64,000 bases of DNA from an uncultured Candidatus Saccharibacteria bacterium. Lineage in GTDB: Bacteria; Patescibacteriota; Saccharimonadia; Saccharimonadales; Saccharimonadaceae. Within the stretch, counting starts at the first letter, position 1. Each line of letters begins with the position of its first letter. Location: assembly GCA_949480205.1 (NCBI GenBank), contig CASXXK010000001.1, forward strand, positions 1-64,000, written 5' to 3'. Of this stretch, positions 1 through 64,000 are shown piece after piece. The position numbers and the translations under genes were made by a program. The notes under the pieces are model-generated. The model made no database searches. It saw only the letters and a list, made by a program, of their open reading frames with translations, and had not been told where the DNA came from.

Positions 1-2
1 CG

Positions 3-764
3 GGTGACATTATTCTTAATACTGGACCGCAAAAGCCCAAACTAAATAAACGACCGTTTATTATTGGCGGGGTGATTTTAGCGATAGTCATAATTTTGTC
101 CGTTATAGTTCTGTTCGTCAGTAATGGCGCATTAGCTAATGTTGATACAAAAGTATCACGGTTGCTGCAAGATAACTACGAATCGGCAAAATGGATTGAG
201 AATTTCTTTGCCGAGGCTAGCCATAGTAAACTTGACGTTAACGACATCTTCTCAAGCGATATACACGAATCATTAAACAAGAACATGTCATCATTAAAAA
301 ATTTGCAATCTTCCATTGCAAAAATCAAACCCGCAAGATTAAACTCGTCGGTTCAACAGAATTTTACAATATTACAAAATCGGCTTAATGAGCGCGTACC
401 ATATTATCAAGAATCCATAGCATTATACAATGTACTTTACGAGTCGTATATCGATAACAATCCAAACGCGATTACCGAACTGTTGGATAGCGCAAATTAC
501 TATGAAGCCGTCACGGCGGAGAGGATTCATAATTATCTTACAGCTCAAGAACAACTTGATGCAAAAATTAAAGCCAATGATTGCTATACTTATAATTCAG
601 AAACATGTCAGAAATTCTTGGAGGAGTATTATGAAACTGGTGCTGCTTTTAACTCCAGTACGCAACTAGTTTCCGCAATATTTGCGGCGTATTATGACGG
701 TTCATATGCTCAAGATAATCGTTTTTCTCCCTATATTGATATTTTATTGGAGGAACTAGAATGA
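3..764 (+). CDS. hypothetical membrane-anchored protein, 5' truncated by the window edge
   Basis: ORF open to the left edge; TM segment FIIGGVILAIVIILSVIVLFVS; overlaps the next CDS by 4 nt (ATGA). Confidence 0.6.
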   Translation, partial: GDIILNTGPQKPKLNKRPFIIGGVILAIVIILSVIVLFVSNGALANVDTKVSRLLQDNYESAKWIENFFAEASHSKLDVNDIFSSDIHESLNKNMSSLKNLQSSIAKIKPARLNSSVQQNFTILQNRLNERVPYYQESIALYNVLYESYIDNNPNAITELLDSANYYEAVTAERIHNYLTAQEQLDAKIKANDCYTYNSETCQKFLEEYYETGAAFNSSTQLVSAIFAAYYDGSYAQDNRFSPYIDILLEELE

Positions 765-3700
765 AAAGTATGCTCAAAAAAATTAGTCTTTGGTGTGCTG
801 CCATTATGCTATTGATGGTCGCCTGTCTAATACCTGGTTTCTCACAAAATGCCTTGGCGGTCACAGTAGGCGACGCTATGATTTATATGGATAATGCTGC
901 CAAAATTCAGGAAGTCACAAATACGTTCAAAAAGTGTTTAAATTTACAGTACCAAATCGGAGTCAGTGGGGTAACACGTTTTGGAGATTATCTCAGTGGT
1001 GATTTCTTTGCGAACGGTGGCATAAATCAAAGTAATACCGATATTAGCACTGGCGCATGGCTAGAAAAAATGGTACAAGGTAAGGTCGATGACGGTGCCA
1101 TTTGGTGCAAAAATAACGACTCAAACATTGTTAATGTATTTGCTAGTACTCTTGGCACAACATGGCAGAATTTGGTCTGTAATGGTGATAAGCCTGGCAT
1201 TATGACAATGCAAACCAATGTGCTAGCGAATGCAGACAAAGGGATTTATCAGTGGCATAATACAGATGCAGCTTGCAATATTGGAATAGGTAGCAGTGAC
1301 TACCGTTTTACATGGGTTGGTGAGACTGATGCGACGGCATATGTAAAACGAATCTATGAGGATTATAGGAATTCACATCCAGATGAGACAAAGTATCTTC
1401 CTAGCTGGGACGATTTAGGTAATTTTTCTGACAAACGCGTTGCCTACTTTGCTTATCTCAACGATTTCAAAACGGCCTGCACAAATGGCAGTACTTACAC
1501 TGGCGATCTTTCTTTAATGAATCAATCTCGTTATTTTCCGGCAATTAAGGAAATAAATCCAAGCACTGGAATTTTGGAGAATGTATATTATTCCCGCGAC
1601 ATTACTAAGAATGATTGGGATAACTCAATCATCGGTTCAAGTGGCGCACACACCTGCGATACGGTAATTTCCAAAGTTAATGAGTACTCAGATGCTGTAG
1701 CACAAGAGGCTGAAGTGATTGTACAAGCTGCAATAGAAGAAGCCGAAGCGGCTGCACGCGAGCATGCTAAAGCAGCGTGTAAAGCACAGGCGTTGTATCA
1801 AACAGTAGAATTTGATGGAGAAGGCAATATCATTAATAAGATTAATTTTGCAGGTGAGCCATCGGCGGCTTATTATTATCTCCAGGCTAAAAAGATTATT
1901 GACGATCCAGATGCCGATAGGGCTGATTATATAGCACAATTACGCGAAAGCATTGCGACATCTAACCCCGGTTTAACCGACGTCGATTTAGACCAAATGA
2001 TAGCTGAGCAAGAAAGTCAAATTAATGAAAATTTAGCAGCTAGACTAACTAGGGCGCAGTTGATCTACGACAAGTTTGATAAAGTTCTGAATGGCGCTGG
2101 AGCCGGAGTAGGCGAAGGTAATAAAGATACTAGCTATTGGTACGAAGACGAAGATGGGAGCATCGTCTGTACCGAATTTGAATCTTTTGACAACGTCATT
2201 ACAAATGACAGTGGCTACCAAGACATCTTAGATACATTGCTAAATGGAGCAACAAGTTCTGTAACTCCTACACCGACCATTCTGAATGGTGAAGCCGACG
2301 CATGCCAGGGCGTTGCTGGTTCCCTTGGCTGGATTCTTTGTCCAGTATTAAATATGGTGAGTGAGGGCGTCGATGGTATTTACAATAATTTCGTCCAACA
2401 GCAGTTCCTAGAAGTTGATTCGGCTAAGCTTGATCCAGACACAGGAGAAGGCGCTCGAGTTTATACGGCCTGGAGCCTGATTCGCAATATTGCCAATATA
2501 CTCTTTGTGATTTTGTTTATGATTGTACTTTTCTCGCAATTTACCGGAATCGGTTTAACTAATTACAGTATTAAGAAAATGTTACCGAAGTTAATTATGG
2601 TCGCAATCTTAGTAAATATTTCCTTCCTATTGTGCCAGTTTGCAGTTGATGTATCGAACGTACTTGGCTATAGCTTGAATAGCATGTTTGATTCGATGAG
2701 CGGAGCTATCACTGGATTGGGTGGTTCATTTAACGAATCGAGCACATTAATTAACTGGGTAAGTACGTTGGGGCTTATTGTTGGTACACTTTCTATAGGT
2801 TCATGGTTGCCAGCCTTCCTATTGGTTTTGCTTTCGGCAGCAATTAGCGTTTTCTTTGGAGCGATTATCTTGGGCGCGCGTCTGGCGGGCGTATATATTC
2901 TGGTAGTTTTGGCTCCAGTCGCTATTGTATGTTATGCCCTGCCAAACTCGAAAAAAATCTTTGATCGCTGGCTCAAGATTTTTACTTCCCTACTTCTAGT
3001 TTTCCCAATTTGTGGCGCATTGATGGGTGGTGGAAACTTTGCCTCTTCAATCCTGCTAGGCTCAGATCCATATACGAGTCCCAATGTCTTTCTTATTCTT
3101 GTGGCAATGTTACTACGCGTCGTGCCATTCTTCTTGATTCCGGGATTAGTGAGAAGTTCAATGTCCGCGCTGGGTAATGTGGGCGCCAAAATTTCTAGCA
3201 TTGGCAACCGTATGGGCGGCAGTATTACTGGCGCAGCGCGCAAATCCGACAGATTCCAACGCATCTCAGAGACCGGCGAGCAGTTACGTGCACGCGGAGT
3301 TAACTTGCGCCACAAAGCTTACGACAAACTGACTGGCGGGAAATTCACAGGGAGAAAGAGCTCAAAGCGTCGCGTAGCAAGAGCTATTAGTACACAAGAG
3401 GCGAGAATTCGCGGTGATGCCAAAGCAGGAGCAATCGCATCGGGCGGATTTATCTCTCGCGGACGCGCAAAAGATATTATGTCATCCGCGCTCGACACTG
3501 AGGAGACGCAGGGTATCAAGGACGCAGAAAACGGCTACAGACTTGATCAAAACTTTGATGCCAACAATTCTGGCAGCGTATCAAAAGAGCTGGAGAAGCG
3601 CCTCAACGAACTACAAAAACATCCAGATAACGTTGAGGTGCGCCGCAAAGTCAAAGCTCTCACCAAAATTTTACTTGAAACCGACGATGGTCGTGGTGCT

Positions 3701-4318
3701 TTGACGGAAACTGTGCAGAAATTTGCTGAGGCCAACCAAGGGAGTAAAGCCTCGCAGATCCTGGGTAAATATTTGAATACCGGCGAAAATATGGGGATTA
3801 TCAAAGGCAAGAACCAGCGCGGTCTACAGAAATTGGCGCAGGATATCAACAATGGCGCACCAATCCAGTCTTTGGCGAAATACAATGCTATGGGCGCCGG
3901 TAAAATTGGTGCTGGCGCAGTTGGTGGCCTAGATGAATCCTTCCTGAAGGCACAAGTCGCCGCAGCAAATAGTGGAATTCTAAATGGTAAGGCATTACAA
4001 GATCTAGCAGATACATATACACGCGCCCTTACTAGTGAGAATGCTGCTAACGAAATCCCGCCCGAATTGGTTGGTTACTTAAATGATATTCGCCAAAAGG
4101 CGCACATCGCAAGTGGTGGCACCATGGCAGACTTCAATGAACTGCATGCTGGCGATACATTGCCGATTCCACATGCCACTATGCCGGCTGGATGGAGGTA
4201 TAATAATACTGCTCGGCGTTGGGAAGATGGCCATGGAGTCGAACTCTCACGCGAGGACACCATTAAGGCGGAGGAAATTTCCAAGCACAATGCTCGTGCC
4301 GATATTGATAATTCATAA
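761..4318 (+). CDS. large polytopic membrane protein, TrbL/VirB6-like T4SS component (CPR type)
   Basis: 1185 aa; signal-like N-terminus, central multi-TM block (ANILFVILFMIVLFSQF...), long polar C-terminus; arrangement typical of CPR VirB6/TrbL-like proteins. Confidence 0.6.
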   Translation: MKSMLKKISLWCAAIMLLMVACLIPGFSQNALAVTVGDAMIYMDNAAKIQEVTNTFKKCLNLQYQIGVSGVTRFGDYLSGDFFANGGINQSNTDISTGAWLEKMVQGKVDDGAIWCKNNDSNIVNVFASTLGTTWQNLVCNGDKPGIMTMQTNVLANADKGIYQWHNTDAACNIGIGSSDYRFTWVGETDATAYVKRIYEDYRNSHPDETKYLPSWDDLGNFSDKRVAYFAYLNDFKTACTNGSTYTGDLSLMNQSRYFPAIKEINPSTGILENVYYSRDITKNDWDNSIIGSSGAHTCDTVISKVNEYSDAVAQEAEVIVQAAIEEAEAAAREHAKAACKAQALYQTVEFDGEGNIINKINFAGEPSAAYYYLQAKKIIDDPDADRADYIAQLRESIATSNPGLTDVDLDQMIAEQESQINENLAARLTRAQLIYDKFDKVLNGAGAGVGEGNKDTSYWYEDEDGSIVCTEFESFDNVITNDSGYQDILDTLLNGATSSVTPTPTILNGEADACQGVAGSLGWILCPVLNMVSEGVDGIYNNFVQQQFLEVDSAKLDPDTGEGARVYTAWSLIRNIANILFVILFMIVLFSQFTGIGLTNYSIKKMLPKLIMVAILVNISFLLCQFAVDVSNVLGYSLNSMFDSMSGAITGLGGSFNESSTLINWVSTLGLIVGTLSIGSWLPAFLLVLLSAAISVFFGAIILGARLAGVYILVVLAPVAIVCYALPNSKKIFDRWLKIFTSLLLVFPICGALMGGGNFASSILLGSDPYTSPNVFLILVAMLLRVVPFFLIPGLVRSSMSALGNVGAKISSIGNRMGGSITGAARKSDRFQRISETGEQLRARGVNLRHKAYDKLTGGKFTGRKSSKRRVARAISTQEARIRGDAKAGAIASGGFISRGRAKDIMSSALDTEETQGIKDAENGYRLDQNFDANNSGSVSKELEKRLNELQKHPDNVEVRRKVKALTKILLETDDGRGALTETVQKFAEANQGSKASQILGKYLNTGENMGIIKGKNQRGLQKLAQDINNGAPIQSLAKYNAMGAGKIGAGAVGGLDESFLKAQVAAANSGILNGKALQDLADTYTRALTSENAANEIPPELVGYLNDIRQKAHIASGGTMADFNELHAGDTLPIPHATMPAGWRYNNTARRWEDGHGVELSREDTIKAEEISKHNARADIDNS

Positions 4319-4319
4319 C

Positions 4320-4352
4320 AAAAGCCGCTTTGAAAGAGCGGCTTTGAGTTTT
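4320..4352 (+). terminator. Rho-independent terminator
   Basis: AAAGCCGCT-ttgaa-AGAGCGGCTTT then T-rich, directly after the 4318 stop. Confidence 0.85.
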
Positions 4353-4427
4353 TGGCGACAGGCGGAACAATTAGATTTCCGACACTGTACAGAATAATGG
4401 AGAAGCGCTAGCTAGCGAGTATGAATA

Positions 4428-4610
4428 TTAACTGTACAAAATAGCTTCGCGCTGTCGTTCTTCTGGTGTTTTAGTGTGGTAGAATTCTTCTTCGGCCCGA
4501 CGTCGTATTTTCAATTCTGTAGCATATTCTTCAATCGTAGCATAGGGCGTCTCATGGTTAATCATCTGTGTAGCAATCGATTGAAAGACCAAGAAATCTA
4601 CTAATTCCAT
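4428..4610 (-). CDS. small hypothetical protein
   Basis: 60 aa ORF, acidic/helical; no family recognised. Confidence 0.35.
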   Translation of the reverse strand: MELVDFLVFQSIATQMINHETPYATIEEYATELKIRRRAEEEFYHTKTPEERQREAILYS

Positions 4611-4694
4611 TTCTCTAACGCTAATCTCAGCGATTTTCTTATTAGCCTTCCTTGCTTTGGAATATTCCCAACCATGAGCTTTTCTATACTAGCT

Positions 4695-4703
4695 TGCTAT
4701 AAT
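4695..4703 (+). promoter_or_regulatory. extended -10 promoter of cassette RNA A
   Basis: TGCTATAAT, 8 nt before the GGAC/GTCC hairpin; same geometry in copies D, E, F. Confidence 0.7.
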
Positions 4704-4711
4704 ATACCCAT

Positions 4712-5235
4712 GGACACTCCGTCCATGGGGCCCAAAGGCGGCCTGAGCTCACTCCTCCGCCAGCCGGCGGTTCTCTCTGTCAAAGATCGTGAAGTTCCCC
4801 TCTATAGTTTCAAGAGAAAAGTTGAGGTTTGATGAATTGCGGCTATGGTCGTAATATTGCAAGTGTTCTTCTTTACCTAGCGCCATTTTTGGTCGTTTTC
4901 TGACGGGGTTTCTGCAGGGTTGTTTTCGTGCGCAGCGGGTACATCAACTTACCCGGCGTTAGCGGCGCGACTTATAGGAACGCTGGCATCAACGGGTACG
5001 ATTGGTCGTCGCGGGGCTCCGCTACGCGTCATGATGGCGCGGCCATCCCTAGCGGTTACAACCTCGGATTCAATGCCACTGGCGTGAACCCGTCGAATGG
5101 CCCGAATGAGCGCTGGCACGGTTTCCCCCTCCGCTGCCTTTCTTGTGCCGCGGCGAGGTGCCGATCTTTGAAGCCTAAAGAAGCCCCTGCGGTAGGAACA
5201 TCCTGCTCCGTGCAAGGGCTTCGTTATTTATGATT
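4712..5235 (+). ncRNA. cassette RNA A: structured leader plus VR-like segment
   Basis: GGAC-actcc-GTCC hairpin; ...CACTCCTCCGCCagccGGCGG...AAGATCGTGAAGTTC leader shared with 37.5, 41.5 and 58.9 kb; VR-like part 4928-5150 (VRSGYINL...NPSNGPNERWHGFPLRCLS); 3' block GCCGCGGCGAGGTGCCGATCTTT; GAAGCCC...GGGCTTC hairpin 5174-5222. Confidence 0.65.
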
Positions 5236-5248
5236 ATACAGAAACATT

Positions 5249-5635
5249 CTAAAATGTCAAGTCTGTAATTTTGCCATTCTTGCCAATAAAAATCACTCTC
5301 TTGATTAATTTTTGATGTTTTGCATGATAGATTATATTCTGCAAGATTTTTCTATCTGACATTTGCTTCATCCGTGAACTATCAAATACGATATTACGCG
5401 ACTGCTTTGTAGCCCGCTTTAAATTACGCTCAATCGTCGTTAGCTTATTGCCCTGAGGTGACTTTATTTCAAACTCCACACCATCCAGCAGAATATCAGC
5501 CGTGTGTATCAAAGCCGGTGGAATAAATTCAACATTATGTCCATCCCGAGATAGGATTCTCGCGACACGCATTTCATGTTCCCATGGTTGAGATCTGCCA
5601 TCAAGAATAATTTTGCCAGCCGTCTTTTTTATCAT
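5249..5635 (-). CDS. CdiA-CT-like tRNase/nuclease-fold toxin domain protein
   Basis: ADILLDGVEFEIKSPQGNKLTTIERNLKRATKQSRNIVFDSSRMK resembles the CdiA C-terminal tRNase fold (AD...E.K motif). Confidence 0.55.
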   Translation of the reverse strand: MIKKTAGKIILDGRSQPWEHEMRVARILSRDGHNVEFIPPALIHTADILLDGVEFEIKSPQGNKLTTIERNLKRATKQSRNIVFDSSRMKQMSDRKILQNIIYHAKHQKLIKRVIFIGKNGKITDLTF

Positions 5636-5708
5636 GCCCCTCAGTGTAGCATAATTTGAAAAAATTTAGCAAGCACAGGCACGATCTTTTCAAAAAAATT
5701 CCAATCAA

Positions 5709-5741
5709 AAATCCCCTCCTGCCGAAACAGAAAGGGGATCT
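5709..5741. terminator. hairpin/terminator
   Basis: ATCCCCT...AGGGGAT with loop containing GCCGAAAC. Confidence 0.5.
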
Positions 5742-5775
5742 TTGACCATAGTTGGAGCGATCGAGTAGTCGGCGT

Positions 5776-5809
5776 GTATCCAGCAGAGCCGAAACCCTGC
5801 TGGATACAC
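5776..5809. terminator. perfect-stem hairpin downstream of the surface protein gene
   Basis: TGTATCCAGCAG-agccgaaacc-CTGCTGGATACA. Confidence 0.65.
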
Positions 5810-5818
5810 AAACGAAGT

Positions 5819-7174
5819 TTAACGCAACTGACGGCGGCTAGCAATGTAGTAGCCAGCTGCAGTAGCGATAGAGCCGGTAGCAATTACGCCACCTGCAATC
5901 GCAGTTGGACCAGCGTTTGGATACTCAGGAACTACTGGAGTTTCTGGTTCTTCTGGGGTTGGTTCATCTGGTTTGTTCTCACAAACCTTAGCAACTTTCA
6001 CTTGGGCGTCATCCTTCACCACAGTATCACCAACGCGGACTTGCGCCCAGTTGATCAAAGTGTTGGAACCACAAGCTAGATTATCATCAACAACCTCAGC
6101 CGTAAAACGAATGATGGCATTAGAGTCAGCCCCGTAAGCGCCGATGTTAGTGCCTTCAGTCATAACATAGCCATTCTTGAATGTGCCACCATTTGGATGG
6201 TTGGCATTATAAATCTTAGCGCTACCATCAACATACTTTAAATTGCTTGGTAAACCATCCTTTACAATGACATCATATTGCATGGCGTCGCTAGTGTTAA
6301 GATATTGAATCTGGAATTCGACTTTGTCGCCAACTTTGGCATCTACGCTTTCCTTCCAAGTCTTGTCAGCATCACCAACAATACGTACTTTCTTTTCCAC
6401 GGTAAAGTCGTAGTCAAACACGGCCTTTACGCGGATAGTAACATAGTTAGCATACTGGTAACAACCAGGAACTTTACCGTCCAAGGCATTGTAACCGATT
6501 AGAACGCCAGCTTCTTTGGCTTTAACAATGTCGTCACTTAATTGAACGCCACCGTTAGCACCAACACCGTTGTTCTCCAACAAAGCAGAACCATAGACAT
6601 ATTCTAGGTGGAAATTGTTATCGCTAACAAAATTCACATAGTCTACGTACTGTGATGGAGTAGCATTAGAAGAGGTAATAAAACCGTTTACCTTTACTTC
6701 CTTAGCAGAAGCTGAAGGAATATTAAAGCGCACGCGGGTGTTTTCCGCTACAGCGTCAACACCATTTGGGTTGTTGTTGTGAACATACATGCGAACGATG
6801 TATTCTTTACCATCTTCAACTTTAACGTCATTGATGGAAGTCCACTTATTGTCTTTACCAGCATTTACGCCAGTGTTTTCCCGAGCAGCTACGAAAGCAC
6901 GCTCGTCACCGCCGATTGGTTCACTCACGTTAATCGAGTTGAATACAATCGTACCGGGATAGTTTTTGCTATTTTTGTAGTTCTCACCATCGGACTTTTT
7001 CGTAGCACCGATAGCGCCATTGTTGATTTCCTCAACAGTATAACTACGACGGTGACCATTATTGTAAGTACCGTTGTCGCCCCAAGCAGATACAAGAGAC
7101 GGCACCGCAGCTACACTAGCAATAGCGGCCGCAGTGGCAGCTACCGCAAGGGTAGATTTGATTGCTGTTTTCAT
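5819..7174 (-). CDS. exported surface protein with DUF11-like repeats and C-terminal membrane anchor
   Basis: signal peptide MKTAIKSTLAVAATAAAIASVAAVPSLVSA; DUF11-like WKESVDAKVGDKVEFQIQYLNTSDAMQYDVIVKDGLPSNLKYVDGS; Pro-rich linker; PNAGPTAIAGGVIATGSIATAAGYYIASRRQLR. Confidence 0.75.
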   Translation of the reverse strand: MKTAIKSTLAVAATAAAIASVAAVPSLVSAWGDNGTYNNGHRRSYTVEEINNGAIGATKKSDGENYKNSKNYPGTIVFNSINVSEPIGGDERAFVAARENTGVNAGKDNKWTSINDVKVEDGKEYIVRMYVHNNNPNGVDAVAENTRVRFNIPSASAKEVKVNGFITSSNATPSQYVDYVNFVSDNNFHLEYVYGSALLENNGVGANGGVQLSDDIVKAKEAGVLIGYNALDGKVPGCYQYANYVTIRVKAVFDYDFTVEKKVRIVGDADKTWKESVDAKVGDKVEFQIQYLNTSDAMQYDVIVKDGLPSNLKYVDGSAKIYNANHPNGGTFKNGYVMTEGTNIGAYGADSNAIIRFTAEVVDDNLACGSNTLINWAQVRVGDTVVKDDAQVKVAKVCENKPDEPTPEEPETPVVPEYPNAGPTAIAGGVIATGSIATAAGYYIASRRQLR

Positions 7175-7323
7175 ATTAATCTCCTTTTATAGATTAGTTA
7201 TGATTACTTAATAAACTTAATTAAATTTGATAATAAATTTTGTTTTCTTCACTGGTCCATCTTGTTAAACTTCTTCAGTCCCACAATCGAATCATCCCAA
7301 ACACAAACTAAATCTTGGAAAGT

Positions 7324-7393
7324 CCGGGGGCTATGATAGCCCCCGGTACAATTGAAGTTGGTACCTTCAATTGGTCCACCCGTCCTGGACGGG
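7324..7393. promoter_or_regulatory. three tandem perfect hairpins in the leader of the 7174 gene
   Basis: 7324-7346 CCGGGGGCTA-TGA-TAGCCCCCGG; 7349-7373 CAATTGAAG-TTGGTAC-CTTCAATTG; 7379-7393 CCCGTCC-T-GGACGGG. Confidence 0.7.
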
Positions 7394-7430
7394 ATCTATA
7401 TTAAATAATGTTCTAAGCTAATCATAGAAA

Positions 7431-9659
7431 TCATTCAGGTACATCCACTTTACCCACTGATTGTTCCTTTGATAAATCAGAGCTCGTTTCGATAGAGGTA
7501 CTTGTCCCATCGGGATGTTGGATTACTTTCTCCTCAACTATCTCATCAGTCGGAGCATTATTGCTTGGCGGAGTAGTGTCACCTTCGAAAACAGTCTCGC
7601 CTTCACTCGGTGCGGGACTGGGATTAGGGCTCGGACTGGGGCTCGGAGTTGGAGTCGATGCCGGTGGAGTGTAGTTTTCGGCGTCTTCTACCTCCTGTGC
7701 GATATCCTGTTCCTTGTCAAGACCGGCCTCCTGTTCGCCACCGCCTGCGTCCGCATTCCCCTGATTCACAGGGTCCGCACTGTCATCTTTAGCACCTTCG
7801 CCGTCGTTAGGCCCCGGCGTGGGGCCGGGTGTCGGGCCGGGTCCAGGACCCGGGTTAGGCTCGTCATTGTTGGGCGGGGGTGTATCTTTGCGATACGTTA
7901 CTATCACCGTCCACGGCGCCGCAGGCATCGTGCCTTCTACTACCTTAATATCCGGCGTATAGCCAGCGATTGTCGGCGAAGTCACCTGTCTCCAGGTACC
8001 CGCCTTCAGCTGCTCCGGTCCATAGGTCGGCGCTGCCGTTCCGCCGTTATTCTCATACACATAGTATATAGCAAACGGGTATTTAGTTTCCGTCTTCGAA
8101 GGCGGATTCCGCCGTTCGTATGCGGTTACCGGGAAAATCATCGGACGCATATCGGTTGAATTCACGCCGAGCTTATAGGCCAGCTCACCACCCTTACCAT
8201 AAAGGATTTTGATGAGAGCCTCATACTTGTCGGTGTAATTTGCCGGCACTGCATGCCGCAGTGCGCTTTCCGTCAATCTCGGCAAGCACCAGTGGGTGTC
8301 CGTCCTGATTGCCTTAAAGCCGTTGCTGTGCAGTTCCATGTAGATATTGCAGAGCTGAGCCGTGACGTTCTCAAAATAATCGTCACTGAACGTTGCCGCA
8401 AACTCCGGCCGGTCAGGATTGAAATAATCGGCGTTTTCCGGATATACCAAATGGCATTCCCGTCCAACTGCCTCAGTTTTCGGATTTTTACCTTCAAGGT
8501 TATAATCGTCAATAAAATAACGATCCATCCCATCCAGCACATCCTTAGCCGCCATGTAGATACCATCGCACTCTTTGAATGCGAGATACCACGCTTCGGC
8601 ATAGCCTTCCATATTGACGATCAGGAAGCATACCGTCTCGTCAACCTTAGCCATCTTTTCCTCCAGCGTCAGAGCATTATACTCTTTCTGCCATTCGGTC
8701 CAGTGACCGTCCACCAGCTTTTTAATTGCCTCGTGGTCGTTAAGGTCTATACTCATCAGATCCTCCGCCGTCACCCTGCGTGTGCCCATGGCCTGTTCAA
8801 TCCAGTCATAGTCCACGAATGCAGGTAACGCCAGAATATCGTCCGAGATTTGGCCGTTGTAAGATTTGGTTGACAGATATTCCATCATCCAATCCGCATC
8901 AGCCCAGTCCAAATGGAGCATTGTGTCCATCCGGTACTGTCCAAACCTCCGGTATGCCCAGTTAGCATCAATCTTGATGATTGTGTTTACCGGTACGAAT
9001 GTCTCATCCGGCACAACCATGGTGCTTAACCACGACCAGCCTTTGCTGGCCTCGGCGTAACCTTTATCCCTCAGTTCCTCAGCAGTAGTGATATTTTCAG
9101 CTTTGGGTTCTTCCGTCGCTGATCCATTGCTACTGGTAGTTGCTTCGGGCGTAGGTGTTACCATGTCGGCATTTAAGCCGTTCAGGCTTGCACTTACCGC
9201 ATTCATGGCCGCAGACACAAAACTTTCTGTGTTGGCCAAAGTCTCGGCTTCAGCTGCTCCGTCCTCCGTCGCAGGTGCCGTTGTCGGCTCTGCGGTGGGT
9301 TCCGTTTTGCCAGCATCTCCGCTGGCACCGTTTTCGGGTTCCGAATCGTCTTTCTCGACGATTGTCGCCTGCCCGCCCGTAGCCCCCGAAGTGGGGTCAT
9401 CCGAGCTGGAAGTATTCCTCGTAAAACCGTAAAATACAAAAGCAATTACAGCTACAATGAGAAATACGATTGCGAAGGCCACCGGTACTTTGCAGCGCCT
9501 CCTCTTTTCTGCGGCGATATCAGCCCGCGTAGGCAATAAACCACTTTCCTGCCTCTCGGCAATACTGGGGTCGCTACAACGAACGATTGCGTAAATCACA
9601 TTCGACGCCGCTATAATCAGTGCAAAAGCAGCTATGCACATACATGCTATACTCATCAT
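7431..9659 (-). CDS. membrane-anchored extracellular protein with MucBP-like repeat and Pro/Ser-rich tail
   Basis: N-terminal TM segments; YYVYENNGGTAAPTYGPEQL...SPTIAGYTPDIKVVEGTMPAAPWTVIVTYRK resembles a MucBP repeat; PGPGPGPTPGPTPGP linker. Confidence 0.6.
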   Translation of the reverse strand: MMSIACMCIAAFALIIAASNVIYAIVRCSDPSIAERQESGLLPTRADIAAEKRRRCKVPVAFAIVFLIVAVIAFVFYGFTRNTSSSDDPTSGATGGQATIVEKDDSEPENGASGDAGKTEPTAEPTTAPATEDGAAEAETLANTESFVSAAMNAVSASLNGLNADMVTPTPEATTSSNGSATEEPKAENITTAEELRDKGYAEASKGWSWLSTMVVPDETFVPVNTIIKIDANWAYRRFGQYRMDTMLHLDWADADWMMEYLSTKSYNGQISDDILALPAFVDYDWIEQAMGTRRVTAEDLMSIDLNDHEAIKKLVDGHWTEWQKEYNALTLEEKMAKVDETVCFLIVNMEGYAEAWYLAFKECDGIYMAAKDVLDGMDRYFIDDYNLEGKNPKTEAVGRECHLVYPENADYFNPDRPEFAATFSDDYFENVTAQLCNIYMELHSNGFKAIRTDTHWCLPRLTESALRHAVPANYTDKYEALIKILYGKGGELAYKLGVNSTDMRPMIFPVTAYERRNPPSKTETKYPFAIYYVYENNGGTAAPTYGPEQLKAGTWRQVTSPTIAGYTPDIKVVEGTMPAAPWTVIVTYRKDTPPPNNDEPNPGPGPGPTPGPTPGPNDGEGAKDDSADPVNQGNADAGGGEQEAGLDKEQDIAQEVEDAENYTPPASTPTPSPSPSPNPSPAPSEGETVFEGDTTPPSNNAPTDEIVEEKVIQHPDGTSTSIETSSDLSKEQSVGKVDVPE

Positions 9660-9695
9660 AGTTTTACCTCCATTTTTCTATTTTTGATATGTTAA

Positions 9696-9801
9696 GAATA
9701 GGAGGTACCAACTCCTATTCAAGTAGAAGTTGGTGAGGCTGACGCCTCAAATCTATGTTAAATGATTAGCTTCATTTTCTCAGATACATGTTGTATCTGA
9801 G
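9696..9801. promoter_or_regulatory. three tandem perfect hairpins in the leader of the 9659 gene
   Basis: 9696-9720 GAATAGGAG-GTACCAA-CTCCTATTC; 9734-9749 TGAGGC-TGAC-GCCTCA; 9779-9801 CTCAGATACA-TGT-TGTATCTGAG. Confidence 0.7.
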
Positions 9802-10102
9802 ATGATTCGATTGTTGTAAATGGACATCTATACGGACACAATTGCTCGGTTCGTACCGACTAATTCCATTGTAGCACACATGCTTAAAAAAGTCAAGTGT
9901 TTTATCATAAATTAGCACAAGTGTAATGAAAATGGCGGTTTCTCTGTTATTTTGGGAGTTTTCCACAGATTTTCGCTATGCTTATAAATCCCCATTCCGC
10001 TTATTTTTAGGGGTGAGCAATAATTTGACGATTTTGTACTATAATTGTTATGTTTATTAGTATGTAATTGTAGCGCAAAACTGTCAAAATTTAGGCAAAA
10101 GT

Positions 10103-10138
10103 AAAGGCCCCATCAACATGCGATGGAGCCTTTCACGG
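10103..10138. terminator. hairpin terminator
   Basis: AAAGGCcCCATC...GATGGaGCCTTT. Confidence 0.6.
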
Positions 10139-10215
10139 AGGAATCTGATGGAACTTTGATTCCAGCATTTGTCGTAGTCGTGGGTCGCCACGGCAGCTCG
10201 TAGGCCGCTCCATGG

Positions 10216-11634
10216 CTAATTACCCTGATTGATACGCCTGATCTCAGCGTCCAGGAAGCCCATTAAATATTTCGGGATCGGCTGCTGACTGTTCTTGGAA
10301 TACTCCATGATAAGGTCTATGATGTCGTAATCACAAAGATTCATACCGCCCAGCGGCTGACCAGGCTCGAAATCTCTCTGAGCCTCAGGCTCACCCGCAA
10401 ATACGGTAAGTTTCCACTCTGTGGGGGTTATCGCCGAAAATTTCATTCCATACTGCTTCCGCAAGCGTTCGCACATCTGCGCGGTCGTACCTTTACCAGG
10501 GCCACCGCTGGTGGGTGCTGATACGGGTGCCGGCGTAGGTGCGGGCGAAGTTTTCTGGCTACTATTGTTGCCTGCAGCGGAGTCGGGGGTGTCTGAAGAG
10601 TTTGCCTTCTGCCAGTCTTCCCATTTCTTCTGAGCCATAGCTACATACGGTTTACACCAGCTTGTCACACCGAGACTTCTTACAATCTCGTCGTCCGACA
10701 TGCCGCCGTCACGCATTCCTTTGACTCTGTTGGTGAACTGCAGGCGCAAAGACTCGTTCTCCTCGGCCTGCATAACTTCCGTTAAGAAATCCAGTACGGT
10801 TTTTCCTCCCTGTACGGGCGGTGCCGTTACAGCAACGCCGCCGTACTTCTTGTCAACATAGTCGTTGTAAGCCTGCACCTCTCCCTGCAGAAACTCGACA
10901 ACCTGACTGAACAGGTAGCCAAGTTCACGGGCTTCTTTCTCGGGCATTTCTTCCGTTACTTTGTCTGAAAAGTTACAGGTAACCCCCATGAAAGGCTTCT
11001 GATCGCTTACACCGAAGTAAGTCACCGGCATGACGTTATTGGTCTTACCGACTTCCGGCACAACTTTGGTGTATTTTTTTACACCGCTCGCTGCGTAGTA
11101 GTCAGTAAAAGCTTCTGCCAGCTGCCTGAAAGCCTTGCGGAAGCGTCTTACAATACCGCTGCCTTCTCCTCCGGAATCTTTGCTCTCATAACGCTCACAT
11201 ATATCGGAGCCGTCAATGAAAAACTCGACCACTGCGTTGGGAAAATCCTGCTTTTCTTTCTTCGGCAGATTGTTCCAATCGCTAAATGCTATGACATCCG
11301 TATTTTCACAGTTGTCATACCAGTCGGTTGCAAACAGGTACCGGAAGGTTGCGCCCTCTCTGAAAAAGAGATCATCCAGCTGCAGAATGACGATTTCCTT
11401 CTTCTCATTTTTGGAGATAATCTCCTGCAGAGTATCATCGTCAATTACCCCTACGGCATACAGCCACGCCAAGCGGCTGATCTGCTTGTCCAGTTCCTCA
11501 ATGCTGTAGTTCTGAAACAATGCAATCTGCCGTTCCGTTGTGTGACTGTTGCGCGTACTGATACTGCCGCCGTTCTGGCCGTTTTTGCTTAACCAAGAAA
11601 TTTTGATTCCCATTAATTTCCTCCTATCTGTCAA
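10216..11634 (-). CDS. hypothetical protein, Pro-rich linker and globular C-terminal domain
   Basis: long ORF (472 aa, internal Met MGIKISW likely start); no family recognised. Confidence 0.6.
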   Translation of the reverse strand: MTDRRKLMGIKISWLSKNGQNGGSISTRNSHTTERQIALFQNYSIEELDKQISRLAWLYAVGVIDDDTLQEIISKNEKKEIVILQLDDLFFREGATFRYLFATDWYDNCENTDVIAFSDWNNLPKKEKQDFPNAVVEFFIDGSDICERYESKDSGGEGSGIVRRFRKAFRQLAEAFTDYYAASGVKKYTKVVPEVGKTNNVMPVTYFGVSDQKPFMGVTCNFSDKVTEEMPEKEARELGYLFSQVVEFLQGEVQAYNDYVDKKYGGVAVTAPPVQGGKTVLDFLTEVMQAEENESLRLQFTNRVKGMRDGGMSDDEIVRSLGVTSWCKPYVAMAQKKWEDWQKANSSDTPDSAAGNNSSQKTSPAPTPAPVSAPTSGGPGKGTTAQMCERLRKQYGMKFSAITPTEWKLTVFAGEPEAQRDFEPGQPLGGMNLCDYDIIDLIMEYSKNSQQPIPKYLMGFLDAEIRRINQGN

Positions 11635-11636
11635 CG

Positions 11637-11727
11637 CTGCCTTCTCTTGAAGGCAGGACTAAGCTTGACCTCGTAAATATAGGTCAAAACTTCAAGTTAC
11701 CGAATCTGAAGACATATTTTCAGATTC
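11637..11727. promoter_or_regulatory. three tandem hairpins in the leader of the 11634 gene
   Basis: 11637-11656 CTGCCTTC-TCTT-GAAGGCAG; 11665-11687 TTGACCT...AGGTCAA; 11702-11727 GAATCTGAA-GACATATT-TTCAGATTC. Confidence 0.65.
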
Positions 11728-11892
11728 CCTTCCATGATAGCACAGATATCCAAAATTGTCAAGTGTTTTGGCATAAGTTTTGCCGTTATTTTGCGTTATA
11801 AATACAGCTCAATCTGTTATGCATAAGAATTTTAGTTGCAAAAACACAAAAATAGGGGTGTCGTATGACACCCCGTGGTGAGATCGGTATGT

Positions 11893-12762
11893 TTAACTGG
11901 CGGTGATTCTGGTTGCTGCCATCCGTTTTAAGGCATCGATTTGTTCCTGTGACAAATCGTCATAGTCTTTACAATTATGATGCTGCAAATACCATTTCAG
12001 ATATGCGGGTGGTAATCTCAACTCGGCAATCTGTTCTTCCACAGACAATTTTGGCTGCGTCTGGGACGTTTCCGGCGGATCCGGCTGCTGTTTGTCCAGT
12101 TCAGCCTGGACAGCTTTGGTATCTATCTCTTTGGTAGGAGCATTTCTTTGGTCTGACGGGAGCATTCCGACCACATTATTGCCTAAGTGTACCGGTTCAT
12201 ACTCCTGTGTGTCGCCCAATGCAGGCTGAGGCCTGGGTGATGAACTCTTGCTTGACACGATTTTGGTCCCCGGAGGAAGCACGCCACTTTTAGCCAATGT
12301 CTTATTTACTTTCTTAAGTATAGCCTGCGTCTCGGCCTGTTGCTCTTTTTCGGATGCTGCGCGTTCTTGGCGCTCTTTGATAGCTTGCTGCACTGTTGTC
12401 AAATCCTCCACGGAAAGCTCCGGGAGTTCCCCGTCCTGTTTCGCAAAAAGATTTTCACTTTCGTCAAAGCCGTCGTACAATAGATCATTAATGATAGCTT
12501 CTATGTCCTTGACGACCGCGTCGCAAAGCCGTTCGTGGTTGGCTGTCATAATGCTATTATGCGCTACCGTAGCAACTCCCAGAACGACGACCGCAATCAC
12601 GATCACCCCCAGAGATAATTCCCCGGCAATTACCGGATCTTTGGATACGTGGATAAAAAGCATAGCAGACAGCAACGTGGCCACAATTACCGCCAATACG
12701 ATAATATAAACCTTGGTAAAACCTGACTGTCGTTGCCACCAACTGGTATGTTTTTGTTTCAT
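11893..12762 (-). CDS. hypothetical protein with two N-terminal TM helices
   Basis: VYIIVLAVIVATLLSAMLFIHV...LSLGVIVIAVVVLGVATVA, then polar region. Confidence 0.6.
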   Translation of the reverse strand: MKQKHTSWWQRQSGFTKVYIIVLAVIVATLLSAMLFIHVSKDPVIAGELSLGVIVIAVVVLGVATVAHNSIMTANHERLCDAVVKDIEAIINDLLYDGFDESENLFAKQDGELPELSVEDLTTVQQAIKERQERAASEKEQQAETQAILKKVNKTLAKSGVLPPGTKIVSSKSSSPRPQPALGDTQEYEPVHLGNNVVGMLPSDQRNAPTKEIDTKAVQAELDKQQPDPPETSQTQPKLSVEEQIAELRLPPAYLKWYLQHHNCKDYDDLSQEQIDALKRMAATRITAS

Positions 12763-12996
12763 ATGATGAAGCCCTCCCTTTTCCGTGATTTTGTCTATTT
12801 CAATCTATATGAAAGTAATCTATATTATTAACGTACTACGTCCTGCTCCCCGATCTCTGGATAGAACGCACCACTGTGACTTATTTATAGCACACATTTT
12901 GTTTATAGTCAACCATTGTAACAGAGTAAGCATTGGCGTCAAATAAGTTTTCTTCTATTTTTGATTTTTTATGCTATAATGAAATTACTCCCCACT

Positions 12997-13074
12997 GGTG
13001 GGATTAGCTCAGATGGTTAGAGCGTCTGATTGTGGTCCAGAAGGTCGCTGGTTCGATCCCAGTATCCCACCCCA
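12997..13074 (+). tRNA. tRNA-His (GTG)
   Basis: G-1 plus GTGGGAT/ATCCCAC acceptor, GTG anticodon, T-arm CTGGTTCGATCCCAG, encoded CCA. Confidence 0.9.
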
Positions 13075-13083
13075 GGAGTGCTT

Positions 13084-13158
13084 GCGAGTGTAGTACAGCG
13101 GTTAGTATGCAAGTTTTCCAAACTTGAGATCAGAGTTCGATTCTCTGCACTCGCACCA
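13084..13158 (+). tRNA. tRNA-Gly (TCC)
   Basis: GCGAGTG/CACTCGC acceptor, CAAGT-TTTCCAA-ACTTG anticodon arm, CCA encoded. Confidence 0.9.
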
Positions 13159-13233
13159 AGTATTGACTTTTTAGATAAAGTATGCTACAATTAAGTTATA
13201 AGGGCGTTTCAGCCCGTTTTTTGTTAATATAGA

Positions 13234-14715
13234 TTATTGGAAGAAACAGAGGTAGGCTGCAGCGCCAACCACGGCACCAAGAATAATCGTGAAAAGCACG
13301 AGGAAGAAAAGTGGTACTTTGGAGCGACGGCTGGCTGGCACAATCACTGTAGGACGCTGCGGCAATTCTTGGCGCACGTCGGATTTGGACTTCTTCTTGG
13401 CATAAACATTCTTGCGCCCAGATTTGCTGGATTTTTCGTCGATCACAGGACGTGCGATTTTGGTGTAACCAGGAGCTGAATTGTCTGAAAGTGGACGTTT
13501 TTCCACATTCACAGACTTAAGGAAAGGCGACTGCCCACCCAAAGCATAACGATTATTGTCAACTGGCTTGGACTGTTTTTTGGTGCTAAAACTGTAGTTA
13601 GAGGTGTTATCGGCCTTGATACTCGGAGCAGGTTTTGTGGAGCCATGATAATCATAAGCCTCTGCTTCGGCAATAGCATGATGTGAAGGGTTAAGCTTGG
13701 GCGGCGTAGCAATCACGTACGAGTTGTCGCCTGATACGCCAGCTGGCGTAACGCTGGCATAACCTTTGGGTGCAGACCGAAACTTGGGCTTGGGGCTAAG
13801 CGCCGAAGCCGCTGCCGCTGGCCAGAGTGGCGCGGCATTAGATTTCGCTGTGCGCGACATAGCACCGGAGCGGCTAGCGCCACCCAGCATTTGTGGGTCA
13901 CGCGAGGAGCCAGTTGGACGCGGCACGCGAACTGGAGCTGTTGGAGAGGATTTTACAACCTGCGCTGGCGCTTTTGACAGAGACTTAGGTATAATCTGTA
14001 CCGGTAGTACACCATCATTGGACGAGGCTGGGAGCTGCTTTTCTTTGTTTGCCAAACGTTTGACGGCTTGACCAGGATTAATCGTGTTGGGTTGGATAAT
14101 TTGAACGTCACTAGGCTGGCGAGCAATCAGGCCAGCTTTACGTTTGATACCACCAACCGGCCGCGCCACACGCGCCATGCGAGCATTGGGCGGCAAGACT
14201 ACTGGGGTTGGCTTGGGCTTGGCGGATGACCCCAGCTTGAGCGAAGTGCGAATTACGGGAATTTCCTGCTTGGATTCAGTAGCTTTGGCTGGCTTAGCCA
14301 TTGATTTTAGGCGTGACGCCAATGGGTCGGCGGACTCTGTGGACTGTACCTTCTCTACGGGTGGCTTAGGCGACTCGGCGCGTTGCAGCAAGGCCGCAGC
14401 CGACGTGCGCGAGGTATCGATATTTTTCTCGACGTTCTTTTGAATTGAACCATGATGCAAGTTGGAGGCCGATTTAGCATTACGGCCAGCACCTTGGCTA
14501 GCAGCATTCACGGCTTCACGGGCCGACGGCATCAAAACTGGCTCGGTCTTGCGTTTTTGTTCGGCATACATGGCGTTGATAGCGACTTTGGCCGAAGTTA
14601 CTGGCACTGGTGGTTCCGAAGGCTGATTGGGTTTCTCAGATTTTTTGGCCACAAAATCCATCTGGCGATGTTGCAAGTTGCGCGTTCCAGATTGATTTGA
14701 TGTGGCGGAGTCCAT
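13234..14715 (-). CDS. Pro/Lys/Ser-rich protein with C-terminal TM anchor
   Basis: 493 aa low-complexity protein ending KVPLFFLVLFTIILGAVVGAAAYLCFFQ. Confidence 0.6.
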   Translation of the reverse strand: MDSATSNQSGTRNLQHRQMDFVAKKSEKPNQPSEPPVPVTSAKVAINAMYAEQKRKTEPVLMPSAREAVNAASQGAGRNAKSASNLHHGSIQKNVEKNIDTSRTSAAALLQRAESPKPPVEKVQSTESADPLASRLKSMAKPAKATESKQEIPVIRTSLKLGSSAKPKPTPVVLPPNARMARVARPVGGIKRKAGLIARQPSDVQIIQPNTINPGQAVKRLANKEKQLPASSNDGVLPVQIIPKSLSKAPAQVVKSSPTAPVRVPRPTGSSRDPQMLGGASRSGAMSRTAKSNAAPLWPAAAASALSPKPKFRSAPKGYASVTPAGVSGDNSYVIATPPKLNPSHHAIAEAEAYDYHGSTKPAPSIKADNTSNYSFSTKKQSKPVDNNRYALGGQSPFLKSVNVEKRPLSDNSAPGYTKIARPVIDEKSSKSGRKNVYAKKKSKSDVRQELPQRPTVIVPASRRSKVPLFFLVLFTIILGAVVGAAAYLCFFQ

Positions 14716-15485
14716 TAATCTTGTACCTTCTTCGCGGTTTCGATAATATCTACAAATTGATCTGCAATCAGACTAGCCCCACCCACCAGCAAACCATTGA
14801 TGCCTGGAACCGTGAGATAGGCCCCAGCGTTGGAGGGATTAACACTACCACCGTAGAGCACGGGGATTGCTTTGGCTACGTCTTCACCATAAGTATCCGC
14901 CAAAGTACGGCGAATAAAACCTGTGATTTCGGCGATTTCGTCTGGAGAGGCCAAATGCGCGCCAGTCGTGGTGCTAATCGCCCAAATTGGCTCATAAGCA
15001 ATAATTACTTTGGAAATATCTTCAGCCGAAACCTCCGATAGTCCGCCCAAAAGTTGGTCGCGCACCACATCGTGAGTTTCGCCAAAAGTATGCTCGGTCT
15101 CGGTCTCACCGATGCAAAGAATCGGTGTAATTTGATTGCGCAAAGCCGCTGCTACAGAGGCGCGAATATCCTTATCGCTCATATGGAAGAGTTGCCGGCG
15201 CTCCGAATGACCAATAATACAATAGTCAACAATCCCACGCAACTGCGTAAAGGAAATTTCACCGGTGTAGGCACCAAAATCATGCGGATTGGCTGACTGT
15301 GCTGCCAGACGTAATTTCTTGCGGTCGACCTGTAGCGACAATGGTTGCAATGCGATAGCGGATGGCGCGACAATTACTTCGACACTCCGGTACTGTCGAA
15401 TCTTTTGCGTAAGTTTGTGAAGATAGACGGAAGACTCGCCGACCGAAAAGTTCATCTTCCAGTTGCCCACGATATATGATTTCAT
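14715..15485 (-). CDS. tpiA: triosephosphate isomerase
   Basis: GNWKMN, YCIIGHSERR, IAYEPIWAI, VLYGGSVNPSN, INGLLVGGASL. Confidence 0.97.
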   Translation of the reverse strand: MKSYIVGNWKMNFSVGESSVYLHKLTQKIRQYRSVEVIVAPSAIALQPLSLQVDRKKLRLAAQSANPHDFGAYTGEISFTQLRGIVDYCIIGHSERRQLFHMSDKDIRASVAAALRNQITPILCIGETETEHTFGETHDVVRDQLLGGLSEVSAEDISKVIIAYEPIWAISTTTGAHLASPDEIAEITGFIRRTLADTYGEDVAKAIPVLYGGSVNPSNAGAYLTVPGINGLLVGGASLIADQFVDIIETAKKVQD

Positions 15486-15530
15486 AGTTTAATTATAGCA
15501 CAAGTAGCAGAAAATCGCCTAACTTGACAA

Positions 15531-15560
15531 AAATGAGAATGTGTGCTAAAATGAAAGTAT
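15531..15560 (+). promoter_or_regulatory. sigma70-type promoter
   Basis: TTGACA-17 nt ending TGTGC-TAAAAT; same form at 19075 and on the minus strand upstream of several other genes. Confidence 0.75.
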
Positions 15561-15652
15561 AAGCCTCTCGTTAGGCGCTATCTGTAGTGCAAAAAACAAG
15601 CGGCAGAACCTGTATAATTTGTTTCAAGCTAAAAAATCATGGGAGGGATGAA

Positions 15653-16663
15653 ATGCAGTATCGTGAAATGAACAAAGATGAGCTTCAGTCGTATTACAAT
15701 CGCTACAAACACAGGTATTATGTGGATTCGGAAAGTGGAGGGATATGCGTTCGGGATTGTCGCTCTGACCGTGGAGCTTTGGGCAGATCGAATTTACTCT
15801 TTCATTTGCCAATGGCCGGCATTTTAGTAAACAATAAGGGTCAGGATTATGACGTCGTAACGGAGATGTTCCCCCTACATTCGTCGGCCCAGCTGGTCTG
15901 GGATGGTTTTAACCGGAATGCATGTATCCTACTGGGGACTGGTGTGTTGGGCGATGCAAAAAAATCTTTCAAATCACACTTTGAGGTGACGTTTGACTCC
16001 AAAAAGGCACAGTATATTTACATACGTGACTTAAATCGAGCCCCCGATGAGCTACTTCGTCAGGCCATACACTACCATCTGGGCAATCGCAATTCACATG
16101 AAATTATTGACCAGTATAATCATTATGTGTTTCCGTTAGGGCTAACATATCGTAAGCCCGGTGCTCAATGCATAATTGAGCACAACACTCTGAGCGTTAA
16201 GTCGATTCGTGATAATTATCGATGCTATCTGGAGCATAATTTTGGGCCACTACCACTCATAAAACGGCATAGCGTAGGATCCATAGCGGGAAAAGACTTT
16301 ATTTCCTCGCATTATGAAGATGATTTATCCTGTCAGTGCAGCTTCGTAATTGACGCTTGTGGGCGCTTGCTGGAGCCGATATATGAGCCCGATAAGCCCC
16401 ACTTCATTGGAGTTACCACGGCAACAACCGAAACGTGGAAAGCCGTAGCGGCAGATGTTGCAATTATCACCTATCGTAGCACTTGTTTTTCTTTGCCAGC
16501 AGAATATATTTTTGAGCAGCGACCAATACCAATTACGGTACCACAAAGAGATCGCATCACCATGCTGGCCAATCGGTTACAAAACCAGCGCTACGAGAAA
16601 GCCAAGACGGCGCACTTGCTCGACTTTATGGACAAGTCCTCAGATACAACAGCGTGGCGATAG
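15653..16663 (+). CDS. hypothetical protein
   Basis: ATG after GGGAGGG SD; 336 aa; no family recognised. Confidence 0.65.
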   Translation: MQYREMNKDELQSYYNRYKHRYYVDSESGGICVRDCRSDRGALGRSNLLFHLPMAGILVNNKGQDYDVVTEMFPLHSSAQLVWDGFNRNACILLGTGVLGDAKKSFKSHFEVTFDSKKAQYIYIRDLNRAPDELLRQAIHYHLGNRNSHEIIDQYNHYVFPLGLTYRKPGAQCIIEHNTLSVKSIRDNYRCYLEHNFGPLPLIKRHSVGSIAGKDFISSHYEDDLSCQCSFVIDACGRLLEPIYEPDKPHFIGVTTATTETWKAVAADVAIITYRSTCFSLPAEYIFEQRPIPITVPQRDRITMLANRLQNQRYEKAKTAHLLDFMDKSSDTTAWR

Positions 16664-16671
16664 CTTGAACA

Positions 16672-16700
16672 AATTGGCCCCAGTGATAAGCTGGAGCCAA
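16672..16700. terminator. terminator hairpin
   Basis: AATTGGCcc...GCCAATTTTTTATT. Confidence 0.7.
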
Positions 16701-16707
16701 TTTTTTA

Positions 16708-17481
16708 TTATTCTGTAACTCCGAGGATGCCGCGCAGAGCGTAGGCAGTGTCTTCGTGCGAGCGCACAGTAATAGTATCAACACCCATCTGCACCACCGG
16801 ATAATCGTTGCCGCCAGGCTGGGTCATATCACCAAAATACAAAACTTCGGACTTATCTACGCCAAGCTCTTCGAGCAGATGTGTCATACCAAATTCTTTA
16901 TTCATTCCGGGTCTAGCAACGTTGATAGACGTCGTACCGCCAATTTCATAGAGGAAGTCTGGAAGGAGCTTTTGGCATTCCGCCACAATTGCCTCGCGTT
17001 TTTTACAATCTGGGTCCCAGTCATATTTCTCTGAAGTACCCATAGCTTGACCCAAAGCCGAGAAAGTCACTTGGGAGAGGCGATTCTCAATAATTTGGTC
17101 ACCAGGGAGAAGCTTATCCTCTTCCCAATAGCCCAATTTCTTGGCTGCCTGTTCCAAAACTGTTGTGATTTTTACAACATCTTCTTCGGCGAGTGGGTAG
17201 TTGTAAACTTGTTCCCAATCGTGCGCGCTAAGGTCATATCGATAATATTGCGTTCCCTGCGCCGCAAAAAGATGTAGGTGGGTCAGTTGCTCCTCGGTAA
17301 CACCCGCTTTGCGAAGTTCATCTACAATTTGCAACAAAAATTGCTCAAATTTTTGGCCCGAGATCGGGCAGATTTCGTAAAAATTGAGACACCTAACCAA
17401 AAGCTCAGCAATTTCCGGTGGAATTGGAGTCTTGGCGATGTTTAAAGTTTGATCAATATCAAACGACAAAACTTTCTTCAT
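16708..17481 (-). CDS. HAD-superfamily phosphatase, PMM-like (Cof/HAD-IIB type)
   Basis: MKKVLSFDIDQTL; PISGQKFEQF; ENRLSQVTFSALGQ; VLYFGDMTQPGGNDYPVVQMG; start moved inward from the track ORF. Confidence 0.75.
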   Translation of the reverse strand: MKKVLSFDIDQTLNIAKTPIPPEIAELLVRCLNFYEICPISGQKFEQFLLQIVDELRKAGVTEEQLTHLHLFAAQGTQYYRYDLSAHDWEQVYNYPLAEEDVVKITTVLEQAAKKLGYWEEDKLLPGDQIIENRLSQVTFSALGQAMGTSEKYDWDPDCKKREAIVAECQKLLPDFLYEIGGTTSINVARPGMNKEFGMTHLLEELGVDKSEVLYFGDMTQPGGNDYPVVQMGVDTITVRSHEDTAYALRGILGVTE

Positions 17482-17541
17482 AGACTCAGTATAACACAAG
17501 CCCGGGACGCGCCCGGGCTTTACTGTGATTAAATTGTTTAT

Positions 17542-18249
17542 TTAGGTTTCCTGCACAGATATAAAATCGGGGATCATTCGGAAATTCAGCTGAGTGTTGG
17601 GCGGTAAGACAATACTGGTGGCGGCGTTACGAAAATAATCATTGGCCGCCAGCATGCCGGCAAAGGCGCAACGTTCGTCATCCTCGCCCTTCTGAGCCCC
17701 GCTTACTGTTACATACATGCGCAAGAAACCTTCGTCGTCCAGTGTAACCGTAGCGTAGATTACGCCTCTGTCCATCGAGTAACCATTTTCGGCGCTAAAA
17801 TACCGCGTCCGTTGCGTAAATTCATGGTTAGCCAAATTTTCAGGCAGATCATGCCGTTCTACTTCGGCATCAAACTGACGTTTCCAGGAGGCATAAGCCA
17901 CCTTGAGCGCCGAATAACCATAGCAGTTGACCGGCTCCGTGTGGCCATCTTCGCAAACGAATTGAATGGTATGCTTGCCTTCCGGGTGAATCTTGTAGAT
18001 AAATTCCCGTTCGCAGACATCATGCGTGTTGACTTCCGGATAGAAGCCAAAGTCGCTTAGCCCGCCACCCAGCCAAGCTTCTGCCAGTTGCGACAACGGT
18101 ACCAGAGTAATTCTAATACAGCCATTTTTGTTGTCCCTGAGTTCAGGGACAACATCTGCAGCAGATCTGGTGGCGCCGACAATACGCTGGATCATGTTTT
18201 GATACTTCAGGCTAAATAAACAATTGTAATTCTTCCCCATAATAATCAC
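17542..18249 (-). CDS. hypothetical protein
   Basis: 235 aa ORF with SD; minus-strand promoter TTGACA-17-TACACT upstream; no family recognised. Confidence 0.6.
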   Translation of the reverse strand: MIIMGKNYNCLFSLKYQNMIQRIVGATRSAADVVPELRDNKNGCIRITLVPLSQLAEAWLGGGLSDFGFYPEVNTHDVCEREFIYKIHPEGKHTIQFVCEDGHTEPVNCYGYSALKVAYASWKRQFDAEVERHDLPENLANHEFTQRTRYFSAENGYSMDRGVIYATVTLDDEGFLRMYVTVSGAQKGEDDERCAFAGMLAANDYFRNAATSIVLPPNTQLNFRMIPDFISVQET

Positions 18250-18369
18250 CTCCTCTGATGTATGGAGAACATGGAAAATAACTCTCGCGTTAAGATTTCA
18301 CGAGCTTCTACCTAGAAGTGTAGCATAAAATATGTAAATTGTCAATATTATTATATTCTGTTCGCCCTA

Positions 18370-18583
18370 TGGCTACATGTCCTAATACAGTACTAAGGCA
18401 GCGGAGGGGGAAACCGTTATAACGGCTCGGCGCTCCAGATGGGGCTACGACATCAGCAATAATTCTAAGCACAAAACTTTCATAGTTAGTAGCGTATGCT
18501 CGTGCAGACCACCAATAACCGCGTGCATTGACATAGCTTAAACTGCCAGTAGTGGTAGGCAAAGTAATCCACCCGCTGCGCAC
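18370..18583 (-). other. VR-like segment B (leaderless subtype)
   Basis: VRSGWITLPTTTGSLSYVNARGYWWSARAYAT...APSRYNGFPLRCLS; in-frame stop just upstream; 3' flank CTTAGTACTGTATTAGGACATGTA shared with segment C. Confidence 0.6.
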
Positions 18584-18698
18584 AACTTTTTACCGGTTAT
18601 GCTTGTTAATTTGAGAAAATTTGTTATATGCTGAAATGGGGTAACGAGCAGCTCGACAAACCAAAGGTCGTCAAGGTGGGGAGAAGGGAGAGTTGCAT

Positions 18699-18779
18699 AT
18701 GGTTATAGAACTTGGGCGTGTTCGTCTAATTCTAGGTGTCAAAGCCAAGATTAGCGTTATTCCTAAGAAACAACGCTAA
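18699..18779 (+). CDS. putative 26-aa peptide MVIELGRVRLILGVKAKISVIPKKQR
   Basis: ATG 8-9 nt after an AAGGGAG SD; reaches into a perfect GATTAGCGTT...AACGCTAATC hairpin. Confidence 0.35.
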   Translation: MVIELGRVRLILGVKAKISVIPKKQR

Positions 18780-18848
18780 TCAGCTGTATAAAACTTAAAC
18801 CTATTCTAACAACCAAACAATAGGACGTCAAGACCCGTTATCCCCTTC

Positions 18849-19058
18849 GTGCGCAGTGGGTATTTTGACCTATCAATTAGCAATGGTACCTTAACGGTTG
18901 CCGGGCAATATGGCTATGAAAGATCATCACGCTCATATGTGTCAGACATATATGCTTATTTCTTCTCTTTCAATACCAACACCGTTGAACCATCCAATGG
19001 TGCTAACCGTTGGGGAGGTTTCCCCCTCCGCTGCCTTAGTACTGTATTAGACATGTAA
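18849..19058 (+). other. VR-like segment C (leaderless subtype)
   Basis: VRSGYFDLSISNGTLTVAGQYGYERSSRSY...VEPSNGANRWGGFPLRCLS; divergent from B; upstream in-frame stop. Confidence 0.6.
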
Positions 19059-19157
19059 AGCCTCGTTGTTATCTTGACAAAAATGATAATCTGTGCTAAA
19101 ATAGAAGTATAGGGTAGATTTGTATAGTGATTTACCCCAGAATCTATTAACAAGGAG

Positions 19158-19643
19158 GTGGTTGCTATTAAAAAGCAATCTAAGCTGTTATACGAATCAG
19201 CCAATATCCTTTGCTGGTATAGAATTATTATCAGCATCGGAATAGCTGCAACTACGGCAAAACACTCAATCATCGCAGTTTTGTTTTCACTGGCCTTGAT
19301 TAGTGACGCACTGGATGGATGGTGCTACCGCAAGTTTGCCAACGGCCAACCATATACACACTGGTTTAACCGCTTACCGATGACAATGGACCCGCTGGCG
19401 GACTATTGTTTGGTGATGGGTGGGATTATCCATGTTGTAGAAAATAAGGTCACAGGCATAGTAATTGCAGTAATCGTAACTGTAGTTAATCTGCTCTGGC
19501 AACGGTGGGGCAAAAGTGGCTCCGATCGCAGGTTTGCCTTCGCCATCACAGCAATAACTTATATTTGGTTCTTCTTGATGGTGCTATCGGTGGCTGGAGT
19601 TTGGTGGCGCAATTATGAGTCGCATGGCTTATCAGTTTTGTAG
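19158..19643 (+). CDS. CDP-alcohol phosphatidyltransferase family membrane protein
   Basis: SDALDGWCYRKFANGQPYTHWFNRLPMTMDPLADYC resembles the D..DG..AR...D...D signature; multiple TM. Confidence 0.6.
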   Translation: MVAIKKQSKLLYESANILCWYRIIISIGIAATTAKHSIIAVLFSLALISDALDGWCYRKFANGQPYTHWFNRLPMTMDPLADYCLVMGGIIHVVENKVTGIVIAVIVTVVNLLWQRWGKSGSDRRFAFAITAITYIWFFLMVLSVAGVWWRNYESHGLSVL

Positions 19644-19721
19644 TTACAATGGTAATCTTTTACGCAATTTGGTTCAACACGCGCGTAAAAGAACGCACAA
19701 TCCGCAGGAGGGGGTAAGAAT

Positions 19722-20492
19722 ATGTGGATATTTTTAGGAATTTGGTTAGTAAATGTTGTGACGTTTGTGGCTTGGAGGATTTGTCTGGCTTTGACCAATG
19801 GGTTAGCGGCAGATTTCTGCGGGCTTAATTATGACTCTGGAAATAAGACTTTGTCTTATTTCATTGCCGGCAATCTAAACCAAGCTGATACGGCATTCAA
19901 GTTTATGGAGCCCGAAATTAAGGAAAACTGCGTGTTCGTACAGTTTAGTCTCAAAGGCTGGAGCGCCAAGGCCACCGCCAAAAAGATTGCCCACGATCTC
20001 CGGTGGTATCATTGTCGCCATGCGCGAATTTTTACAATTTCGCTGGGGGATCATGTGGCACGCTATTTGGAAAAAGAGTTGGGTAGGATTGTTGAAGTTT
20101 ATGCGGTCAACCCGTGCCCGAACCGCGAGACTCTGCAGAAAACGTGGCGGAAGATTTTGTGTTGGGCGGCACCGCTGGCAGAAATTGCCATGCATGGACT
20201 GGGATGGTTAAGCATCTTGCCGATAATCCCCAGTTTTGGCGGTAAATATTCGCTGGCATTACTAATCGACCAGTACTGGTGTATCTATTATGATCACCCG
20301 CCACTGGGTACGAGTCATACTTGTGGTGTGATTTGCAGTACCAACGATACGTTCTTGGATAACTCTGCTCTTGAAAAGACATATCTGGACGCCAAAATTC
20401 AGTATATTGATACTGGACACTCGGATATCGTGAACAACAGCGCTCTTTACTACCGTGCTATATGTAAATTAATAAGAACTGCCGCCCCCTAG
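19722..20492 (+). CDS. alpha/beta-hydrolase-like protein with N-terminal TM
   Basis: Nucleophile-elbow-like FTISLGDHVARYL and late YIDTGHSDI; family call tentative. Confidence 0.45.
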   Translation: MWIFLGIWLVNVVTFVAWRICLALTNGLAADFCGLNYDSGNKTLSYFIAGNLNQADTAFKFMEPEIKENCVFVQFSLKGWSAKATAKKIAHDLRWYHCRHARIFTISLGDHVARYLEKELGRIVEVYAVNPCPNRETLQKTWRKILCWAAPLAEIAMHGLGWLSILPIIPSFGGKYSLALLIDQYWCIYYDHPPLGTSHTCGVICSTNDTFLDNSALEKTYLDAKIQYIDTGHSDIVNNSALYYRAICKLIRTAAP

Positions 20493-20507
20493 GGGGCGGT
20501 TTCTTTT
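20478..20507. terminator. bidirectional terminator
   Basis: CCGCCCCC-TA-GGGGGCGG then TTTCTTTTT, between convergent genes. Confidence 0.85.
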
Positions 20508-21508
20508 TGTAGTCGACTAATTTTAATCATACCACGCTGCCAAAAGGGGTAGCTCGTGGCCGTGGTAAATGTCAACACAACAATGCGCGTCGTAAGCACT
20601 ATCGCTGAGGATAAAGCAACATTTGTACCGAACCCGCCCAAGAGAAAAATCATAGCGCCATCGAAGCCGCCGATCCCTCCTGGTGTTGGTGTTAAAATCC
20701 CCACAATAATACCCGCACCAGCAGCAACCACCATTTGTAAAAACAGTTCCGGATGGCCCAACGCCCACGCTACGATCAAAAACGGCAAATCCTCCATCGT
20801 GGTGTAGATCATACCCCAAACCCAAGACGATACTAAAGCGTGCTTGTCGGTTTTAGCCAGTGTCATAGCATTACTCAGTTCCTGCGTGAACTGGTCGAAC
20901 CGTTGCCCAAGCTTGGTTTGCCAAAATTTTTGCACGAGACGATAACGTGTAGACTTGTTGGAATGAGCTCGACTGGCGATGACAAAAATAAGTGCCAAAA
21001 CTACCAACAGGACTGCAAAAATCATTACTGCCGTGATGATTAGGGGTAAAATGGGCATATCGTGCATTTTACCAGTTATTAAAAGTATGGCTGCAGCTGC
21101 GATAATACCAATCCAATTCGTGGCGATTGACACAATGTAGCGATAAACGTAAAGCCAACTGGTTTGGCCAGATTTGACGCCATAGGCGCGCAGACGCTCC
21201 GTTGAATAAACCAGCCCCGATATAGCTGCAACTGGCACTACTGTGTTAACGAAGTTGATTTCGTAATGAATTTTAGCCAACTCCGTGGTTGATAAGTCGT
21301 TTGCTTTGAGGTACGGATACCAAATTCTGCCAGCAGCATAATACATTAGTATTACGTTTGGCATTAGTAGCAGTAATATCCACGGATTAATTTCTTGCAG
21401 ATACTTTGCTACATCATCCAAGGAGTTGCGATACTCCAGCATTGCAATCACCGCTATCAACAAAATAATGATCGAAATCACCCCAGTCACAAGTTTTCTC
21501 TTGTTCAT
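20489..21508 (-). CDS. lysylphosphatidylglycerol synthase TM/UPF0104-like (flippase-like) membrane protein
   Basis: multi-TM; TPTPGGIGGFDGAMIFLLGGFG motif typical of the MprF N-terminal/UPF0104 family. Confidence 0.75.
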   Translation of the reverse strand: MNKRKLVTGVISIIILLIAVIAMLEYRNSLDDVAKYLQEINPWILLLLMPNVILMYYAAGRIWYPYLKANDLSTTELAKIHYEINFVNTVVPVAAISGLVYSTERLRAYGVKSGQTSWLYVYRYIVSIATNWIGIIAAAAILLITGKMHDMPILPLIITAVMIFAVLLVVLALIFVIASRAHSNKSTRYRLVQKFWQTKLGQRFDQFTQELSNAMTLAKTDKHALVSSWVWGMIYTTMEDLPFLIVAWALGHPELFLQMVVAAGAGIIVGILTPTPGGIGGFDGAMIFLLGGFGTNVALSSAIVLTTRIVVLTFTTATSYPFWQRGMIKISRLQKETAP

Positions 21509-21639
21509 ATGCTTCCCTCCTAAAGTTCAATTTGTTAGCCCGGATTAAACCTAGACTACCATATGTCAATATAATATCATGTAGGAATATTTTTGTCAAC
21601 TGTAGCAACCCGTTATGTAATATATGTTATAATTATCCT

Positions 21640-22869
21640 ATGAATTTATCGGAAGAACTAATCTGGCGCGGGTTTAGCGCCGAAACCACAATCAAAGATC
21701 CAGCAGAACTTGACACGCGCGCTTCCAAGAAGTTTTATTGGGGAGCTGACCCGTCAGCTGATTCCCTGACGATTGGCAACCTTGCAGCCGCTATGATGTG
21801 CGCTTGTTTTGTGCGCCACGGCTATCAGCCGTATTTGCTAGTAGGTGGCGCAACTGGCCAGATTGGCGATCCGAAGGATAACGGTGAACGCGATCTGAAG
21901 CCACTTGAGGAAGTAGAGCACAACAAAGCTTGCATTGGCGCGCAGATGCGCCGGATTGTGCGTAGTGATGAGCTGGTGATGGTGGACAACTATGACTGGT
22001 TTAAGGATATGAACTATTTGACGTTTTTGCGCGAAGTGGGCAAGGCGTTCTCGATGACGCAGCTACTTGACCGGCAGTTCGTGCAAAACCGAATTGGCGA
22101 GGGCGGAAGTGGAATTTCTTATGCCGAGTTTTCTTATACTTTGATTCAGGGATATGATTTCTTGCATCTATACCGTGAATATGGAGTGGATTTGCAGCTT
22201 TGCGGCGCAGACCAATTTGGCAACTGCTCAAGCGGGATTCACCTAATTAAGCGTCTTGAAGGGGCAACCGCAGACGCTTGGAGTACGCCGCTAATTATTG
22301 ACCCCGCCACGGGGCGCAAGTTTGGTAAATCTGAGGGGAACGCTGTATGGTTGACCGCCAAAGATAATGGTTCCGGTAATTATACGTCGATTTTTGACTT
22401 TTATCAGTTCTGGATCAACCAGCCGGATAGCGCAGTGGAATATTTGCTGAAAATTTATACTTTATTGGAAAAACCTGAAGTGGAAGCAATTCTGGCGCAG
22501 CATGCTGAGCATCCTGAACGGCGATTAGCGCAAAAAGCTCTCGCCAAGGGTGTAACCGAAGTGGTACATGGCAAGGAGGCGGCTGAGGCCGTGATTGAAC
22601 TAAGCGAGCGACTATTTACCGAAGATTTGTCAAGCCTAAGTGGTGAAGAAAACGTGGAATTTGGTGAGTATTTGGCTACGGGGCAAATGGGTTCTCGGTT
22701 ATTTGATATTTTGGTAAAAACTGGACTATGCTCTAGTAAGAATGAGGCGCGAAAGTTGGCTACGGCTGGGGCGATTACCGTAAACGGAACAAAAGTTACC
22801 GATGATGCGCCAATAGACCAAATTGCAATTGTGAAGCGTGGTAAAAACAAGTTTGCCGTGGTGATGTAA
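21640..22869 (+). CDS. tyrS: tyrosyl-tRNA synthetase
   Basis: YWGADPSADSLTIGNL, GADQFGNCSSGIHLIKR, GRKFGKSEGNAVWL, C-terminal S4 domain. Confidence 0.95.
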   Translation: MNLSEELIWRGFSAETTIKDPAELDTRASKKFYWGADPSADSLTIGNLAAAMMCACFVRHGYQPYLLVGGATGQIGDPKDNGERDLKPLEEVEHNKACIGAQMRRIVRSDELVMVDNYDWFKDMNYLTFLREVGKAFSMTQLLDRQFVQNRIGEGGSGISYAEFSYTLIQGYDFLHLYREYGVDLQLCGADQFGNCSSGIHLIKRLEGATADAWSTPLIIDPATGRKFGKSEGNAVWLTAKDNGSGNYTSIFDFYQFWINQPDSAVEYLLKIYTLLEKPEVEAILAQHAEHPERRLAQKALAKGVTEVVHGKEAAEAVIELSERLFTEDLSSLSGEENVEFGEYLATGQMGSRLFDILVKTGLCSSKNEARKLATAGAITVNGTKVTDDAPIDQIAIVKRGKNKFAVVM

Positions 22870-22873
22870 AGCT

Positions 22874-22910
22874 AAGAAAAACCCGCTCGATAGAACTTGA
22901 GCGGGTTTTG
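22874..22910 (+). terminator. Rho-independent terminator
   Basis: AAAACCCGCTC...GAGCGGGTTTTGTTT. Confidence 0.85.
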
Positions 22911-23087
22911 TTTGTTAGTTATAGACGTGAGATTATTGATTCTGCCAGCCGCCACCTATAGGTGCATTCCCATGTATACATGGGTCGTCTGCTGGATTGC
23001 AGTTGATGGATACAGTGGCTCTAGCTGAACTTGGAGTAGTGAATTGAGGTCTGATAAAGCAAAACATCAAAGCCGTCGTACATGCAA

Positions 23088-23870
23088 TCACGCCAAGAAA
23101 AACATATTTTTCGGCATTTGCCGATGTATATGCTCGATGCTAAACTTGAGCCCGAAGCACTTTGCAGTTTTACGTGCCACTACTACTGACCAGAGCCTGG
23201 AAGAAAAAATAGAAAGCCAAATATATTTGCCATTCATCTTTCTGACGTAGTCATATATGTCATCCTGTAAATCTTCGTAGCCATCCTCATCACTAGGTTT
23301 TTCTAAAACATAATTATAGTTCCTCGTTGTGACAATCATCTTTCGAATAAAGTCACTGGAGAGAAAAGCTTCGAAGTCTTTACCTGAGAATGCTACATTA
23401 CTACGTCCAGGATGGTTATGTAAATCAACAACCCTCTCTCTTCGGCGATAAATACTACGCCAATCTTCCGTTGTAATGTTGCACTTTTCAGGAGACAGGA
23501 GCGTACCTTCAGCTAGTTTTCTCCCATTGAGATCAAATATAGCCCTGTACTCAAGTTTCTCGTGCCTGATATTTTCCATGACTTCCGCAAAATGCCCACC
23601 GTGGTCTGAGGAAATAGCTTTTTGCTCAGACTCATCAGTTAGCTCCTCAGAATCTTCTACTTGCCACCCAAAAACTATTGCGAGAATACTCACAAAAAAG
23701 ACTAAGCAGAGTATATAGAAAAAGCTAATTGCCAAGAAAATAACCACACCAAAGAGCGCTGAATACATATAAATATAATCATAGATGGCCATAAATACTA
23801 CACAAGTTACAGGGCCACAGCAAAACAGTCCAATCTCCAGTAATAGTTCTTCTTTTCTTGTAAGTTTCAT
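23088..23870 (-). CDS. hypothetical membrane protein with C-terminal globular domain
   Basis: two hydrophobic segments then RVVDLHNHPGRSNVAFSGKDFEAFL (JAB-like HNHP pattern, uncertain). Confidence 0.55.
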   Translation of the reverse strand: MKLTRKEELLLEIGLFCCGPVTCVVFMAIYDYIYMYSALFGVVIFLAISFFYILCLVFFVSILAIVFGWQVEDSEELTDESEQKAISSDHGGHFAEVMENIRHEKLEYRAIFDLNGRKLAEGTLLSPEKCNITTEDWRSIYRRRERVVDLHNHPGRSNVAFSGKDFEAFLSSDFIRKMIVTTRNYNYVLEKPSDEDGYEDLQDDIYDYVRKMNGKYIWLSIFSSRLWSVVVARKTAKCFGLKFSIEHIHRQMPKNMFFLA

Positions 23871-24202
23871 ACTTTACCCCCTATTTTTCTGAAAAAATCA
23901 CGTCACAAACTTTTAATGTACTTCAGAGGCGTATTTTCACGCCTCTTTTTTAATACAAAAAGTCTTGTGGCGAGCGAATACACCTTATACTTACATTGTA
24001 GCATACATGATTGATTTTGTCAATAGTTTTTATGGTAATTTTGGGATTTTGCAAGAAAAGTGGCATTATAACATGTTATGGCGAAAATATACAAACACAA
24101 ATGTGATAAAAATTGAAAAAAGTTTTGGACGAAAGTGACGCCAAAATGACAATTCCCTGCCCGATATAGTGATTTTAATGGCGTTTGTGGTATAATTAGA
24201 GC

Positions 24203-26959
24203 ATGAGTAAAACTGCGAAGAACTCTGGCAACAGGGAAAAAATGGGGGTGTATTCTAGCTTGGTGGCGGACCGCACGCGAAAACTAGCGAAGTCGGCTCA
24301 AAACAAGGTGGCAAGCGTAAGCAAGCGCAAGGCAGATGCAAAAAAGTCAAACAATAAGACAACAAATTTGCGACCTTTGCCCAAGGAGCAACCGGCACGG
24401 TTTTTTGCGCATTTTCGCTGGGAGCGCATTAAGGCATACTGGTTCTCAAAAGAAGGCTTGAAGCGTATTGGTAAGATTTTTGCAGCCTGTGTATTGATTG
24501 GGATTATTTTGATTGGCGTGCTTTTTGTATACTATAAGAGCCAACTCAAGGAAATCCAGCTGAGCAATTTGACAATTTCTGAGACCGTTAATACCTATCT
24601 TGATCGTAACGGTGTGGTGTTGTGGGAAGACAAGGGCGATGCTGACTATCGCTTAGTGGTGGATGGCGACCAGATTTCTACCTATGTACGCCAGGCAACG
24701 GTGGCGATTGAGGATCGCAGTTTTTACAGCCACCCGGGCGTAGATCTTTCGGCGTTGATTCGCGCAGCTCTATCTACACTAACGGGGCGAGGCGTGCAAG
24801 GTGGTTCTACTTTGACCCAGCAGCTGATTAAACAGTTGTACTTCTCGGATGAGGCGGCTTCAGAAAACCGTGGCGGTATCGCTCGTAAGGTGAAGGAGTT
24901 GATTCTTTCTATTGAGCTAGAAAAGATGTACAGCAAAGAGCAAATTATTACGATGTATTTGAATGAGTCGCCTTATGGTGGACGACGTAATGGTATCGAG
25001 AGCGCGGCGCAAACTTACTTTGGCAAAAGCGCGAAGGATTTGAACTTGGCGGAATCAGCCTTGCTTGCTTCAATTCCAAATAACCCAGCCTATCTCAACC
25101 CATATTACACACCTGGAAACGAAGCGTTGTTGGCGCGCCAGCATAAAACTTTGGACGTGATGGCTGAACTCGGCTACATTACCGCCGAGGAAGCAGCGGA
25201 AGCTAAGGAAGTACCAATTTTGGACCAGATTCTACCAGAGTCGACACAGTATGATAACATCAAAGCACCGCATTTCGTGATGGAAGTGAAGAAGCAACTG
25301 GAAGAAAAGTACGGTATGCAGACCATGCGCTCAGGCGGATATACAATCACCACCACCTTGGATTATCGTGCCCAAGAAATGGCCGAAGCCGCAGTAGCAG
25401 TTGGAGCAAAGTTGACCTATATGAATAATAGCGACAACATTTCCCTGTCGTCGGTGGACGTGGAAACTAGCCAAGTGATTGCCATGGTGGGATCGATAGA
25501 CTGGAACGCGCCGATCTATGGTGAAGTGAATGCAGCAACATCGGCTCTAGAACCAGGCTCCACAATAAAGCCATTGCTGGATTATGCACCACTCTTCTCT
25601 CTTACTGGTGACGCTGTTCATGGTCCAGGTACGGTATGGAAAGATGAAAACATTGATAGCATATATTGTGCTGGATTCACTGGGAAATGTGCACTCAGAA
25701 ACTACTCCGGTACATTCTATGGTGACATAACGCTACGGCAGTCATTGGCTGGATCATTAAATATTAATGCCGTAAAGGCCCTCAAAGTAGTAGGGATTGA
25801 TAATGCTCTAGAAATTTTGCACGGCTTGGGTGATAAGCATTATTGCGCTGACAATAATACCGCTGGTTTGTCAATGGCGATTGGTAGTGGCTGTACTGTA
25901 ATCCCAATTGAGCACGCTAATGCCTATGCGTCAATTGCGCGTGGCGGTACTTATAAAGATTTGGCTTACGTACTAGAAGTGAAAGATTCTAGTGGCAAAG
26001 TAATCGAAGCTTGGCAAGATGCGGCACCAGTCAGAATTATAGACGAACAGGTCGCCTATGAAATTTCTAGTATTCTTAGCGATACAGACGCACGCTTGAT
26101 TACTCATAGCGCTAGCTTGGCGACATCAGCTGGCTATGTGACTCCAGGTGTATGGACCGCAATCAAGACCGGCACGACTACTACTGCTAACAGTTCAGTA
26201 GCTAAAGACTCTTGGATGGTAAGTTATTCTACAGCCATTGCAACGGTGGTCTGGAATGGCAATCATGATGGCTCTGGGTTAACAAGCAGTTTGGCTCACG
26301 TGACTCGACAAGTAGTCGCCGCCTACATGGAACCAGTCCATAAAGAATTGTATGCCAAAGAAGGCAAGTGGAAGTCTGGCGACCAACCAACTAAGCCTGC
26401 TGGAATTCAGACTCTAACTATCAATGGCAAGACTGATATTTGGCCAAGCTGGTATAATGATAAAAATTCTGGTATCGTCAAGGAGACCGTAGCTTTCAAT
26501 AAGAAGAATGGTTTGCGCGCGGCTGATTGTACGCCCGAAAGCCAACGTGTTGAAGTTGAATTGACAAAATACGTGGATCCAGTTTCTAAGACCGAAACTT
26601 GGCATACTCCAGAAGGTTATAATTATGACGAAATTGATACCTGTGAATATGTCAGTGCTGAGATTAACATTAACCGGCAGATAGGTTCAGGTAAGGATGT
26701 TCTGGAAATCACTTTTGTTGAAGGCTCAAGTGATTTGGCCAGCTACCGTATCTTGGTAGATGGCGCTGAGGCTAGTAAGGGTTCGATTACAACACAAATT
26801 ATGTCTAATGGTTTAACTTACAAGGTTCTCGGTACCGAAAAGAATGTCACAGTTGAGGTGGCAGACGCTGACGGTAAGATTGTGCGCAAAGCCTTTACAT
26901 CGTTTGCAGCCGGAAATACTACTGGAGACAGTTCATCCGGATCAAGCTCAAATAGCTAG
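24203..26959 (+). CDS. class A penicillin-binding protein (transglycosylase/transpeptidase)
   Basis: AIEDRSFYSHPGVD, GGSTLTQQLIKQ, SALEPGSTIKPLLDYAP, IKTGTTTTANSSVAKDSW. Confidence 0.95.
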   Translation: MSKTAKNSGNREKMGVYSSLVADRTRKLAKSAQNKVASVSKRKADAKKSNNKTTNLRPLPKEQPARFFAHFRWERIKAYWFSKEGLKRIGKIFAACVLIGIILIGVLFVYYKSQLKEIQLSNLTISETVNTYLDRNGVVLWEDKGDADYRLVVDGDQISTYVRQATVAIEDRSFYSHPGVDLSALIRAALSTLTGRGVQGGSTLTQQLIKQLYFSDEAASENRGGIARKVKELILSIELEKMYSKEQIITMYLNESPYGGRRNGIESAAQTYFGKSAKDLNLAESALLASIPNNPAYLNPYYTPGNEALLARQHKTLDVMAELGYITAEEAAEAKEVPILDQILPESTQYDNIKAPHFVMEVKKQLEEKYGMQTMRSGGYTITTTLDYRAQEMAEAAVAVGAKLTYMNNSDNISLSSVDVETSQVIAMVGSIDWNAPIYGEVNAATSALEPGSTIKPLLDYAPLFSLTGDAVHGPGTVWKDENIDSIYCAGFTGKCALRNYSGTFYGDITLRQSLAGSLNINAVKALKVVGIDNALEILHGLGDKHYCADNNTAGLSMAIGSGCTVIPIEHANAYASIARGGTYKDLAYVLEVKDSSGKVIEAWQDAAPVRIIDEQVAYEISSILSDTDARLITHSASLATSAGYVTPGVWTAIKTGTTTTANSSVAKDSWMVSYSTAIATVVWNGNHDGSGLTSSLAHVTRQVVAAYMEPVHKELYAKEGKWKSGDQPTKPAGIQTLTINGKTDIWPSWYNDKNSGIVKETVAFNKKNGLRAADCTPESQRVEVELTKYVDPVSKTETWHTPEGYNYDEIDTCEYVSAEININRQIGSGKDVLEITFVEGSSDLASYRILVDGAEASKGSITTQIMSNGLTYKVLGTEKNVTVEVADADGKIVRKAFTSFAAGNTTGDSSSGSSSNS

Positions 26960-26963
26960 TAAA

Positions 26964-26996
26964 CGATATTCCCCCGTTTATAACGGGGGAATATTT
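26964..26996. terminator. bidirectional terminator
   Basis: ATATTCCCCCGTT-tat-AACGGGGGAATAT. Confidence 0.85.
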
Positions 26997-27784
26997 CACT
27001 TTTGGAGGTGGCGAGTCTTGATGGGCTTGGGTGGTTTAGCTGATTTTTTTGTTTGGGTGGATGTTGGTTTGGTGGTATTTTTACTGGTGGTTTTTATACC
27101 AGCTAGCTTGGCAAACATCATCGTACCGGCAGCAGTTTGATTAACTCGGATAAATTCAACTTCAACCTCTTCGCCGATTTTTTTGTTAGCACGATCGATT
27201 ACGACCATGGTCCCATCATTGAGATAAGCCACGCCTTGACCTTCGTTACTGCCAGCGGCAACTACTTTCACTTTGGCATGTTCGCCAGGAAGATACTCAT
27301 TACGTAAGACGAGCGCCAGGGCATTTAGATTGAGCGTATCAATATGTTCTGTGGCGGCGACTTTTTCGAGGTTGAAATCGTTAGTAAGAATAGCACCATG
27401 ATTCTGTTTTGCGAGCTCGAGTAAGCGGTTATCGACTGGGGTACGATCAAGCTGATCGCCAAGAATTGTAGTATCAAAATAAAGCACCCGCTCGAGCTCG
27501 CGCACAGCGTCAAGCCCCGCACGGGCGCGCAGACGCTTGTCATGATCCTTGCCGTCGGCCAATAATTGTAATTCCTGAATTACACTGCGTGGCACGATCA
27601 AATCATCGGCAATAAAACCAGTTTGAGCGACGGCAAGCAAACGTGGATCCATCAAGGCAGAAGTATCTACATAGACTTTACGCTTTTGATTAGACCCTAC
27701 AAATGGGGTTTTAATATTTTTCACGGTCAGAACCGTAGTTTCTGCCAAAATTAGCAGAGTAATGATCAAAATGAATAATTCCAT
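26996..27784 (-). CDS. PIN-TRAM domain protein (YacL-like)
   Basis: KVYVDTSALMDPRL, VPRSVIQELQLLAD, C-terminal TRAM-like VVIDRANKKIGEEVEVEFIRVNQTAAGTMMFAK. Confidence 0.8.
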   Translation of the reverse strand: MELFILIITLLILAETTVLTVKNIKTPFVGSNQKRKVYVDTSALMDPRLLAVAQTGFIADDLIVPRSVIQELQLLADGKDHDKRLRARAGLDAVRELERVLYFDTTILGDQLDRTPVDNRLLELAKQNHGAILTNDFNLEKVAATEHIDTLNLNALALVLRNEYLPGEHAKVKVVAAGSNEGQGVAYLNDGTMVVIDRANKKIGEEVEVEFIRVNQTAAGTMMFAKLAGIKTTSKNTTKPTSTQTKKSAKPPKPIKTRHLQK

Positions 27785-27920
27785 AACGTCAATTATATCA
27801 CAAGCCGAGTTTATTTTCCTCGAGACGCCCGCTCCAGCGCCCGTCCGCACGGGGCTGTCGCTCTTCGCTGCGCGCGTGTTCGCTCTTTTAGCGTCTCTTG
27901 GAGAACCAACTTGGCTTGTT

Positions 27921-29099
27921 TTATCTAGTTACTTCCACTGTGTCAACGCCGTGCTCACGCGCGTAGGTGGCGTTATCGTCAATAATTTTTTGATATTTCT
28001 CCACCAAATCGTCGCGTTTTTCTAACTTAGCTACATCAATCGCCAAATGATAGCGTGAAGCATGGTTGACGCTTAGCATCTGGAACGGTGTCGTGGTGCT
28101 GCCGTGCTCCTCAAATCCATGAACGTGCAACCGATTAGGTCTAGTATATTGTGTCAAGATTTGTTGCAATGTGGCGGGGTAACCGTGGAAATTAGCAATA
28201 ATCGGGCATTCCTTCAAAAAGAGCTTGTCAAAATCTGCTTGTTTGAGCTTATTTTCGGTGGTACCAATTGCGCTATAGGATAACGCGGAAATATTGACAA
28301 AACGAAACTTCTTTTCTGGCAAATCTTGACGAAGGATTTCGAGCGCCTTGATAGCTTCACAGGAAACAATATCACCAGCGGCAGTCAAAACATAATCTGG
28401 GTTTTCATCAGAAACAAAATCAAAAACACTAGCACCACCATGGCTAAATTGATCATCGGCCTGATGCGAATCGAGCCAGCGCGGTTGTTCGGTCTTGTTA
28501 AATGTTGTAAGATTTACAACATTCGTGGAACGTAGCATATAGATAAAAGCTGCCTCAGCTGCAACGTCATCTACTGGAAACAGGCAGTTACTTCGGTTGC
28601 TCGGAATACTGAGCAATGTCGAGATAAGCGCGGGTGACTGATGTGTAAACCCGTTATGGTCTTGCCGCCAGCAAGTGCTAGTTGACAATAAATTGGCTGC
28701 TGGGTAGTCTGGGCGCCATTTTACTTGGCTGGATTGGTCAAGAAACTTGAGATGCTGAAGAATCTGAGAAGTAATAATCGTAAAGAAAGCTTCATAACTA
28801 GTCATCATGGCGGTACCGCCAGCTATTAGATGCCCCACCATACAGGCAAAAAGGGTGTTTTCGGAGAGCAATTCAACAATTTGGCCATCGAAAGCTTCGG
28901 GTAAGTCGAAGTCTTGGCGTGGCAAATCCCAGGCCCGAGAGGATACTTCAAAAACCGCATCGAGCTTATTGCTAGTAGTTTCGTCTGGTGAAAAAAGATA
29001 AAAATCATCATGCTTGGACATGTAATCCGCCATCGCCACCCCAATGCTACGGGCAGGGGAGAAACTTTCTTTGCCAGGCTGGTCAACAACGTCAATCAT
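27921..29099 (-). CDS. phosphoketolase, middle plus C-terminal part (split gene)
   Basis: FYLFSPDETTSNKL, TSYEAFFTIITSQILQHLKF, CWRQDHNGFTHQSP, RLHVHGFEEHGSTTTPFQM. Confidence 0.9.
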   Translation of the reverse strand: MIDVVDQPGKESFSPARSIGVAMADYMSKHDDFYLFSPDETTSNKLDAVFEVSSRAWDLPRQDFDLPEAFDGQIVELLSENTLFACMVGHLIAGGTAMMTSYEAFFTIITSQILQHLKFLDQSSQVKWRPDYPAANLLSTSTCWRQDHNGFTHQSPALISTLLSIPSNRSNCLFPVDDVAAEAAFIYMLRSTNVVNLTTFNKTEQPRWLDSHQADDQFSHGGASVFDFVSDENPDYVLTAAGDIVSCEAIKALEILRQDLPEKKFRFVNISALSYSAIGTTENKLKQADFDKLFLKECPIIANFHGYPATLQQILTQYTRPNRLHVHGFEEHGSTTTPFQMLSVNHASRYHLAIDVAKLEKRDDLVEKYQKIIDDNATYAREHGVDTVEVTR

Positions 29100-30178
29100 A
29101 ATGTAAATCCTTTCTCCGAGTTGAATAATTCACTAAAATGGTAGCTTTCCATCCAAGATTGTAGCATTTTGAGTTCAGCCGGATCGGTCTTAGCATTGGG
29201 CAGCGGTATTTGATGTGCTAAGAAATTCCCTGCCACTTTACGACCGTCGACTTCTTTAGGACCAGTGGCGCCTTTTTCCGTACGCAGAACTAAGAAAGGA
29301 TGCTCGTACTTAGCGGCCTGCTCAAGTGCCGACTGGAAGACCTCCGGACTATCACCTTTGATCGCAATTGGCGTATAGCCAAAACCGCGAATAAGTTCGT
29401 GTAACTCACGTTCAGACTTGCGCGCATACAATGTGGGTGCAGAAATTTTGTAACCATTAAGATGTAAAATTGGAATGACCTGACCGTGAGCGCGATGATT
29501 GCCGACCAACTTGACGAGGTTAAGTGAAGAAAGAGCCGTAGCAGTTTCTAGTTCCCCGTCGCCCAGCATCACAGCAACCGTGCGTTCAGGATGGCCCAAA
29601 ACATAGCCATAAGCCGCACCGAGAGCGTAGCCAAGCTCACCGCCTTCGCAGATGACCCCAGGCGTAAATGGGCTAGCGTGGGACGGAAAACCATCTGGCC
29701 AAGAAAAATTACGACATACATAAGCAATACCAGCAGCATTGTGTGTGGCTTTAGGATCAACTTTTTCTAAATCGCCATCAATAAACAGATTAGCCTGCAA
29801 TGCCGGAAAACCATGCCCAGGCCCAAGGATAAAAGAAAAATTTGGGTCAACCACACTCGTATCCTGTTCTTGATCTGTGGTTTCAACTAATTTAGCGCCA
29901 ACGGCGAAAGGATTGATTGGCTTAGCAGTCTGATCGAGCTTAGTAGTGCGAGAGACTTGTTCGTCTTTACTAAACCAGGCTTGTAAATTAGCGTAAGCAA
30001 CATTGATACCATGACAAGTACCCCAGTGACCCAGCAAACGCGGTTTGATGTCGTTAGTAGTAAGGGGATTTTCCAGCAAAAAATCACTTTGTAAAAATAG
30101 CTGAGCTACTACTAAATAATCGCAAGCACGGACACGACGCCCAATGCGAGCAAGAACTTTCCCATCATGACTCTTCAT
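29096..30178 (-). CDS. phosphoketolase, N-terminal TPP part (split gene)
   Basis: ACDYLVVAQLFL, RLLGHWGTCHGINVAYANL, GPGHGFPALQANL, GGELGYALGAAYG, PILHLNGYKISAPT. Confidence 0.9.
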   Translation of the reverse strand: MKSHDGKVLARIGRRVRACDYLVVAQLFLQSDFLLENPLTTNDIKPRLLGHWGTCHGINVAYANLQAWFSKDEQVSRTTKLDQTAKPINPFAVGAKLVETTDQEQDTSVVDPNFSFILGPGHGFPALQANLFIDGDLEKVDPKATHNAAGIAYVCRNFSWPDGFPSHASPFTPGVICEGGELGYALGAAYGYVLGHPERTVAVMLGDGELETATALSSLNLVKLVGNHRAHGQVIPILHLNGYKISAPTLYARKSERELHELIRGFGYTPIAIKGDSPEVFQSALEQAAKYEHPFLVLRTEKGATGPKEVDGRKVAGNFLAHQIPLPNAKTDPAELKMLQSWMESYHFSELFNSEKGFTL

Positions 30179-30228
30179 GTATATTATTGTAGCACTTTTT
30201 AGCGCTAGCGCAAAGAGTTCGTAAAAAA

Positions 30229-30714
30229 CTATTGATGTTTAACTTTAACCATTGCAGCCCGAATCACGGCACCATCATAAAGATATCCTGGACGCAAAGT
30301 TTCAGCAATAACTTCTGTGTCACCTGCATCATCTTCAACCGAAATAGCTTCATGCAAATCCGGATTGAATTCGGTGCCAGGATTAGAATCAATTTGCGCA
30401 AGACCAAGCCCTTGCAGGGTTTTGTCGAGACTTTTGCGCAGGGGCGCGAGTTGCTCACTATAGACATCGATTGCGCGCGAAAAGTCATCGACTAATGGTA
30501 AAAATTTGACGACAGTAGCGTATTTGGCAGCCGTCATGGCTTGAGTTTTTTGAACTTCGACTTGCTTGCGAAAATTTTCAAAGTCAGCTCGGGTACGCTG
30601 AAGGTCGTTGGTAAGCTCGGTGACAATGGCGGCGTTCTGGTCGACATTGTCCGCCGAAGTTTCCGGCGTAGCAGTCTGTTTTGTGTCTTGTACTTCAACT
30701 TTGGTCTTTTTCAT
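30229..30714 (-). CDS. grpE: nucleotide exchange factor GrpE
   Basis: DFENFRKQVEVQ, FLPLVDDFSRAI, GLAQIDSNPGTEFNPDLHEAI; next to hrcA. Confidence 0.93.
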   Translation of the reverse strand: MKKTKVEVQDTKQTATPETSADNVDQNAAIVTELTNDLQRTRADFENFRKQVEVQKTQAMTAAKYATVVKFLPLVDDFSRAIDVYSEQLAPLRKSLDKTLQGLGLAQIDSNPGTEFNPDLHEAISVEDDAGDTEVIAETLRPGYLYDGAVIRAAMVKVKHQ

Positions 30715-30727
30715 CTTCTCTCCTTGA

Positions 30728-31480
30728 TTATTTTAGATTTAACGCAGTTTCGAGCATAGTACCAGCTTGACGAACGAGCGACATAACGCGGGCATAATTT
30801 TGGCGAGTGGGTCCAAGCACACCAATGTAGCTACGGTCAGAATATGGCGAACGAAAACGGCTAATAATTAGCGAAACCTGCGAGGTTTTACCAATAGGAT
30901 TTTCTTGTCCGATGAAAATATTAAGTGGCTGGCCGGGAGCAGCTTCACGAAGCCAAGGCTCAAGGTTGTCTAAAAGTTTAGCTACAGCTCGTACGCGCTG
31001 GTTGTCTAAAAACTCCGGTTGGGTAAACAGGCGTGCAATACCCGACATATATAATTGGTCGCCAATTGTAGCCAAACCAAGATTACCTGTAAGTTCTACT
31101 AATGAATCTACGGCGCCGCGAATAGCATAGTCAGCGCGCTCTTGCGAGCCAATACGTACTTCCAAAACGCGGTTGCTGCGCTCTAGCGGTTTGTCGTCAT
31201 GGCCTCCACGAAGCTGTTCTAGATCGGCAACTTTTTCTGGCTGTTCGGCAATAGCATTGACATAATAACGATAGCCAGCATCAGTGGGGACGCGACCAGC
31301 CGAAGTGTGCGGCTGAGCAATATAGCCCTGCTCCTCTAGACGAGCCATTTCTGCACGGATCGTGGCGGATGAAACATTAAAAAGTTTAGCCAAAGTAACA
31401 CTACCAACTGGAGTGGCAACTTCGGCGTATTCTTCAATAATAGCAAAGAGGATTTCCTCTTGACGCTTTGTGAGATTCAT
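30728..31480 (-). CDS. hrcA: heat-inducible transcription repressor HrcA
   Basis: RQEEILFAIIEEYAEVATPVGSVTLAK..VSSATIRAEMARLEEQGYIAQPHTSAGRVPTDAGYRYYV. Confidence 0.95.
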   Translation of the reverse strand: MNLTKRQEEILFAIIEEYAEVATPVGSVTLAKLFNVSSATIRAEMARLEEQGYIAQPHTSAGRVPTDAGYRYYVNAIAEQPEKVADLEQLRGGHDDKPLERSNRVLEVRIGSQERADYAIRGAVDSLVELTGNLGLATIGDQLYMSGIARLFTQPEFLDNQRVRAVAKLLDNLEPWLREAAPGQPLNIFIGQENPIGKTSQVSLIISRFRSPYSDRSYIGVLGPTRQNYARVMSLVRQAGTMLETALNLK

Positions 31481-31498
31481 ACTTATTATTATATATGA

Positions 31499-31525
31499 TT
31501 AGCACTCGTTTGACAAGACTGCTAT
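31499..31525. promoter_or_regulatory. CIRCE-like operator in the hrcA-grpE promoter
   Basis: TTAGCACTC-N9-GACTGCTAT (right arm 7/9); lies in the minus-strand spacer TTGTCA-17-TATAAT. Confidence 0.8.
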
Positions 31526-31569
31526 TATTCCGTTTTGCTACGGCTTAGTATCTGTGTTATAATACGTTT

Positions 31570-32208
31570 ATGGAAGAGCAGGTTCAAATAATTAAAAAGT
31601 GGCTCGGAACGGGCAGCATTAATATCTTTGGTTTGCCGATGAGCGGTAAAGATACGGTCGGGGTAAGGCTAGCTGAAACAATTGGCGGAAAATTCTTATC
31701 TTCCGGATTGATTGTGCGCGCTCTGGAAAAATCAACTAATCAGAACATCACCGGAGAGGGCAAATTGATACCTCAAAACCTGTTTTATGATTGGGTGCTT
31801 CCCTATTTTGAAAAACCAGAACTCAAACAGTATCCGTTAGTGTTGTCTTCGATTGGACGTTGGAGTGGTGAAGAAGACCAGGTGATGAGCGTGGCAAAAT
31901 TAAGTGAACATCCGATTCGAGCAGTGGTGATGTTGCAGCTCTCAGAGCAGGATGCAATTGAGCGTTGGGAAGCGGCAAAGCTTTTGAATGACCGTGGTTT
32001 GCGTGCCGATGATGCCAACCCAGAGATTTTTCAAACTCGTATTAATGAATATCGCGAAAAGACTGTACCCGTTCTTAAACATTATCAGGAATTAGGGCTT
32101 CTTGTGCCGGTGAAAGCTAGCGCACCGCGTGACCAAGTCTTTACGAATGTGGTAGAAGCGTTGGCGGATTTTGCGCGTCGCACGAACGATTTCGTGTCGG
32201 AACTGTAG
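31570..32208 (+). CDS. adenylate-kinase-like nucleoside monophosphate kinase
   Basis: NIFGLPMSGKDTVGVRLAETIGGKFLSSGLIVR; LNDRGLRADDANPEIFQTRINEYREKTVPVLKHY. Confidence 0.75.
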   Translation: MEEQVQIIKKWLGTGSINIFGLPMSGKDTVGVRLAETIGGKFLSSGLIVRALEKSTNQNITGEGKLIPQNLFYDWVLPYFEKPELKQYPLVLSSIGRWSGEEDQVMSVAKLSEHPIRAVVMLQLSEQDAIERWEAAKLLNDRGLRADDANPEIFQTRINEYREKTVPVLKHYQELGLLVPVKASAPRDQVFTNVVEALADFARRTNDFVSEL

Positions 32209-33774
32209 AATTATATATATTGCGCCCAAAGAGACCAGCAGTACGACAATACCGAATGCCACAAAGGTTGATTTGCTGGAATAAGTTGTGGGCACAAGCG
32301 CATAGCCGGCGCCGTCGTTTTCGGCTTTAACTTTACGGCAACGGTTAGTTTCGGGGTTACGTTCGTAGCCTTCGGCACAAGGTTTGAGCTCGATGGCAGC
32401 AGACTCAATATTTTTGCAACGCCCAGTAAGCGGATTACGGTATTTTCCGGCCGGACATTCGCTGGTGACACTGTTAGCTGTAGCCGTAACTTTAATACAA
32501 TTCCCAGTAGCCGGATTAATAACTTTTCCGGTGGGGCAAGTTCGGAACTCTTGATAAATATTAGTGTCTCCGGGTGTGATATTGTAAGTTAAGCCCCAAG
32601 ATTCAGAACCATCCGCTGCGATAAATTTAGCATATGATGTAGATTTCTTTTGCCCATGAGAATAAACTAAAATATCCAAGACGGTTTCGTCTGTATCAAG
32701 AAGTTCAATTGTATTTGAAGAGCTTGGGTTTTTCGTGAATGATAAACCAGGCGTAAGCCTACTAGGATAAAGTACAAAATAGCCATCAGTTGGAACTTTG
32801 CCGGAAAGAAAATAAACTTTTTTCTTATATCTAACAGAACAGCCCATAAGGTCAATATCTTGATCGGTCGCGTTATAGAGCTCAACAAACTGTTCGGATT
32901 GGTTGCTAGCATAATATGTTAAAATTTCTGTAAATTCAAGCCCGCGACACTGCGAAAGCGGTTGAGGGGGTGTCGCCGAACTTGAGTCATCTGGATTATT
33001 TACGTCTTCGGATGGGGTTTCTGTATCGTCTAATTCTGGTGGCAATTGTAATGTAACATTGTTCGGGTCGTAATGCGGAAAATATTCTTCAAAAATATGA
33101 GTAAACTTTCCCGTAGCATCACGAACTAGTGTAGACGGATTGCTACTTATGAAAACTTCCGTGCAGCCATCAACTTTTTTAGACCAACATACCTGATCCA
33201 CGACTTCGTCATTATATAATAATTCCAGACTTGCGTTTGACATAGCAAGAGTGGTGGAATAAACCGCTTCTGCTTCGGTGCTATTTGTAGAGCGAGCATA
33301 ACGCAAGAGGAGAAACTCGCCGACCATGGAACTTCCTTCAGAAAAGTTAGACAAGGTCGTCTGCTTACCGCTGGAATTAGTGTAGCGGAGCGTATAGCCG
33401 GCGAGCGAAAGTGAAGCGTCGGTGGTGTTTCGGAGTTCGATGAGCTCGCCGACGTTCTGAGCCCCATCTATGGTGTATCCTGGATTGATGGCGTAAATAA
33501 CTAATGGACTAGAAATTTCCGGTGTTGGAGCGGGTTCTAGTTGATCAGGAGATGATTGTTCTGGTTTCGAATCGGGTAAAGTTGAGCTATCAATTCCTAC
33601 AACCTCATTAATGTCTTCAGAATTAGCCGAAGCGAGATATTGGTACTTAATACTTGTGGTATTTTGGACAGTCAAACTAAATAACAGTAAAAATCCAAGT
33701 ATAGTTTTTGTGCTTAAATAGGGTATTATTTTCTTCATGACGGGAGTGTAGCACAAATTTGAAAAATTTAGCAA
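32092..33774 (-). CDS. exported protein with two lamin-tail-like domains and C-terminal TM
   Basis: NVGELIELRNTTDASLSLAGYTLRYTN and SEQFVELYNATDQDIDLMGCSVRYKKK are LTD-like; signal peptide; TM near the C-terminus. Confidence 0.75.
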   Translation of the reverse strand: MLNFSNLCYTPVMKKIIPYLSTKTILGFLLLFSLTVQNTTSIKYQYLASANSEDINEVVGIDSSTLPDSKPEQSSPDQLEPAPTPEISSPLVIYAINPGYTIDGAQNVGELIELRNTTDASLSLAGYTLRYTNSSGKQTTLSNFSEGSSMVGEFLLLRYARSTNSTEAEAVYSTTLAMSNASLELLYNDEVVDQVCWSKKVDGCTEVFISSNPSTLVRDATGKFTHIFEEYFPHYDPNNVTLQLPPELDDTETPSEDVNNPDDSSSATPPQPLSQCRGLEFTEILTYYASNQSEQFVELYNATDQDIDLMGCSVRYKKKVYFLSGKVPTDGYFVLYPSRLTPGLSFTKNPSSSNTIELLDTDETVLDILVYSHGQKKSTSYAKFIAADGSESWGLTYNITPGDTNIYQEFRTCPTGKVINPATGNCIKVTATANSVTSECPAGKYRNPLTGRCKNIESAAIELKPCAEGYERNPETNRCRKVKAENDGAGYALVPTTYSSKSTFVAFGIVVLLVSLGAIYIILQFRHEIVRATRKIRQRFYHIRKDLVTRCASFHRHKKP

Positions 33775-33798
33775 GCATAAGTATGATATAATTTAAAT

Positions 33799-34491
33799 AT
33801 GGAGATGGTCATTCCCTATAGCGAGGTGTTCTTGGCCGCCGTGATTCATGCGACTTTGCAGTTGGAACTTGGCGCTTTGTTGTTGCTGTATCACGCTAGC
33901 ATCGGCAAACACGTACGCAAAAAAACTAAACATTTAGTGAGTAGTTACATTTCCGGGATTGGCACGCTAATTTTGTTGAGTTTAGCAACCGTGGCGTTTG
34001 TATTTGATCGCTACTTTGGTAAAGCCTTGTATGCTGAGGAATTAGTAATTATCGTGGGAATGCTAGTAGCGTTAGCAATTGCTTCATGGATGTTTTACTA
34101 TCGCCGAGGCAAGAGTACAGAGCTCTGGTTACCCCGCAGTGTAGCGCGCTTCATTGATAAACGCGCCAAACTTACCAACAGTAACACCGAAGCCTTTTCA
34201 CTTGGTTTACTGACGAGTTTTGCCGAAATGCCGTTTACCCTAGTTTTGCTTGTCGTGGCCGCTAATAGTATTTTACAACTGCCGCATTTACATCAATTAA
34301 TTGCAATTGCGGTTTATACGATTATTGCAATCTTACCAACAGTGATTCTACGTTTGGCTATTCGAAAAGGGCAAACTGTAGTTGATATTCAGAGATGGCG
34401 AGTTAAGCACAAGACATTTTTCCGCACGCTCACTGGTGTAGGTTTTCTGGTACTGGCGTCCTTTATTTTTACTTTTGAGGTTTTGGTATGA
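33799..34491 (+). CDS. polytopic membrane protein
   Basis: 230 aa, about six TM segments. Confidence 0.6.
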   Translation: MEMVIPYSEVFLAAVIHATLQLELGALLLLYHASIGKHVRKKTKHLVSSYISGIGTLILLSLATVAFVFDRYFGKALYAEELVIIVGMLVALAIASWMFYYRRGKSTELWLPRSVARFIDKRAKLTNSNTEAFSLGLLTSFAEMPFTLVLLVVAANSILQLPHLHQLIAIAVYTIIAILPTVILRLAIRKGQTVVDIQRWRVKHKTFFRTLTGVGFLVLASFIFTFEVLV

Positions 34492-34796
34492 CGCAAAAAG
34501 TTAAAGATATAAAGCAAAAGCGAAGTTTGATTAAGCGCAAGACCAAAGCTATAAGTAGTTTCACTTTTAGCGAGGAAAAACTAAAAGCCGATATTTTGAC
34601 TGAAGCAAAAAAATTACGAATTGCAGATAGTACGGCAGAAGTAATTACGGAAAAAGTTGTAGCAAGTGTAGCAAAATGGGCGGCAAAACGCACGGCGGTG
34701 ACGATTGATGATATCAACCGTCGAGTCGCTTTGGAAATGGCAAAGTATAACGGCGATTTGTCTTATGTTTATCAAAATCGTGGTAAAATAATATAA
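34488..34796 (+). CDS. ATP-cone-like domain protein
   Basis: FSEEKLKADILTEAKKLRI...AAKRTAVTIDDINRRVALEMAKYNGDLSYVYQNRGKI resembles NrdR/RNR ATP-cone; 4-nt overlap with upstream gene. Confidence 0.5.
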   Translation: MTQKVKDIKQKRSLIKRKTKAISSFTFSEEKLKADILTEAKKLRIADSTAEVITEKVVASVAKWAAKRTAVTIDDINRRVALEMAKYNGDLSYVYQNRGKII

Positions 34797-34815
34797 ATAT
34801 GGTGGGCAAAAATTA

Positions 34816-36180
34816 ATGGCAAGATGCGATTATCAATATCTGGTGGTTGGTAGCGGTGCGGCTGGACGTGCAGCTGCTTTGATGGCAGCTGGCATGGGTT
34901 TTAAAACCGCAATCGTGGAATCGGATCGTTGGGGAGGAACAACCCTAAATTATCGTGACGTTCCCTATGGCGCTGCTCTGAATTTTGGTCAACTTTATGC
35001 TGAAGCCGTGGCTGGTTCACGTTTTGGCATGTCTAGCACGACTTTGCGTTATAATTACCCAACCGTGCTAAACTGGCAAGCGGCGGCGGTGCGACGCGCT
35101 GGTGGGGGTAATCGTAAAGCTTTCGAAAATGCTGGGGTGGATTGTTATCATGGGTTTGCACAGTTTATTAGTTCGCACGAAATTGCCGTCGGCAACCAAC
35201 AAATCAGTAGTGAAAAATTTTTGATTGCTACAGGCACAAATATTGCAATCAACGGAATCTCCGGGATTGATACGGTAAATTGCTGGTCACCAGATACGGC
35301 GCTCAGGATGGCTAAGTTACCCAAAAATATGGGCGTTGTGGGTGGCGGTTCTACTGGATGCGAATTAGCAGAGTATTTCTCGGCATTAGGCGTGAATGTG
35401 ACCCTTATTGAAGCGCAAGACCGTTTGTTGCCACGTGAAGATCCAGAAGTAAGTGAAGTGATTGAAAAACACCTAAAAGATCGTTTTGGTGTAAAAATTT
35501 TGCTGAATTCGCGTGCTATCGCGCTGGAGCAAGATGCCACCAGCCAGCAAATTATTTTTATTCGTGGCGGGCAAGAGAAATCCATACGCACACAGGCGAT
35601 TGTGTTGGCCACAACTCCTGAGCCGACAACTGATATCGGGCTAGAAAATGCTGGAGTAAAATTCTCTTATCGTGGAATTGATGTAAACTCAAACTTGCGC
35701 ACTTCTAATGGGCATATTTGGGCAGCAGGAGATGTGATTGGTGGCGAAAGTTCAACTGAAAAAGCCACTTACGAAGGTAAGCTGGCAACTTTGAATGCTC
35801 TACGAGGAGCTGGGAATGTAGTTAATTATACTGGTTTTGTTCGTATGACTAACACCTTGCCGCGCGTAGCAAAAGTAGGTCTAAACGAAGTTGAGTGCGC
35901 ACAAATCAAACAACGTTATAAATCCGCGATTGTGCCACTTGATGCTATCAGCGCTTCCAATACGAATGATTTTCGAGCGGGTTTTGTAAAATTATTGATT
36001 AACTCTAGGACACAAATACTTGGTGCTACTGTGGTGTCGCCAGAAGCTGACTTGGTAATTCAAGAGATTGTACTTGCGATTCGGAGTGGGCTCAGAGTAG
36101 AAGAACTAGCAGGAACACCACACGTTGCTACAGGCTGGGCCGAAGCTGTACGTATGGCGGCAAGAGAGTTGGCGCAATAA
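34816..36180 (+). CDS. FAD/NAD(P) pyridine-nucleotide-disulfide-reductase family protein lacking the CxxxxC pair
   Basis: YLVVGSGAAGRAAALMAAGMG; GGTTLNYRDVPYGAAL where GGTCLNVGCIPSKAL is canonical; GVVGGGSTGCELAEYFSALG; HIWAAGDVIGG; C-terminal dimerisation domain. Confidence 0.85.
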   Translation: MARCDYQYLVVGSGAAGRAAALMAAGMGFKTAIVESDRWGGTTLNYRDVPYGAALNFGQLYAEAVAGSRFGMSSTTLRYNYPTVLNWQAAAVRRAGGGNRKAFENAGVDCYHGFAQFISSHEIAVGNQQISSEKFLIATGTNIAINGISGIDTVNCWSPDTALRMAKLPKNMGVVGGGSTGCELAEYFSALGVNVTLIEAQDRLLPREDPEVSEVIEKHLKDRFGVKILLNSRAIALEQDATSQQIIFIRGGQEKSIRTQAIVLATTPEPTTDIGLENAGVKFSYRGIDVNSNLRTSNGHIWAAGDVIGGESSTEKATYEGKLATLNALRGAGNVVNYTGFVRMTNTLPRVAKVGLNEVECAQIKQRYKSAIVPLDAISASNTNDFRAGFVKLLINSRTQILGATVVSPEADLVIQEIVLAIRSGLRVEELAGTPHVATGWAEAVRMAARELAQ

Positions 36181-37125
36181 TTAAAACTCTTGCACAATGG
36201 TGCCGGAGCGGCGTTTGAGAGCAAGCTCGAGATTGTCGGGATTAGTAATAATCCCGACGCGTTTTTTGCTCGCAAACGCCGCGACTGCTTGAATCTTGGG
36301 CAGCATCGACCCGACACCAAAGTGCCCGGATTTGATATGCTCAATTACTTCACGAGGGCTAATCATACCAAGCGCAATTTGGTCGGGCTGCCCAAAGTTT
36401 AGGTAAGCATTCGGCACCGCCGTAACTGAAACAAACATGTCAGCCTTTACCAGTTCAGCGAGCTTTGCGGCGGCGAGATCCTTGTCGATAACCGCGTCTA
36501 CGCCTTTCAAAACTTTAAGAACTTTTGTGCGCACGACTGGAATACCGCCGCCGCCGACGGCAATTACAATCGTGCCAGACTGCACTAAAGACATAATTTC
36601 TTTACGTTCCACAATGTCAATGGGCTTAGGTGATGGCACGACGCGGCGGTAGCCGCGGCCGGCGTCTTCACGCATTTCCCAGCCACGCAATTTGGTCAGA
36701 TGCATAGCTTCCTTAGCATCATAGAATTCACCGATCGGTTTGGTGGGGTGACGGAATGCCGGATCGTTGCGGTCTACTACGACTTGCGTCACCACGCTAA
36801 TCACTTTTTTATTCTGTTTATTGCGTGCAAAAGCATTATCAATTGCTTGTGATAACCAATAGCCGATTTGCCCCTGACTCATCGCCACCGCAGTTTCCAG
36901 CGGCATAGCTGGAGCAGAATCAGTGCTGGCGTTTTCTTCATGAACGAGGATGTTCCCTACTTGCGGTCCATTGCCATGCGCAATGATAATTTCGTATTTT
37001 TCGGACAACTTGGCGATGACCTCACCAATTCGGCTTGCCACCGTCTTTTGAGCCTCGGCTGTAACTTCACCATTTTGTTGCAAGGCGTTACCGCCCAGCG
37101 CAATTACCACCCTAGTTTTACTCAT
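36181..37125 (-). CDS. arcC: carbamate kinase
   Basis: VVIALGGNALQQNG, IAHGNGPQVGNIL, MSQGQIGYWLSQAI, VIAVGGGGIPVV, GVDAVIDKDLAAAKLA, FGVGSMLPKIQA. Confidence 0.95.
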   Translation of the reverse strand: MSKTRVVIALGGNALQQNGEVTAEAQKTVASRIGEVIAKLSEKYEIIIAHGNGPQVGNILVHEENASTDSAPAMPLETAVAMSQGQIGYWLSQAIDNAFARNKQNKKVISVVTQVVVDRNDPAFRHPTKPIGEFYDAKEAMHLTKLRGWEMREDAGRGYRRVVPSPKPIDIVERKEIMSLVQSGTIVIAVGGGGIPVVRTKVLKVLKGVDAVIDKDLAAAKLAELVKADMFVSVTAVPNAYLNFGQPDQIALGMISPREVIEHIKSGHFGVGSMLPKIQAVAAFASKKRVGIITNPDNLELALKRRSGTIVQEF

Positions 37126-37514
37126 TTTTTACCTTTTTTAATGTAGGTATCTTCCTTTTCTAATGTGGCACGCAAAGTGTATTCGCGACAGTGGTTTTCT
37201 GAGTTGCAGTTGGCAACTTCGTAGGTATAAGAACTCCCTTCGATACCTAAGTTAGTTCCGAGCGGATCAGTAAAGAACTCAGGGTCAATCACAGGCAAAA
37301 CTTCTTCGTTAATCTCGGCCGGGTAATAACCATACTTGGGATAATAGTACTCTTCCAAAGCATAATACATAGCGTTGATGGCAGTTTTGCGCTCATCATC
37401 GCGATTCATCGCCTCGACATTGGCTTTTTGAATGAAGAAAATCACAAGTAGTAATGCGGCGAATGCGCCCACCACCATAAGTTCAAGGACAGTAAAGCCT
37501 TTTTTGTCTTTCAT
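37122..37514 (-). CDS. type IV pilin/pseudopilin-like protein
   Basis: KDKKGFTVLELMVVGAFAALLLVIFFIQ class III signal; overlaps arcC by 4 nt. Confidence 0.85.
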   Translation of the reverse strand: MKDKKGFTVLELMVVGAFAALLLVIFFIQKANVEAMNRDDERKTAINAMYYALEEYYYPKYGYYPAEINEEVLPVIDPEFFTDPLGTNLGIEGSSYTYEVANCNSENHCREYTLRATLEKEDTYIKKGKK

Positions 37515-37529
37515 GAATTTATTATAGCA

Positions 37530-37538
37530 TGATATAGT
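37530..37538 (+). promoter_or_regulatory. extended -10 promoter of cassette RNA D
   Basis: TGATATAGT, 8 nt before the GGAT/ATCC hairpin. Confidence 0.7.
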
Positions 37539-37546
37539 AATTTTGT

Positions 37547-38028
37547 GGATACATCATCCATGGAGCCCAAAAGTAATCCGAGTTCACTCCTCCGCCTACT
37601 TGCGGTCTTCAATGTAAAAGATCGTGAAGTTCACCTCTAAATCTTATAAGAGAAAGTGTGAGGTTGGTAGAATTTTTGAGCTATGGCACAAAAATTGCGA
37701 TAATTGAACTTCTAAACTTACGTGAGATAGTGAGGTAGTTGGATTTGATAGTTTCGTGCGCAGCGCGCGTATCAATTTGACCGTTTCGGCAGGTACATTA
37801 GGGTACGCTGGCCAGAACGGCAACTGGTGGTCGTCGCGGGCGGCTGCTTATACATCGAGTACTTCGGCTAATGCTTACAACCTCAATTTTAATGCTACAG
37901 CGGTCAACCCGTCGAATGGTCCGTCTAACCGTTGGAACGGTTTCCCCCTCCGCTGCCTTAGTTTGTGCCGCGGAGGGTGCCGATCTTAAAACACAAAAAA
38001 GATGTTACTATACAGTAACATCTTTTTT
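37547..38028 (+). ncRNA. cassette RNA D: structured leader, VR-like segment, terminator
   Basis: GGAT-acatc-ATCC hairpin; shared leader; AATTTTTG-agctatggca-CAAAAATT hairpin; VR-like from GTG 37756 (VRSARINL...NGNWWSSR...AYNLNFNATAVNPSNGPSNRWNGFPLRCLS); GCCGCGGAGGGTGCCGATCTT; terminator 37995-38028. Confidence 0.72.
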
Positions 38029-38040
38029 GAATAATGTCAA

Positions 38041-38118
38041 TGGTAGTACCGACTGGGATCGAACCAGTGACCTTGGGCTTATGAGTCCCACGCTCTAACC
38101 ATCTGAGCTACGGTACCA
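38041..38118 (-). tRNA. tRNA-Met (CAT)
   Basis: GGTACCG/CGGTACT acceptor, CTCATAA anticodon loop, encoded CCA. Confidence 0.88.
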
Positions 38119-38127
38119 TATCTTCCT

Positions 38128-38213
38128 GGCGGAAGGGACAGGATTCGAACCTGCGAAGCTATTAACTTGCCGGTTTTCAAGACCGGTGCCATCAACCACT
38201 CGGCCACCCTTCC
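38128..38213 (-). tRNA. tRNA-Ser (TGA)
   Basis: GGAAGGG acceptor, CCGGT-CTTGAAA-ACCGG anticodon arm, long variable arm, CCA. Confidence 0.92.
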
Positions 38214-38284
38214 TCTCTGATTGTACCATATGTTGCCATTTCGCACAACGTCTGTTAAGATTGTAGTAATAGAGGAGGTCACAG

Positions 38285-39199
38285 ATGAGAGGTGAATATC
38301 GGCCGTATGCGGAACGCACGCCAGACGAACAGTATAAGAATTTGATTCGGGCAGTATTAGATCATGGTATAAGAGGACCATCGCCAATGGTGGACAAAGA
38401 TGGCAATGAGGTGGATTCGATAGACCTGCTTGGCGCACCGGTGATGCGATTTGACATTCTCAAAAATGGCGCACCTGTGTTGACTGAGCGCGAAATTAAA
38501 TTTTGGCGCACACCGATTGGTGAGCTACTAGGCTTCATCAATGGCGCGCGTACACAGGAAGAGCTCGAGAAATTTGGTTGTAAATGGTGGAAGAACTGGT
38601 GTACTCCAGAGAAATGCGCCAAACGTGGCTTGGAAGCTGGAGATCTCGGTCCGGGTTCGTACGGCGCGGCGTTCCATGATTTTCCAACAGCCGATGGCGG
38701 CACGTTTAATCAACTAGCAGAAATCATCAAACAAATTAAGGAGCGCCCAGAGCTAAAAACTCACCTTATCACTCCATGGATACCACAATACACAATCCGC
38801 AACAAAGACCATCAACAAAAAGTAGTAGTTTGTCCTTGCCATGGATGGATGCATTTTCGCATTCTCAACAATAAATTAAATTTAGTGATGTTCCAACGCA
38901 GTTGTGATGTACTAATCGGGTGCCCGAGCAACTGGGTCCAATATTCAGCATTCTTGCTTGCCATGGCTGAAGTTTTGGATTTGGAGCCAGGTGAATTTGT
39001 GCATATGATTTCTGATGCGCACATCTATGCTAGCCAATTACCGTGGGCAGAAGAAATTCTAGCACGCGAAAGCAAGCCATTCCCCACTCTCAAACTCGCT
39101 AATACACACGAAAGTATTTTTGACTATCGACCAGACGATTTTGAGTTAACGGATTATGAAGCCCACGAAGCTATTAAAGGTATTCCAGTAACAATTTAG
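38285..39199 (+). CDS. thyA: thymidylate synthase (ThyA-type, divergent)
   Basis: GDLGPGSYGAAFHDF; VVCPCHGWMHFRIL (catalytic Cys); FQRSCDVLIGCPSNWVQYSAFLLAMAEVLDLEPGEFVHMISDAHIYASQL; FELTDYEAHEAIKGIPV. Confidence 0.85.
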   Translation: MRGEYRPYAERTPDEQYKNLIRAVLDHGIRGPSPMVDKDGNEVDSIDLLGAPVMRFDILKNGAPVLTEREIKFWRTPIGELLGFINGARTQEELEKFGCKWWKNWCTPEKCAKRGLEAGDLGPGSYGAAFHDFPTADGGTFNQLAEIIKQIKERPELKTHLITPWIPQYTIRNKDHQQKVVVCPCHGWMHFRILNNKLNLVMFQRSCDVLIGCPSNWVQYSAFLLAMAEVLDLEPGEFVHMISDAHIYASQLPWAEEILARESKPFPTLKLANTHESIFDYRPDDFELTDYEAHEAIKGIPVTI

Positions 39200-39214
39200 G
39201 ATGCGAGAAGAGAT

Positions 39215-40168
39215 ATGGACGAAAATTGGCTAGCAAACGTAAAAATCGCGCATAAAACTGGCAAATCAGTTGGATTAGTACAAGGTTCTTGGGATTTGTT
39301 CCATCTTGGACACTTGCGTTACATTATGAAGGCTCGCGCGTTATGTGATTTTCTCGTGATTGCGATGGACAGCGACGAAAAAATCCGCAAGCGCAAAGGA
39401 CCAACTCGCCCCGTAATTCCAGAAAAGGAGCGCTACGAGTTTATCAAATTACTGAACATTGCCGACGCGGTCGTAATTAAGCAAGCAAATGAGCCAAAAT
39501 GGCACTTAATCAAAACTGTGCGACCAGACGTTTTAGTAGCAATCAAGGAAAATTACACCGACGAGCAGATTGAGCAGCTAAAGAAATATTGTGGCGACGT
39601 GGCAGTGCTACCACGTCAGGCAAAAACTTCGACTTCGGACAAGATTCGTCAAATTACTTTGAACAGTCGTTTACGAAAAGTGGACGGCGTGGAAGAAAAA
39701 GTAGCCAAAGCGGCGGCCGGCATGAAAAAACGTATTCATTACTCTAAAGAGATGCCTGAACCAATACCTGGACTACTGAAGGAGTTACGTAAATCTACGG
39801 ATGACGTTTGCCCAGTAGCAGCAGCGTGCTGGTGGAATGGGCAGTGGGTATATGCAAGTAACCAAATTGATTTTACAATTCCAGAATACGATACAACAAA
39901 ACGTACTGAATTGTTTTATGATACAGTCGAGCATTCAGAAATTAATTTGCTGAAGAAATTGGGGAAAGTTGAAACGTTAGAAAATACACCTATTTATATT
40001 ACGTTGTTCCCTTGCGGCCGCTGCATGAAAGTGTTGGCAAATAAAGGCGTGAAGGAAATCTATTATCTAGAAGATCATCCAGAGCGAAATTGGAGTAAAC
40101 GTTCACACGCGCTTGCCGAGAAAAAAGGCATTAAAACGATTTGCTTGGTTGAGGAAGAAAATGAATAA
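39215..40168 (+). CDS. fusion: HxGH cytidylyltransferase-like domain plus dCMP/cytidine-deaminase-like domain
   Basis: VGLVQGSWDLFHLGHLRYI...RPDVLVAIKENYTDEQ; then HSEINLLKKLG...IYITLFPCGRCMKVLANKGVKEIYYLED (HxE...PCxxC). Confidence 0.85.
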   Translation: MDENWLANVKIAHKTGKSVGLVQGSWDLFHLGHLRYIMKARALCDFLVIAMDSDEKIRKRKGPTRPVIPEKERYEFIKLLNIADAVVIKQANEPKWHLIKTVRPDVLVAIKENYTDEQIEQLKKYCGDVAVLPRQAKTSTSDKIRQITLNSRLRKVDGVEEKVAKAAAGMKKRIHYSKEMPEPIPGLLKELRKSTDDVCPVAAACWWNGQWVYASNQIDFTIPEYDTTKRTELFYDTVEHSEINLLKKLGKVETLENTPIYITLFPCGRCMKVLANKGVKEIYYLEDHPERNWSKRSHALAEKKGIKTICLVEEENE

Positions 40169-40622
40169 ATATAAGTATATCTATCCACCCAATGCTCGCC
40201 ATCAGGAACAGCTGGACATTATGTTGGGAATGGAAGCTGCAGACAAAGACCCGATGGCACTAGAGAATATTGATCAAGATAATCAAAAAATTTTGTTTAA
40301 GACGGAATATTGGCATGTTTCTGAAAATCGCTATCCGCGTCCCGGCAGCGAGATTTCATTCTTGATTGTAGCGATGGGGCCAGTGTACGAAATTGAAGAT
40401 ATTTCTCCGGAAATGTGGCTAGACTTGCAGCAGATTTGGCAGAAGTTAGTGAAAGAATACAACATTACTGGTGGTGGGATTTGCATGCGATTTGGTGATC
40501 CAGCCAAGTCGGGTGCGTCGCTAACGCGGCTACATGCACATATTATTATGCCCGAAGATGGCGAAAAAGTGCGTTTCCCAATCGGTGGACGTAAAGAGCT
40601 AAAAGAAGGGTTGCATTTGTAA
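40161..40622 (+). CDS. HIT-family protein
   Basis: ATG at 40161 overlaps the previous gene; SLTRLHAHIIMPEDG (HxHxx-like); start moved inward from the track ORF. Confidence 0.7.
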   Translation: MNKYKYIYPPNARHQEQLDIMLGMEAADKDPMALENIDQDNQKILFKTEYWHVSENRYPRPGSEISFLIVAMGPVYEIEDISPEMWLDLQQIWQKLVKEYNITGGGICMRFGDPAKSGASLTRLHAHIIMPEDGEKVRFPIGGRKELKEGLHL

Positions 40623-40623
40623 A

Positions 40624-40652
40624 AATAACCCCAAATGGGGTTATTTTTATTG
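40624..40652. terminator. terminator
   Basis: AAATAACCCC-aaat-GGGGTTATTTTTAT. Confidence 0.8.
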
Positions 40653-40665
40653 AACTATATACTAA

Positions 40666-41367
40666 CTATTCAGCGTTGGTATGAACGGCAGTAACGTCGT
40701 CACAATCATCTAAAGCATCAAGCAGACGCTCAAGTTTCTCACCGTCTTCGTCAGACACAGCGACGGATGTAGTTGGCACATACTTCAGTTCAGCGTTAGT
40801 GACGGTGAGCCCAGCATCCAACAAAGCCTGACGGACTTTCATCAAATCGCTTGGAGCCGTAAGAACAACTAGGCCTTCTTCCCCTTCGTCGACGTCCTCA
40901 GCGCCAGCGTCAAGTACGGTCATCATAGCGTCTTCACCAGTTTCTGAAACTTCAATCCAGCCTTTACGGACGAACTGGAACATTACTGAACCGGGATCAG
41001 CCATACGCCCGCCGTTTTTGTTGAGCGTATTGCGCACTTCGGGCATGGTGCGATTCTTATTATCAGTGGCAACCTCAATAATAATGCCGACGCCACCAGG
41101 ACCATAACCCTCATAGGTCTCCTCAATCAAAGCGGCGGCAGTTTTATCAGCCACGCGTGCAATCGCCCGTTCAATATTAACTTTGGGCATGTTAGCCTGG
41201 CGGGCTTTTTCTAGCATCATTGCTAGAGATGGGTTCATGCTAGGGTCGGTCCCAGCGCGTGCTGCAATGGCAATTTGGTTGGCGATCTTAGTAAACAATG
41301 CGCCACGCTTTGCGTCGACGACAGCCTTTTGGCGTTTGGTAGTGGCCCATTTGCTATGTCCGGACAT
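40666..41367 (-). CDS. yebC: YebC/PmpR family regulator
   Basis: MSGHSKWATTKRQKAVVDAKRGALFTKIANQIAIAAR; EGYGPGGVGIIIEVATDNKNRT; FQFVRKGWIEV. Confidence 0.95.
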   Translation of the reverse strand: MSGHSKWATTKRQKAVVDAKRGALFTKIANQIAIAARAGTDPSMNPSLAMMLEKARQANMPKVNIERAIARVADKTAAALIEETYEGYGPGGVGIIIEVATDNKNRTMPEVRNTLNKNGGRMADPGSVMFQFVRKGWIEVSETGEDAMMTVLDAGAEDVDEGEEGLVVLTAPSDLMKVRQALLDAGLTVTNAELKYVPTTSVAVSDEDGEKLERLLDALDDCDDVTAVHTNAE

Positions 41368-41447
41368 GTTTGTTCTCCCGATTAAAATTTACTATGCTTT
41401 GTATATATTATACTATTTTTCTTGATTTTTACTAGAGCCAAGAATAA

Positions 41448-41456
41448 TGTTACAAT
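41448..41456 (+). promoter_or_regulatory. extended -10 promoter of cassette RNA E
   Basis: TGTTACAAT, 8 nt before the GGAC/GTCC hairpin. Confidence 0.7.
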
Positions 41457-41464
41457 CAAATCGT

Positions 41465-41932
41465 GGACAAGTGGTCCATGGAGCCCAAAAGCAGCCAAGT
41501 TCACTCCTTCGCTAGCTGGCGGTCTTCAGAAAAAGATCGTGAAGTTCTCCTTATACCGTCAAAAGAAACGAACAAGGTTAGTTTTAGGCTATAATTATGG
41601 TTATTTCCTAGAAAATGAACTTCTTTACCGATGTTGACGTCATTCGGGTTGCTGAGATATGCTGGAGGCGTTCGATAGTTGATTACTTCGTGCGCAGCGG
41701 GAACTTCAATTTGGCTAATACTGCTGGCGTCCTTAGGAACGCTGGCCAGAACGGCAACTGGTGGTCGTCGCGTGGGGCTGATAATGTCTGGGGCTCAGCT
41801 GGGCTGGGCGGTTACAACCTCGAATTCAATGCTAATGATGTGAACCCGTCGAATGGTCCGACGAATCGTTACATCGGTTTCCCCCTCCGCTGCCTTATGT
41901 TTTTGCCGCGGTGGGTGCCGATCTTTTACAAC
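41465..41932 (+). ncRNA. cassette RNA E: structured leader plus VR-like segment
   Basis: GGAC-aagtg-GTCC hairpin; shared leader; VR-like from GTG 41690 (VRSGNFNL...NGNWWSSR...GYNLEFNANDVNPSNGPTNRYIGFPLRCLM); GCCGCGGTGGGTGCCGATCTTTT; abuts tRNA-Leu 3' end. Confidence 0.7.
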
Positions 41933-41939
41933 AAATCTA

Positions 41940-42027
41940 TGGTCCCCGGAACAGGACTTGAACCTGCACCTGATTACTCAGACTAGCACCTGAAGCTAGC
42001 GCGTCTGCCAATTCCGCCATCCGGGGA
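41940..42027 (-). tRNA. tRNA-Leu (CAG)
   Basis: TCCCCGG/CCGGGGA acceptor, CTAGC-TTCAGGT-GCTAG anticodon arm, long variable arm, CCA. Confidence 0.92.
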
Positions 42028-42145
42028 TGTATATATTATACTATAGTTATAGGGGCGGGTTAAGTATTGACATTTTGCATAAGGTATGCTATTATTATAG
42101 TAGAAGCACGATATCTAGATTGTTGCTTAGGTTTTTGATAGAGTC

Positions 42146-42694
42146 TTGATGGAAAATTCTTTCAAAAAGGAGGGGTGGAAGATGAGCGATAGAAACAAAG
42201 AACTAATCTCAGCAATAGCATTATCTATACCGGCTATAATGCTTGGAGCGTGTGCATTTTTTGGGGATACCACCTTCGGTGAAATGTCACGATTAGACAC
42301 GCAAATCTTTTGCGCGCTATGGTCCCTATGTTGCGCATGCTGTGCAATTATTACATTTATCGGTGATCGACGGCTCAATGATTGGATTAATCCACTATGG
42401 AATGCTTACAATCAAAAAGCAATGGAACGCTATAAGCAGCGCGAAACTATGCGAGCCGAGCGAGAAAAAGACCCAATTTTTGTGGCAAAACGAAAAAAAC
42501 GGAACCTGATTACGGCTTGGATAGTGCTCATCATAGGCCCCGTTATCGCCCTATTTATAAGCATTGCGTTATTTGTATATTTTAGGTCCGAAGGATACGG
42601 CGCAGTATTAGTGGTAGTTGCGTTCGGTGTTATACAGATATGGGCATTAATATTAAAAGAATACTTACAGATAAAAAATAGCAGTGACTCATAA
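42146..42694 (+). CDS. hypothetical membrane protein
   Basis: four hydrophobic segments; promoter TTGACA-17-TATTAT at 42067; start may be 42182 after AGGAGGGG. Confidence 0.55.
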   Translation: MMENSFKKEGWKMSDRNKELISAIALSIPAIMLGACAFFGDTTFGEMSRLDTQIFCALWSLCCACCAIITFIGDRRLNDWINPLWNAYNQKAMERYKQRETMRAEREKDPIFVAKRKKRNLITAWIVLIIGPVIALFISIALFVYFRSEGYGAVLVVVAFGVIQIWALILKEYLQIKNSSDS

Positions 42695-42804
42695 TGAGTT
42701 TTAGCCACTGCCTGTATGCTACGTCTCACCATCAAAACTTATCAAATCCCGATAGTACCTTATAGGGCTGCAGAAATTGCAGCCCTATAATTATCAATGG
42801 CTTC

Positions 42805-44706
42805 TTAGCGCAACTTGGCGGCAGCTGGAAGTTTGGCATCCTTGAGAATTGGCTCAAGGTCTTTTTCTTCCAAAGTTTCTTGCTTAAGCAAAGCTTCGGC
42901 AAGTTTGTCGAGCACTGGACCGTTGGCCTTGAGTACAGCTTCGGCACGTGCAGCAGCCTCATCAGACAAAGCTTTAACTTCCAAATCGATTAGTTCGGCG
43001 GTCTTTTCGGAATATGGCTTACCTGTAGAGATGGTATAGTAGCCGGTCTCACCTTCCGGGAAAACGAGGTTGCGGGTTTGCTTACCCATTCCCTCCTCTA
43101 CGACCATTTCTTTGCTCAGCTGAGCGACATGTTGCAGGTCAGACGAAGCGCCAGTGGTAATGGCTTCTGGGCCGAAGACGAGTTTTTCGGCAATGCGCCC
43201 GCCCATAGCACGAGCTAAAATATCCTTAAGCTCATAAATACTCTTGTAGCTACGGTCTTCAGGTGGCAAGAACCAAGTGACACCCCCGGTACGACCGCGT
43301 GGGATAATTGTGACCTTATGCACTGGATCGGAATCCGGCAAGACGTGACCAACAATGGCGTGACCAGCCTCGTGATAGGCGGTAAGTTTGCGCTCTTGGT
43401 CATTCATGACTTTACTCTTGCGCTCTGGGCCAATTGCAACCCGCTCAAAGGCTTCGGTAATGTCGTCGTTGGTGATTTCTTTGTGGCCTTCACGTGCAGC
43501 GGTGATGGCAGCCTCATTAGCGATATTAGCAAGGTCAGCACCCGAGCTACCGGCGGTCTTGGCAGCCAAAGCGTCCAGGTTGACGTTCTTGTTGACAGGT
43601 TTATTCTTAAAGTGGACGTTCAAAATCTCAAGGCGGTCTTTGCGTTCTGGTAAAGTGACGTTGACATGACGATCAAAACGACCCGGGCGAAGCAAAGCCT
43701 TATCCAACATATCTACACGGTTAGTGGCGGCAATGACAATCACACCAGAGTCGTTGTCAAAACCGTCCATCTCGACCAAGATTTGGTTGAGAGTTTGCTC
43801 ATCCTCGCGGCCAGCACCACCACGAGCATCGCGTTTGTGAGCCACGGCGTCAATTTCGTCGATAAAGATGATGGATGGAGCATTTTTCTTAGCTTTAGCA
43901 AAGAGATCGCGCACGCGCGAGGCACCCACACCAACGAACATCTCGGCAAATTCAGAACCAGAAATACTGAAGAATGGCACTGAGGCTTCACCAGCCACGG
44001 CGCGAGCCATGAGGGTCTTGCCAGTACCAGGATCGCCGGCAAGCAAGACGCCGCGCGGGATTTTGGCGCCAAGTTTTTCGTATTTCTTGGGTTCTTTGAG
44101 AAAATCTACGACTTCTTCCAAATCTTGCTTGGCAGATTCATTACCAGCCACATCTTTAAAAGTGACACGTTTTTTGTCTGGACCGTAAAGTTTAGCTTTC
44201 GCCTTGCCAAAACCCATAGATTGGTTATTCATGGACTGAGCTTGACGCATCATGGAACTAAAGAACAAAACAATAATAATAACTGGCACTACAATGATAG
44301 CAATATTGAGGGCATAGTCCCAAAAGTTGGAAACTTCGGTATATTCAATTACGGGATATTTTGCCTGGCAAGTAGAGAGATCTTCTCCATTTAAGCCGAG
44401 ACATTGATCAATAAGACCTTGCTCATAGAGCGTACCCGAAGGATCTTTACGGGAGACTTGAGTATAACGATCTTTGCCCTTGAGGGTGATTTTGAGATCG
44501 CTGCCTTCGACGGTAATCTTGGCGATGTTGCCGTTTTCGTCGTTGGCGCGCGCAATCACATCGGAAAGTGGAACCTCTTCAACTGTGGATGCAGGGGCAG
44601 AGAGCGAGGCAATGGCACCACAACACAAAATTAACAAAATAGTGAACACGAGCCAACGAAAAATATTGCTATTTTTGGTTGGCTTTTTCTTAACAGCTTG
44701 TGGCAC
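42805..44706 (-). CDS. ftsH: ATP-dependent zinc metalloprotease FtsH
   Basis: [76 protein letters not shown]. Confidence 0.98.
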
Positions 44707-44819
44707 GATACCTCCTATTGGTCGATGAATAAAAACTCTAAGTTATACCTATAATAGTATCACGCCGAAGGAGTGCGGTCAAATGGGGGTGGTATAATAT
44801 TGTATTGAGGAAGCGCCGA

Positions 44820-44948
44820 TGAATGGCTGGTTCCCTTTGGACGAAGCTTTGGAAATGGAGACGACGCCATGGTGCCATGCAATTTTACATGGTTATAAAA
44901 AATATTCGGAAAGTGGTGAGTTTCAGATGATTGAGGATAAGAGATAGT
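44820..44948 (+). CDS. small ORF MNGWFPLDEALEMETTPWCHAILHGYKKYSESGEFQMIEDKR
   Basis: 42 codons, ATG start, plausible protein-like composition; no family. Confidence 0.3.
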
Positions 44949-45059
44949 GTTACTGCATAGGGAAAGGTTAGGCTAAAGGTTAGGCTTTATAAAGCAAGGG
45001 TTAACAAAATTTCTAGCGGGGGAGTAACTATGTTATAATATACTGGAAGAAGAACTACT

Positions 45060-45518
45060 ATGAGTACGACAATTGGCGAAGTCTCCATACCGGTAGATGA
45101 TAGCGGCTTTATCTTATTGCAATGTCCATTTTGCAGTGAATTTTTTAAATTACACCCTAAGGACTATGAAGCTGATGATGTGATCAAGATTCATTGCCCG
45201 AGCTGCGGCTTTAAGGCTCATGACTACCTTACAGAAGAGGTACTTGAGTTAGCTCGTAAAAAAGCAATAAACTATACAAACAACCTTATCCATAAAGAAA
45301 TAAAGAAACTGGAGAGGCAACTCAAAAGTGCAAATTTTTCGTTTAAGGTAAGCAAGCAAGTACAGCACGTAGATGAATATCCAATTAGGTATGGTATAGA
45401 CAATTTAGAAGTCATTAAATATCCGTGCTGTGATAGAGAAGCCAAGATTAAGTCAATATATAAAATGTGTGGCAGTTATTGCCCGTTTTGTGGAGTTAGA
45501 TATGAAAAAAATCGATAA
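45060..45518 (+). CDS. zinc-ribbon protein
   Basis: CPFCSEFF...CPSCGFKA and CCDREA...YCPFCGVRYEK Cys pairs. Confidence 0.65.
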   Translation: MSTTIGEVSIPVDDSGFILLQCPFCSEFFKLHPKDYEADDVIKIHCPSCGFKAHDYLTEEVLELARKKAINYTNNLIHKEIKKLERQLKSANFSFKVSKQVQHVDEYPIRYGIDNLEVIKYPCCDREAKIKSIYKMCGSYCPFCGVRYEKNR

Positions 45519-46269
45519 AAAGCAACTAAAAATCGTTTCTATGGAATTTAGAAACATTGCTAATCGTGTGATGAATTGCAATCGCGATACGGGCATGCCG
45601 TTACTTAAGAAGCTACTTGCGTATATTGATAACAATGAAATAATATCTGAATATGTTAGAGGGTATCTTAGTCCCGATGATTTTCAAGAAGTTAAAAGCG
45701 GAACAATTTTTAATTCAATGGGTGATACAGAACAGGAAGAAGTATCTCACACGTATCAATACCTAAAATATGCCACTGATAACTTTGAATATTTTGATTG
45801 CGATATAGCATCGGGGTACGCTAGAAATATCGATGACTCCATAAAAGAGTTTTGCTATAGAATTATCTTGCCTTTTGTAAATTATATCGAAACTTATCTT
45901 GTGCAGATTGGCATTAAAATGGGTTATGATGAAGATGTGAAATATGCCATTACGGTTAGCGGTGGAACAGCACAAGTTAACATTGCGGATAATGGCTCTG
46001 ACATTGATGCGACTCAGAATAATAGTATGGGCATCACTCAACTAAACGCTTTAATTACTGGCATTTTTAATAATATACCAGATAGTTTAGATGATAAAAC
46101 AAAAGAACAAATTAGGGATAGTCTCGATGTCATTAAAGAAGAAGCGCAGAGTAGCAAACCGCAAGGGAAAATTATCAAGACCGCTATAGCGTTCCTTCGC
46201 GGAATAAACTCCACGACACAATTTGCAGCTGCAGTTGCAGCCCTAGCTCAATTTATTAGTTCAATATGA
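45502..46269 (+). CDS. hypothetical protein, translationally coupled to the zinc-ribbon gene
   Basis: ATG at 45502 overlaps the upstream stop by 17 nt; no family recognised. Confidence 0.6.
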   Translation: MKKIDKKQLKIVSMEFRNIANRVMNCNRDTGMPLLKKLLAYIDNNEIISEYVRGYLSPDDFQEVKSGTIFNSMGDTEQEEVSHTYQYLKYATDNFEYFDCDIASGYARNIDDSIKEFCYRIILPFVNYIETYLVQIGIKMGYDEDVKYAITVSGGTAQVNIADNGSDIDATQNNSMGITQLNALITGIFNNIPDSLDDKTKEQIRDSLDVIKEEAQSSKPQGKIIKTAIAFLRGINSTTQFAAAVAALAQFISSI

Positions 46270-46294
46270 AATTCTAAATAAGAAGCTACAACTC

Positions 46295-46480
46295 ATGTCG
46301 CGTAAAATAGATTTAACTGGGCAAAAGGTTGGAAGCTTAAGCGCCAAAGAATATGTTGGCGATAGGTAAGGGGCGGATACGAGCTGCTGGTGAATATCAC
46401 TGGAAATACATCTAATGACTCTTTAGTGGTGAATTATTATAGAATTTCAAACGCACCGATGTCCTAATCCGTAACCCTCA
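46295..46480 (+). pseudogene. possible remnant of a phage-type AP2/HNH endonuclease N-terminus
   Basis: MSRKIDLTGQKVGSLSAKEYVGDR then stop; resembles the common idltGqkfgrLtv.eyvg N-terminus; flanked by about 500 bp without a supported ORF. Confidence 0.4.
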
Positions 46481-46853
46481 AATTTTCCAGTCTTCATTTA
46501 CAGCCATTTAAGATACTATCTCACCACTCGCCCAAAGGTTATATTTTACTTTATCTAAATAGTTCAACCTATCTTCGAGGCTTGGGAATTTTAAGTTATC
46601 AGCCATCACAAAATGATACTCTCATCTACACCTAAATACTTCATAACCGTAATGGAACTTGGCGATTGTTTCATATTAAGACCAATTATTGACTTAAATG
46701 CCAAAAAGTAAATGGAAAAACTTAGCCCCTAAGTCTAACATCTAGAAGCCAATGGCTTGCTTAAAACTTTTCCGCCATCTACCGCTCAGTCGAGGAGACA
46801 TTGGAAATCGTGATATAATTAAGTTAGCAATAATTGTAATCCAATGAGGAAGT

Positions 46854-47372
46854 ATGCTTTACCTAAGACTCGCCAATCTGGAAGATGCTGATGCTGAATA
46901 CGAGGCATTACAAAAAGTTCCAAGGAGCGAAAATGGTCTGGAAAATGACTACTTTGGCATTACTAAACAAGAGTTCTTAAAAACTGGACTACCGAAAATC
47001 ATTAACGATTGTTCAATTACTCCGACCGAAACTTATGTACCACAAAGTTATTATTTTTTGTGGAAGGATAATAAAATTGTCGGTTGGTTTAAGTTCCGCC
47101 ACCAACTCTGCGAGAGTCTCAAGAAAAATGGTGGACATATTGGCTATGTAATTATTCCTGAATATCGTGGCAATGGCTATGCTGCGCGAGGGCTAAAGTT
47201 ATTGCTCGATAAAGTCCGTAATGTTATTCCAGAGGATGAGTTTTGGCTATTCGCTCACAAAAATAACCTTGCCTCACAAAAAGTCATGTTAGCAAATGGC
47301 GCATACAAAGTTGACGAAGAAACAATTGATGGCATAACTTATGTCCAGATGAGAATTAAAAAGCACAATTAA
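46854..47372 (+). CDS. GNAT family N-acetyltransferase
   Basis: GGHIGYVIIPEYRGNGYAARGLKLLLDKVR...NNLASQKVMLANGAYKV. Confidence 0.85.
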   Translation: MLYLRLANLEDADAEYEALQKVPRSENGLENDYFGITKQEFLKTGLPKIINDCSITPTETYVPQSYYFLWKDNKIVGWFKFRHQLCESLKKNGGHIGYVIIPEYRGNGYAARGLKLLLDKVRNVIPEDEFWLFAHKNNLASQKVMLANGAYKVDEETIDGITYVQMRIKKHN

Positions 47373-47410
47373 CTGATAAATTACAATTTTTGTACTTCAT
47401 AATCGTAACG

Positions 47411-47830
47411 CTATTCTCGCTCGCCGGGTTCATGCTCGCCTCTCATTTTTTCCACTTTTCTTTTATGCTCTTCACGGGCTTTCTTGGCTAACTCCCAAAA
47501 CTTCTTCCTCACAACCTCCCGCTCCTTGCCCTCTAGTATCCTGCTTCCATCTTCGGTAACCTCATAATATAAATAATCATCACTACTATAATCTATTCGG
47601 CTGGACTGTTCGGCATATAAAACTAACTCGTCGCCTTGTGTCTTTACAAAATAATCAAACCCACCAAACATTCCCGGAATAGTAATATGCCCAGAGCAAT
47701 TTTCCGTAATTTTCGGAAACTCAAAATCAGGGTTTTCTTCTAGATATTTATCAAAACCACAAAACTTGCACTTATCAATAATTAGTTCGCGGAAGTTTTG
47801 CTCCAGTTTTTCTTGATAACGTTTTAACAT
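47411..47830 (-). CDS. hypothetical protein
   Basis: 139 aa ORF, tandem with the 48512 gene. Confidence 0.5.
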   Translation of the reverse strand: MLKRYQEKLEQNFRELIIDKCKFCGFDKYLEENPDFEFPKITENCSGHITIPGMFGGFDYFVKTQGDELVLYAEQSSRIDYSSDDYLYYEVTEDGSRILEGKEREVVRKKFWELAKKAREEHKRKVEKMRGEHEPGERE

Positions 47831-47831
47831 T

Positions 47832-48512
47832 TTAACTTTTGAGAGCCTTAATCACTTTTGTAAAATTTTCTGCTCCGAGATTCGCCTCTGATAAAATCGC
47901 ATTGCGCGAACTATGTGCAAGAATACAGTTGCCAGTTTGCCGATACGAGGCGAGTTCTGGTACAGCCTCAAACCATAACTTTTCGCTCCGCATAATAAGG
48001 ATAATGGCATTATTCCGAATCGCTTGACGCACGAGCTCAAAACCATAGCGTTGCGATTCTAATGGATCGCTCAAATTGAAGTTAGCCGATTTAGAATGAT
48101 AAGGAAAGTATTCAATGATTGCGAAATTACGATCCAAATCATCACGCGTAACACCGTGGCTAGCTAAAGGATTCACAATCTTTTGGCGCAACCACTTGCC
48201 ACCGTTAGTCCAATCAAATTGATTGTCGAGATGAACTAAGCGAGATTTAGCAGGGTCTAGATTATCGCGCAGTGCTTGTTGGAATTCTTGACAATCTAGT
48301 TCTACATTTTCTTCAGTCTCTCCACATCCAGGATTTAGCAACAAGCAAATGACTTTGGCCGAAAGGACCTTACCGATGTAAGGTTGTGGTAAAAGTTCTA
48401 CTCGCAAGCTATAAAAATCGGCTAACTTAATATCCCAGTCACATTTAGCGAGATAAGGCGGGTTTTTCTGTTTGGCTACTTCAAGCCAAGGATTAGGTAT
48501 ATCTACTGGCAT
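47832..48512 (-). CDS. hypothetical protein, possibly UDG-fold
   Basis: VICLLLNPGCGETEEN and late AHSSRNAILSEANLG; fold assignment tentative. Confidence 0.5.
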   Translation of the reverse strand: MPVDIPNPWLEVAKQKNPPYLAKCDWDIKLADFYSLRVELLPQPYIGKVLSAKVICLLLNPGCGETEENVELDCQEFQQALRDNLDPAKSRLVHLDNQFDWTNGGKWLRQKIVNPLASHGVTRDDLDRNFAIIEYFPYHSKSANFNLSDPLESQRYGFELVRQAIRNNAIILIMRSEKLWFEAVPELASYRQTGNCILAHSSRNAILSEANLGAENFTKVIKALKS

Positions 48513-48897
48513 GTAGGCTCCATTTCTTAATATAATTCTATTATAAACCTAAAATCACCTGCAGAAATATCTGTAGGTGATTTATTATAACATATTTTTG
48601 CACTTTTGTACATGGTCGACCCAACTTCGCGAAGCTATAACCGAATTTCAAGGTGTTAGCTCGGGAGATGATGACCTGTACTTATGATAACACATAGGTT
48701 GCGAGTTGGGAATTAGGAATAAAAGAATAAGCGAGAATTGCCGTTTTAGCGTTTTGGCGTTTTTCGGATGGGTCGGGCTATGCAAGTTTGGGGTTAACAA
48801 GGTTTCTTGAGGGTAGCCGATATAAACCATTAGCATTAAAGAATAAAACCATTGACAAGTCAAACTTCAGGGGGTATTATAGACCAAAAGGAGGAAC

Positions 48898-49284
48898 ATG
48901 GCAAAAGTTAGGTGCTTTATAAGCTTTGATTATGACAACGACTTAGACTTAAAGAATCTATTAGTAGGGCAATCGAAGAATGATGATTCCCCATTTGAGA
49001 TTTCTGATTGGTCAATTAAAGAAGCGAGTCCGACATGGCAGAAAGAGGCTAGAGACCGGATTAAGAAGTCAGACCAAGTTATTGTTATCTGTGGCCAGCA
49101 TACGGATACTGCTACGGGTGTTGCTAAAGAGCTATCTATCGCTCAGGAAGAAGGCAAAAGTTATTTTTTACTTGCTGGACGTGCAGATGGTAAGAACAAG
49201 AAACCGACCTCAGCAAAAAGTAGCGACAAACTGTACAAATGGACTTGGGATAATCTTAAGAAATTAATCAATGGTGGTAGATAA
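48898..49284 (+). CDS. TIR-like (MTH538/DUF1863, ThsB-like) domain protein
   Basis: KVRCFISFDYDNDLDLKNLL...FEISDWSIKEASPTWQKEARDRIKKSDQVIVICGQHTDTATGVAKELSIAQEEGKSYFLLAGR; upstream TTGACA-17-TATTAT. Confidence 0.75.
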   Translation: MAKVRCFISFDYDNDLDLKNLLVGQSKNDDSPFEISDWSIKEASPTWQKEARDRIKKSDQVIVICGQHTDTATGVAKELSIAQEEGKSYFLLAGRADGKNKKPTSAKSSDKLYKWTWDNLKKLINGGR

Positions 49285-49741
49285 ACTAGACGTTAAAGTT
49301 AAACAGTACGAACTGTACTTGAATGGAATAGAGCAAATCTCTAATCGTCGAGGTAAGGCACTAGGCTCACTGGTCGCATTAAATTCAGCATATTTTACTT
49401 GTGGTGGAATTATTTTACAGTTTACAGAAGGGACTAATCGTGTTGTTTTACTTTGTGGGCTTAGCTTGTTAGGAGTATTGACATCCGCCATATTTTTCTT
49501 CCTCCTAAAATCATATGGGCAACTGAACAGTGCAAAATTTCAAGTTTTACACAAAATAGAAAAACAACTTCCCCTGCAGCCATATACGGAGGAATGGAGT
49601 ATTGTTGGCAATGGTAACGACCGTAGTAGATATCGGCCATTCTCTCACATTGAAAAATGGATACCAGTAATTTTTGGATTAGTTTACTTTGTGGTGCTTG
49701 TAGCGATAGTTTTTAGCCATGTGAGAATTATCATAAATTAA
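49271..49741 (+). CDS. RipA-like membrane protein coupled to the TIR-like gene
   Basis: QYELYLNGIEQISNRRGKALGSLVALNSAYFTCGGIIL resembles RipA-family N-termini; three TM-like segments; overlaps TIR gene by 14 nt. Confidence 0.55.
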   Translation: MVVDKLDVKVKQYELYLNGIEQISNRRGKALGSLVALNSAYFTCGGIILQFTEGTNRVVLLCGLSLLGVLTSAIFFFLLKSYGQLNSAKFQVLHKIEKQLPLQPYTEEWSIVGNGNDRSRYRPFSHIEKWIPVIFGLVYFVVLVAIVFSHVRIIIN

Positions 49742-49744
49742 AAC

Positions 49745-50044
49745 TTAGTCCGTAACCCTCAAATAGTAAGTTAGATCTTCACCTTTCCAATTCTCAAGCA
49801 CCCAATTATGCCATTCTTCCCAAAGCCCAGCATAAAGTTGGCTAAGTTTCGTATTGCGTTCTTCATACCAATACCAGCATTTATGGTTAAGCACCATAGA
49901 CAGTTCGGTTCCGTAAATGCGATCGTACTTCCATTCGGCTTTAGCTCGTTTATAGGTATCTCTAATTGCTTCTTCTCCAAAATGTTCAGCAATGCTAAAG
50001 TCTTCCCAAAATGTAGTTTGACACTCGTAGTCTAGCAGCCGCAT
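49745..50044 (-). CDS. hypothetical protein
   Basis: 99 aa; overlaps upstream ORF 50032..50262. Confidence 0.45.
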   Translation of the reverse strand: MRLLDYECQTTFWEDFSIAEHFGEEAIRDTYKRAKAEWKYDRIYGTELSMVLNHKCWYWYEERNTKLSQLYAGLWEEWHNWVLENWKGEDLTYYLRVTD

Positions 50045-50262
50045 TTCTTATACCTCCGCATAAAATTATCAACTGTATCATATTCAGCTTCAATATAGCG
50101 TCTATAAGTTCCATAGCTAAGTATAATGTCTCGGTGTTCTCGGCTAGTAATGCTACAAGCCTTTATCGCTTTGTCGGCTTCCATAATCATATTGTACCTA
50201 CCGCTTCTACGGACTTTTTCGTATTTGTAGAAATTTGGCTTCCAATCTTCATTGACAATCAT
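50032..50262 (-). CDS. hypothetical protein
   Basis: 76 aa; coupled to 49745..50044. Confidence 0.45.
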   Translation of the reverse strand: MIVNEDWKPNFYKYEKVRRSGRYNMIMEADKAIKACSITSREHRDIILSYGTYRRYIEAEYDTVDNFMRRYKKCGC

Positions 50263-50466
50263 ATCTAAATATATTATAGTATGTATTCAAAGCAAAGGCA
50301 AACATTATCGGTTTTCTTATAACTAGCTAGGACTCGGAACTAAGCCGAACAAAAAAAATACACGCTCTAAGCAACTTAGAACGTGTTCCTACGTCCGAAA
50401 CTTCAAAACTCAAGTATTTACCCAGCTTTTGCGTATGATCGCCGTTTTGCCGTTTTCTCGTTGTGC

Positions 50467-50930
50467 TTACATGTACTTTAGCTCCGGATACTTCTTCTCT
50501 AAAATCTCCAACCCAGTATAAACTTTGCTTCGGATCTTATCATTAAGTCCTCTGCCTCTCATAGGGCTAAGGTTATCTTCTAAATCAGCATGTTTAACTA
50601 CGGCAGCATCAAAATCTTCGGCTACTCTATTCATATAGCCCGCAAAGTCGCCGTCTTTTGGATCGGTCAAGATTTCCACTAGTTCTATTATTCGCTCGGG
50701 AATACCAGCCTTGCGCAAGTCGCCTAGTGTTAGATTAGTAGTATAGCTGCTGCTTTCTGTTCCGGAGTTCGAACTCGAGTAGCGACCGTGAGTGGATGTA
50801 GAACATACGGTAAACCATTACCTTTATCCGCTTGACCATTATGAGCCTTAACTGCTAGTTCTAAGGCTATGTTTATGTAGTCGTAAGGTGTGTCTTGATA
50901 TAAAGCCATGTGTCTCCTTTCTTTCCCCAA
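50467..50930 (-). pseudogene. RelA/SpoT-type HD hydrolase pseudogene
   Basis: AVKAHNGQADKGNGLPYVLHPLTVATRV...AAAILLI* then, in a different frame, LTLGDLRKAGIPERIIELVEILTD...AAVVKHADLEDN; the HDVVEDT segment is missing at the junction. Confidence 0.75.
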
Positions 50931-52352
50931 TTATCTTTCGGCCATTTCGGCATATTTGCGTAAGTTCTTTACGAGATCGTCCGTTTGGAACGAACGGAAT
51001 GCAATATTTTCTTGGGCTAATTTTAAGGCTGTATCAATTGGGGTTGTATCTTCGTCTTGGCTAGATAGCAGTTCCCGACACTTTTCAGCTAATTGCTCCC
51101 TTGCTTTACTTTGCTTAACCGCTCCAGAACATGCTGCCCATAATAGTCGCATGGCGGAATCATTATGAGAGCGACAGATTCCGCTAAACCATTCAACCAC
51201 ATACTCCAAAATAAACTCTTGGACTTTTGGCTCTAACGGTTCCGCTAATAGCATTTCAACCGTTCGGATGGTTTTAAGCCACCAGCTCCTTCGTGGATCG
51301 TCATCATTCCAAACAATTTCTGTACATTCCGCTTGAGTAAAGCGACTTTCATCCTCTGCTTTATCGAGATAGACCTCGGCTTCCTCAATTGTTTCAGGGC
51401 GACAGAAAAAGTTATAGAGCTCCTCGCCTTCATAATACTTTGCGACAAAATCAAACTTTTCGCTAGGTGACATTTTCTCGGTTCGTATATTGCAGACCTG
51501 TCCAAAAACTGACTCCAAGCTAACATCCTCTCGACCCAGCTTTTCGTCCTTTGCTATTTTTTCCAACTGTTTCCATAGTTCGGGGTTCAGTTTCTTGCAA
51601 TCAGGATCGTTTACAACCCAGCTTAGTGAATCGTTAAAGATGATGTTCTCACTAGTCAATAACCTTAAGTGATTATCCTTTACTCTTGACCAGAATATAT
51701 CATAAAGTTCTTTATTAAACCAGCCGTCGAGTTCCTTATTGCTATCTGGTAGCAACCGCCAAATAATTGACAGAACATCACCTGCCGTCCAAAACAAGTG
51801 TTCGTCGTTCGTAGTCTGCAAAACATGTTTCAGCGCAGGATAGAGTTCGGAATAGCCGAAATTTGAACTTCCTTCTATACCCAGATAAAAGTCAATTTGC
51901 TCGCTCGGCATTTTATCATGCAGAATTCGTCCAATAATTTTCCGATGTGCTGCAGGTGTAAACTCAATGCGACAAGGGTATTCAAAATAGCTATCAAAAT
52001 CCTTCAGACCCTCCACGTCAATCACTGTTGGCTGCGTGGGATTATAAAAAATCGTGAGCAAATCTTCAACGCTCTTGTCGTCTGAATGCTCAAGCCCATA
52101 TTTTCCCATATATGCTAAAATTGCGATCCGTCCATTCACGACTTCTAGAGAATCTAAATGATTGACTTGGCGATTAATTAATCGTAGCCAAATCATAGTG
52201 TCTTGCCAAACTCTCGGCTTATTCTCTAGTGCGTCCTCGGCTGCTTTCAGATAAAGCTTATCATCGCCCAACTTTTCCGGAGGGGTTTCCATTGCTCTTT
52301 CGATATAATCGGCTATGGCTTTGATTTTGGCTTTTTTGTCATTCATACGCAT
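50931..52352 (-). CDS. hypothetical alpha-helical protein
   Basis: 473 aa, alpha-helical repeat-like; no family recognised. Confidence 0.55.
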   Translation of the reverse strand: MRMNDKKAKIKAIADYIERAMETPPEKLGDDKLYLKAAEDALENKPRVWQDTMIWLRLINRQVNHLDSLEVVNGRIAILAYMGKYGLEHSDDKSVEDLLTIFYNPTQPTVIDVEGLKDFDSYFEYPCRIEFTPAAHRKIIGRILHDKMPSEQIDFYLGIEGSSNFGYSELYPALKHVLQTTNDEHLFWTAGDVLSIIWRLLPDSNKELDGWFNKELYDIFWSRVKDNHLRLLTSENIIFNDSLSWVVNDPDCKKLNPELWKQLEKIAKDEKLGREDVSLESVFGQVCNIRTEKMSPSEKFDFVAKYYEGEELYNFFCRPETIEEAEVYLDKAEDESRFTQAECTEIVWNDDDPRRSWWLKTIRTVEMLLAEPLEPKVQEFILEYVVEWFSGICRSHNDSAMRLLWAACSGAVKQSKAREQLAEKCRELLSSQDEDTTPIDTALKLAQENIAFRSFQTDDLVKNLRKYAEMAER

Positions 52353-52395
52353 ATTTACCTTTTATTATACTATATTTTCAGTTTCTCGGCAAATC

Positions 52396-53289
52396 CTAGT
52401 TCGCATTATACCCAAATTTCGGGTTGCGAGTTAGAAGCACTTCCTTCCACCACGACTCCCGATCGAGGATAGTTTTATCGTCCGTTGTAGATTTATAAAT
52501 GTCGAGAATCGAGTAGCGGAAGTTGTTCTTAACATAATCTAAACCTTGTGTTCCAACTAGGGCTTTCAGCTCCCTATTTCCACCATGTCCGTTTTCGGCA
52601 TAACTTTGCCAGCGACCGAGCAGCATCGTGTCGCCATAAGCCGATCCAACATAGCGTTTATTAGTGGCGACGTCGGTAATGAAGTAAACGCCTTTTTGGT
52701 TTTTCAGAGCAGTTTGCCAAGTTTTGAGGCTCAAGACATACTTCAGCTCTGACCAAGACAAGTTTAGATTTTCGTAGCCCGGGAACTCCGTTTCTGCCTC
52801 GTCGTAAGGTTGTTCGAGAATAGTTTTGACCGTTAGTCGAGAAATTGCCTCTTTATCACGCATGACAATGTTCATAGTATTACGATCTGCCCAAGTAATC
52901 ACCAGCTTGCCGATATAGCCTGCCACTTCCGGAAATGCTGATTCGTCCGCCTCGACAAAAACTTTGCTATCGTCGAGAACCTTATAAGCATTAACAAGTA
53001 GCCAGTCCTTGTCGCCGAATGGAATAAAACTGAGCACGTAATCGCCGTTAATATAACGTTTATGACCATTAGGATTATGGGTCTTGACCGATTCACGAAC
53101 GAGATTGGCTTCGCCATGGCTGTACATTTTTAGGAGTTCAAAACGGCGTGGTTTATCGCCAAGCCAAGGCTTGAATTCGTCCAAAGTATTATTCGGGTTA
53201 TAATCCCAGTCGCTATTGAAAACCAACTTCAATTTAGACAACTTTTCTTCTGGTAGTTTTAGCAGGTCGATAAGTTTGATAATGCTCAT
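52396..53289 (-). CDS. GIY-YIG nuclease domain protein
   Basis: KGVYFITDVATNKRYVGSAYGDTMLLGRWQSYAENGHGGNRELKAL...FRYSILDIYKSTTDDKTILDRESWWKEVL. Confidence 0.85.
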   Translation of the reverse strand: MSIIKLIDLLKLPEEKLSKLKLVFNSDWDYNPNNTLDEFKPWLGDKPRRFELLKMYSHGEANLVRESVKTHNPNGHKRYINGDYVLSFIPFGDKDWLLVNAYKVLDDSKVFVEADESAFPEVAGYIGKLVITWADRNTMNIVMRDKEAISRLTVKTILEQPYDEAETEFPGYENLNLSWSELKYVLSLKTWQTALKNQKGVYFITDVATNKRYVGSAYGDTMLLGRWQSYAENGHGGNRELKALVGTQGLDYVKNNFRYSILDIYKSTTDDKTILDRESWWKEVLLTRNPKFGYNAN

Positions 53290-53321
53290 TTTGCTTGCCC
53301 TTTCTCGGTCGCCCTAATAAC

Positions 53322-53467
53322 AAAAATGCGACCATGTACTTAGTCGCTTAAACTTTGACAAACTGGGCTTCAAGAGCTTGATTTGCGTACATAGCCGCAT
53401 TCTTCTCTCGAAGCCAACATTTGAATGTCGGCAGTTCTATCAAAGTTTAAGCAATACTATTGTATCA
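53322..53467 (-). ncRNA. structured leader RNA/ncRNA with attenuator-like 3' end upstream of the GIY-YIG gene
   Basis: -10 TGATACAAT (rc of 53459-53467), 13-bp closing stem GCTTAAACTTTGA/TCAAAGTTTAAGC (53346-53358/53440-53452), inner AACTG/CAGTT, GGCTTC/GAAGCC, TGCG/CGCA and ACAT/ATGT stems, then GCGAC-N10-GTCGC plus T5. Confidence 0.65.
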
Positions 53468-53539
53468 TATTATGCCCTAGATGGGAAGCCGCATTCATAA
53501 CAGGGGTCGGAGTTGACTTTTATAGGGGTAAATGATACA

Positions 53540-54334
53540 ATGAAGAGCATGGCTGATGTGATGACGCGACAAGAAAAAAGTGCTATTGTTATAAAAGCAC
53601 TTCTAGAGGCAGAACAATCTGAGGTGGAACACCCCGAATACGTTATGATGAGTACTGATGAACATTTTCCAAATATTTCTCCAAAGGAGGCACTTATTGT
53701 TTTGGAGCACCTTTCGCGTTTATCGGGTTGTATTAGCCTCGAATATCACTACAGATATCCAAATGAAGATGCATTATATAATGATGTTGACTTGATGAGC
53801 GAAATAGAAGTAGATGCTATTGATTTGCGTGATGTTGCGCCATATCTTAAGGAAGATAGTATTCAGTATAGTTTAGGTATTATTGATTTTAAAATAAAAA
53901 TCGGTGATGATTTCCATAATCAGCTAAAGTATGCAAGCAAGATCGATTTAATCAAGAAGGAATTGCCGAATATAGACGATACAGTTCTTGAGCTTATCGT
54001 AAAAAGCGAAAAGTTATACATAAACATAGTGCAAAAATATAAAAGGTATTTCCTAAGAGATCTCGGAAGGAGTATCTATTTTGCCAGTTTTTTTGACTAT
54101 GCAGAAAAACATCAAAACACACCCTTTAAATTGTCTGATGTTGGCAAGACTACTTATGATATTTATAATCTTTTGCAGAGGACGATGAGAGATCCTCTTA
54201 TTTACAAAGCCTTTTTCAGAATTCAAGGTAAGAACGGGGCAATTATTGCTAATTTTAAACCAACGTATGCCGATTTAATCGCTGCTAAAACGTCGGTAGA
54301 AAAAATCGAGCAACTGGTGCGGGCAGACGCATAA
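53540..54334 (+). CDS. hypothetical protein
   Basis: promoter TTGACT-17-TACAAT upstream; about 264 aa. Confidence 0.55.
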   Translation: MKSMADVMTRQEKSAIVIKALLEAEQSEVEHPEYVMMSTDEHFPNISPKEALIVLEHLSRLSGCISLEYHYRYPNEDALYNDVDLMSEIEVDAIDLRDVAPYLKEDSIQYSLGIIDFKIKIGDDFHNQLKYASKIDLIKKELPNIDDTVLELIVKSEKLYINIVQKYKRYFLRDLGRSIYFASFFDYAEKHQNTPFKLSDVGKTTYDIYNLLQRTMRDPLIYKAFFRIQGKNGAIIANFKPTYADLIAAKTSVEKIEQLVRADA

Positions 54335-54464
54335 AACCTTATCCTACTACATGTTACATATAGCGCACTAACACATAACATACATCCGCCGTAATCTGTG
54401 GTATTTTTTCCTACAATGGAACTAGGTCGCCACGATAGACGACTATAACGAAGATAAAGGCTTT

Positions 54465-54674
54465 ATGGCGGAATTGTTTACCTCCGAAGATTTAACAACG
54501 CTTTCGGCGCTTCTAGAACGCGAGCTAGGGATAAATTTACGCGGTGAAGAGCTCACTACGGCTGCAGTGTCCATTGTTCGCTTCGTATGTGCAACAATGC
54601 TCCGCCAGAGGAGCCTTGAAAGGAACTTTAATGCAGAAGGCAAAATTGCCTCGAGTAACAAACGCAACACGTGA
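54465..54674 (+). CDS. small hypothetical protein of the integrated element
   Basis: 69 aa ORF overlapping the next. Confidence 0.4.
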   Translation: MAELFTSEDLTTLSALLERELGINLRGEELTTAAVSIVRFVCATMLRQRSLERNFNAEGKIASSNKRNT

Positions 54675-55005
54675 AGACCTAGAAGCAGTTGCTAAGGTTA
54701 TAGAGGACAATATGTATATCTATTTTGATATATATCCCGAAAGAATTATGCATATGGTAAACAAACATAATGGCCAGGAAATGTTTAACGCGTATGAACT
54801 TGCTGGAAGGAAGAAAAACCATAGTGAAATTGCTGAGGAGTTAGCGGTAGTATTTGCTCAAGAATTTGAAACAGCACGTCTATCTCCAATGAATTTTGAC
54901 GTAGATGAACTTGAAGAAATCCTTGTAGATCGTGAGATGGAAGCCGAATATGAGTGGTATTGTAAAACCAATAAATTAATGGGGAAAACCCAGTATGAAT
55001 ACTAG
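54631..55005 (+). CDS. hypothetical protein of the integrated element
   Basis: acidic helical protein; overlaps both neighbours, suggesting one operon. Confidence 0.5.
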   Translation: MQKAKLPRVTNATREDLEAVAKVIEDNMYIYFDIYPERIMHMVNKHNGQEMFNAYELAGRKKNHSEIAEELAVVFAQEFETARLSPMNFDVDELEEILVDREMEAEYEWYCKTNKLMGKTQYEY

Positions 55006-56587
55006 CGAGCAACAAAAGGAAGACTATACTCTAGTCGAAAAAACCATTAAAAAATTAGCGCAGGACAACCTCCTTTTCTGCAATAGTAACGATAACCAAG
55101 CTTATATCGCCGTCCAGAAGAAAGGTAGAACTGTGCTGCCAATTCAAAGCGAAGATTTTAGAACTTGGCTTCTAGGCTGGCACTTAGAACAATATGGAAA
55201 AGTTTTGAGACGAGCTGTTGTGGAGGAAGTAGTTCAGAACGCTTGCGCCATTGCCCAATACATCAACAAGCAGACCCACAAGCTGGGAGTTAGGGTAAGT
55301 AGGGTGGATGACGATAATGCTAACCCTAAGGAGTTGTATTATGACCTAGGCGATGCAGTCGTGCACATTACTCGCGAGGGGTGGAGAATTATAGACGATC
55401 CACCGATCGTGTTTAGACGTTTTTCTCACCAAGAGAAACAACTCCCACCAGAGGCTACAAGTAGAAAAAGCGATATTGAGCTGTTACATAAATTTATAAA
55501 CATTCGGAACAGAAACGATTGGCTACTATTTCTTACGTTTGTGATTTCGACTTTTATTCCAGATTTTCCAAAGCCGCTACTACTACTAATCGGTTCGAGC
55601 GGCGCAGGCAAAAGTACCCTTATGAAACTAACTAAACAGCTAGTGGATCCATCGGTGTTGGATGGTATAGGACAGATTCGCAATTGTGAGAGTATTATTA
55701 GACCAGCTACAAGACATGCTCTATTGTACTATGACAATATTTCATATATTAATCAAGATATCTCTGATACGTTATGCGGAGTCGCCACTGGTACGAGTCT
55801 AGTAAACAGAAAGCTTTATGAGAATGACGGTGAGGTCATCTTCAAAGTTCAGCGCCCAATTATGTTAAACGGAATTACGGAAATCATTACTCGTGAAGAT
55901 ACACTTGACAGGTCAATCTTAATTTCGGTGCAACGAATTAGCCAAGCAAAGCGCATGACCGAGAAAGAACTTGTGAATAAGTTTAATTTAGAAAAGCCAC
56001 TTATTCTAGGCGCGATCTGCAGTATTCTAGTGGACACGTTACGTATCTACCCAAGCATTAACTTGGACGAGTATCCGAGAATGGCTGATTTTGCCCGATT
56101 AGGAGTAGCCGTAGCCGAAGCTATGACTGGTTATTCTGGGGACGAGTTTATCAAGGCGTATGACACAATCGTAGATCGCCAAGTCGCAACCGCACTAAAC
56201 GCAAACCCGACGGCACAGGCGGCACGATTTCTAGTCAGTAAAACAGGAACTTGGCAGGGTACAGCAACAGACTTCCTTAACTTTAAATTCAATGATGGCA
56301 CAGTTATTACAACTGAAGACATGAACATTATTCAGTCGATTCGCGACCAACCCACGTGGTGCAGAAACGCTTCAACGTTGGGCAAGGCTCTGAATAGAGC
56401 CGAAGCAACACTGAGAAGTCTAGGTATTACCTTAGAACGCGGATCGGACGGAAGCCCAGTATATCGCAATGGTCAGCGTTGGCTGTCGATTTCGGACACT
56501 AATTGGCAAAATAAAAATAGCTCAGATTCCGAGACTAGCGATCTAGATAATGAATCAACTACTAAAGAAAATAAGGAGAACAAATGA
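54995..56587 (+). CDS. P-loop ATPase/phage-plasmid primase-helicase-like protein
   Basis: PLLLLIGSSGAGKSTLMKLTKQL Walker A; HALLYYDNIS Walker B-like; RPIMLNGITEIITREDTLDRSILI (D5/SF3-like). Confidence 0.75.
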   Translation: MNTSEQQKEDYTLVEKTIKKLAQDNLLFCNSNDNQAYIAVQKKGRTVLPIQSEDFRTWLLGWHLEQYGKVLRRAVVEEVVQNACAIAQYINKQTHKLGVRVSRVDDDNANPKELYYDLGDAVVHITREGWRIIDDPPIVFRRFSHQEKQLPPEATSRKSDIELLHKFINIRNRNDWLLFLTFVISTFIPDFPKPLLLLIGSSGAGKSTLMKLTKQLVDPSVLDGIGQIRNCESIIRPATRHALLYYDNISYINQDISDTLCGVATGTSLVNRKLYENDGEVIFKVQRPIMLNGITEIITREDTLDRSILISVQRISQAKRMTEKELVNKFNLEKPLILGAICSILVDTLRIYPSINLDEYPRMADFARLGVAVAEAMTGYSGDEFIKAYDTIVDRQVATALNANPTAQAARFLVSKTGTWQGTATDFLNFKFNDGTVITTEDMNIIQSIRDQPTWCRNASTLGKALNRAEATLRSLGITLERGSDGSPVYRNGQRWLSISDTNWQNKNSSDSETSDLDNESTTKENKENK

Positions 56588-56988
56588 AAAAAGCGAAGAA
56601 CTACAACAAGCTAAGTAAAAGCAACAAGGCGAAGAAACAAGAAAAACACCTACCACTTTTAGTTCTGACGGATGATATTCGTAGGAAACTTTATAGCGAT
56701 AAGCTTCATATAACCACTAGACAGGAAAAGCTTGGTATGAGGGGTTTAGGGAAAAGGCTTGAGCGTGATTTGCTACGAATCCCAGAGTTCCAGCCGCCAT
56801 ATACGACGGTTGATAAACCAGCACGTCTTTTAAGCTACGAAGTAGTACCCGAACCAGACGAACGAGGCGTTTTTACAGCATTTATTGAAGTTATCCCAGG
56901 TTATAAAGCTGATGAATACTTTCACGAGTTGCCTCAATCAATGCTGAAGGCATCACAAGACCAAAACGCCAAAACGGCAAAACGTTAA
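56584..56988 (+). CDS. hypothetical protein of the integrated element
   Basis: 134 aa, 4-nt overlap with the ATPase gene. Confidence 0.5.
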   Translation: MKKAKNYNKLSKSNKAKKQEKHLPLLVLTDDIRRKLYSDKLHITTRQEKLGMRGLGKRLERDLLRIPEFQPPYTTVDKPARLLSYEVVPEPDERGVFTAFIEVIPGYKADEYFHELPQSMLKASQDQNAKTAKR

Positions 56989-57092
56989 TTCTTAAAAGAT
57001 TTTCCCTCTAGGCTCTCGGTTGTCAGTAGCCTTGAGCCTAAGGGTATCTTTTTAAGTGATTTTAGGTTATAATTAAAACATAAGGAGTGAAA

Positions 57093-58865
57093 ATGTCAAT
57101 GAAACTGGACACCTCGAAATTAAAATTCGTTATCTACACTCGGAAATCTACAGAAAGTGCGGAAAGGCAAATTGCCTCATTGGGTGACCAACTAGCGGTA
57201 GCGAGAGAAATCGCAAAGCATAATAAATACAAGGTAGTAAAAACCTTTAGCGAATCTGGCTCGGCGCGTAAAGTAAATAATCGTCCGCAATTCAACAAAA
57301 TGCTTAAAATGATTGAGTCGGGCGAAGCAAACGCGATTATTTGCTGGCACACCAACCGCCTAGCCCGTAATCCGCTCGAAAGCGGTATGGTTCAACAACT
57401 ACTGATTGACGGCAAAATTAAACTGATTCATACTCACGATAAAATCTATTACCCAGAAGATAATATGGTGGTTTTCAGCGTTGAAGCTGGCATGAATGCG
57501 GAGTATTCTAAGAAACTTTCAGAAGATGTAAGGCGTGGAGTTTATAGGAGAAATAAGCGAGGCGGCTATAATACAGTCGCTCCACAAGGTTACCTTAATA
57601 GTCATACCGAGGATGGTCAAGCAATTATTATCGAAGACCCAAAGAGATTTCCGCTTATTAAGAAAATGTTTAGCCTTTATTTAACTGGCACATATAGTAT
57701 TCCAGAACTGGCGGATATTGTTAATAATGAATGGGGCTACTTAACTAAGAAACATAAAAAGCGTGGTGGCGTACCACTAAGCACGACCACTATTAACGGT
57801 ATCCTTTCCAACCCATTTTATATGGGAAAGATTAAGGATATGGAAAACCCAGAAATTCTGCATAATGGAGCATGGCGACCCATGATTACCGAAGAAGAAT
57901 ACTGGAGGATTCAAGAGCTAAAGGGTGCTTATGCCGTTAAACATAATTTACGACCTAAGTGTCGTGCGCATGGCAATCGTTACGATCTAAAAGGTCTAAT
58001 TGTTTGCGCCTGTTGCGGTTGTTCTATTATTGGCGAAAAACATATCAGAAAAACACTTAGTGGCGATTCGCATGAACACATCTACTATAAATGTACTAAG
58101 AAAAGCCCACACCGCAAATGTACAATGCGAGGGAGCATCACCGAAGAAGAAGCGACTCGTCAAATCTACGAATTACTTGATAGTTATAGAATTCACCCAA
58201 CATTATATGAATGGGCTAAAAAGGTTATGGAGTCAATTCATAAGAAAGAGATCGAGGAACGTTACAATATCTCTGAAATGCATAATACAGCCTTAGAAAA
58301 ATGTCAGAACAAATTAAGCAAATTATTAGATATGCGCCTTAATCTTGACGATTATGACGAAGAAGATGACGAAATGTATCGGCAAAAAGAAAAGGAGCTG
58401 AAAGACCAAATTAGGCGAATTAAAGAGGCTCACCGAGAAGTTAAAGAACTCAACCGCAACTGGTATGAAATTATTGGTAAAACTTTAGAGATTTTACAAA
58501 GCCCAACTGAAAAATTTGATGCCGCATTAGACGTAGGCGAGAAACGCGCTATATTACAAGCCATTGGACCAAAAGCTACACTAACAGAGCAAGAAGTGTT
58601 ACGTGGCGGTAAATTTAGGACCATAACGCGGAAAATTATAGAGGTAGAACCGTATCCTTGGCTCGAAAAAATCGTAAAAACGTCAAAAAAATTAGCCCCT
58701 GAACTTGCGAAGGGCCATAACGCAATTTTACAGGGGCAAAACAGTCGAAAACAGGCTTTATATTCTGTGTGGTCGGGGCGACAGGACTTGAACCTGCGGC
58801 CTCAGCGTCCCAAACGCTGCGCGCTACCAACTGTGCTACGCCCCGGTATTTGTATTATAGCATAG
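57093..58865 (+). CDS. large serine recombinase
   Basis: KFVIYTRKSTESAERQIASLGDQL; CWHTNRLARNPLESG; FSVEAGMNAEYSKKLSEDVRRG; recombinase domain; CACCGCSIIGEKH...YYKCTKKSPHRKC zinc ribbon; ORF continues antisense through tRNA-Pro. Confidence 0.93.
   Translation: MSMKLDTSKLKFVIYTRKSTESAERQIASLGDQLAVAREIAKHNKYKVVKTFSESGSARKVNNRPQFNKMLKMIESGEANAIICWHTNRLARNPLESGMVQQLLIDGKIKLIHTHDKIYYPEDNMVVFSVEAGMNAEYSKKLSEDVRRGVYRRNKRGGYNTVAPQGYLNSHTEDGQAIIIEDPKRFPLIKKMFSLYLTGTYSIPELADIVNNEWGYLTKKHKKRGGVPLSTTTINGILSNPFYMGKIKDMENPEILHNGAWRPMITEEEYWRIQELKGAYAVKHNLRPKCRAHGNRYDLKGLIVCACCGCSIIGEKHIRKTLSGDSHEHIYYKCTKKSPHRKCTMRGSITEEEATRQIYELLDSYRIHPTLYEWAKKVMESIHKKEIEERYNISEMHNTALEKCQNKLSKLLDMRLNLDDYDEEDDEMYRQKEKELKDQIRRIKEAHREVKELNRNWYEIIGKTLEILQSPTEKFDAALDVGEKRAILQAIGPKATLTEQEVLRGGKFRTITRKIIEVEPYPWLEKIVKTSKKLAPELAKGHNAILQGQNSRKQALYSVWSGRQDLNLRPQRPKRCALPTVLRPGICIIA
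58771..58845 (-). tRNA. tRNA-Pro (TGG)
   Basis: CGGGGCG/CGCCCCG acceptor, CAGCG-TTTGGGA-CGCTG anticodon arm, CCA. Confidence 0.93.
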
Positions 58866-58898
58866 CTGTTCATAATTTTCCAGAGGTAATTTGTAGCA

Positions 58899-58907
58899 TG
58901 CTAAAAT
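58899..58907 (+). promoter_or_regulatory. extended -10 promoter of cassette RNA F
   Basis: TGCTAAAAT, 8 nt before the GGAG/CTCC hairpin. Confidence 0.7.
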
Positions 58908-58915
58908 TAGTTAGT

Positions 58916-59370
58916 GGAGCATTCTCCATGGAGTCCAAGGGCGGCCCAAGTTCACTCCTTCGCCAGCCGGCGGCCTTCAACAAAAGATCGTGAAGTTCCC
59001 CTTTAATTCTAAAAAGAGAGAAGAAGGTTTGAAAATTTCCGACCACGGTCTGAAAGCATTAAGTGAACTTCTATATCCAAGACCATACTGTTTTGCGTGA
59101 GTCTAGTAGCTTATCGTTCGTGCGCAGCGGGTACCTCCGTCCAGTTGAGGGCGTGTCACGCAACGCTGGCATCAACGGCAACTGGTGGTCATCCCGGTCT
59201 TACTCTGATGCCACCAACGCTTACAACCTCAATTTTAACGCTAGCGATGTCAACCCGTCAAACAACAGCAATCGTTACTACGGTTTCTCCCTCCGCTGCC
59301 TTATGTTTTTGCCGCGGTGGGTGCCGATCTTTTAAACATAGAAAAACTCCGAGACAATCTCGGAGTTTTT
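58916..59370 (+). ncRNA. cassette RNA F: structured leader, VR-like segment, terminator
   Basis: GGAG-catt-CTCC hairpin; shared leader; VR-like from GTG 59120 (VRSGYLRPVEGVSRNAGINGNWWSSR...AYNLNFNASDVNPSNNSNRYYGFSLRCLM); GCCGCGGTGGGTGCCGATCTTTT; terminator AAAAACTCCGAG-acaat-CTCGGAGTTTTT 59342-59370. Confidence 0.72.
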
Positions 59371-59373
59371 CTA

Positions 59374-59450
59374 TGGCGGAACCGACGAGACTCGAACCCG
59401 CGACCTTCGCCGTGACAGGGCGACGCTCTAACCAACTGAGCTACGATTCC
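59374..59450 (-). tRNA. tRNA-Asp (GTC)
   Basis: GGAATCG acceptor, CTGTCAC anticodon loop, CCA. Confidence 0.92.
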
Positions 59451-59536
59451 ACTGTTTTTCATTATAACTCATGTTGCCTGATTACGCAAGAGCGAAGTTG
59501 AAGATTCCCTGTTACCGTGATAAAATAGGGTTAAGT

Positions 59537-59612
59537 CAGGGATTGGCGCAGTTGGTAGCGCGCACGCCTGGGGGGCGTGAGGTCGCCAGTTCAAGTCTGG
59601 TATCCCTGACCA
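59537..59612 (+). tRNA. tRNA-Pro (GGG)
   Basis: CAGGGAT/ATCCCTG acceptor, CACGC-CTGGGGG-GCGTG anticodon arm, CCA. Confidence 0.92.
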
Positions 59613-59631
59613 CAGATTAAAATAGAGTAGC

Positions 59632-59691
59632 GGTCGCCAGAGCCGGCTTACGCCGGATGCAAGCATAACAAGTCTGGTATCCCTGACCACA
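59632..59691 (+). repeat. partial duplication of the tRNA-Pro(GGG) 3' end with a 29-nt insertion
   Basis: GGTCGCCAG-[AGCCGGCTTACGCCGGATGCAAGCATAAC]-AAGTCTGGTATCCCTGACCACA repeats 59581-59614. Confidence 0.85.
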
Positions 59692-59700
59692 AGGAGTTTT

Positions 59701-59856
59701 ATGAAATACGCATTCGTGATCCTGGCAATTCTAGCTATTTGGTTGGGCACAGTTTTGCTTGCAATCTTTAGTAATGGTGTAGGAATTTTCTTACCAATCT
59801 TTGCCATCGTGATGACCGTGATTTTATTTGTAATTGGTTTTGGAAAGAAACAATGA
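59701..59856 (+). CDS. small two-TM membrane protein
   Basis: MKYAFVILAILAIWLGTVLLAIFSNGVGIFLPIFAIVMTVILFVIGFGKKQ after AAGGAG SD; overlaps next ATG. Confidence 0.6.
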   Translation: MKYAFVILAILAIWLGTVLLAIFSNGVGIFLPIFAIVMTVILFVIGFGKKQ

Positions 59857-61307
59857 AAACCATACGTCGATATGCGAGTTTGGTTTGGAAATTAGCCCAG
59901 ATTGCTTGTTCGAAGCAAATCAACAAAGACGCCGAATATCGTCGGGCGATTTTTTATAGTTTTAAAGCATGGGGTGGAGTTTATATTAAGTTCTTGCAAA
60001 TTTTGGCCGGCACGAGCAAGTTTATGGAAGGTTGGGGCGGGCCGCGCGAGATGGAAGTTTTCTCACAAGCGCCGCGCGAAGATTTAAACTTAGCAGATTA
60101 TATAAATCTAGCAAATTTTGCACAAGTTTCTGCTGAGCCGGTGGCTGCCGGAAGTTTTGCCCTGGTTTATCGTGGTACTCTGCTCACAGGAGAAGATGTA
60201 GCAATCAAAGTTTTGCGCCCCTCAATTCGTAAGCATTTGAAGCATGATCTAAATATCCTGCGCCGCTTCTGTAAGTTATTTTCCTACTTTTTGCCAAAAT
60301 ACCTTATCGATTATAATGAAGCCTACGGTGCCTGCGCCAAAATGTTCACCCTAGAAACCGATTACCGTCGCGAAATGGCAAACCAAAATTATTTCGCTAA
60401 GTTATATCATAATCATACACGCGTTAAAATTCCTCGTGTCTTTACGGAATTATCGTCCGAAAATGTGATTGTGCAGGAATATATTATGGGCCCAACATTG
60501 GCCGATGTAATGAGTACGGCTACCCGCGATAAATCCGCCAAAGACATTACTAAAGATCTGACTGGGTCGGATTTGTGGGAACAAATCGTGGTTGCGGGTG
60601 GCGAAGCACTTTATACCGCGATGTGCGCAGATTATGTTTATGGCGATCCACATCCGGGTAATATTATTCTTTTGCCCGATAATAAAATTGCTTTAATCGA
60701 TTTTGGTATTATTGCCAATAAGCCCAGTAGCCACTTGGCATTTTATGAATGGGTGGAAAGTTATTATGAGATTTTGAATGGTGCTGATGGATTCAAGAAA
60801 TTACTTGAGGCTTCAGTGACTTGTTTCGTGCCGGATTTGTCTTTGGCGATGCGACGTTGCAATTTTGATGGCGAAGACTTACTAACTGTACTCGCTTCAG
60901 CGATGACTGAAAAATTAAACCACGAATTGAATGGCAATATGTCTTACGTGCAATCGTTCAAAGACGGACATTTGATTGATGTCTTTATGCGTGTAGTAAG
61001 CACCAAAGTCATAGAAGTTAAAATTGATATGGTAAACTTTGAATTGCTCAAAGCGATTCAGGCGTTCTTGGGCGCAGTGACGATTTTGGATAATAGCGAA
61101 AACAATCATGGTTTCGCAAACATTATGCATCGCTCTATGGAATACGCAATCAATAATGCAAAGCTCACCGGCGTGCCGCATGACAAAATTAGCACAACCC
61201 GGTTTTCTTTGACTGAAAGTTACGAATTGCTGGTGAAGACAATTTCCACCCTGGCTAATAACGATGAATATATGTTTAACTTAGTGAAAGAAAGGATTTT
61301 TGCATGA
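59853..61307 (+). CDS. ABC1/UbiB-family atypical kinase
   Basis: GGVYIKFLQILA, PVAAGSFALVYRGTLLTGEDVAIKVLRP, LETDYRREMANQNYF, GDPHPGNIILLPDNKIALIDFGII. Confidence 0.93.
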   Translation: MKTIRRYASLVWKLAQIACSKQINKDAEYRRAIFYSFKAWGGVYIKFLQILAGTSKFMEGWGGPREMEVFSQAPREDLNLADYINLANFAQVSAEPVAAGSFALVYRGTLLTGEDVAIKVLRPSIRKHLKHDLNILRRFCKLFSYFLPKYLIDYNEAYGACAKMFTLETDYRREMANQNYFAKLYHNHTRVKIPRVFTELSSENVIVQEYIMGPTLADVMSTATRDKSAKDITKDLTGSDLWEQIVVAGGEALYTAMCADYVYGDPHPGNIILLPDNKIALIDFGIIANKPSSHLAFYEWVESYYEILNGADGFKKLLEASVTCFVPDLSLAMRRCNFDGEDLLTVLASAMTEKLNHELNGNMSYVQSFKDGHLIDVFMRVVSTKVIEVKIDMVNFELLKAIQAFLGAVTILDNSENNHGFANIMHRSMEYAINNAKLTGVPHDKISTTRFSLTESYELLVKTISTLANNDEYMFNLVKERIFA

Positions 61308-61501
61308 AAAAGAATAGTTTTACCAAAAGTTTAATTTTGCATATTCGTTATCCGTGGACGGCAATTTGCTTATTGATTTTGTGGGTTGGTCTCGCAATCA
61401 TGTGCGCAATTTTGTCATTACCTGCTGAACAAGTAATTGAGCTAGTTTATATCGCCGGCGCGGCAACTTTGATAATTTCTTTGGTTGGGTTTCGATCGTG
61501 A
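61304..61501 (+). CDS. small two-TM membrane protein
   Basis: 4-nt overlaps with both neighbours. Confidence 0.6.
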   Translation: MKKNSFTKSLILHIRYPWTAICLLILWVGLAIMCAILSLPAEQVIELVYIAGAATLIISLVGFRS

Positions 61502-62127
61502 GGCGTACCTACATCCCTGAATGGGCAAACCTAATACCTGAGGGGGCTAAGTGCGTATTTTCCGGTGTGATTTATGACGTTTATCAATGGCCTCAAAAAA
61601 TGTACGATGGCTCCACGGCAACTTTTGAAATGCTACGTCGACCTGATACTGTAAAAATTATTGCGGTTTTGACTCCCGACGAACAAGCTCGTCTGCGTAA
61701 TGTTGTGAATCTTACAACATCTATAGAAGATAGAATTGTTATCACCAAACAAAAACAGCCCCGTAAGGATTGGTTTTATGATTATCCTGGTGGCAGGGTA
61801 GATGCTGAGGATACCGATGAACTCGCTGGCGCTAAGCGCGAGTTGTTGGAAGAAGCTGGGCTAGAATTTGCTAACTGGAAATTGGTGGAAGTTAAGCAGC
61901 CGTTCAACAAAATCGACTGGCTAGTGTACACTTTTGTGGCAAGCGGGCTAGTGCGACAAACCGAACAACATCTCGATAGTGGCGAGCTAATCGAAGTTGA
62001 ACTAGCCACTGTCCCAGAAATTCAGAAACTAGCGCAGACCAAAGATTCGCAATATCTGCGATTTAAATATTTTGACAAAATTGATTCAATAAAGGAGCTC
62101 CAAAAAATCAAAGGCCCCACACTGTGA
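61498..62127 (+). CDS. NUDIX hydrolase
   Basis: GGRVDAEDTDELAGAKRELLEEAGLEF Nudix box. Confidence 0.88.
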   Translation: MRRTYIPEWANLIPEGAKCVFSGVIYDVYQWPQKMYDGSTATFEMLRRPDTVKIIAVLTPDEQARLRNVVNLTTSIEDRIVITKQKQPRKDWFYDYPGGRVDAEDTDELAGAKRELLEEAGLEFANWKLVEVKQPFNKIDWLVYTFVASGLVRQTEQHLDSGELIEVELATVPEIQKLAQTKDSQYLRFKYFDKIDSIKELQKIKGPTL

Positions 62128-62140
62128 AGCCCTGAAATAA

Positions 62141-62764
62141 TTATGCCAAAAACTTACGGATATACGCCATCATGTTATGGCAGGATCTGGGATAATTATT
62201 GAGATCGGGACGCATATGGTCATCGCTTTCCGCCGACACTAAAAGCCGTAAAACTTCAAAGAAATTATCCATGGTGTAATCACGCATTATCATGTTGACT
62301 TCGGGATGCCTTTCTTTGAAATCCAGATACGCCAGACAGAACAGGGTCGAATCACCCTGCGGATGACCATAGCTCCAGCCAAAACGCGCTAAGCGTTGGC
62401 GAAATTCCCTCGTATGGTCATAGCGCAACTCCAGCACTTCATTCTTGGCAGATAAACGGTCCAGCCATACAGCACGTACATACTCATAAAGCTCGTCCAA
62501 TCCGTGCTGCATTTCGGCGTCAAAGGTGTAGCGCCCCACCTTGATTTGCCATTCATAGCCCACATAATGAAAGTCGTGTTCGATGCCAATGGTCGATAAA
62601 GTCATCACTAACTGATTAACCACTGCCATACGTTGGGCCGGATCAGCGCTACCGCGGTAGCGCTGATAAAGCGCAAGATCTTGCGCGCTAATCGCCGTGG
62701 CATCCTGTTTCATTGGAGCATTTACACTTGTTGTAATTTGGTTCTGGATGTTTGTTGTGTCCAT
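62141..62764 (-). CDS. hypothetical protein
   Basis: 207 aa; promoter TTGACA-17-TATTAT with TGTGC at 62843-62876 (minus). Confidence 0.6.
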   Translation of the reverse strand: MDTTNIQNQITTSVNAPMKQDATAISAQDLALYQRYRGSADPAQRMAVVNQLVMTLSTIGIEHDFHYVGYEWQIKVGRYTFDAEMQHGLDELYEYVRAVWLDRLSAKNEVLELRYDHTREFRQRLARFGWSYGHPQGDSTLFCLAYLDFKERHPEVNMIMRDYTMDNFFEVLRLLVSAESDDHMRPDLNNYPRSCHNMMAYIRKFLA

Positions 62765-62886
62765 ATACCCCTCCTTGTATTTTTGATGTGCAACCTACTG
62801 GTAGATAAGGTTTTGGCTCAAGGCCGTCAAAAACTAACCTTGAATCAATAATAGCACACATTTGTCCAAATGTCAAGATAGAGTCG

Positions 62887-63690
62887 CTATTTATTGCTTG
62901 TTTTCTTGAGAAACCCAATAATGCGCTCGCGTTGCCAAATACCAATGCCTAGAATAATCACGCCAAGCAGCGCCACAATCGCTACCATGGTAAAGTTTTC
63001 ACCAATACCAGCACCTAGATAATTGGTAAGAATAATCGTCGGTAAACGACCAAGTGTAACCAAAATCATCAAACGTTTAATCGACAATTTGGTTAATCCG
63101 GCAAGATAGCAAACAACATCATCTGGAAAACCTGGCAATAGAAAAATTGCAAACAAAATCAGTGAAGCACTTTTGGCCTCTAATATAAAATCAAATTTAG
63201 TGATGACGGATTTCTTGAAAATTTTCTCCAACAATGGACGGCCAAAACGTCGGGCGAGTAGAAAAACAATCCAGCAGCCAATGAGACTACCAATTGTGGT
63301 CCATAAAATTCCCCATGGCCCAAAGAGAAAACCACCAACACTACCCACGATTTGCCCTGGGATAGGCGCCACCACGGTTTGTACCATTTGTAAAAGTATG
63401 TATAATAATGGTGCAAATGGTCCGAATGACTGCACTGACTCAACTAACTTATCACGATTAGACAAAAGCGACATGAGTGGCCCATGTAAAGCCACGTCTA
63501 AAATCAGGTACAGCATTAATGCGGCAATCAGAAGCGCTACAATTGCGACTTTGATTTTGGTTTTGCGAGCAATCCGTTTACGTAATAAAGGCTCGTCTAG
63601 TGGCAAAAGACCAGGAGTGGAACCCGATTGAACTTGTTCTTCTGGAACAAGTTCAACTTCTTTGTCAGGCTTTTTACTTGGCATACTCAA
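62887..63690 (-). CDS. DedA/VTT-domain (SNARE-associated) membrane protein
   Basis: [68 protein letters not shown]. Confidence 0.85.
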
Positions 63691-64000
63691 CGGCGCGGGT
63701 CTCGCGAATCACGTTGACTTTGATGACGCCAGGATAAGACATGGTGGCCTCAATCTTGTTAGCAATATCCCGCGCGAGCTTGAGCGCAGAAAGATCATCG
63801 ATTTGCTTAGGTTCTACAATCACGCGAATTTCGCGGCCAGCAGAAATTGCATAGGCCTTGTCGATGCCAGGAAAGCTGGTGGCAATATTTTCGAGATCGC
63901 GCATACGTTCGGCAAAGTTCTCAGCGGAAATATTACGTGCGCCTGGGCGAGCCGCCGAAAGCGAGTCTACAATTTTGACGATAATGGCTTCTGGAGTGGT
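63674..64000 (-). CDS. rny: ribonuclease Y, C-terminal part (continues past window)
   Basis: [50 protein letters not shown]...[27 protein letters not shown]. Confidence 0.93.

Follow-up and report, generated by a model that had tools for sequence, protein, structure and literature searches.

Transcriptional riboswitches of the fluoride, ZTP and preQ1 classes form a pseudoknot between a loop and the 3' tail which overlaps one arm of an intrinsic terminator, and in the antisense-RNA attenuators of pT181-type plasmids loop-loop contacts choose between termination and read-through. Antitoxin RNAs of type III toxin-antitoxin systems lie directly upstream of a nuclease gene and carry a promoter and a terminator. 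In the cobalamin riboswitch, the L5-L13 kissing loop docks the expression platform (PMC10907184). For the Patescibacteria, a 2024 perspective states that the mechanisms by which cells alternate between an attached and a free state "remain completely unknown" and that inducible control parts are still to be developed (PMC11665869). No element of the kind described below was found in the literature on structured RNAs and riboswitches of Saccharibacteria and Patescibacteria, in a coverage consisting mainly of open-access journal papers.

The DNA analysed here, referred to as the window, is a stretch of 64,000 nucleotides from an uncultured Candidatus Saccharibacteria bacterium which carries, on its minus strand, a structured leader ahead of a gene encoding a GIY-YIG nuclease domain. 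The leader resembles the fluoride, ZTP and preQ1 riboswitches in its potential loop-to-3' pseudoknot overlapping a terminator arm, but the helix is far longer (13–14 bp) and it is carried by a long hinged-rod stem in which no conserved unpaired ligand core was recognised. Its likeness to the pT181-type attenuators lies in loop-loop contacts that would decide between terminator and read-through, except that both partners here belong to one molecule and many paralogues of one genome have distinct, cis-matched loops. With the cobalamin riboswitch (RF00174) it shares the potential of an upstream-domain loop to kiss the loop of a regulatory hairpin (PMC10907184), whereas neither a four-way junction nor a cobalamin core was seen, the downstream genes are unrelated to cobalamin and the long complementarity competes with the terminator; the RF00174 covariance model matched neither the window nor 28 other loci bearing related sequences. 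Rfam 15 yielded no family match on the minus strand of the window even at E ≤ 10, and the leaders of the 28 other loci were without a match apart from far sub-threshold microRNA models. This agrees with the preliminary description of this DNA, in which no known riboswitch class had been recognised.

The elements of the locus, in window coordinates, are the following.

53459..53467, minus strand: extended -10 promoter TGATACAAT, 6 nt before P1
53452-53318, minus strand: strongly folded leader RNA, from a dinucleotide-shuffle fold test
53432..53452, minus strand: 5' strand of P1, 13 bp perfect plus an inner part, from the fold
53416..53429, minus strand: P1a hairpin GACAT-TCAA-ATGTT on the 5' side of the hinge, from the fold and comparison
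53405..53415, minus strand: 5' strand of P2, from the fold
53387..53400, minus strand: segment a, ATGCGGCTATGTAC, candidate antiterminator or kissing strand, from its 14-nt pairing with a'
53384..53399, minus strand: P3 hairpin TGCG-GCTATGTA-CGCA, the rod tip, from the fold
53366..53376, minus strand: 3' strand of P2, continuous with the 3' strand of P1 with 0 unpaired nt between them, from the fold
53346..53365, minus strand: 3' strand of P1, abutting the terminator hairpin, its last GC shared with b, from the fold
53343..53347, minus strand: segment b, GCGAC, 5' arm of the terminator hairpin, from the terminator scan and comparison
53326..53339, minus strand: segment a', GTACATGGTCGCAT, terminator loop and 3' arm, for which a, b and d compete, from comparison
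53322..53326, minus strand: U tract of the intrinsic terminator, from the terminator scan
53307..53312, minus strand: segment d, GCGACC, 3' of the U tract and complementary to GGTCGC of a', from the sequence
53298..53303, minus strand: Shine-Dalgarno-like AAAGGG of the downstream gene, from the sequence
52396..53289, minus strand: downstream gene, 297 aa, with a C-terminal GIY-YIG nuclease domain, PADLOC UzuA (Uzume defence), from domain and PADLOC models

The window leader folds at -60.3 kcal/mol, compared with -39.5 ± 3.8 kcal/mol for 200 dinucleotide shuffles (z -5.46), none of which folded as well, and a terminator scan selected the same site as the one proposed earlier, GCGAC-TAAGTACATG-GTCGC-ATTTTT, so that the earlier reading as a structured leader with a terminator is borne out. 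All of the elements described previously occur at their positions on the minus strand: the 13-bp perfect closing stem GCTTAAACTTTGA/TCAAAGTTTAAGC of P1, the AACTG/CAGTT and GGCTTC/GAAGCC pairings within the leader and the inner ACAT-TCAA-ATGT element. The complementarity noted between the terminator loop and an inner hairpin loop is also present, but it is longer than was described and extends into both stems, with 14 pairs between a (53400-53387) and a' (53339-53326). For the window, predicted energies are -8.4 kcal/mol for the terminator hairpin and -20.7 kcal/mol for a:a'.

Further copies were sought in 394 genomes of the same Saccharibacteria family, whose members are minute parasitic bacteria. 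The core ATGCGGCTATGTACGCAAAT, with at most two mismatches allowed, matched in 13 of these genomes, against one for the reversed control, and the matches revealed the same leader ahead of different genes. A gapped pattern with free loops then yielded about 36 true copies, from which the covariance model R1 was built, and the pattern and covariance-model searches together gave about 100 copies in 64 of the 394 genomes, mostly one to four per genome. Samples covering the phylum (290 genomes) and the order (197 genomes) produced no matches outside this one family, which means that false hits are infrequent and that the element is apparently confined to this lineage. A second leader copy is present in the window's own genome (G000:C6:5721-5858; locus L167, 301-438; E 3.9e-9), where it precedes a 188-aa membrane protein that also lies behind the leader in four other genomes, at L157, L158, L162 and L176.

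All 36 copies of the first set fold alike, and across the larger set a near-universal form is seen in which a hinged rod, consisting of P1, a 5' bulge or hairpin and P2-P3, is joined directly to the terminator hairpin. P1 begins with GC and ends with a GC abutting the terminator hairpin, and its conserved positions are this outer GC..GC and AAAC; the median lengths are 17 bp for P1 and 16 bp for P2 plus P3. The hinge is strongly asymmetric: its 5' side exceeds its 3' side by at least four nucleotides in 91 of 96 copies, the medians being 12 nt, single-stranded or in a hairpin, and 0 nt, respectively. The multi-branched form described initially is thus seen in the window copy, where P1a occupies the hinge, but it is only one variant, and in many other copies the P1a position is a single-stranded, often U-rich bulge. 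In a MAFFT alignment of the 36 copies, the covariation score for P1, P2 and a:a' was 0.424, against 0.153 for shuffled alignments (0/500 as high) and at most 0.124 for a slid-partner control, which preserves relatedness. In the same alignment a:a' was 98.9% paired, while the P3 and terminator stems are invariant in this set because the search pattern demanded them. The preliminary description had named two outcomes that would refute it, a match to a known Rfam family and a lack of conserved pairing in homologues, and neither of them occurred. The window RNA thus belongs to a family not listed before, whose members probably act as RNA switches. Across the copies, nothing resembling the conserved, unpaired pocket of a ligand-binding site stood out.

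The surroundings of the fold are similarly constant. A TATAAT-like -10 hexamer lies 6–8 nt before P1 in 88.5% of the 96 copies (16% in shuffles), such that the transcript is expected to begin at P1; in 94 of 96 copies the terminator stem is succeeded by a U tract; and a Shine-Dalgarno sequence, start codon and ORF of at least 50 aa occur within 60 nt in 77 of 96, the corresponding rates being 8% at randomly chosen positions and 2/96 when the opposite direction is read. On these statistics the element is a 5' leader, with transcription probably starting at P1. A free-standing small RNA gene, equipped with a promoter and a terminator and possibly acting in trans on other copies through the exposed loop, would also account for the promoter, the terminator and a predicted product of about 130 nt, but we regard it as very improbable given how regularly a translatable ORF follows, and given that the loops match better in cis than between paralogues of the same genome (see below), a result by which trans pairing between copies was rejected. 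Still less can be said for a leader-peptide attenuator, in which the AUG of ATGCGGC would open a short regulatory ORF. An ATG is present at this site in 64 copies, and the window has a 28-codon ORF extending beyond the U tract; yet 11 of 77 copies have this frame open through the terminator, against 11 and 12 for the other two frames, and some copies lack the start codon. There is, then, neither a conserved short ORF nor conservation of frame, and we rejected this candidate as exceedingly unlikely.

The 297-aa protein encoded behind the leader in the window matches the PADLOC UzuA models (E 1e-48 and 2e-45), and its closest relatives, at L001 and L002, are from uncultured Saccharibacteria. At L001 (93% protein identity), the fold of the leader is kept despite differing P1, P2 and inner hairpin sequences. 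The leader model had no match at 13 loci of more distant UzuA relatives (L003-L011, L019-L022), several of which are truncated upstream, and neither a UzuA relative nor an exact core motif was found in viral contigs.

The UzuA gene and its leader are situated near a large serine recombinase (window 57087-58865), the 3' end of which overlaps a tRNA-Pro(TGG) on the opposite strand (58770-58845), an arrangement as in an integrated island. A divergent gene at 53513-54334, without Pfam or PADLOC match, has a promoter-like site pointing away from the leader; other leader-bearing UzuA copies likewise have a divergent neighbour. At 48898-49741, a ThsB-like TIR protein is followed by an 8xMP family membrane protein, and this pair is possibly a further defence module of the same region. 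Among Bacteroidota, UzuA relatives at L003, L005 and L006 are preceded by what appear, by eye, to be attC-like structured repeats in the style of integron cassettes.

A scan of 86 proteins encoded downstream of the leader copies revealed a wide variety of functions. Defence and DNA modification are represented by UzuA (6), EcoRI-type methylases (4), N6/N4 DNA methylases (4) and an MmeI-like restriction-modification protein (1), and other classes include T4SS pilins (4), FISUMP surface proteins (2) and oxidoreductases (2). Many of the remaining proteins are membrane-bound, secreted or of no assigned function, several of the uncharacterised ones group into distinct families, of which one has ten members, and no common metabolic theme was discerned. 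The largest group behind the leader comprises uncharacterised acidic proteins with SFEEHM and YKEYxxEKxA motifs (L071, L072, L073, L078, L091, L095, L097, L136, L138 and L145). Given this variety, and the distant UzuA loci at which the model found no leader, the genomic comparison indicates that the leader travels with, or was recruited to, diverse accessory genes. The initial assignment of the RNA to the GIY-YIG gene could not be upheld, since the same leader precedes dozens of unrelated genes and was not matched at the 13 distant UzuA-relative loci; with Uzume anti-phage defence it shares the downstream gene only, as the gene that would be regulated, and it is not itself part of the defence family. 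An RNA partner of the UzuA nuclease, whether the guide of an RNA-guided system or an antitoxin of the type III toxin-antitoxin kind, is suggested by the position directly upstream of a nuclease gene, complete with promoter and terminator. It has next to no probability in our estimation, and was rejected, for an RNA that occurs ahead of unrelated genes, is not tied to one nuclease family and found no model match at those distant loci, even allowing for the several that are truncated upstream.

The pairing of a with a' provides the most informative feature of the family. Over 96 copies it averages 12.43 of 13 pairs in cis, compared with 11.0 for permuted partners (maximum 11.30 in 1000 permutations), and when a is placed by motif instead of by best match, 93 motif-anchored copies give 12.52 of 13 against 11.09 (maximum 11.43 in 2000). 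Co-varying columns include column 10, with U-A in 41, A-U in 19 and G-C in 18 copies, and column 7, with U-A in 43 and C-G in 42. Paralogues of the same genome often have different loops, and their pairing is better in cis (12.56) than in trans (11.37). Covariation is clearest in the loop half, which has 7.80 of 8 pairs in cis and 6.60 with permuted partners. Three later matches, L199, L200 and L214, lie outside the training of both models, and their pairs were read from the printed sequence: in L199 and L200, which represent one element in two genomes, the loop consensus is wholly replaced and the AGCGGCCCUG/CAGGGUCGCU complementarity is kept, and L214 has 14 of 14 pairs. The loop-loop kissing or pseudoknot complementarity noted earlier is hence real, and compensatory changes preserve it in about 100 other copies, far beyond chance.

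Segment a' also pairs with the terminator arm b, 74 of 96 copies having 6/6 pairs and a further 20 having 5/6, and since the a:a' and b:a' helices overlap they are mutually exclusive. A terminator/antiterminator choice had been proposed for the window, with GCGACC at 53307-53312 as a classical antiterminator. Exclusive pairings do exist, but it is chiefly a, on the P3 strand and loop upstream, that competes with the terminator, by pairing with a' over 13–14 bp. The GCGACC further downstream, d, is likewise genuine and frequently conserved, a TGCGRC/GCGACC copy complementary to the end of a' being found at p ≤ 0.05 in 34 of 96 copies (4.8 expected), usually just upstream of the Shine-Dalgarno site. 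Its position 3' of the U tract means that it is transcribed once the polymerase has passed the terminator, and we therefore rejected the classical antiterminator role, while a translational or post-transcriptional role in the read-through mRNA is possible. A different kind of repeat was observed in the start regions of the methyltransferase leaders L153, L160, L187 and L140, which carry P1-like GCUAAACUAUG, GCGAAACUAUG or GCAAAACUAUG. This GGUUGCUAAACUAUG-like copy of the P1 5' strand, seen also in L199/L200, can fold into a hairpin that encloses the Shine-Dalgarno site, which suggests added translational control.

We consider it likely that the element is a cis-acting leader which controls its gene by attenuation, through mutually exclusive b:a' (off) and a:a' (on) pairing decided by a signal. 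The arrangement expected of an attenuator is present, with a hairpin and U tract ahead of the start codon (U tract in 94/96 copies, ORF start in 77/96) and a conserved, exclusive a:a' pairing that is transcribed before the U tract and would act as the antiterminator. Transcription would start at P1, and the hinged rod of P1, hinge and P2-P3 would fold before the polymerase reaches the terminator, leaving a' to face two mutually exclusive partners, a or b. Judging by the topology, pairing with b would close the terminator hairpin and release an RNA of about 130 nt, with the gene off. Alternatively, the rod tip may fold back such that a captures a', starting from loop kissing and extendable to 13–14 bp, whereupon the terminator could not close and read-through into the gene would follow, with the gene on. 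The deciding signal might act on the hinge or the tip and could be a small molecule, a protein or a folding-rate cue. In the read-through RNA, a' also has a potential partner in d, a third copy lying just ahead of the Shine-Dalgarno site, and their pairing may adjust translation.

The median predicted energies, -8.4 kcal/mol for the terminator hairpin and -20.2 kcal/mol for a:a', imply that a wins if the tip reaches a', and whether it does so would be set by the rod and hinge. The P1 and P2 arms are similar in length (17 and 16 bp), but their lengths show no positive correlation across copies (rho -0.18, p 0.08) and thus lend no independent support to the fold-back. The main rival is a terminator stabilised by docking, an off state in which the rod tip docks the terminator loop through 6–7 bp, with P3 and the terminator stem remaining closed, and undocking would lead to read-through. 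We judge it unlikely, if clearly the strongest of the alternatives. It would explain why the loop half covaries most clearly; it is consistent with the short terminator stem (-8.4 kcal/mol) and with divergent copies, for example L170, L182 and L156, in which P3 can still close with changed stems; and it has a precedent in the aptamer loop of the cobalamin riboswitch, which kisses the expression-platform hairpin (PMC10907184). Simple docking does not, however, call for complementarity that reaches through the stem halves of the two hairpins and is largely preserved where the a' stem has changed, and L181 and L194 retain a good a:a' helix without a good terminator stem. The a' stem departs from GTCGC in eight copies, in six of which a matches 5/5, and b is at ≤4 pairs in five of those six; these eight partly related cases form a modest base, and they argue that the long a:a' helix, beyond loop-loop kissing, is under selection. 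Returning to attenuation by exclusive pairing, the few divergent copies with a broken b:a' stem, such as L181 and L194, indicate that the mode of switching need not be identical in all copies.

A broader proposal, which we advance tentatively and would not yet favour, is that the leader belongs to a new class of signal-sensing RNA, either a riboswitch or a protein-sensing leader, and constitutes a portable promoter-plus-switch cassette through which a single shared cue, possibly contact with the host or the state of growth, could govern horizontally acquired genes for defence against phages, modification of DNA, the type IV secretion pilin and surface proteins. Regulation in the Patescibacteria is almost unexplored, and the leader provides a concrete regulatory element for these organisms. 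Its 13–14 bp loop-to-terminator helix on the tip of a hinged rod represents an unusual switch architecture, and the occurrence of such a widespread, clearly covarying RNA switch ahead of defence, secretion and surface genes would make a regulon readable by sequence. If a ligand exists, the leader may also become usable as an inducible control part.
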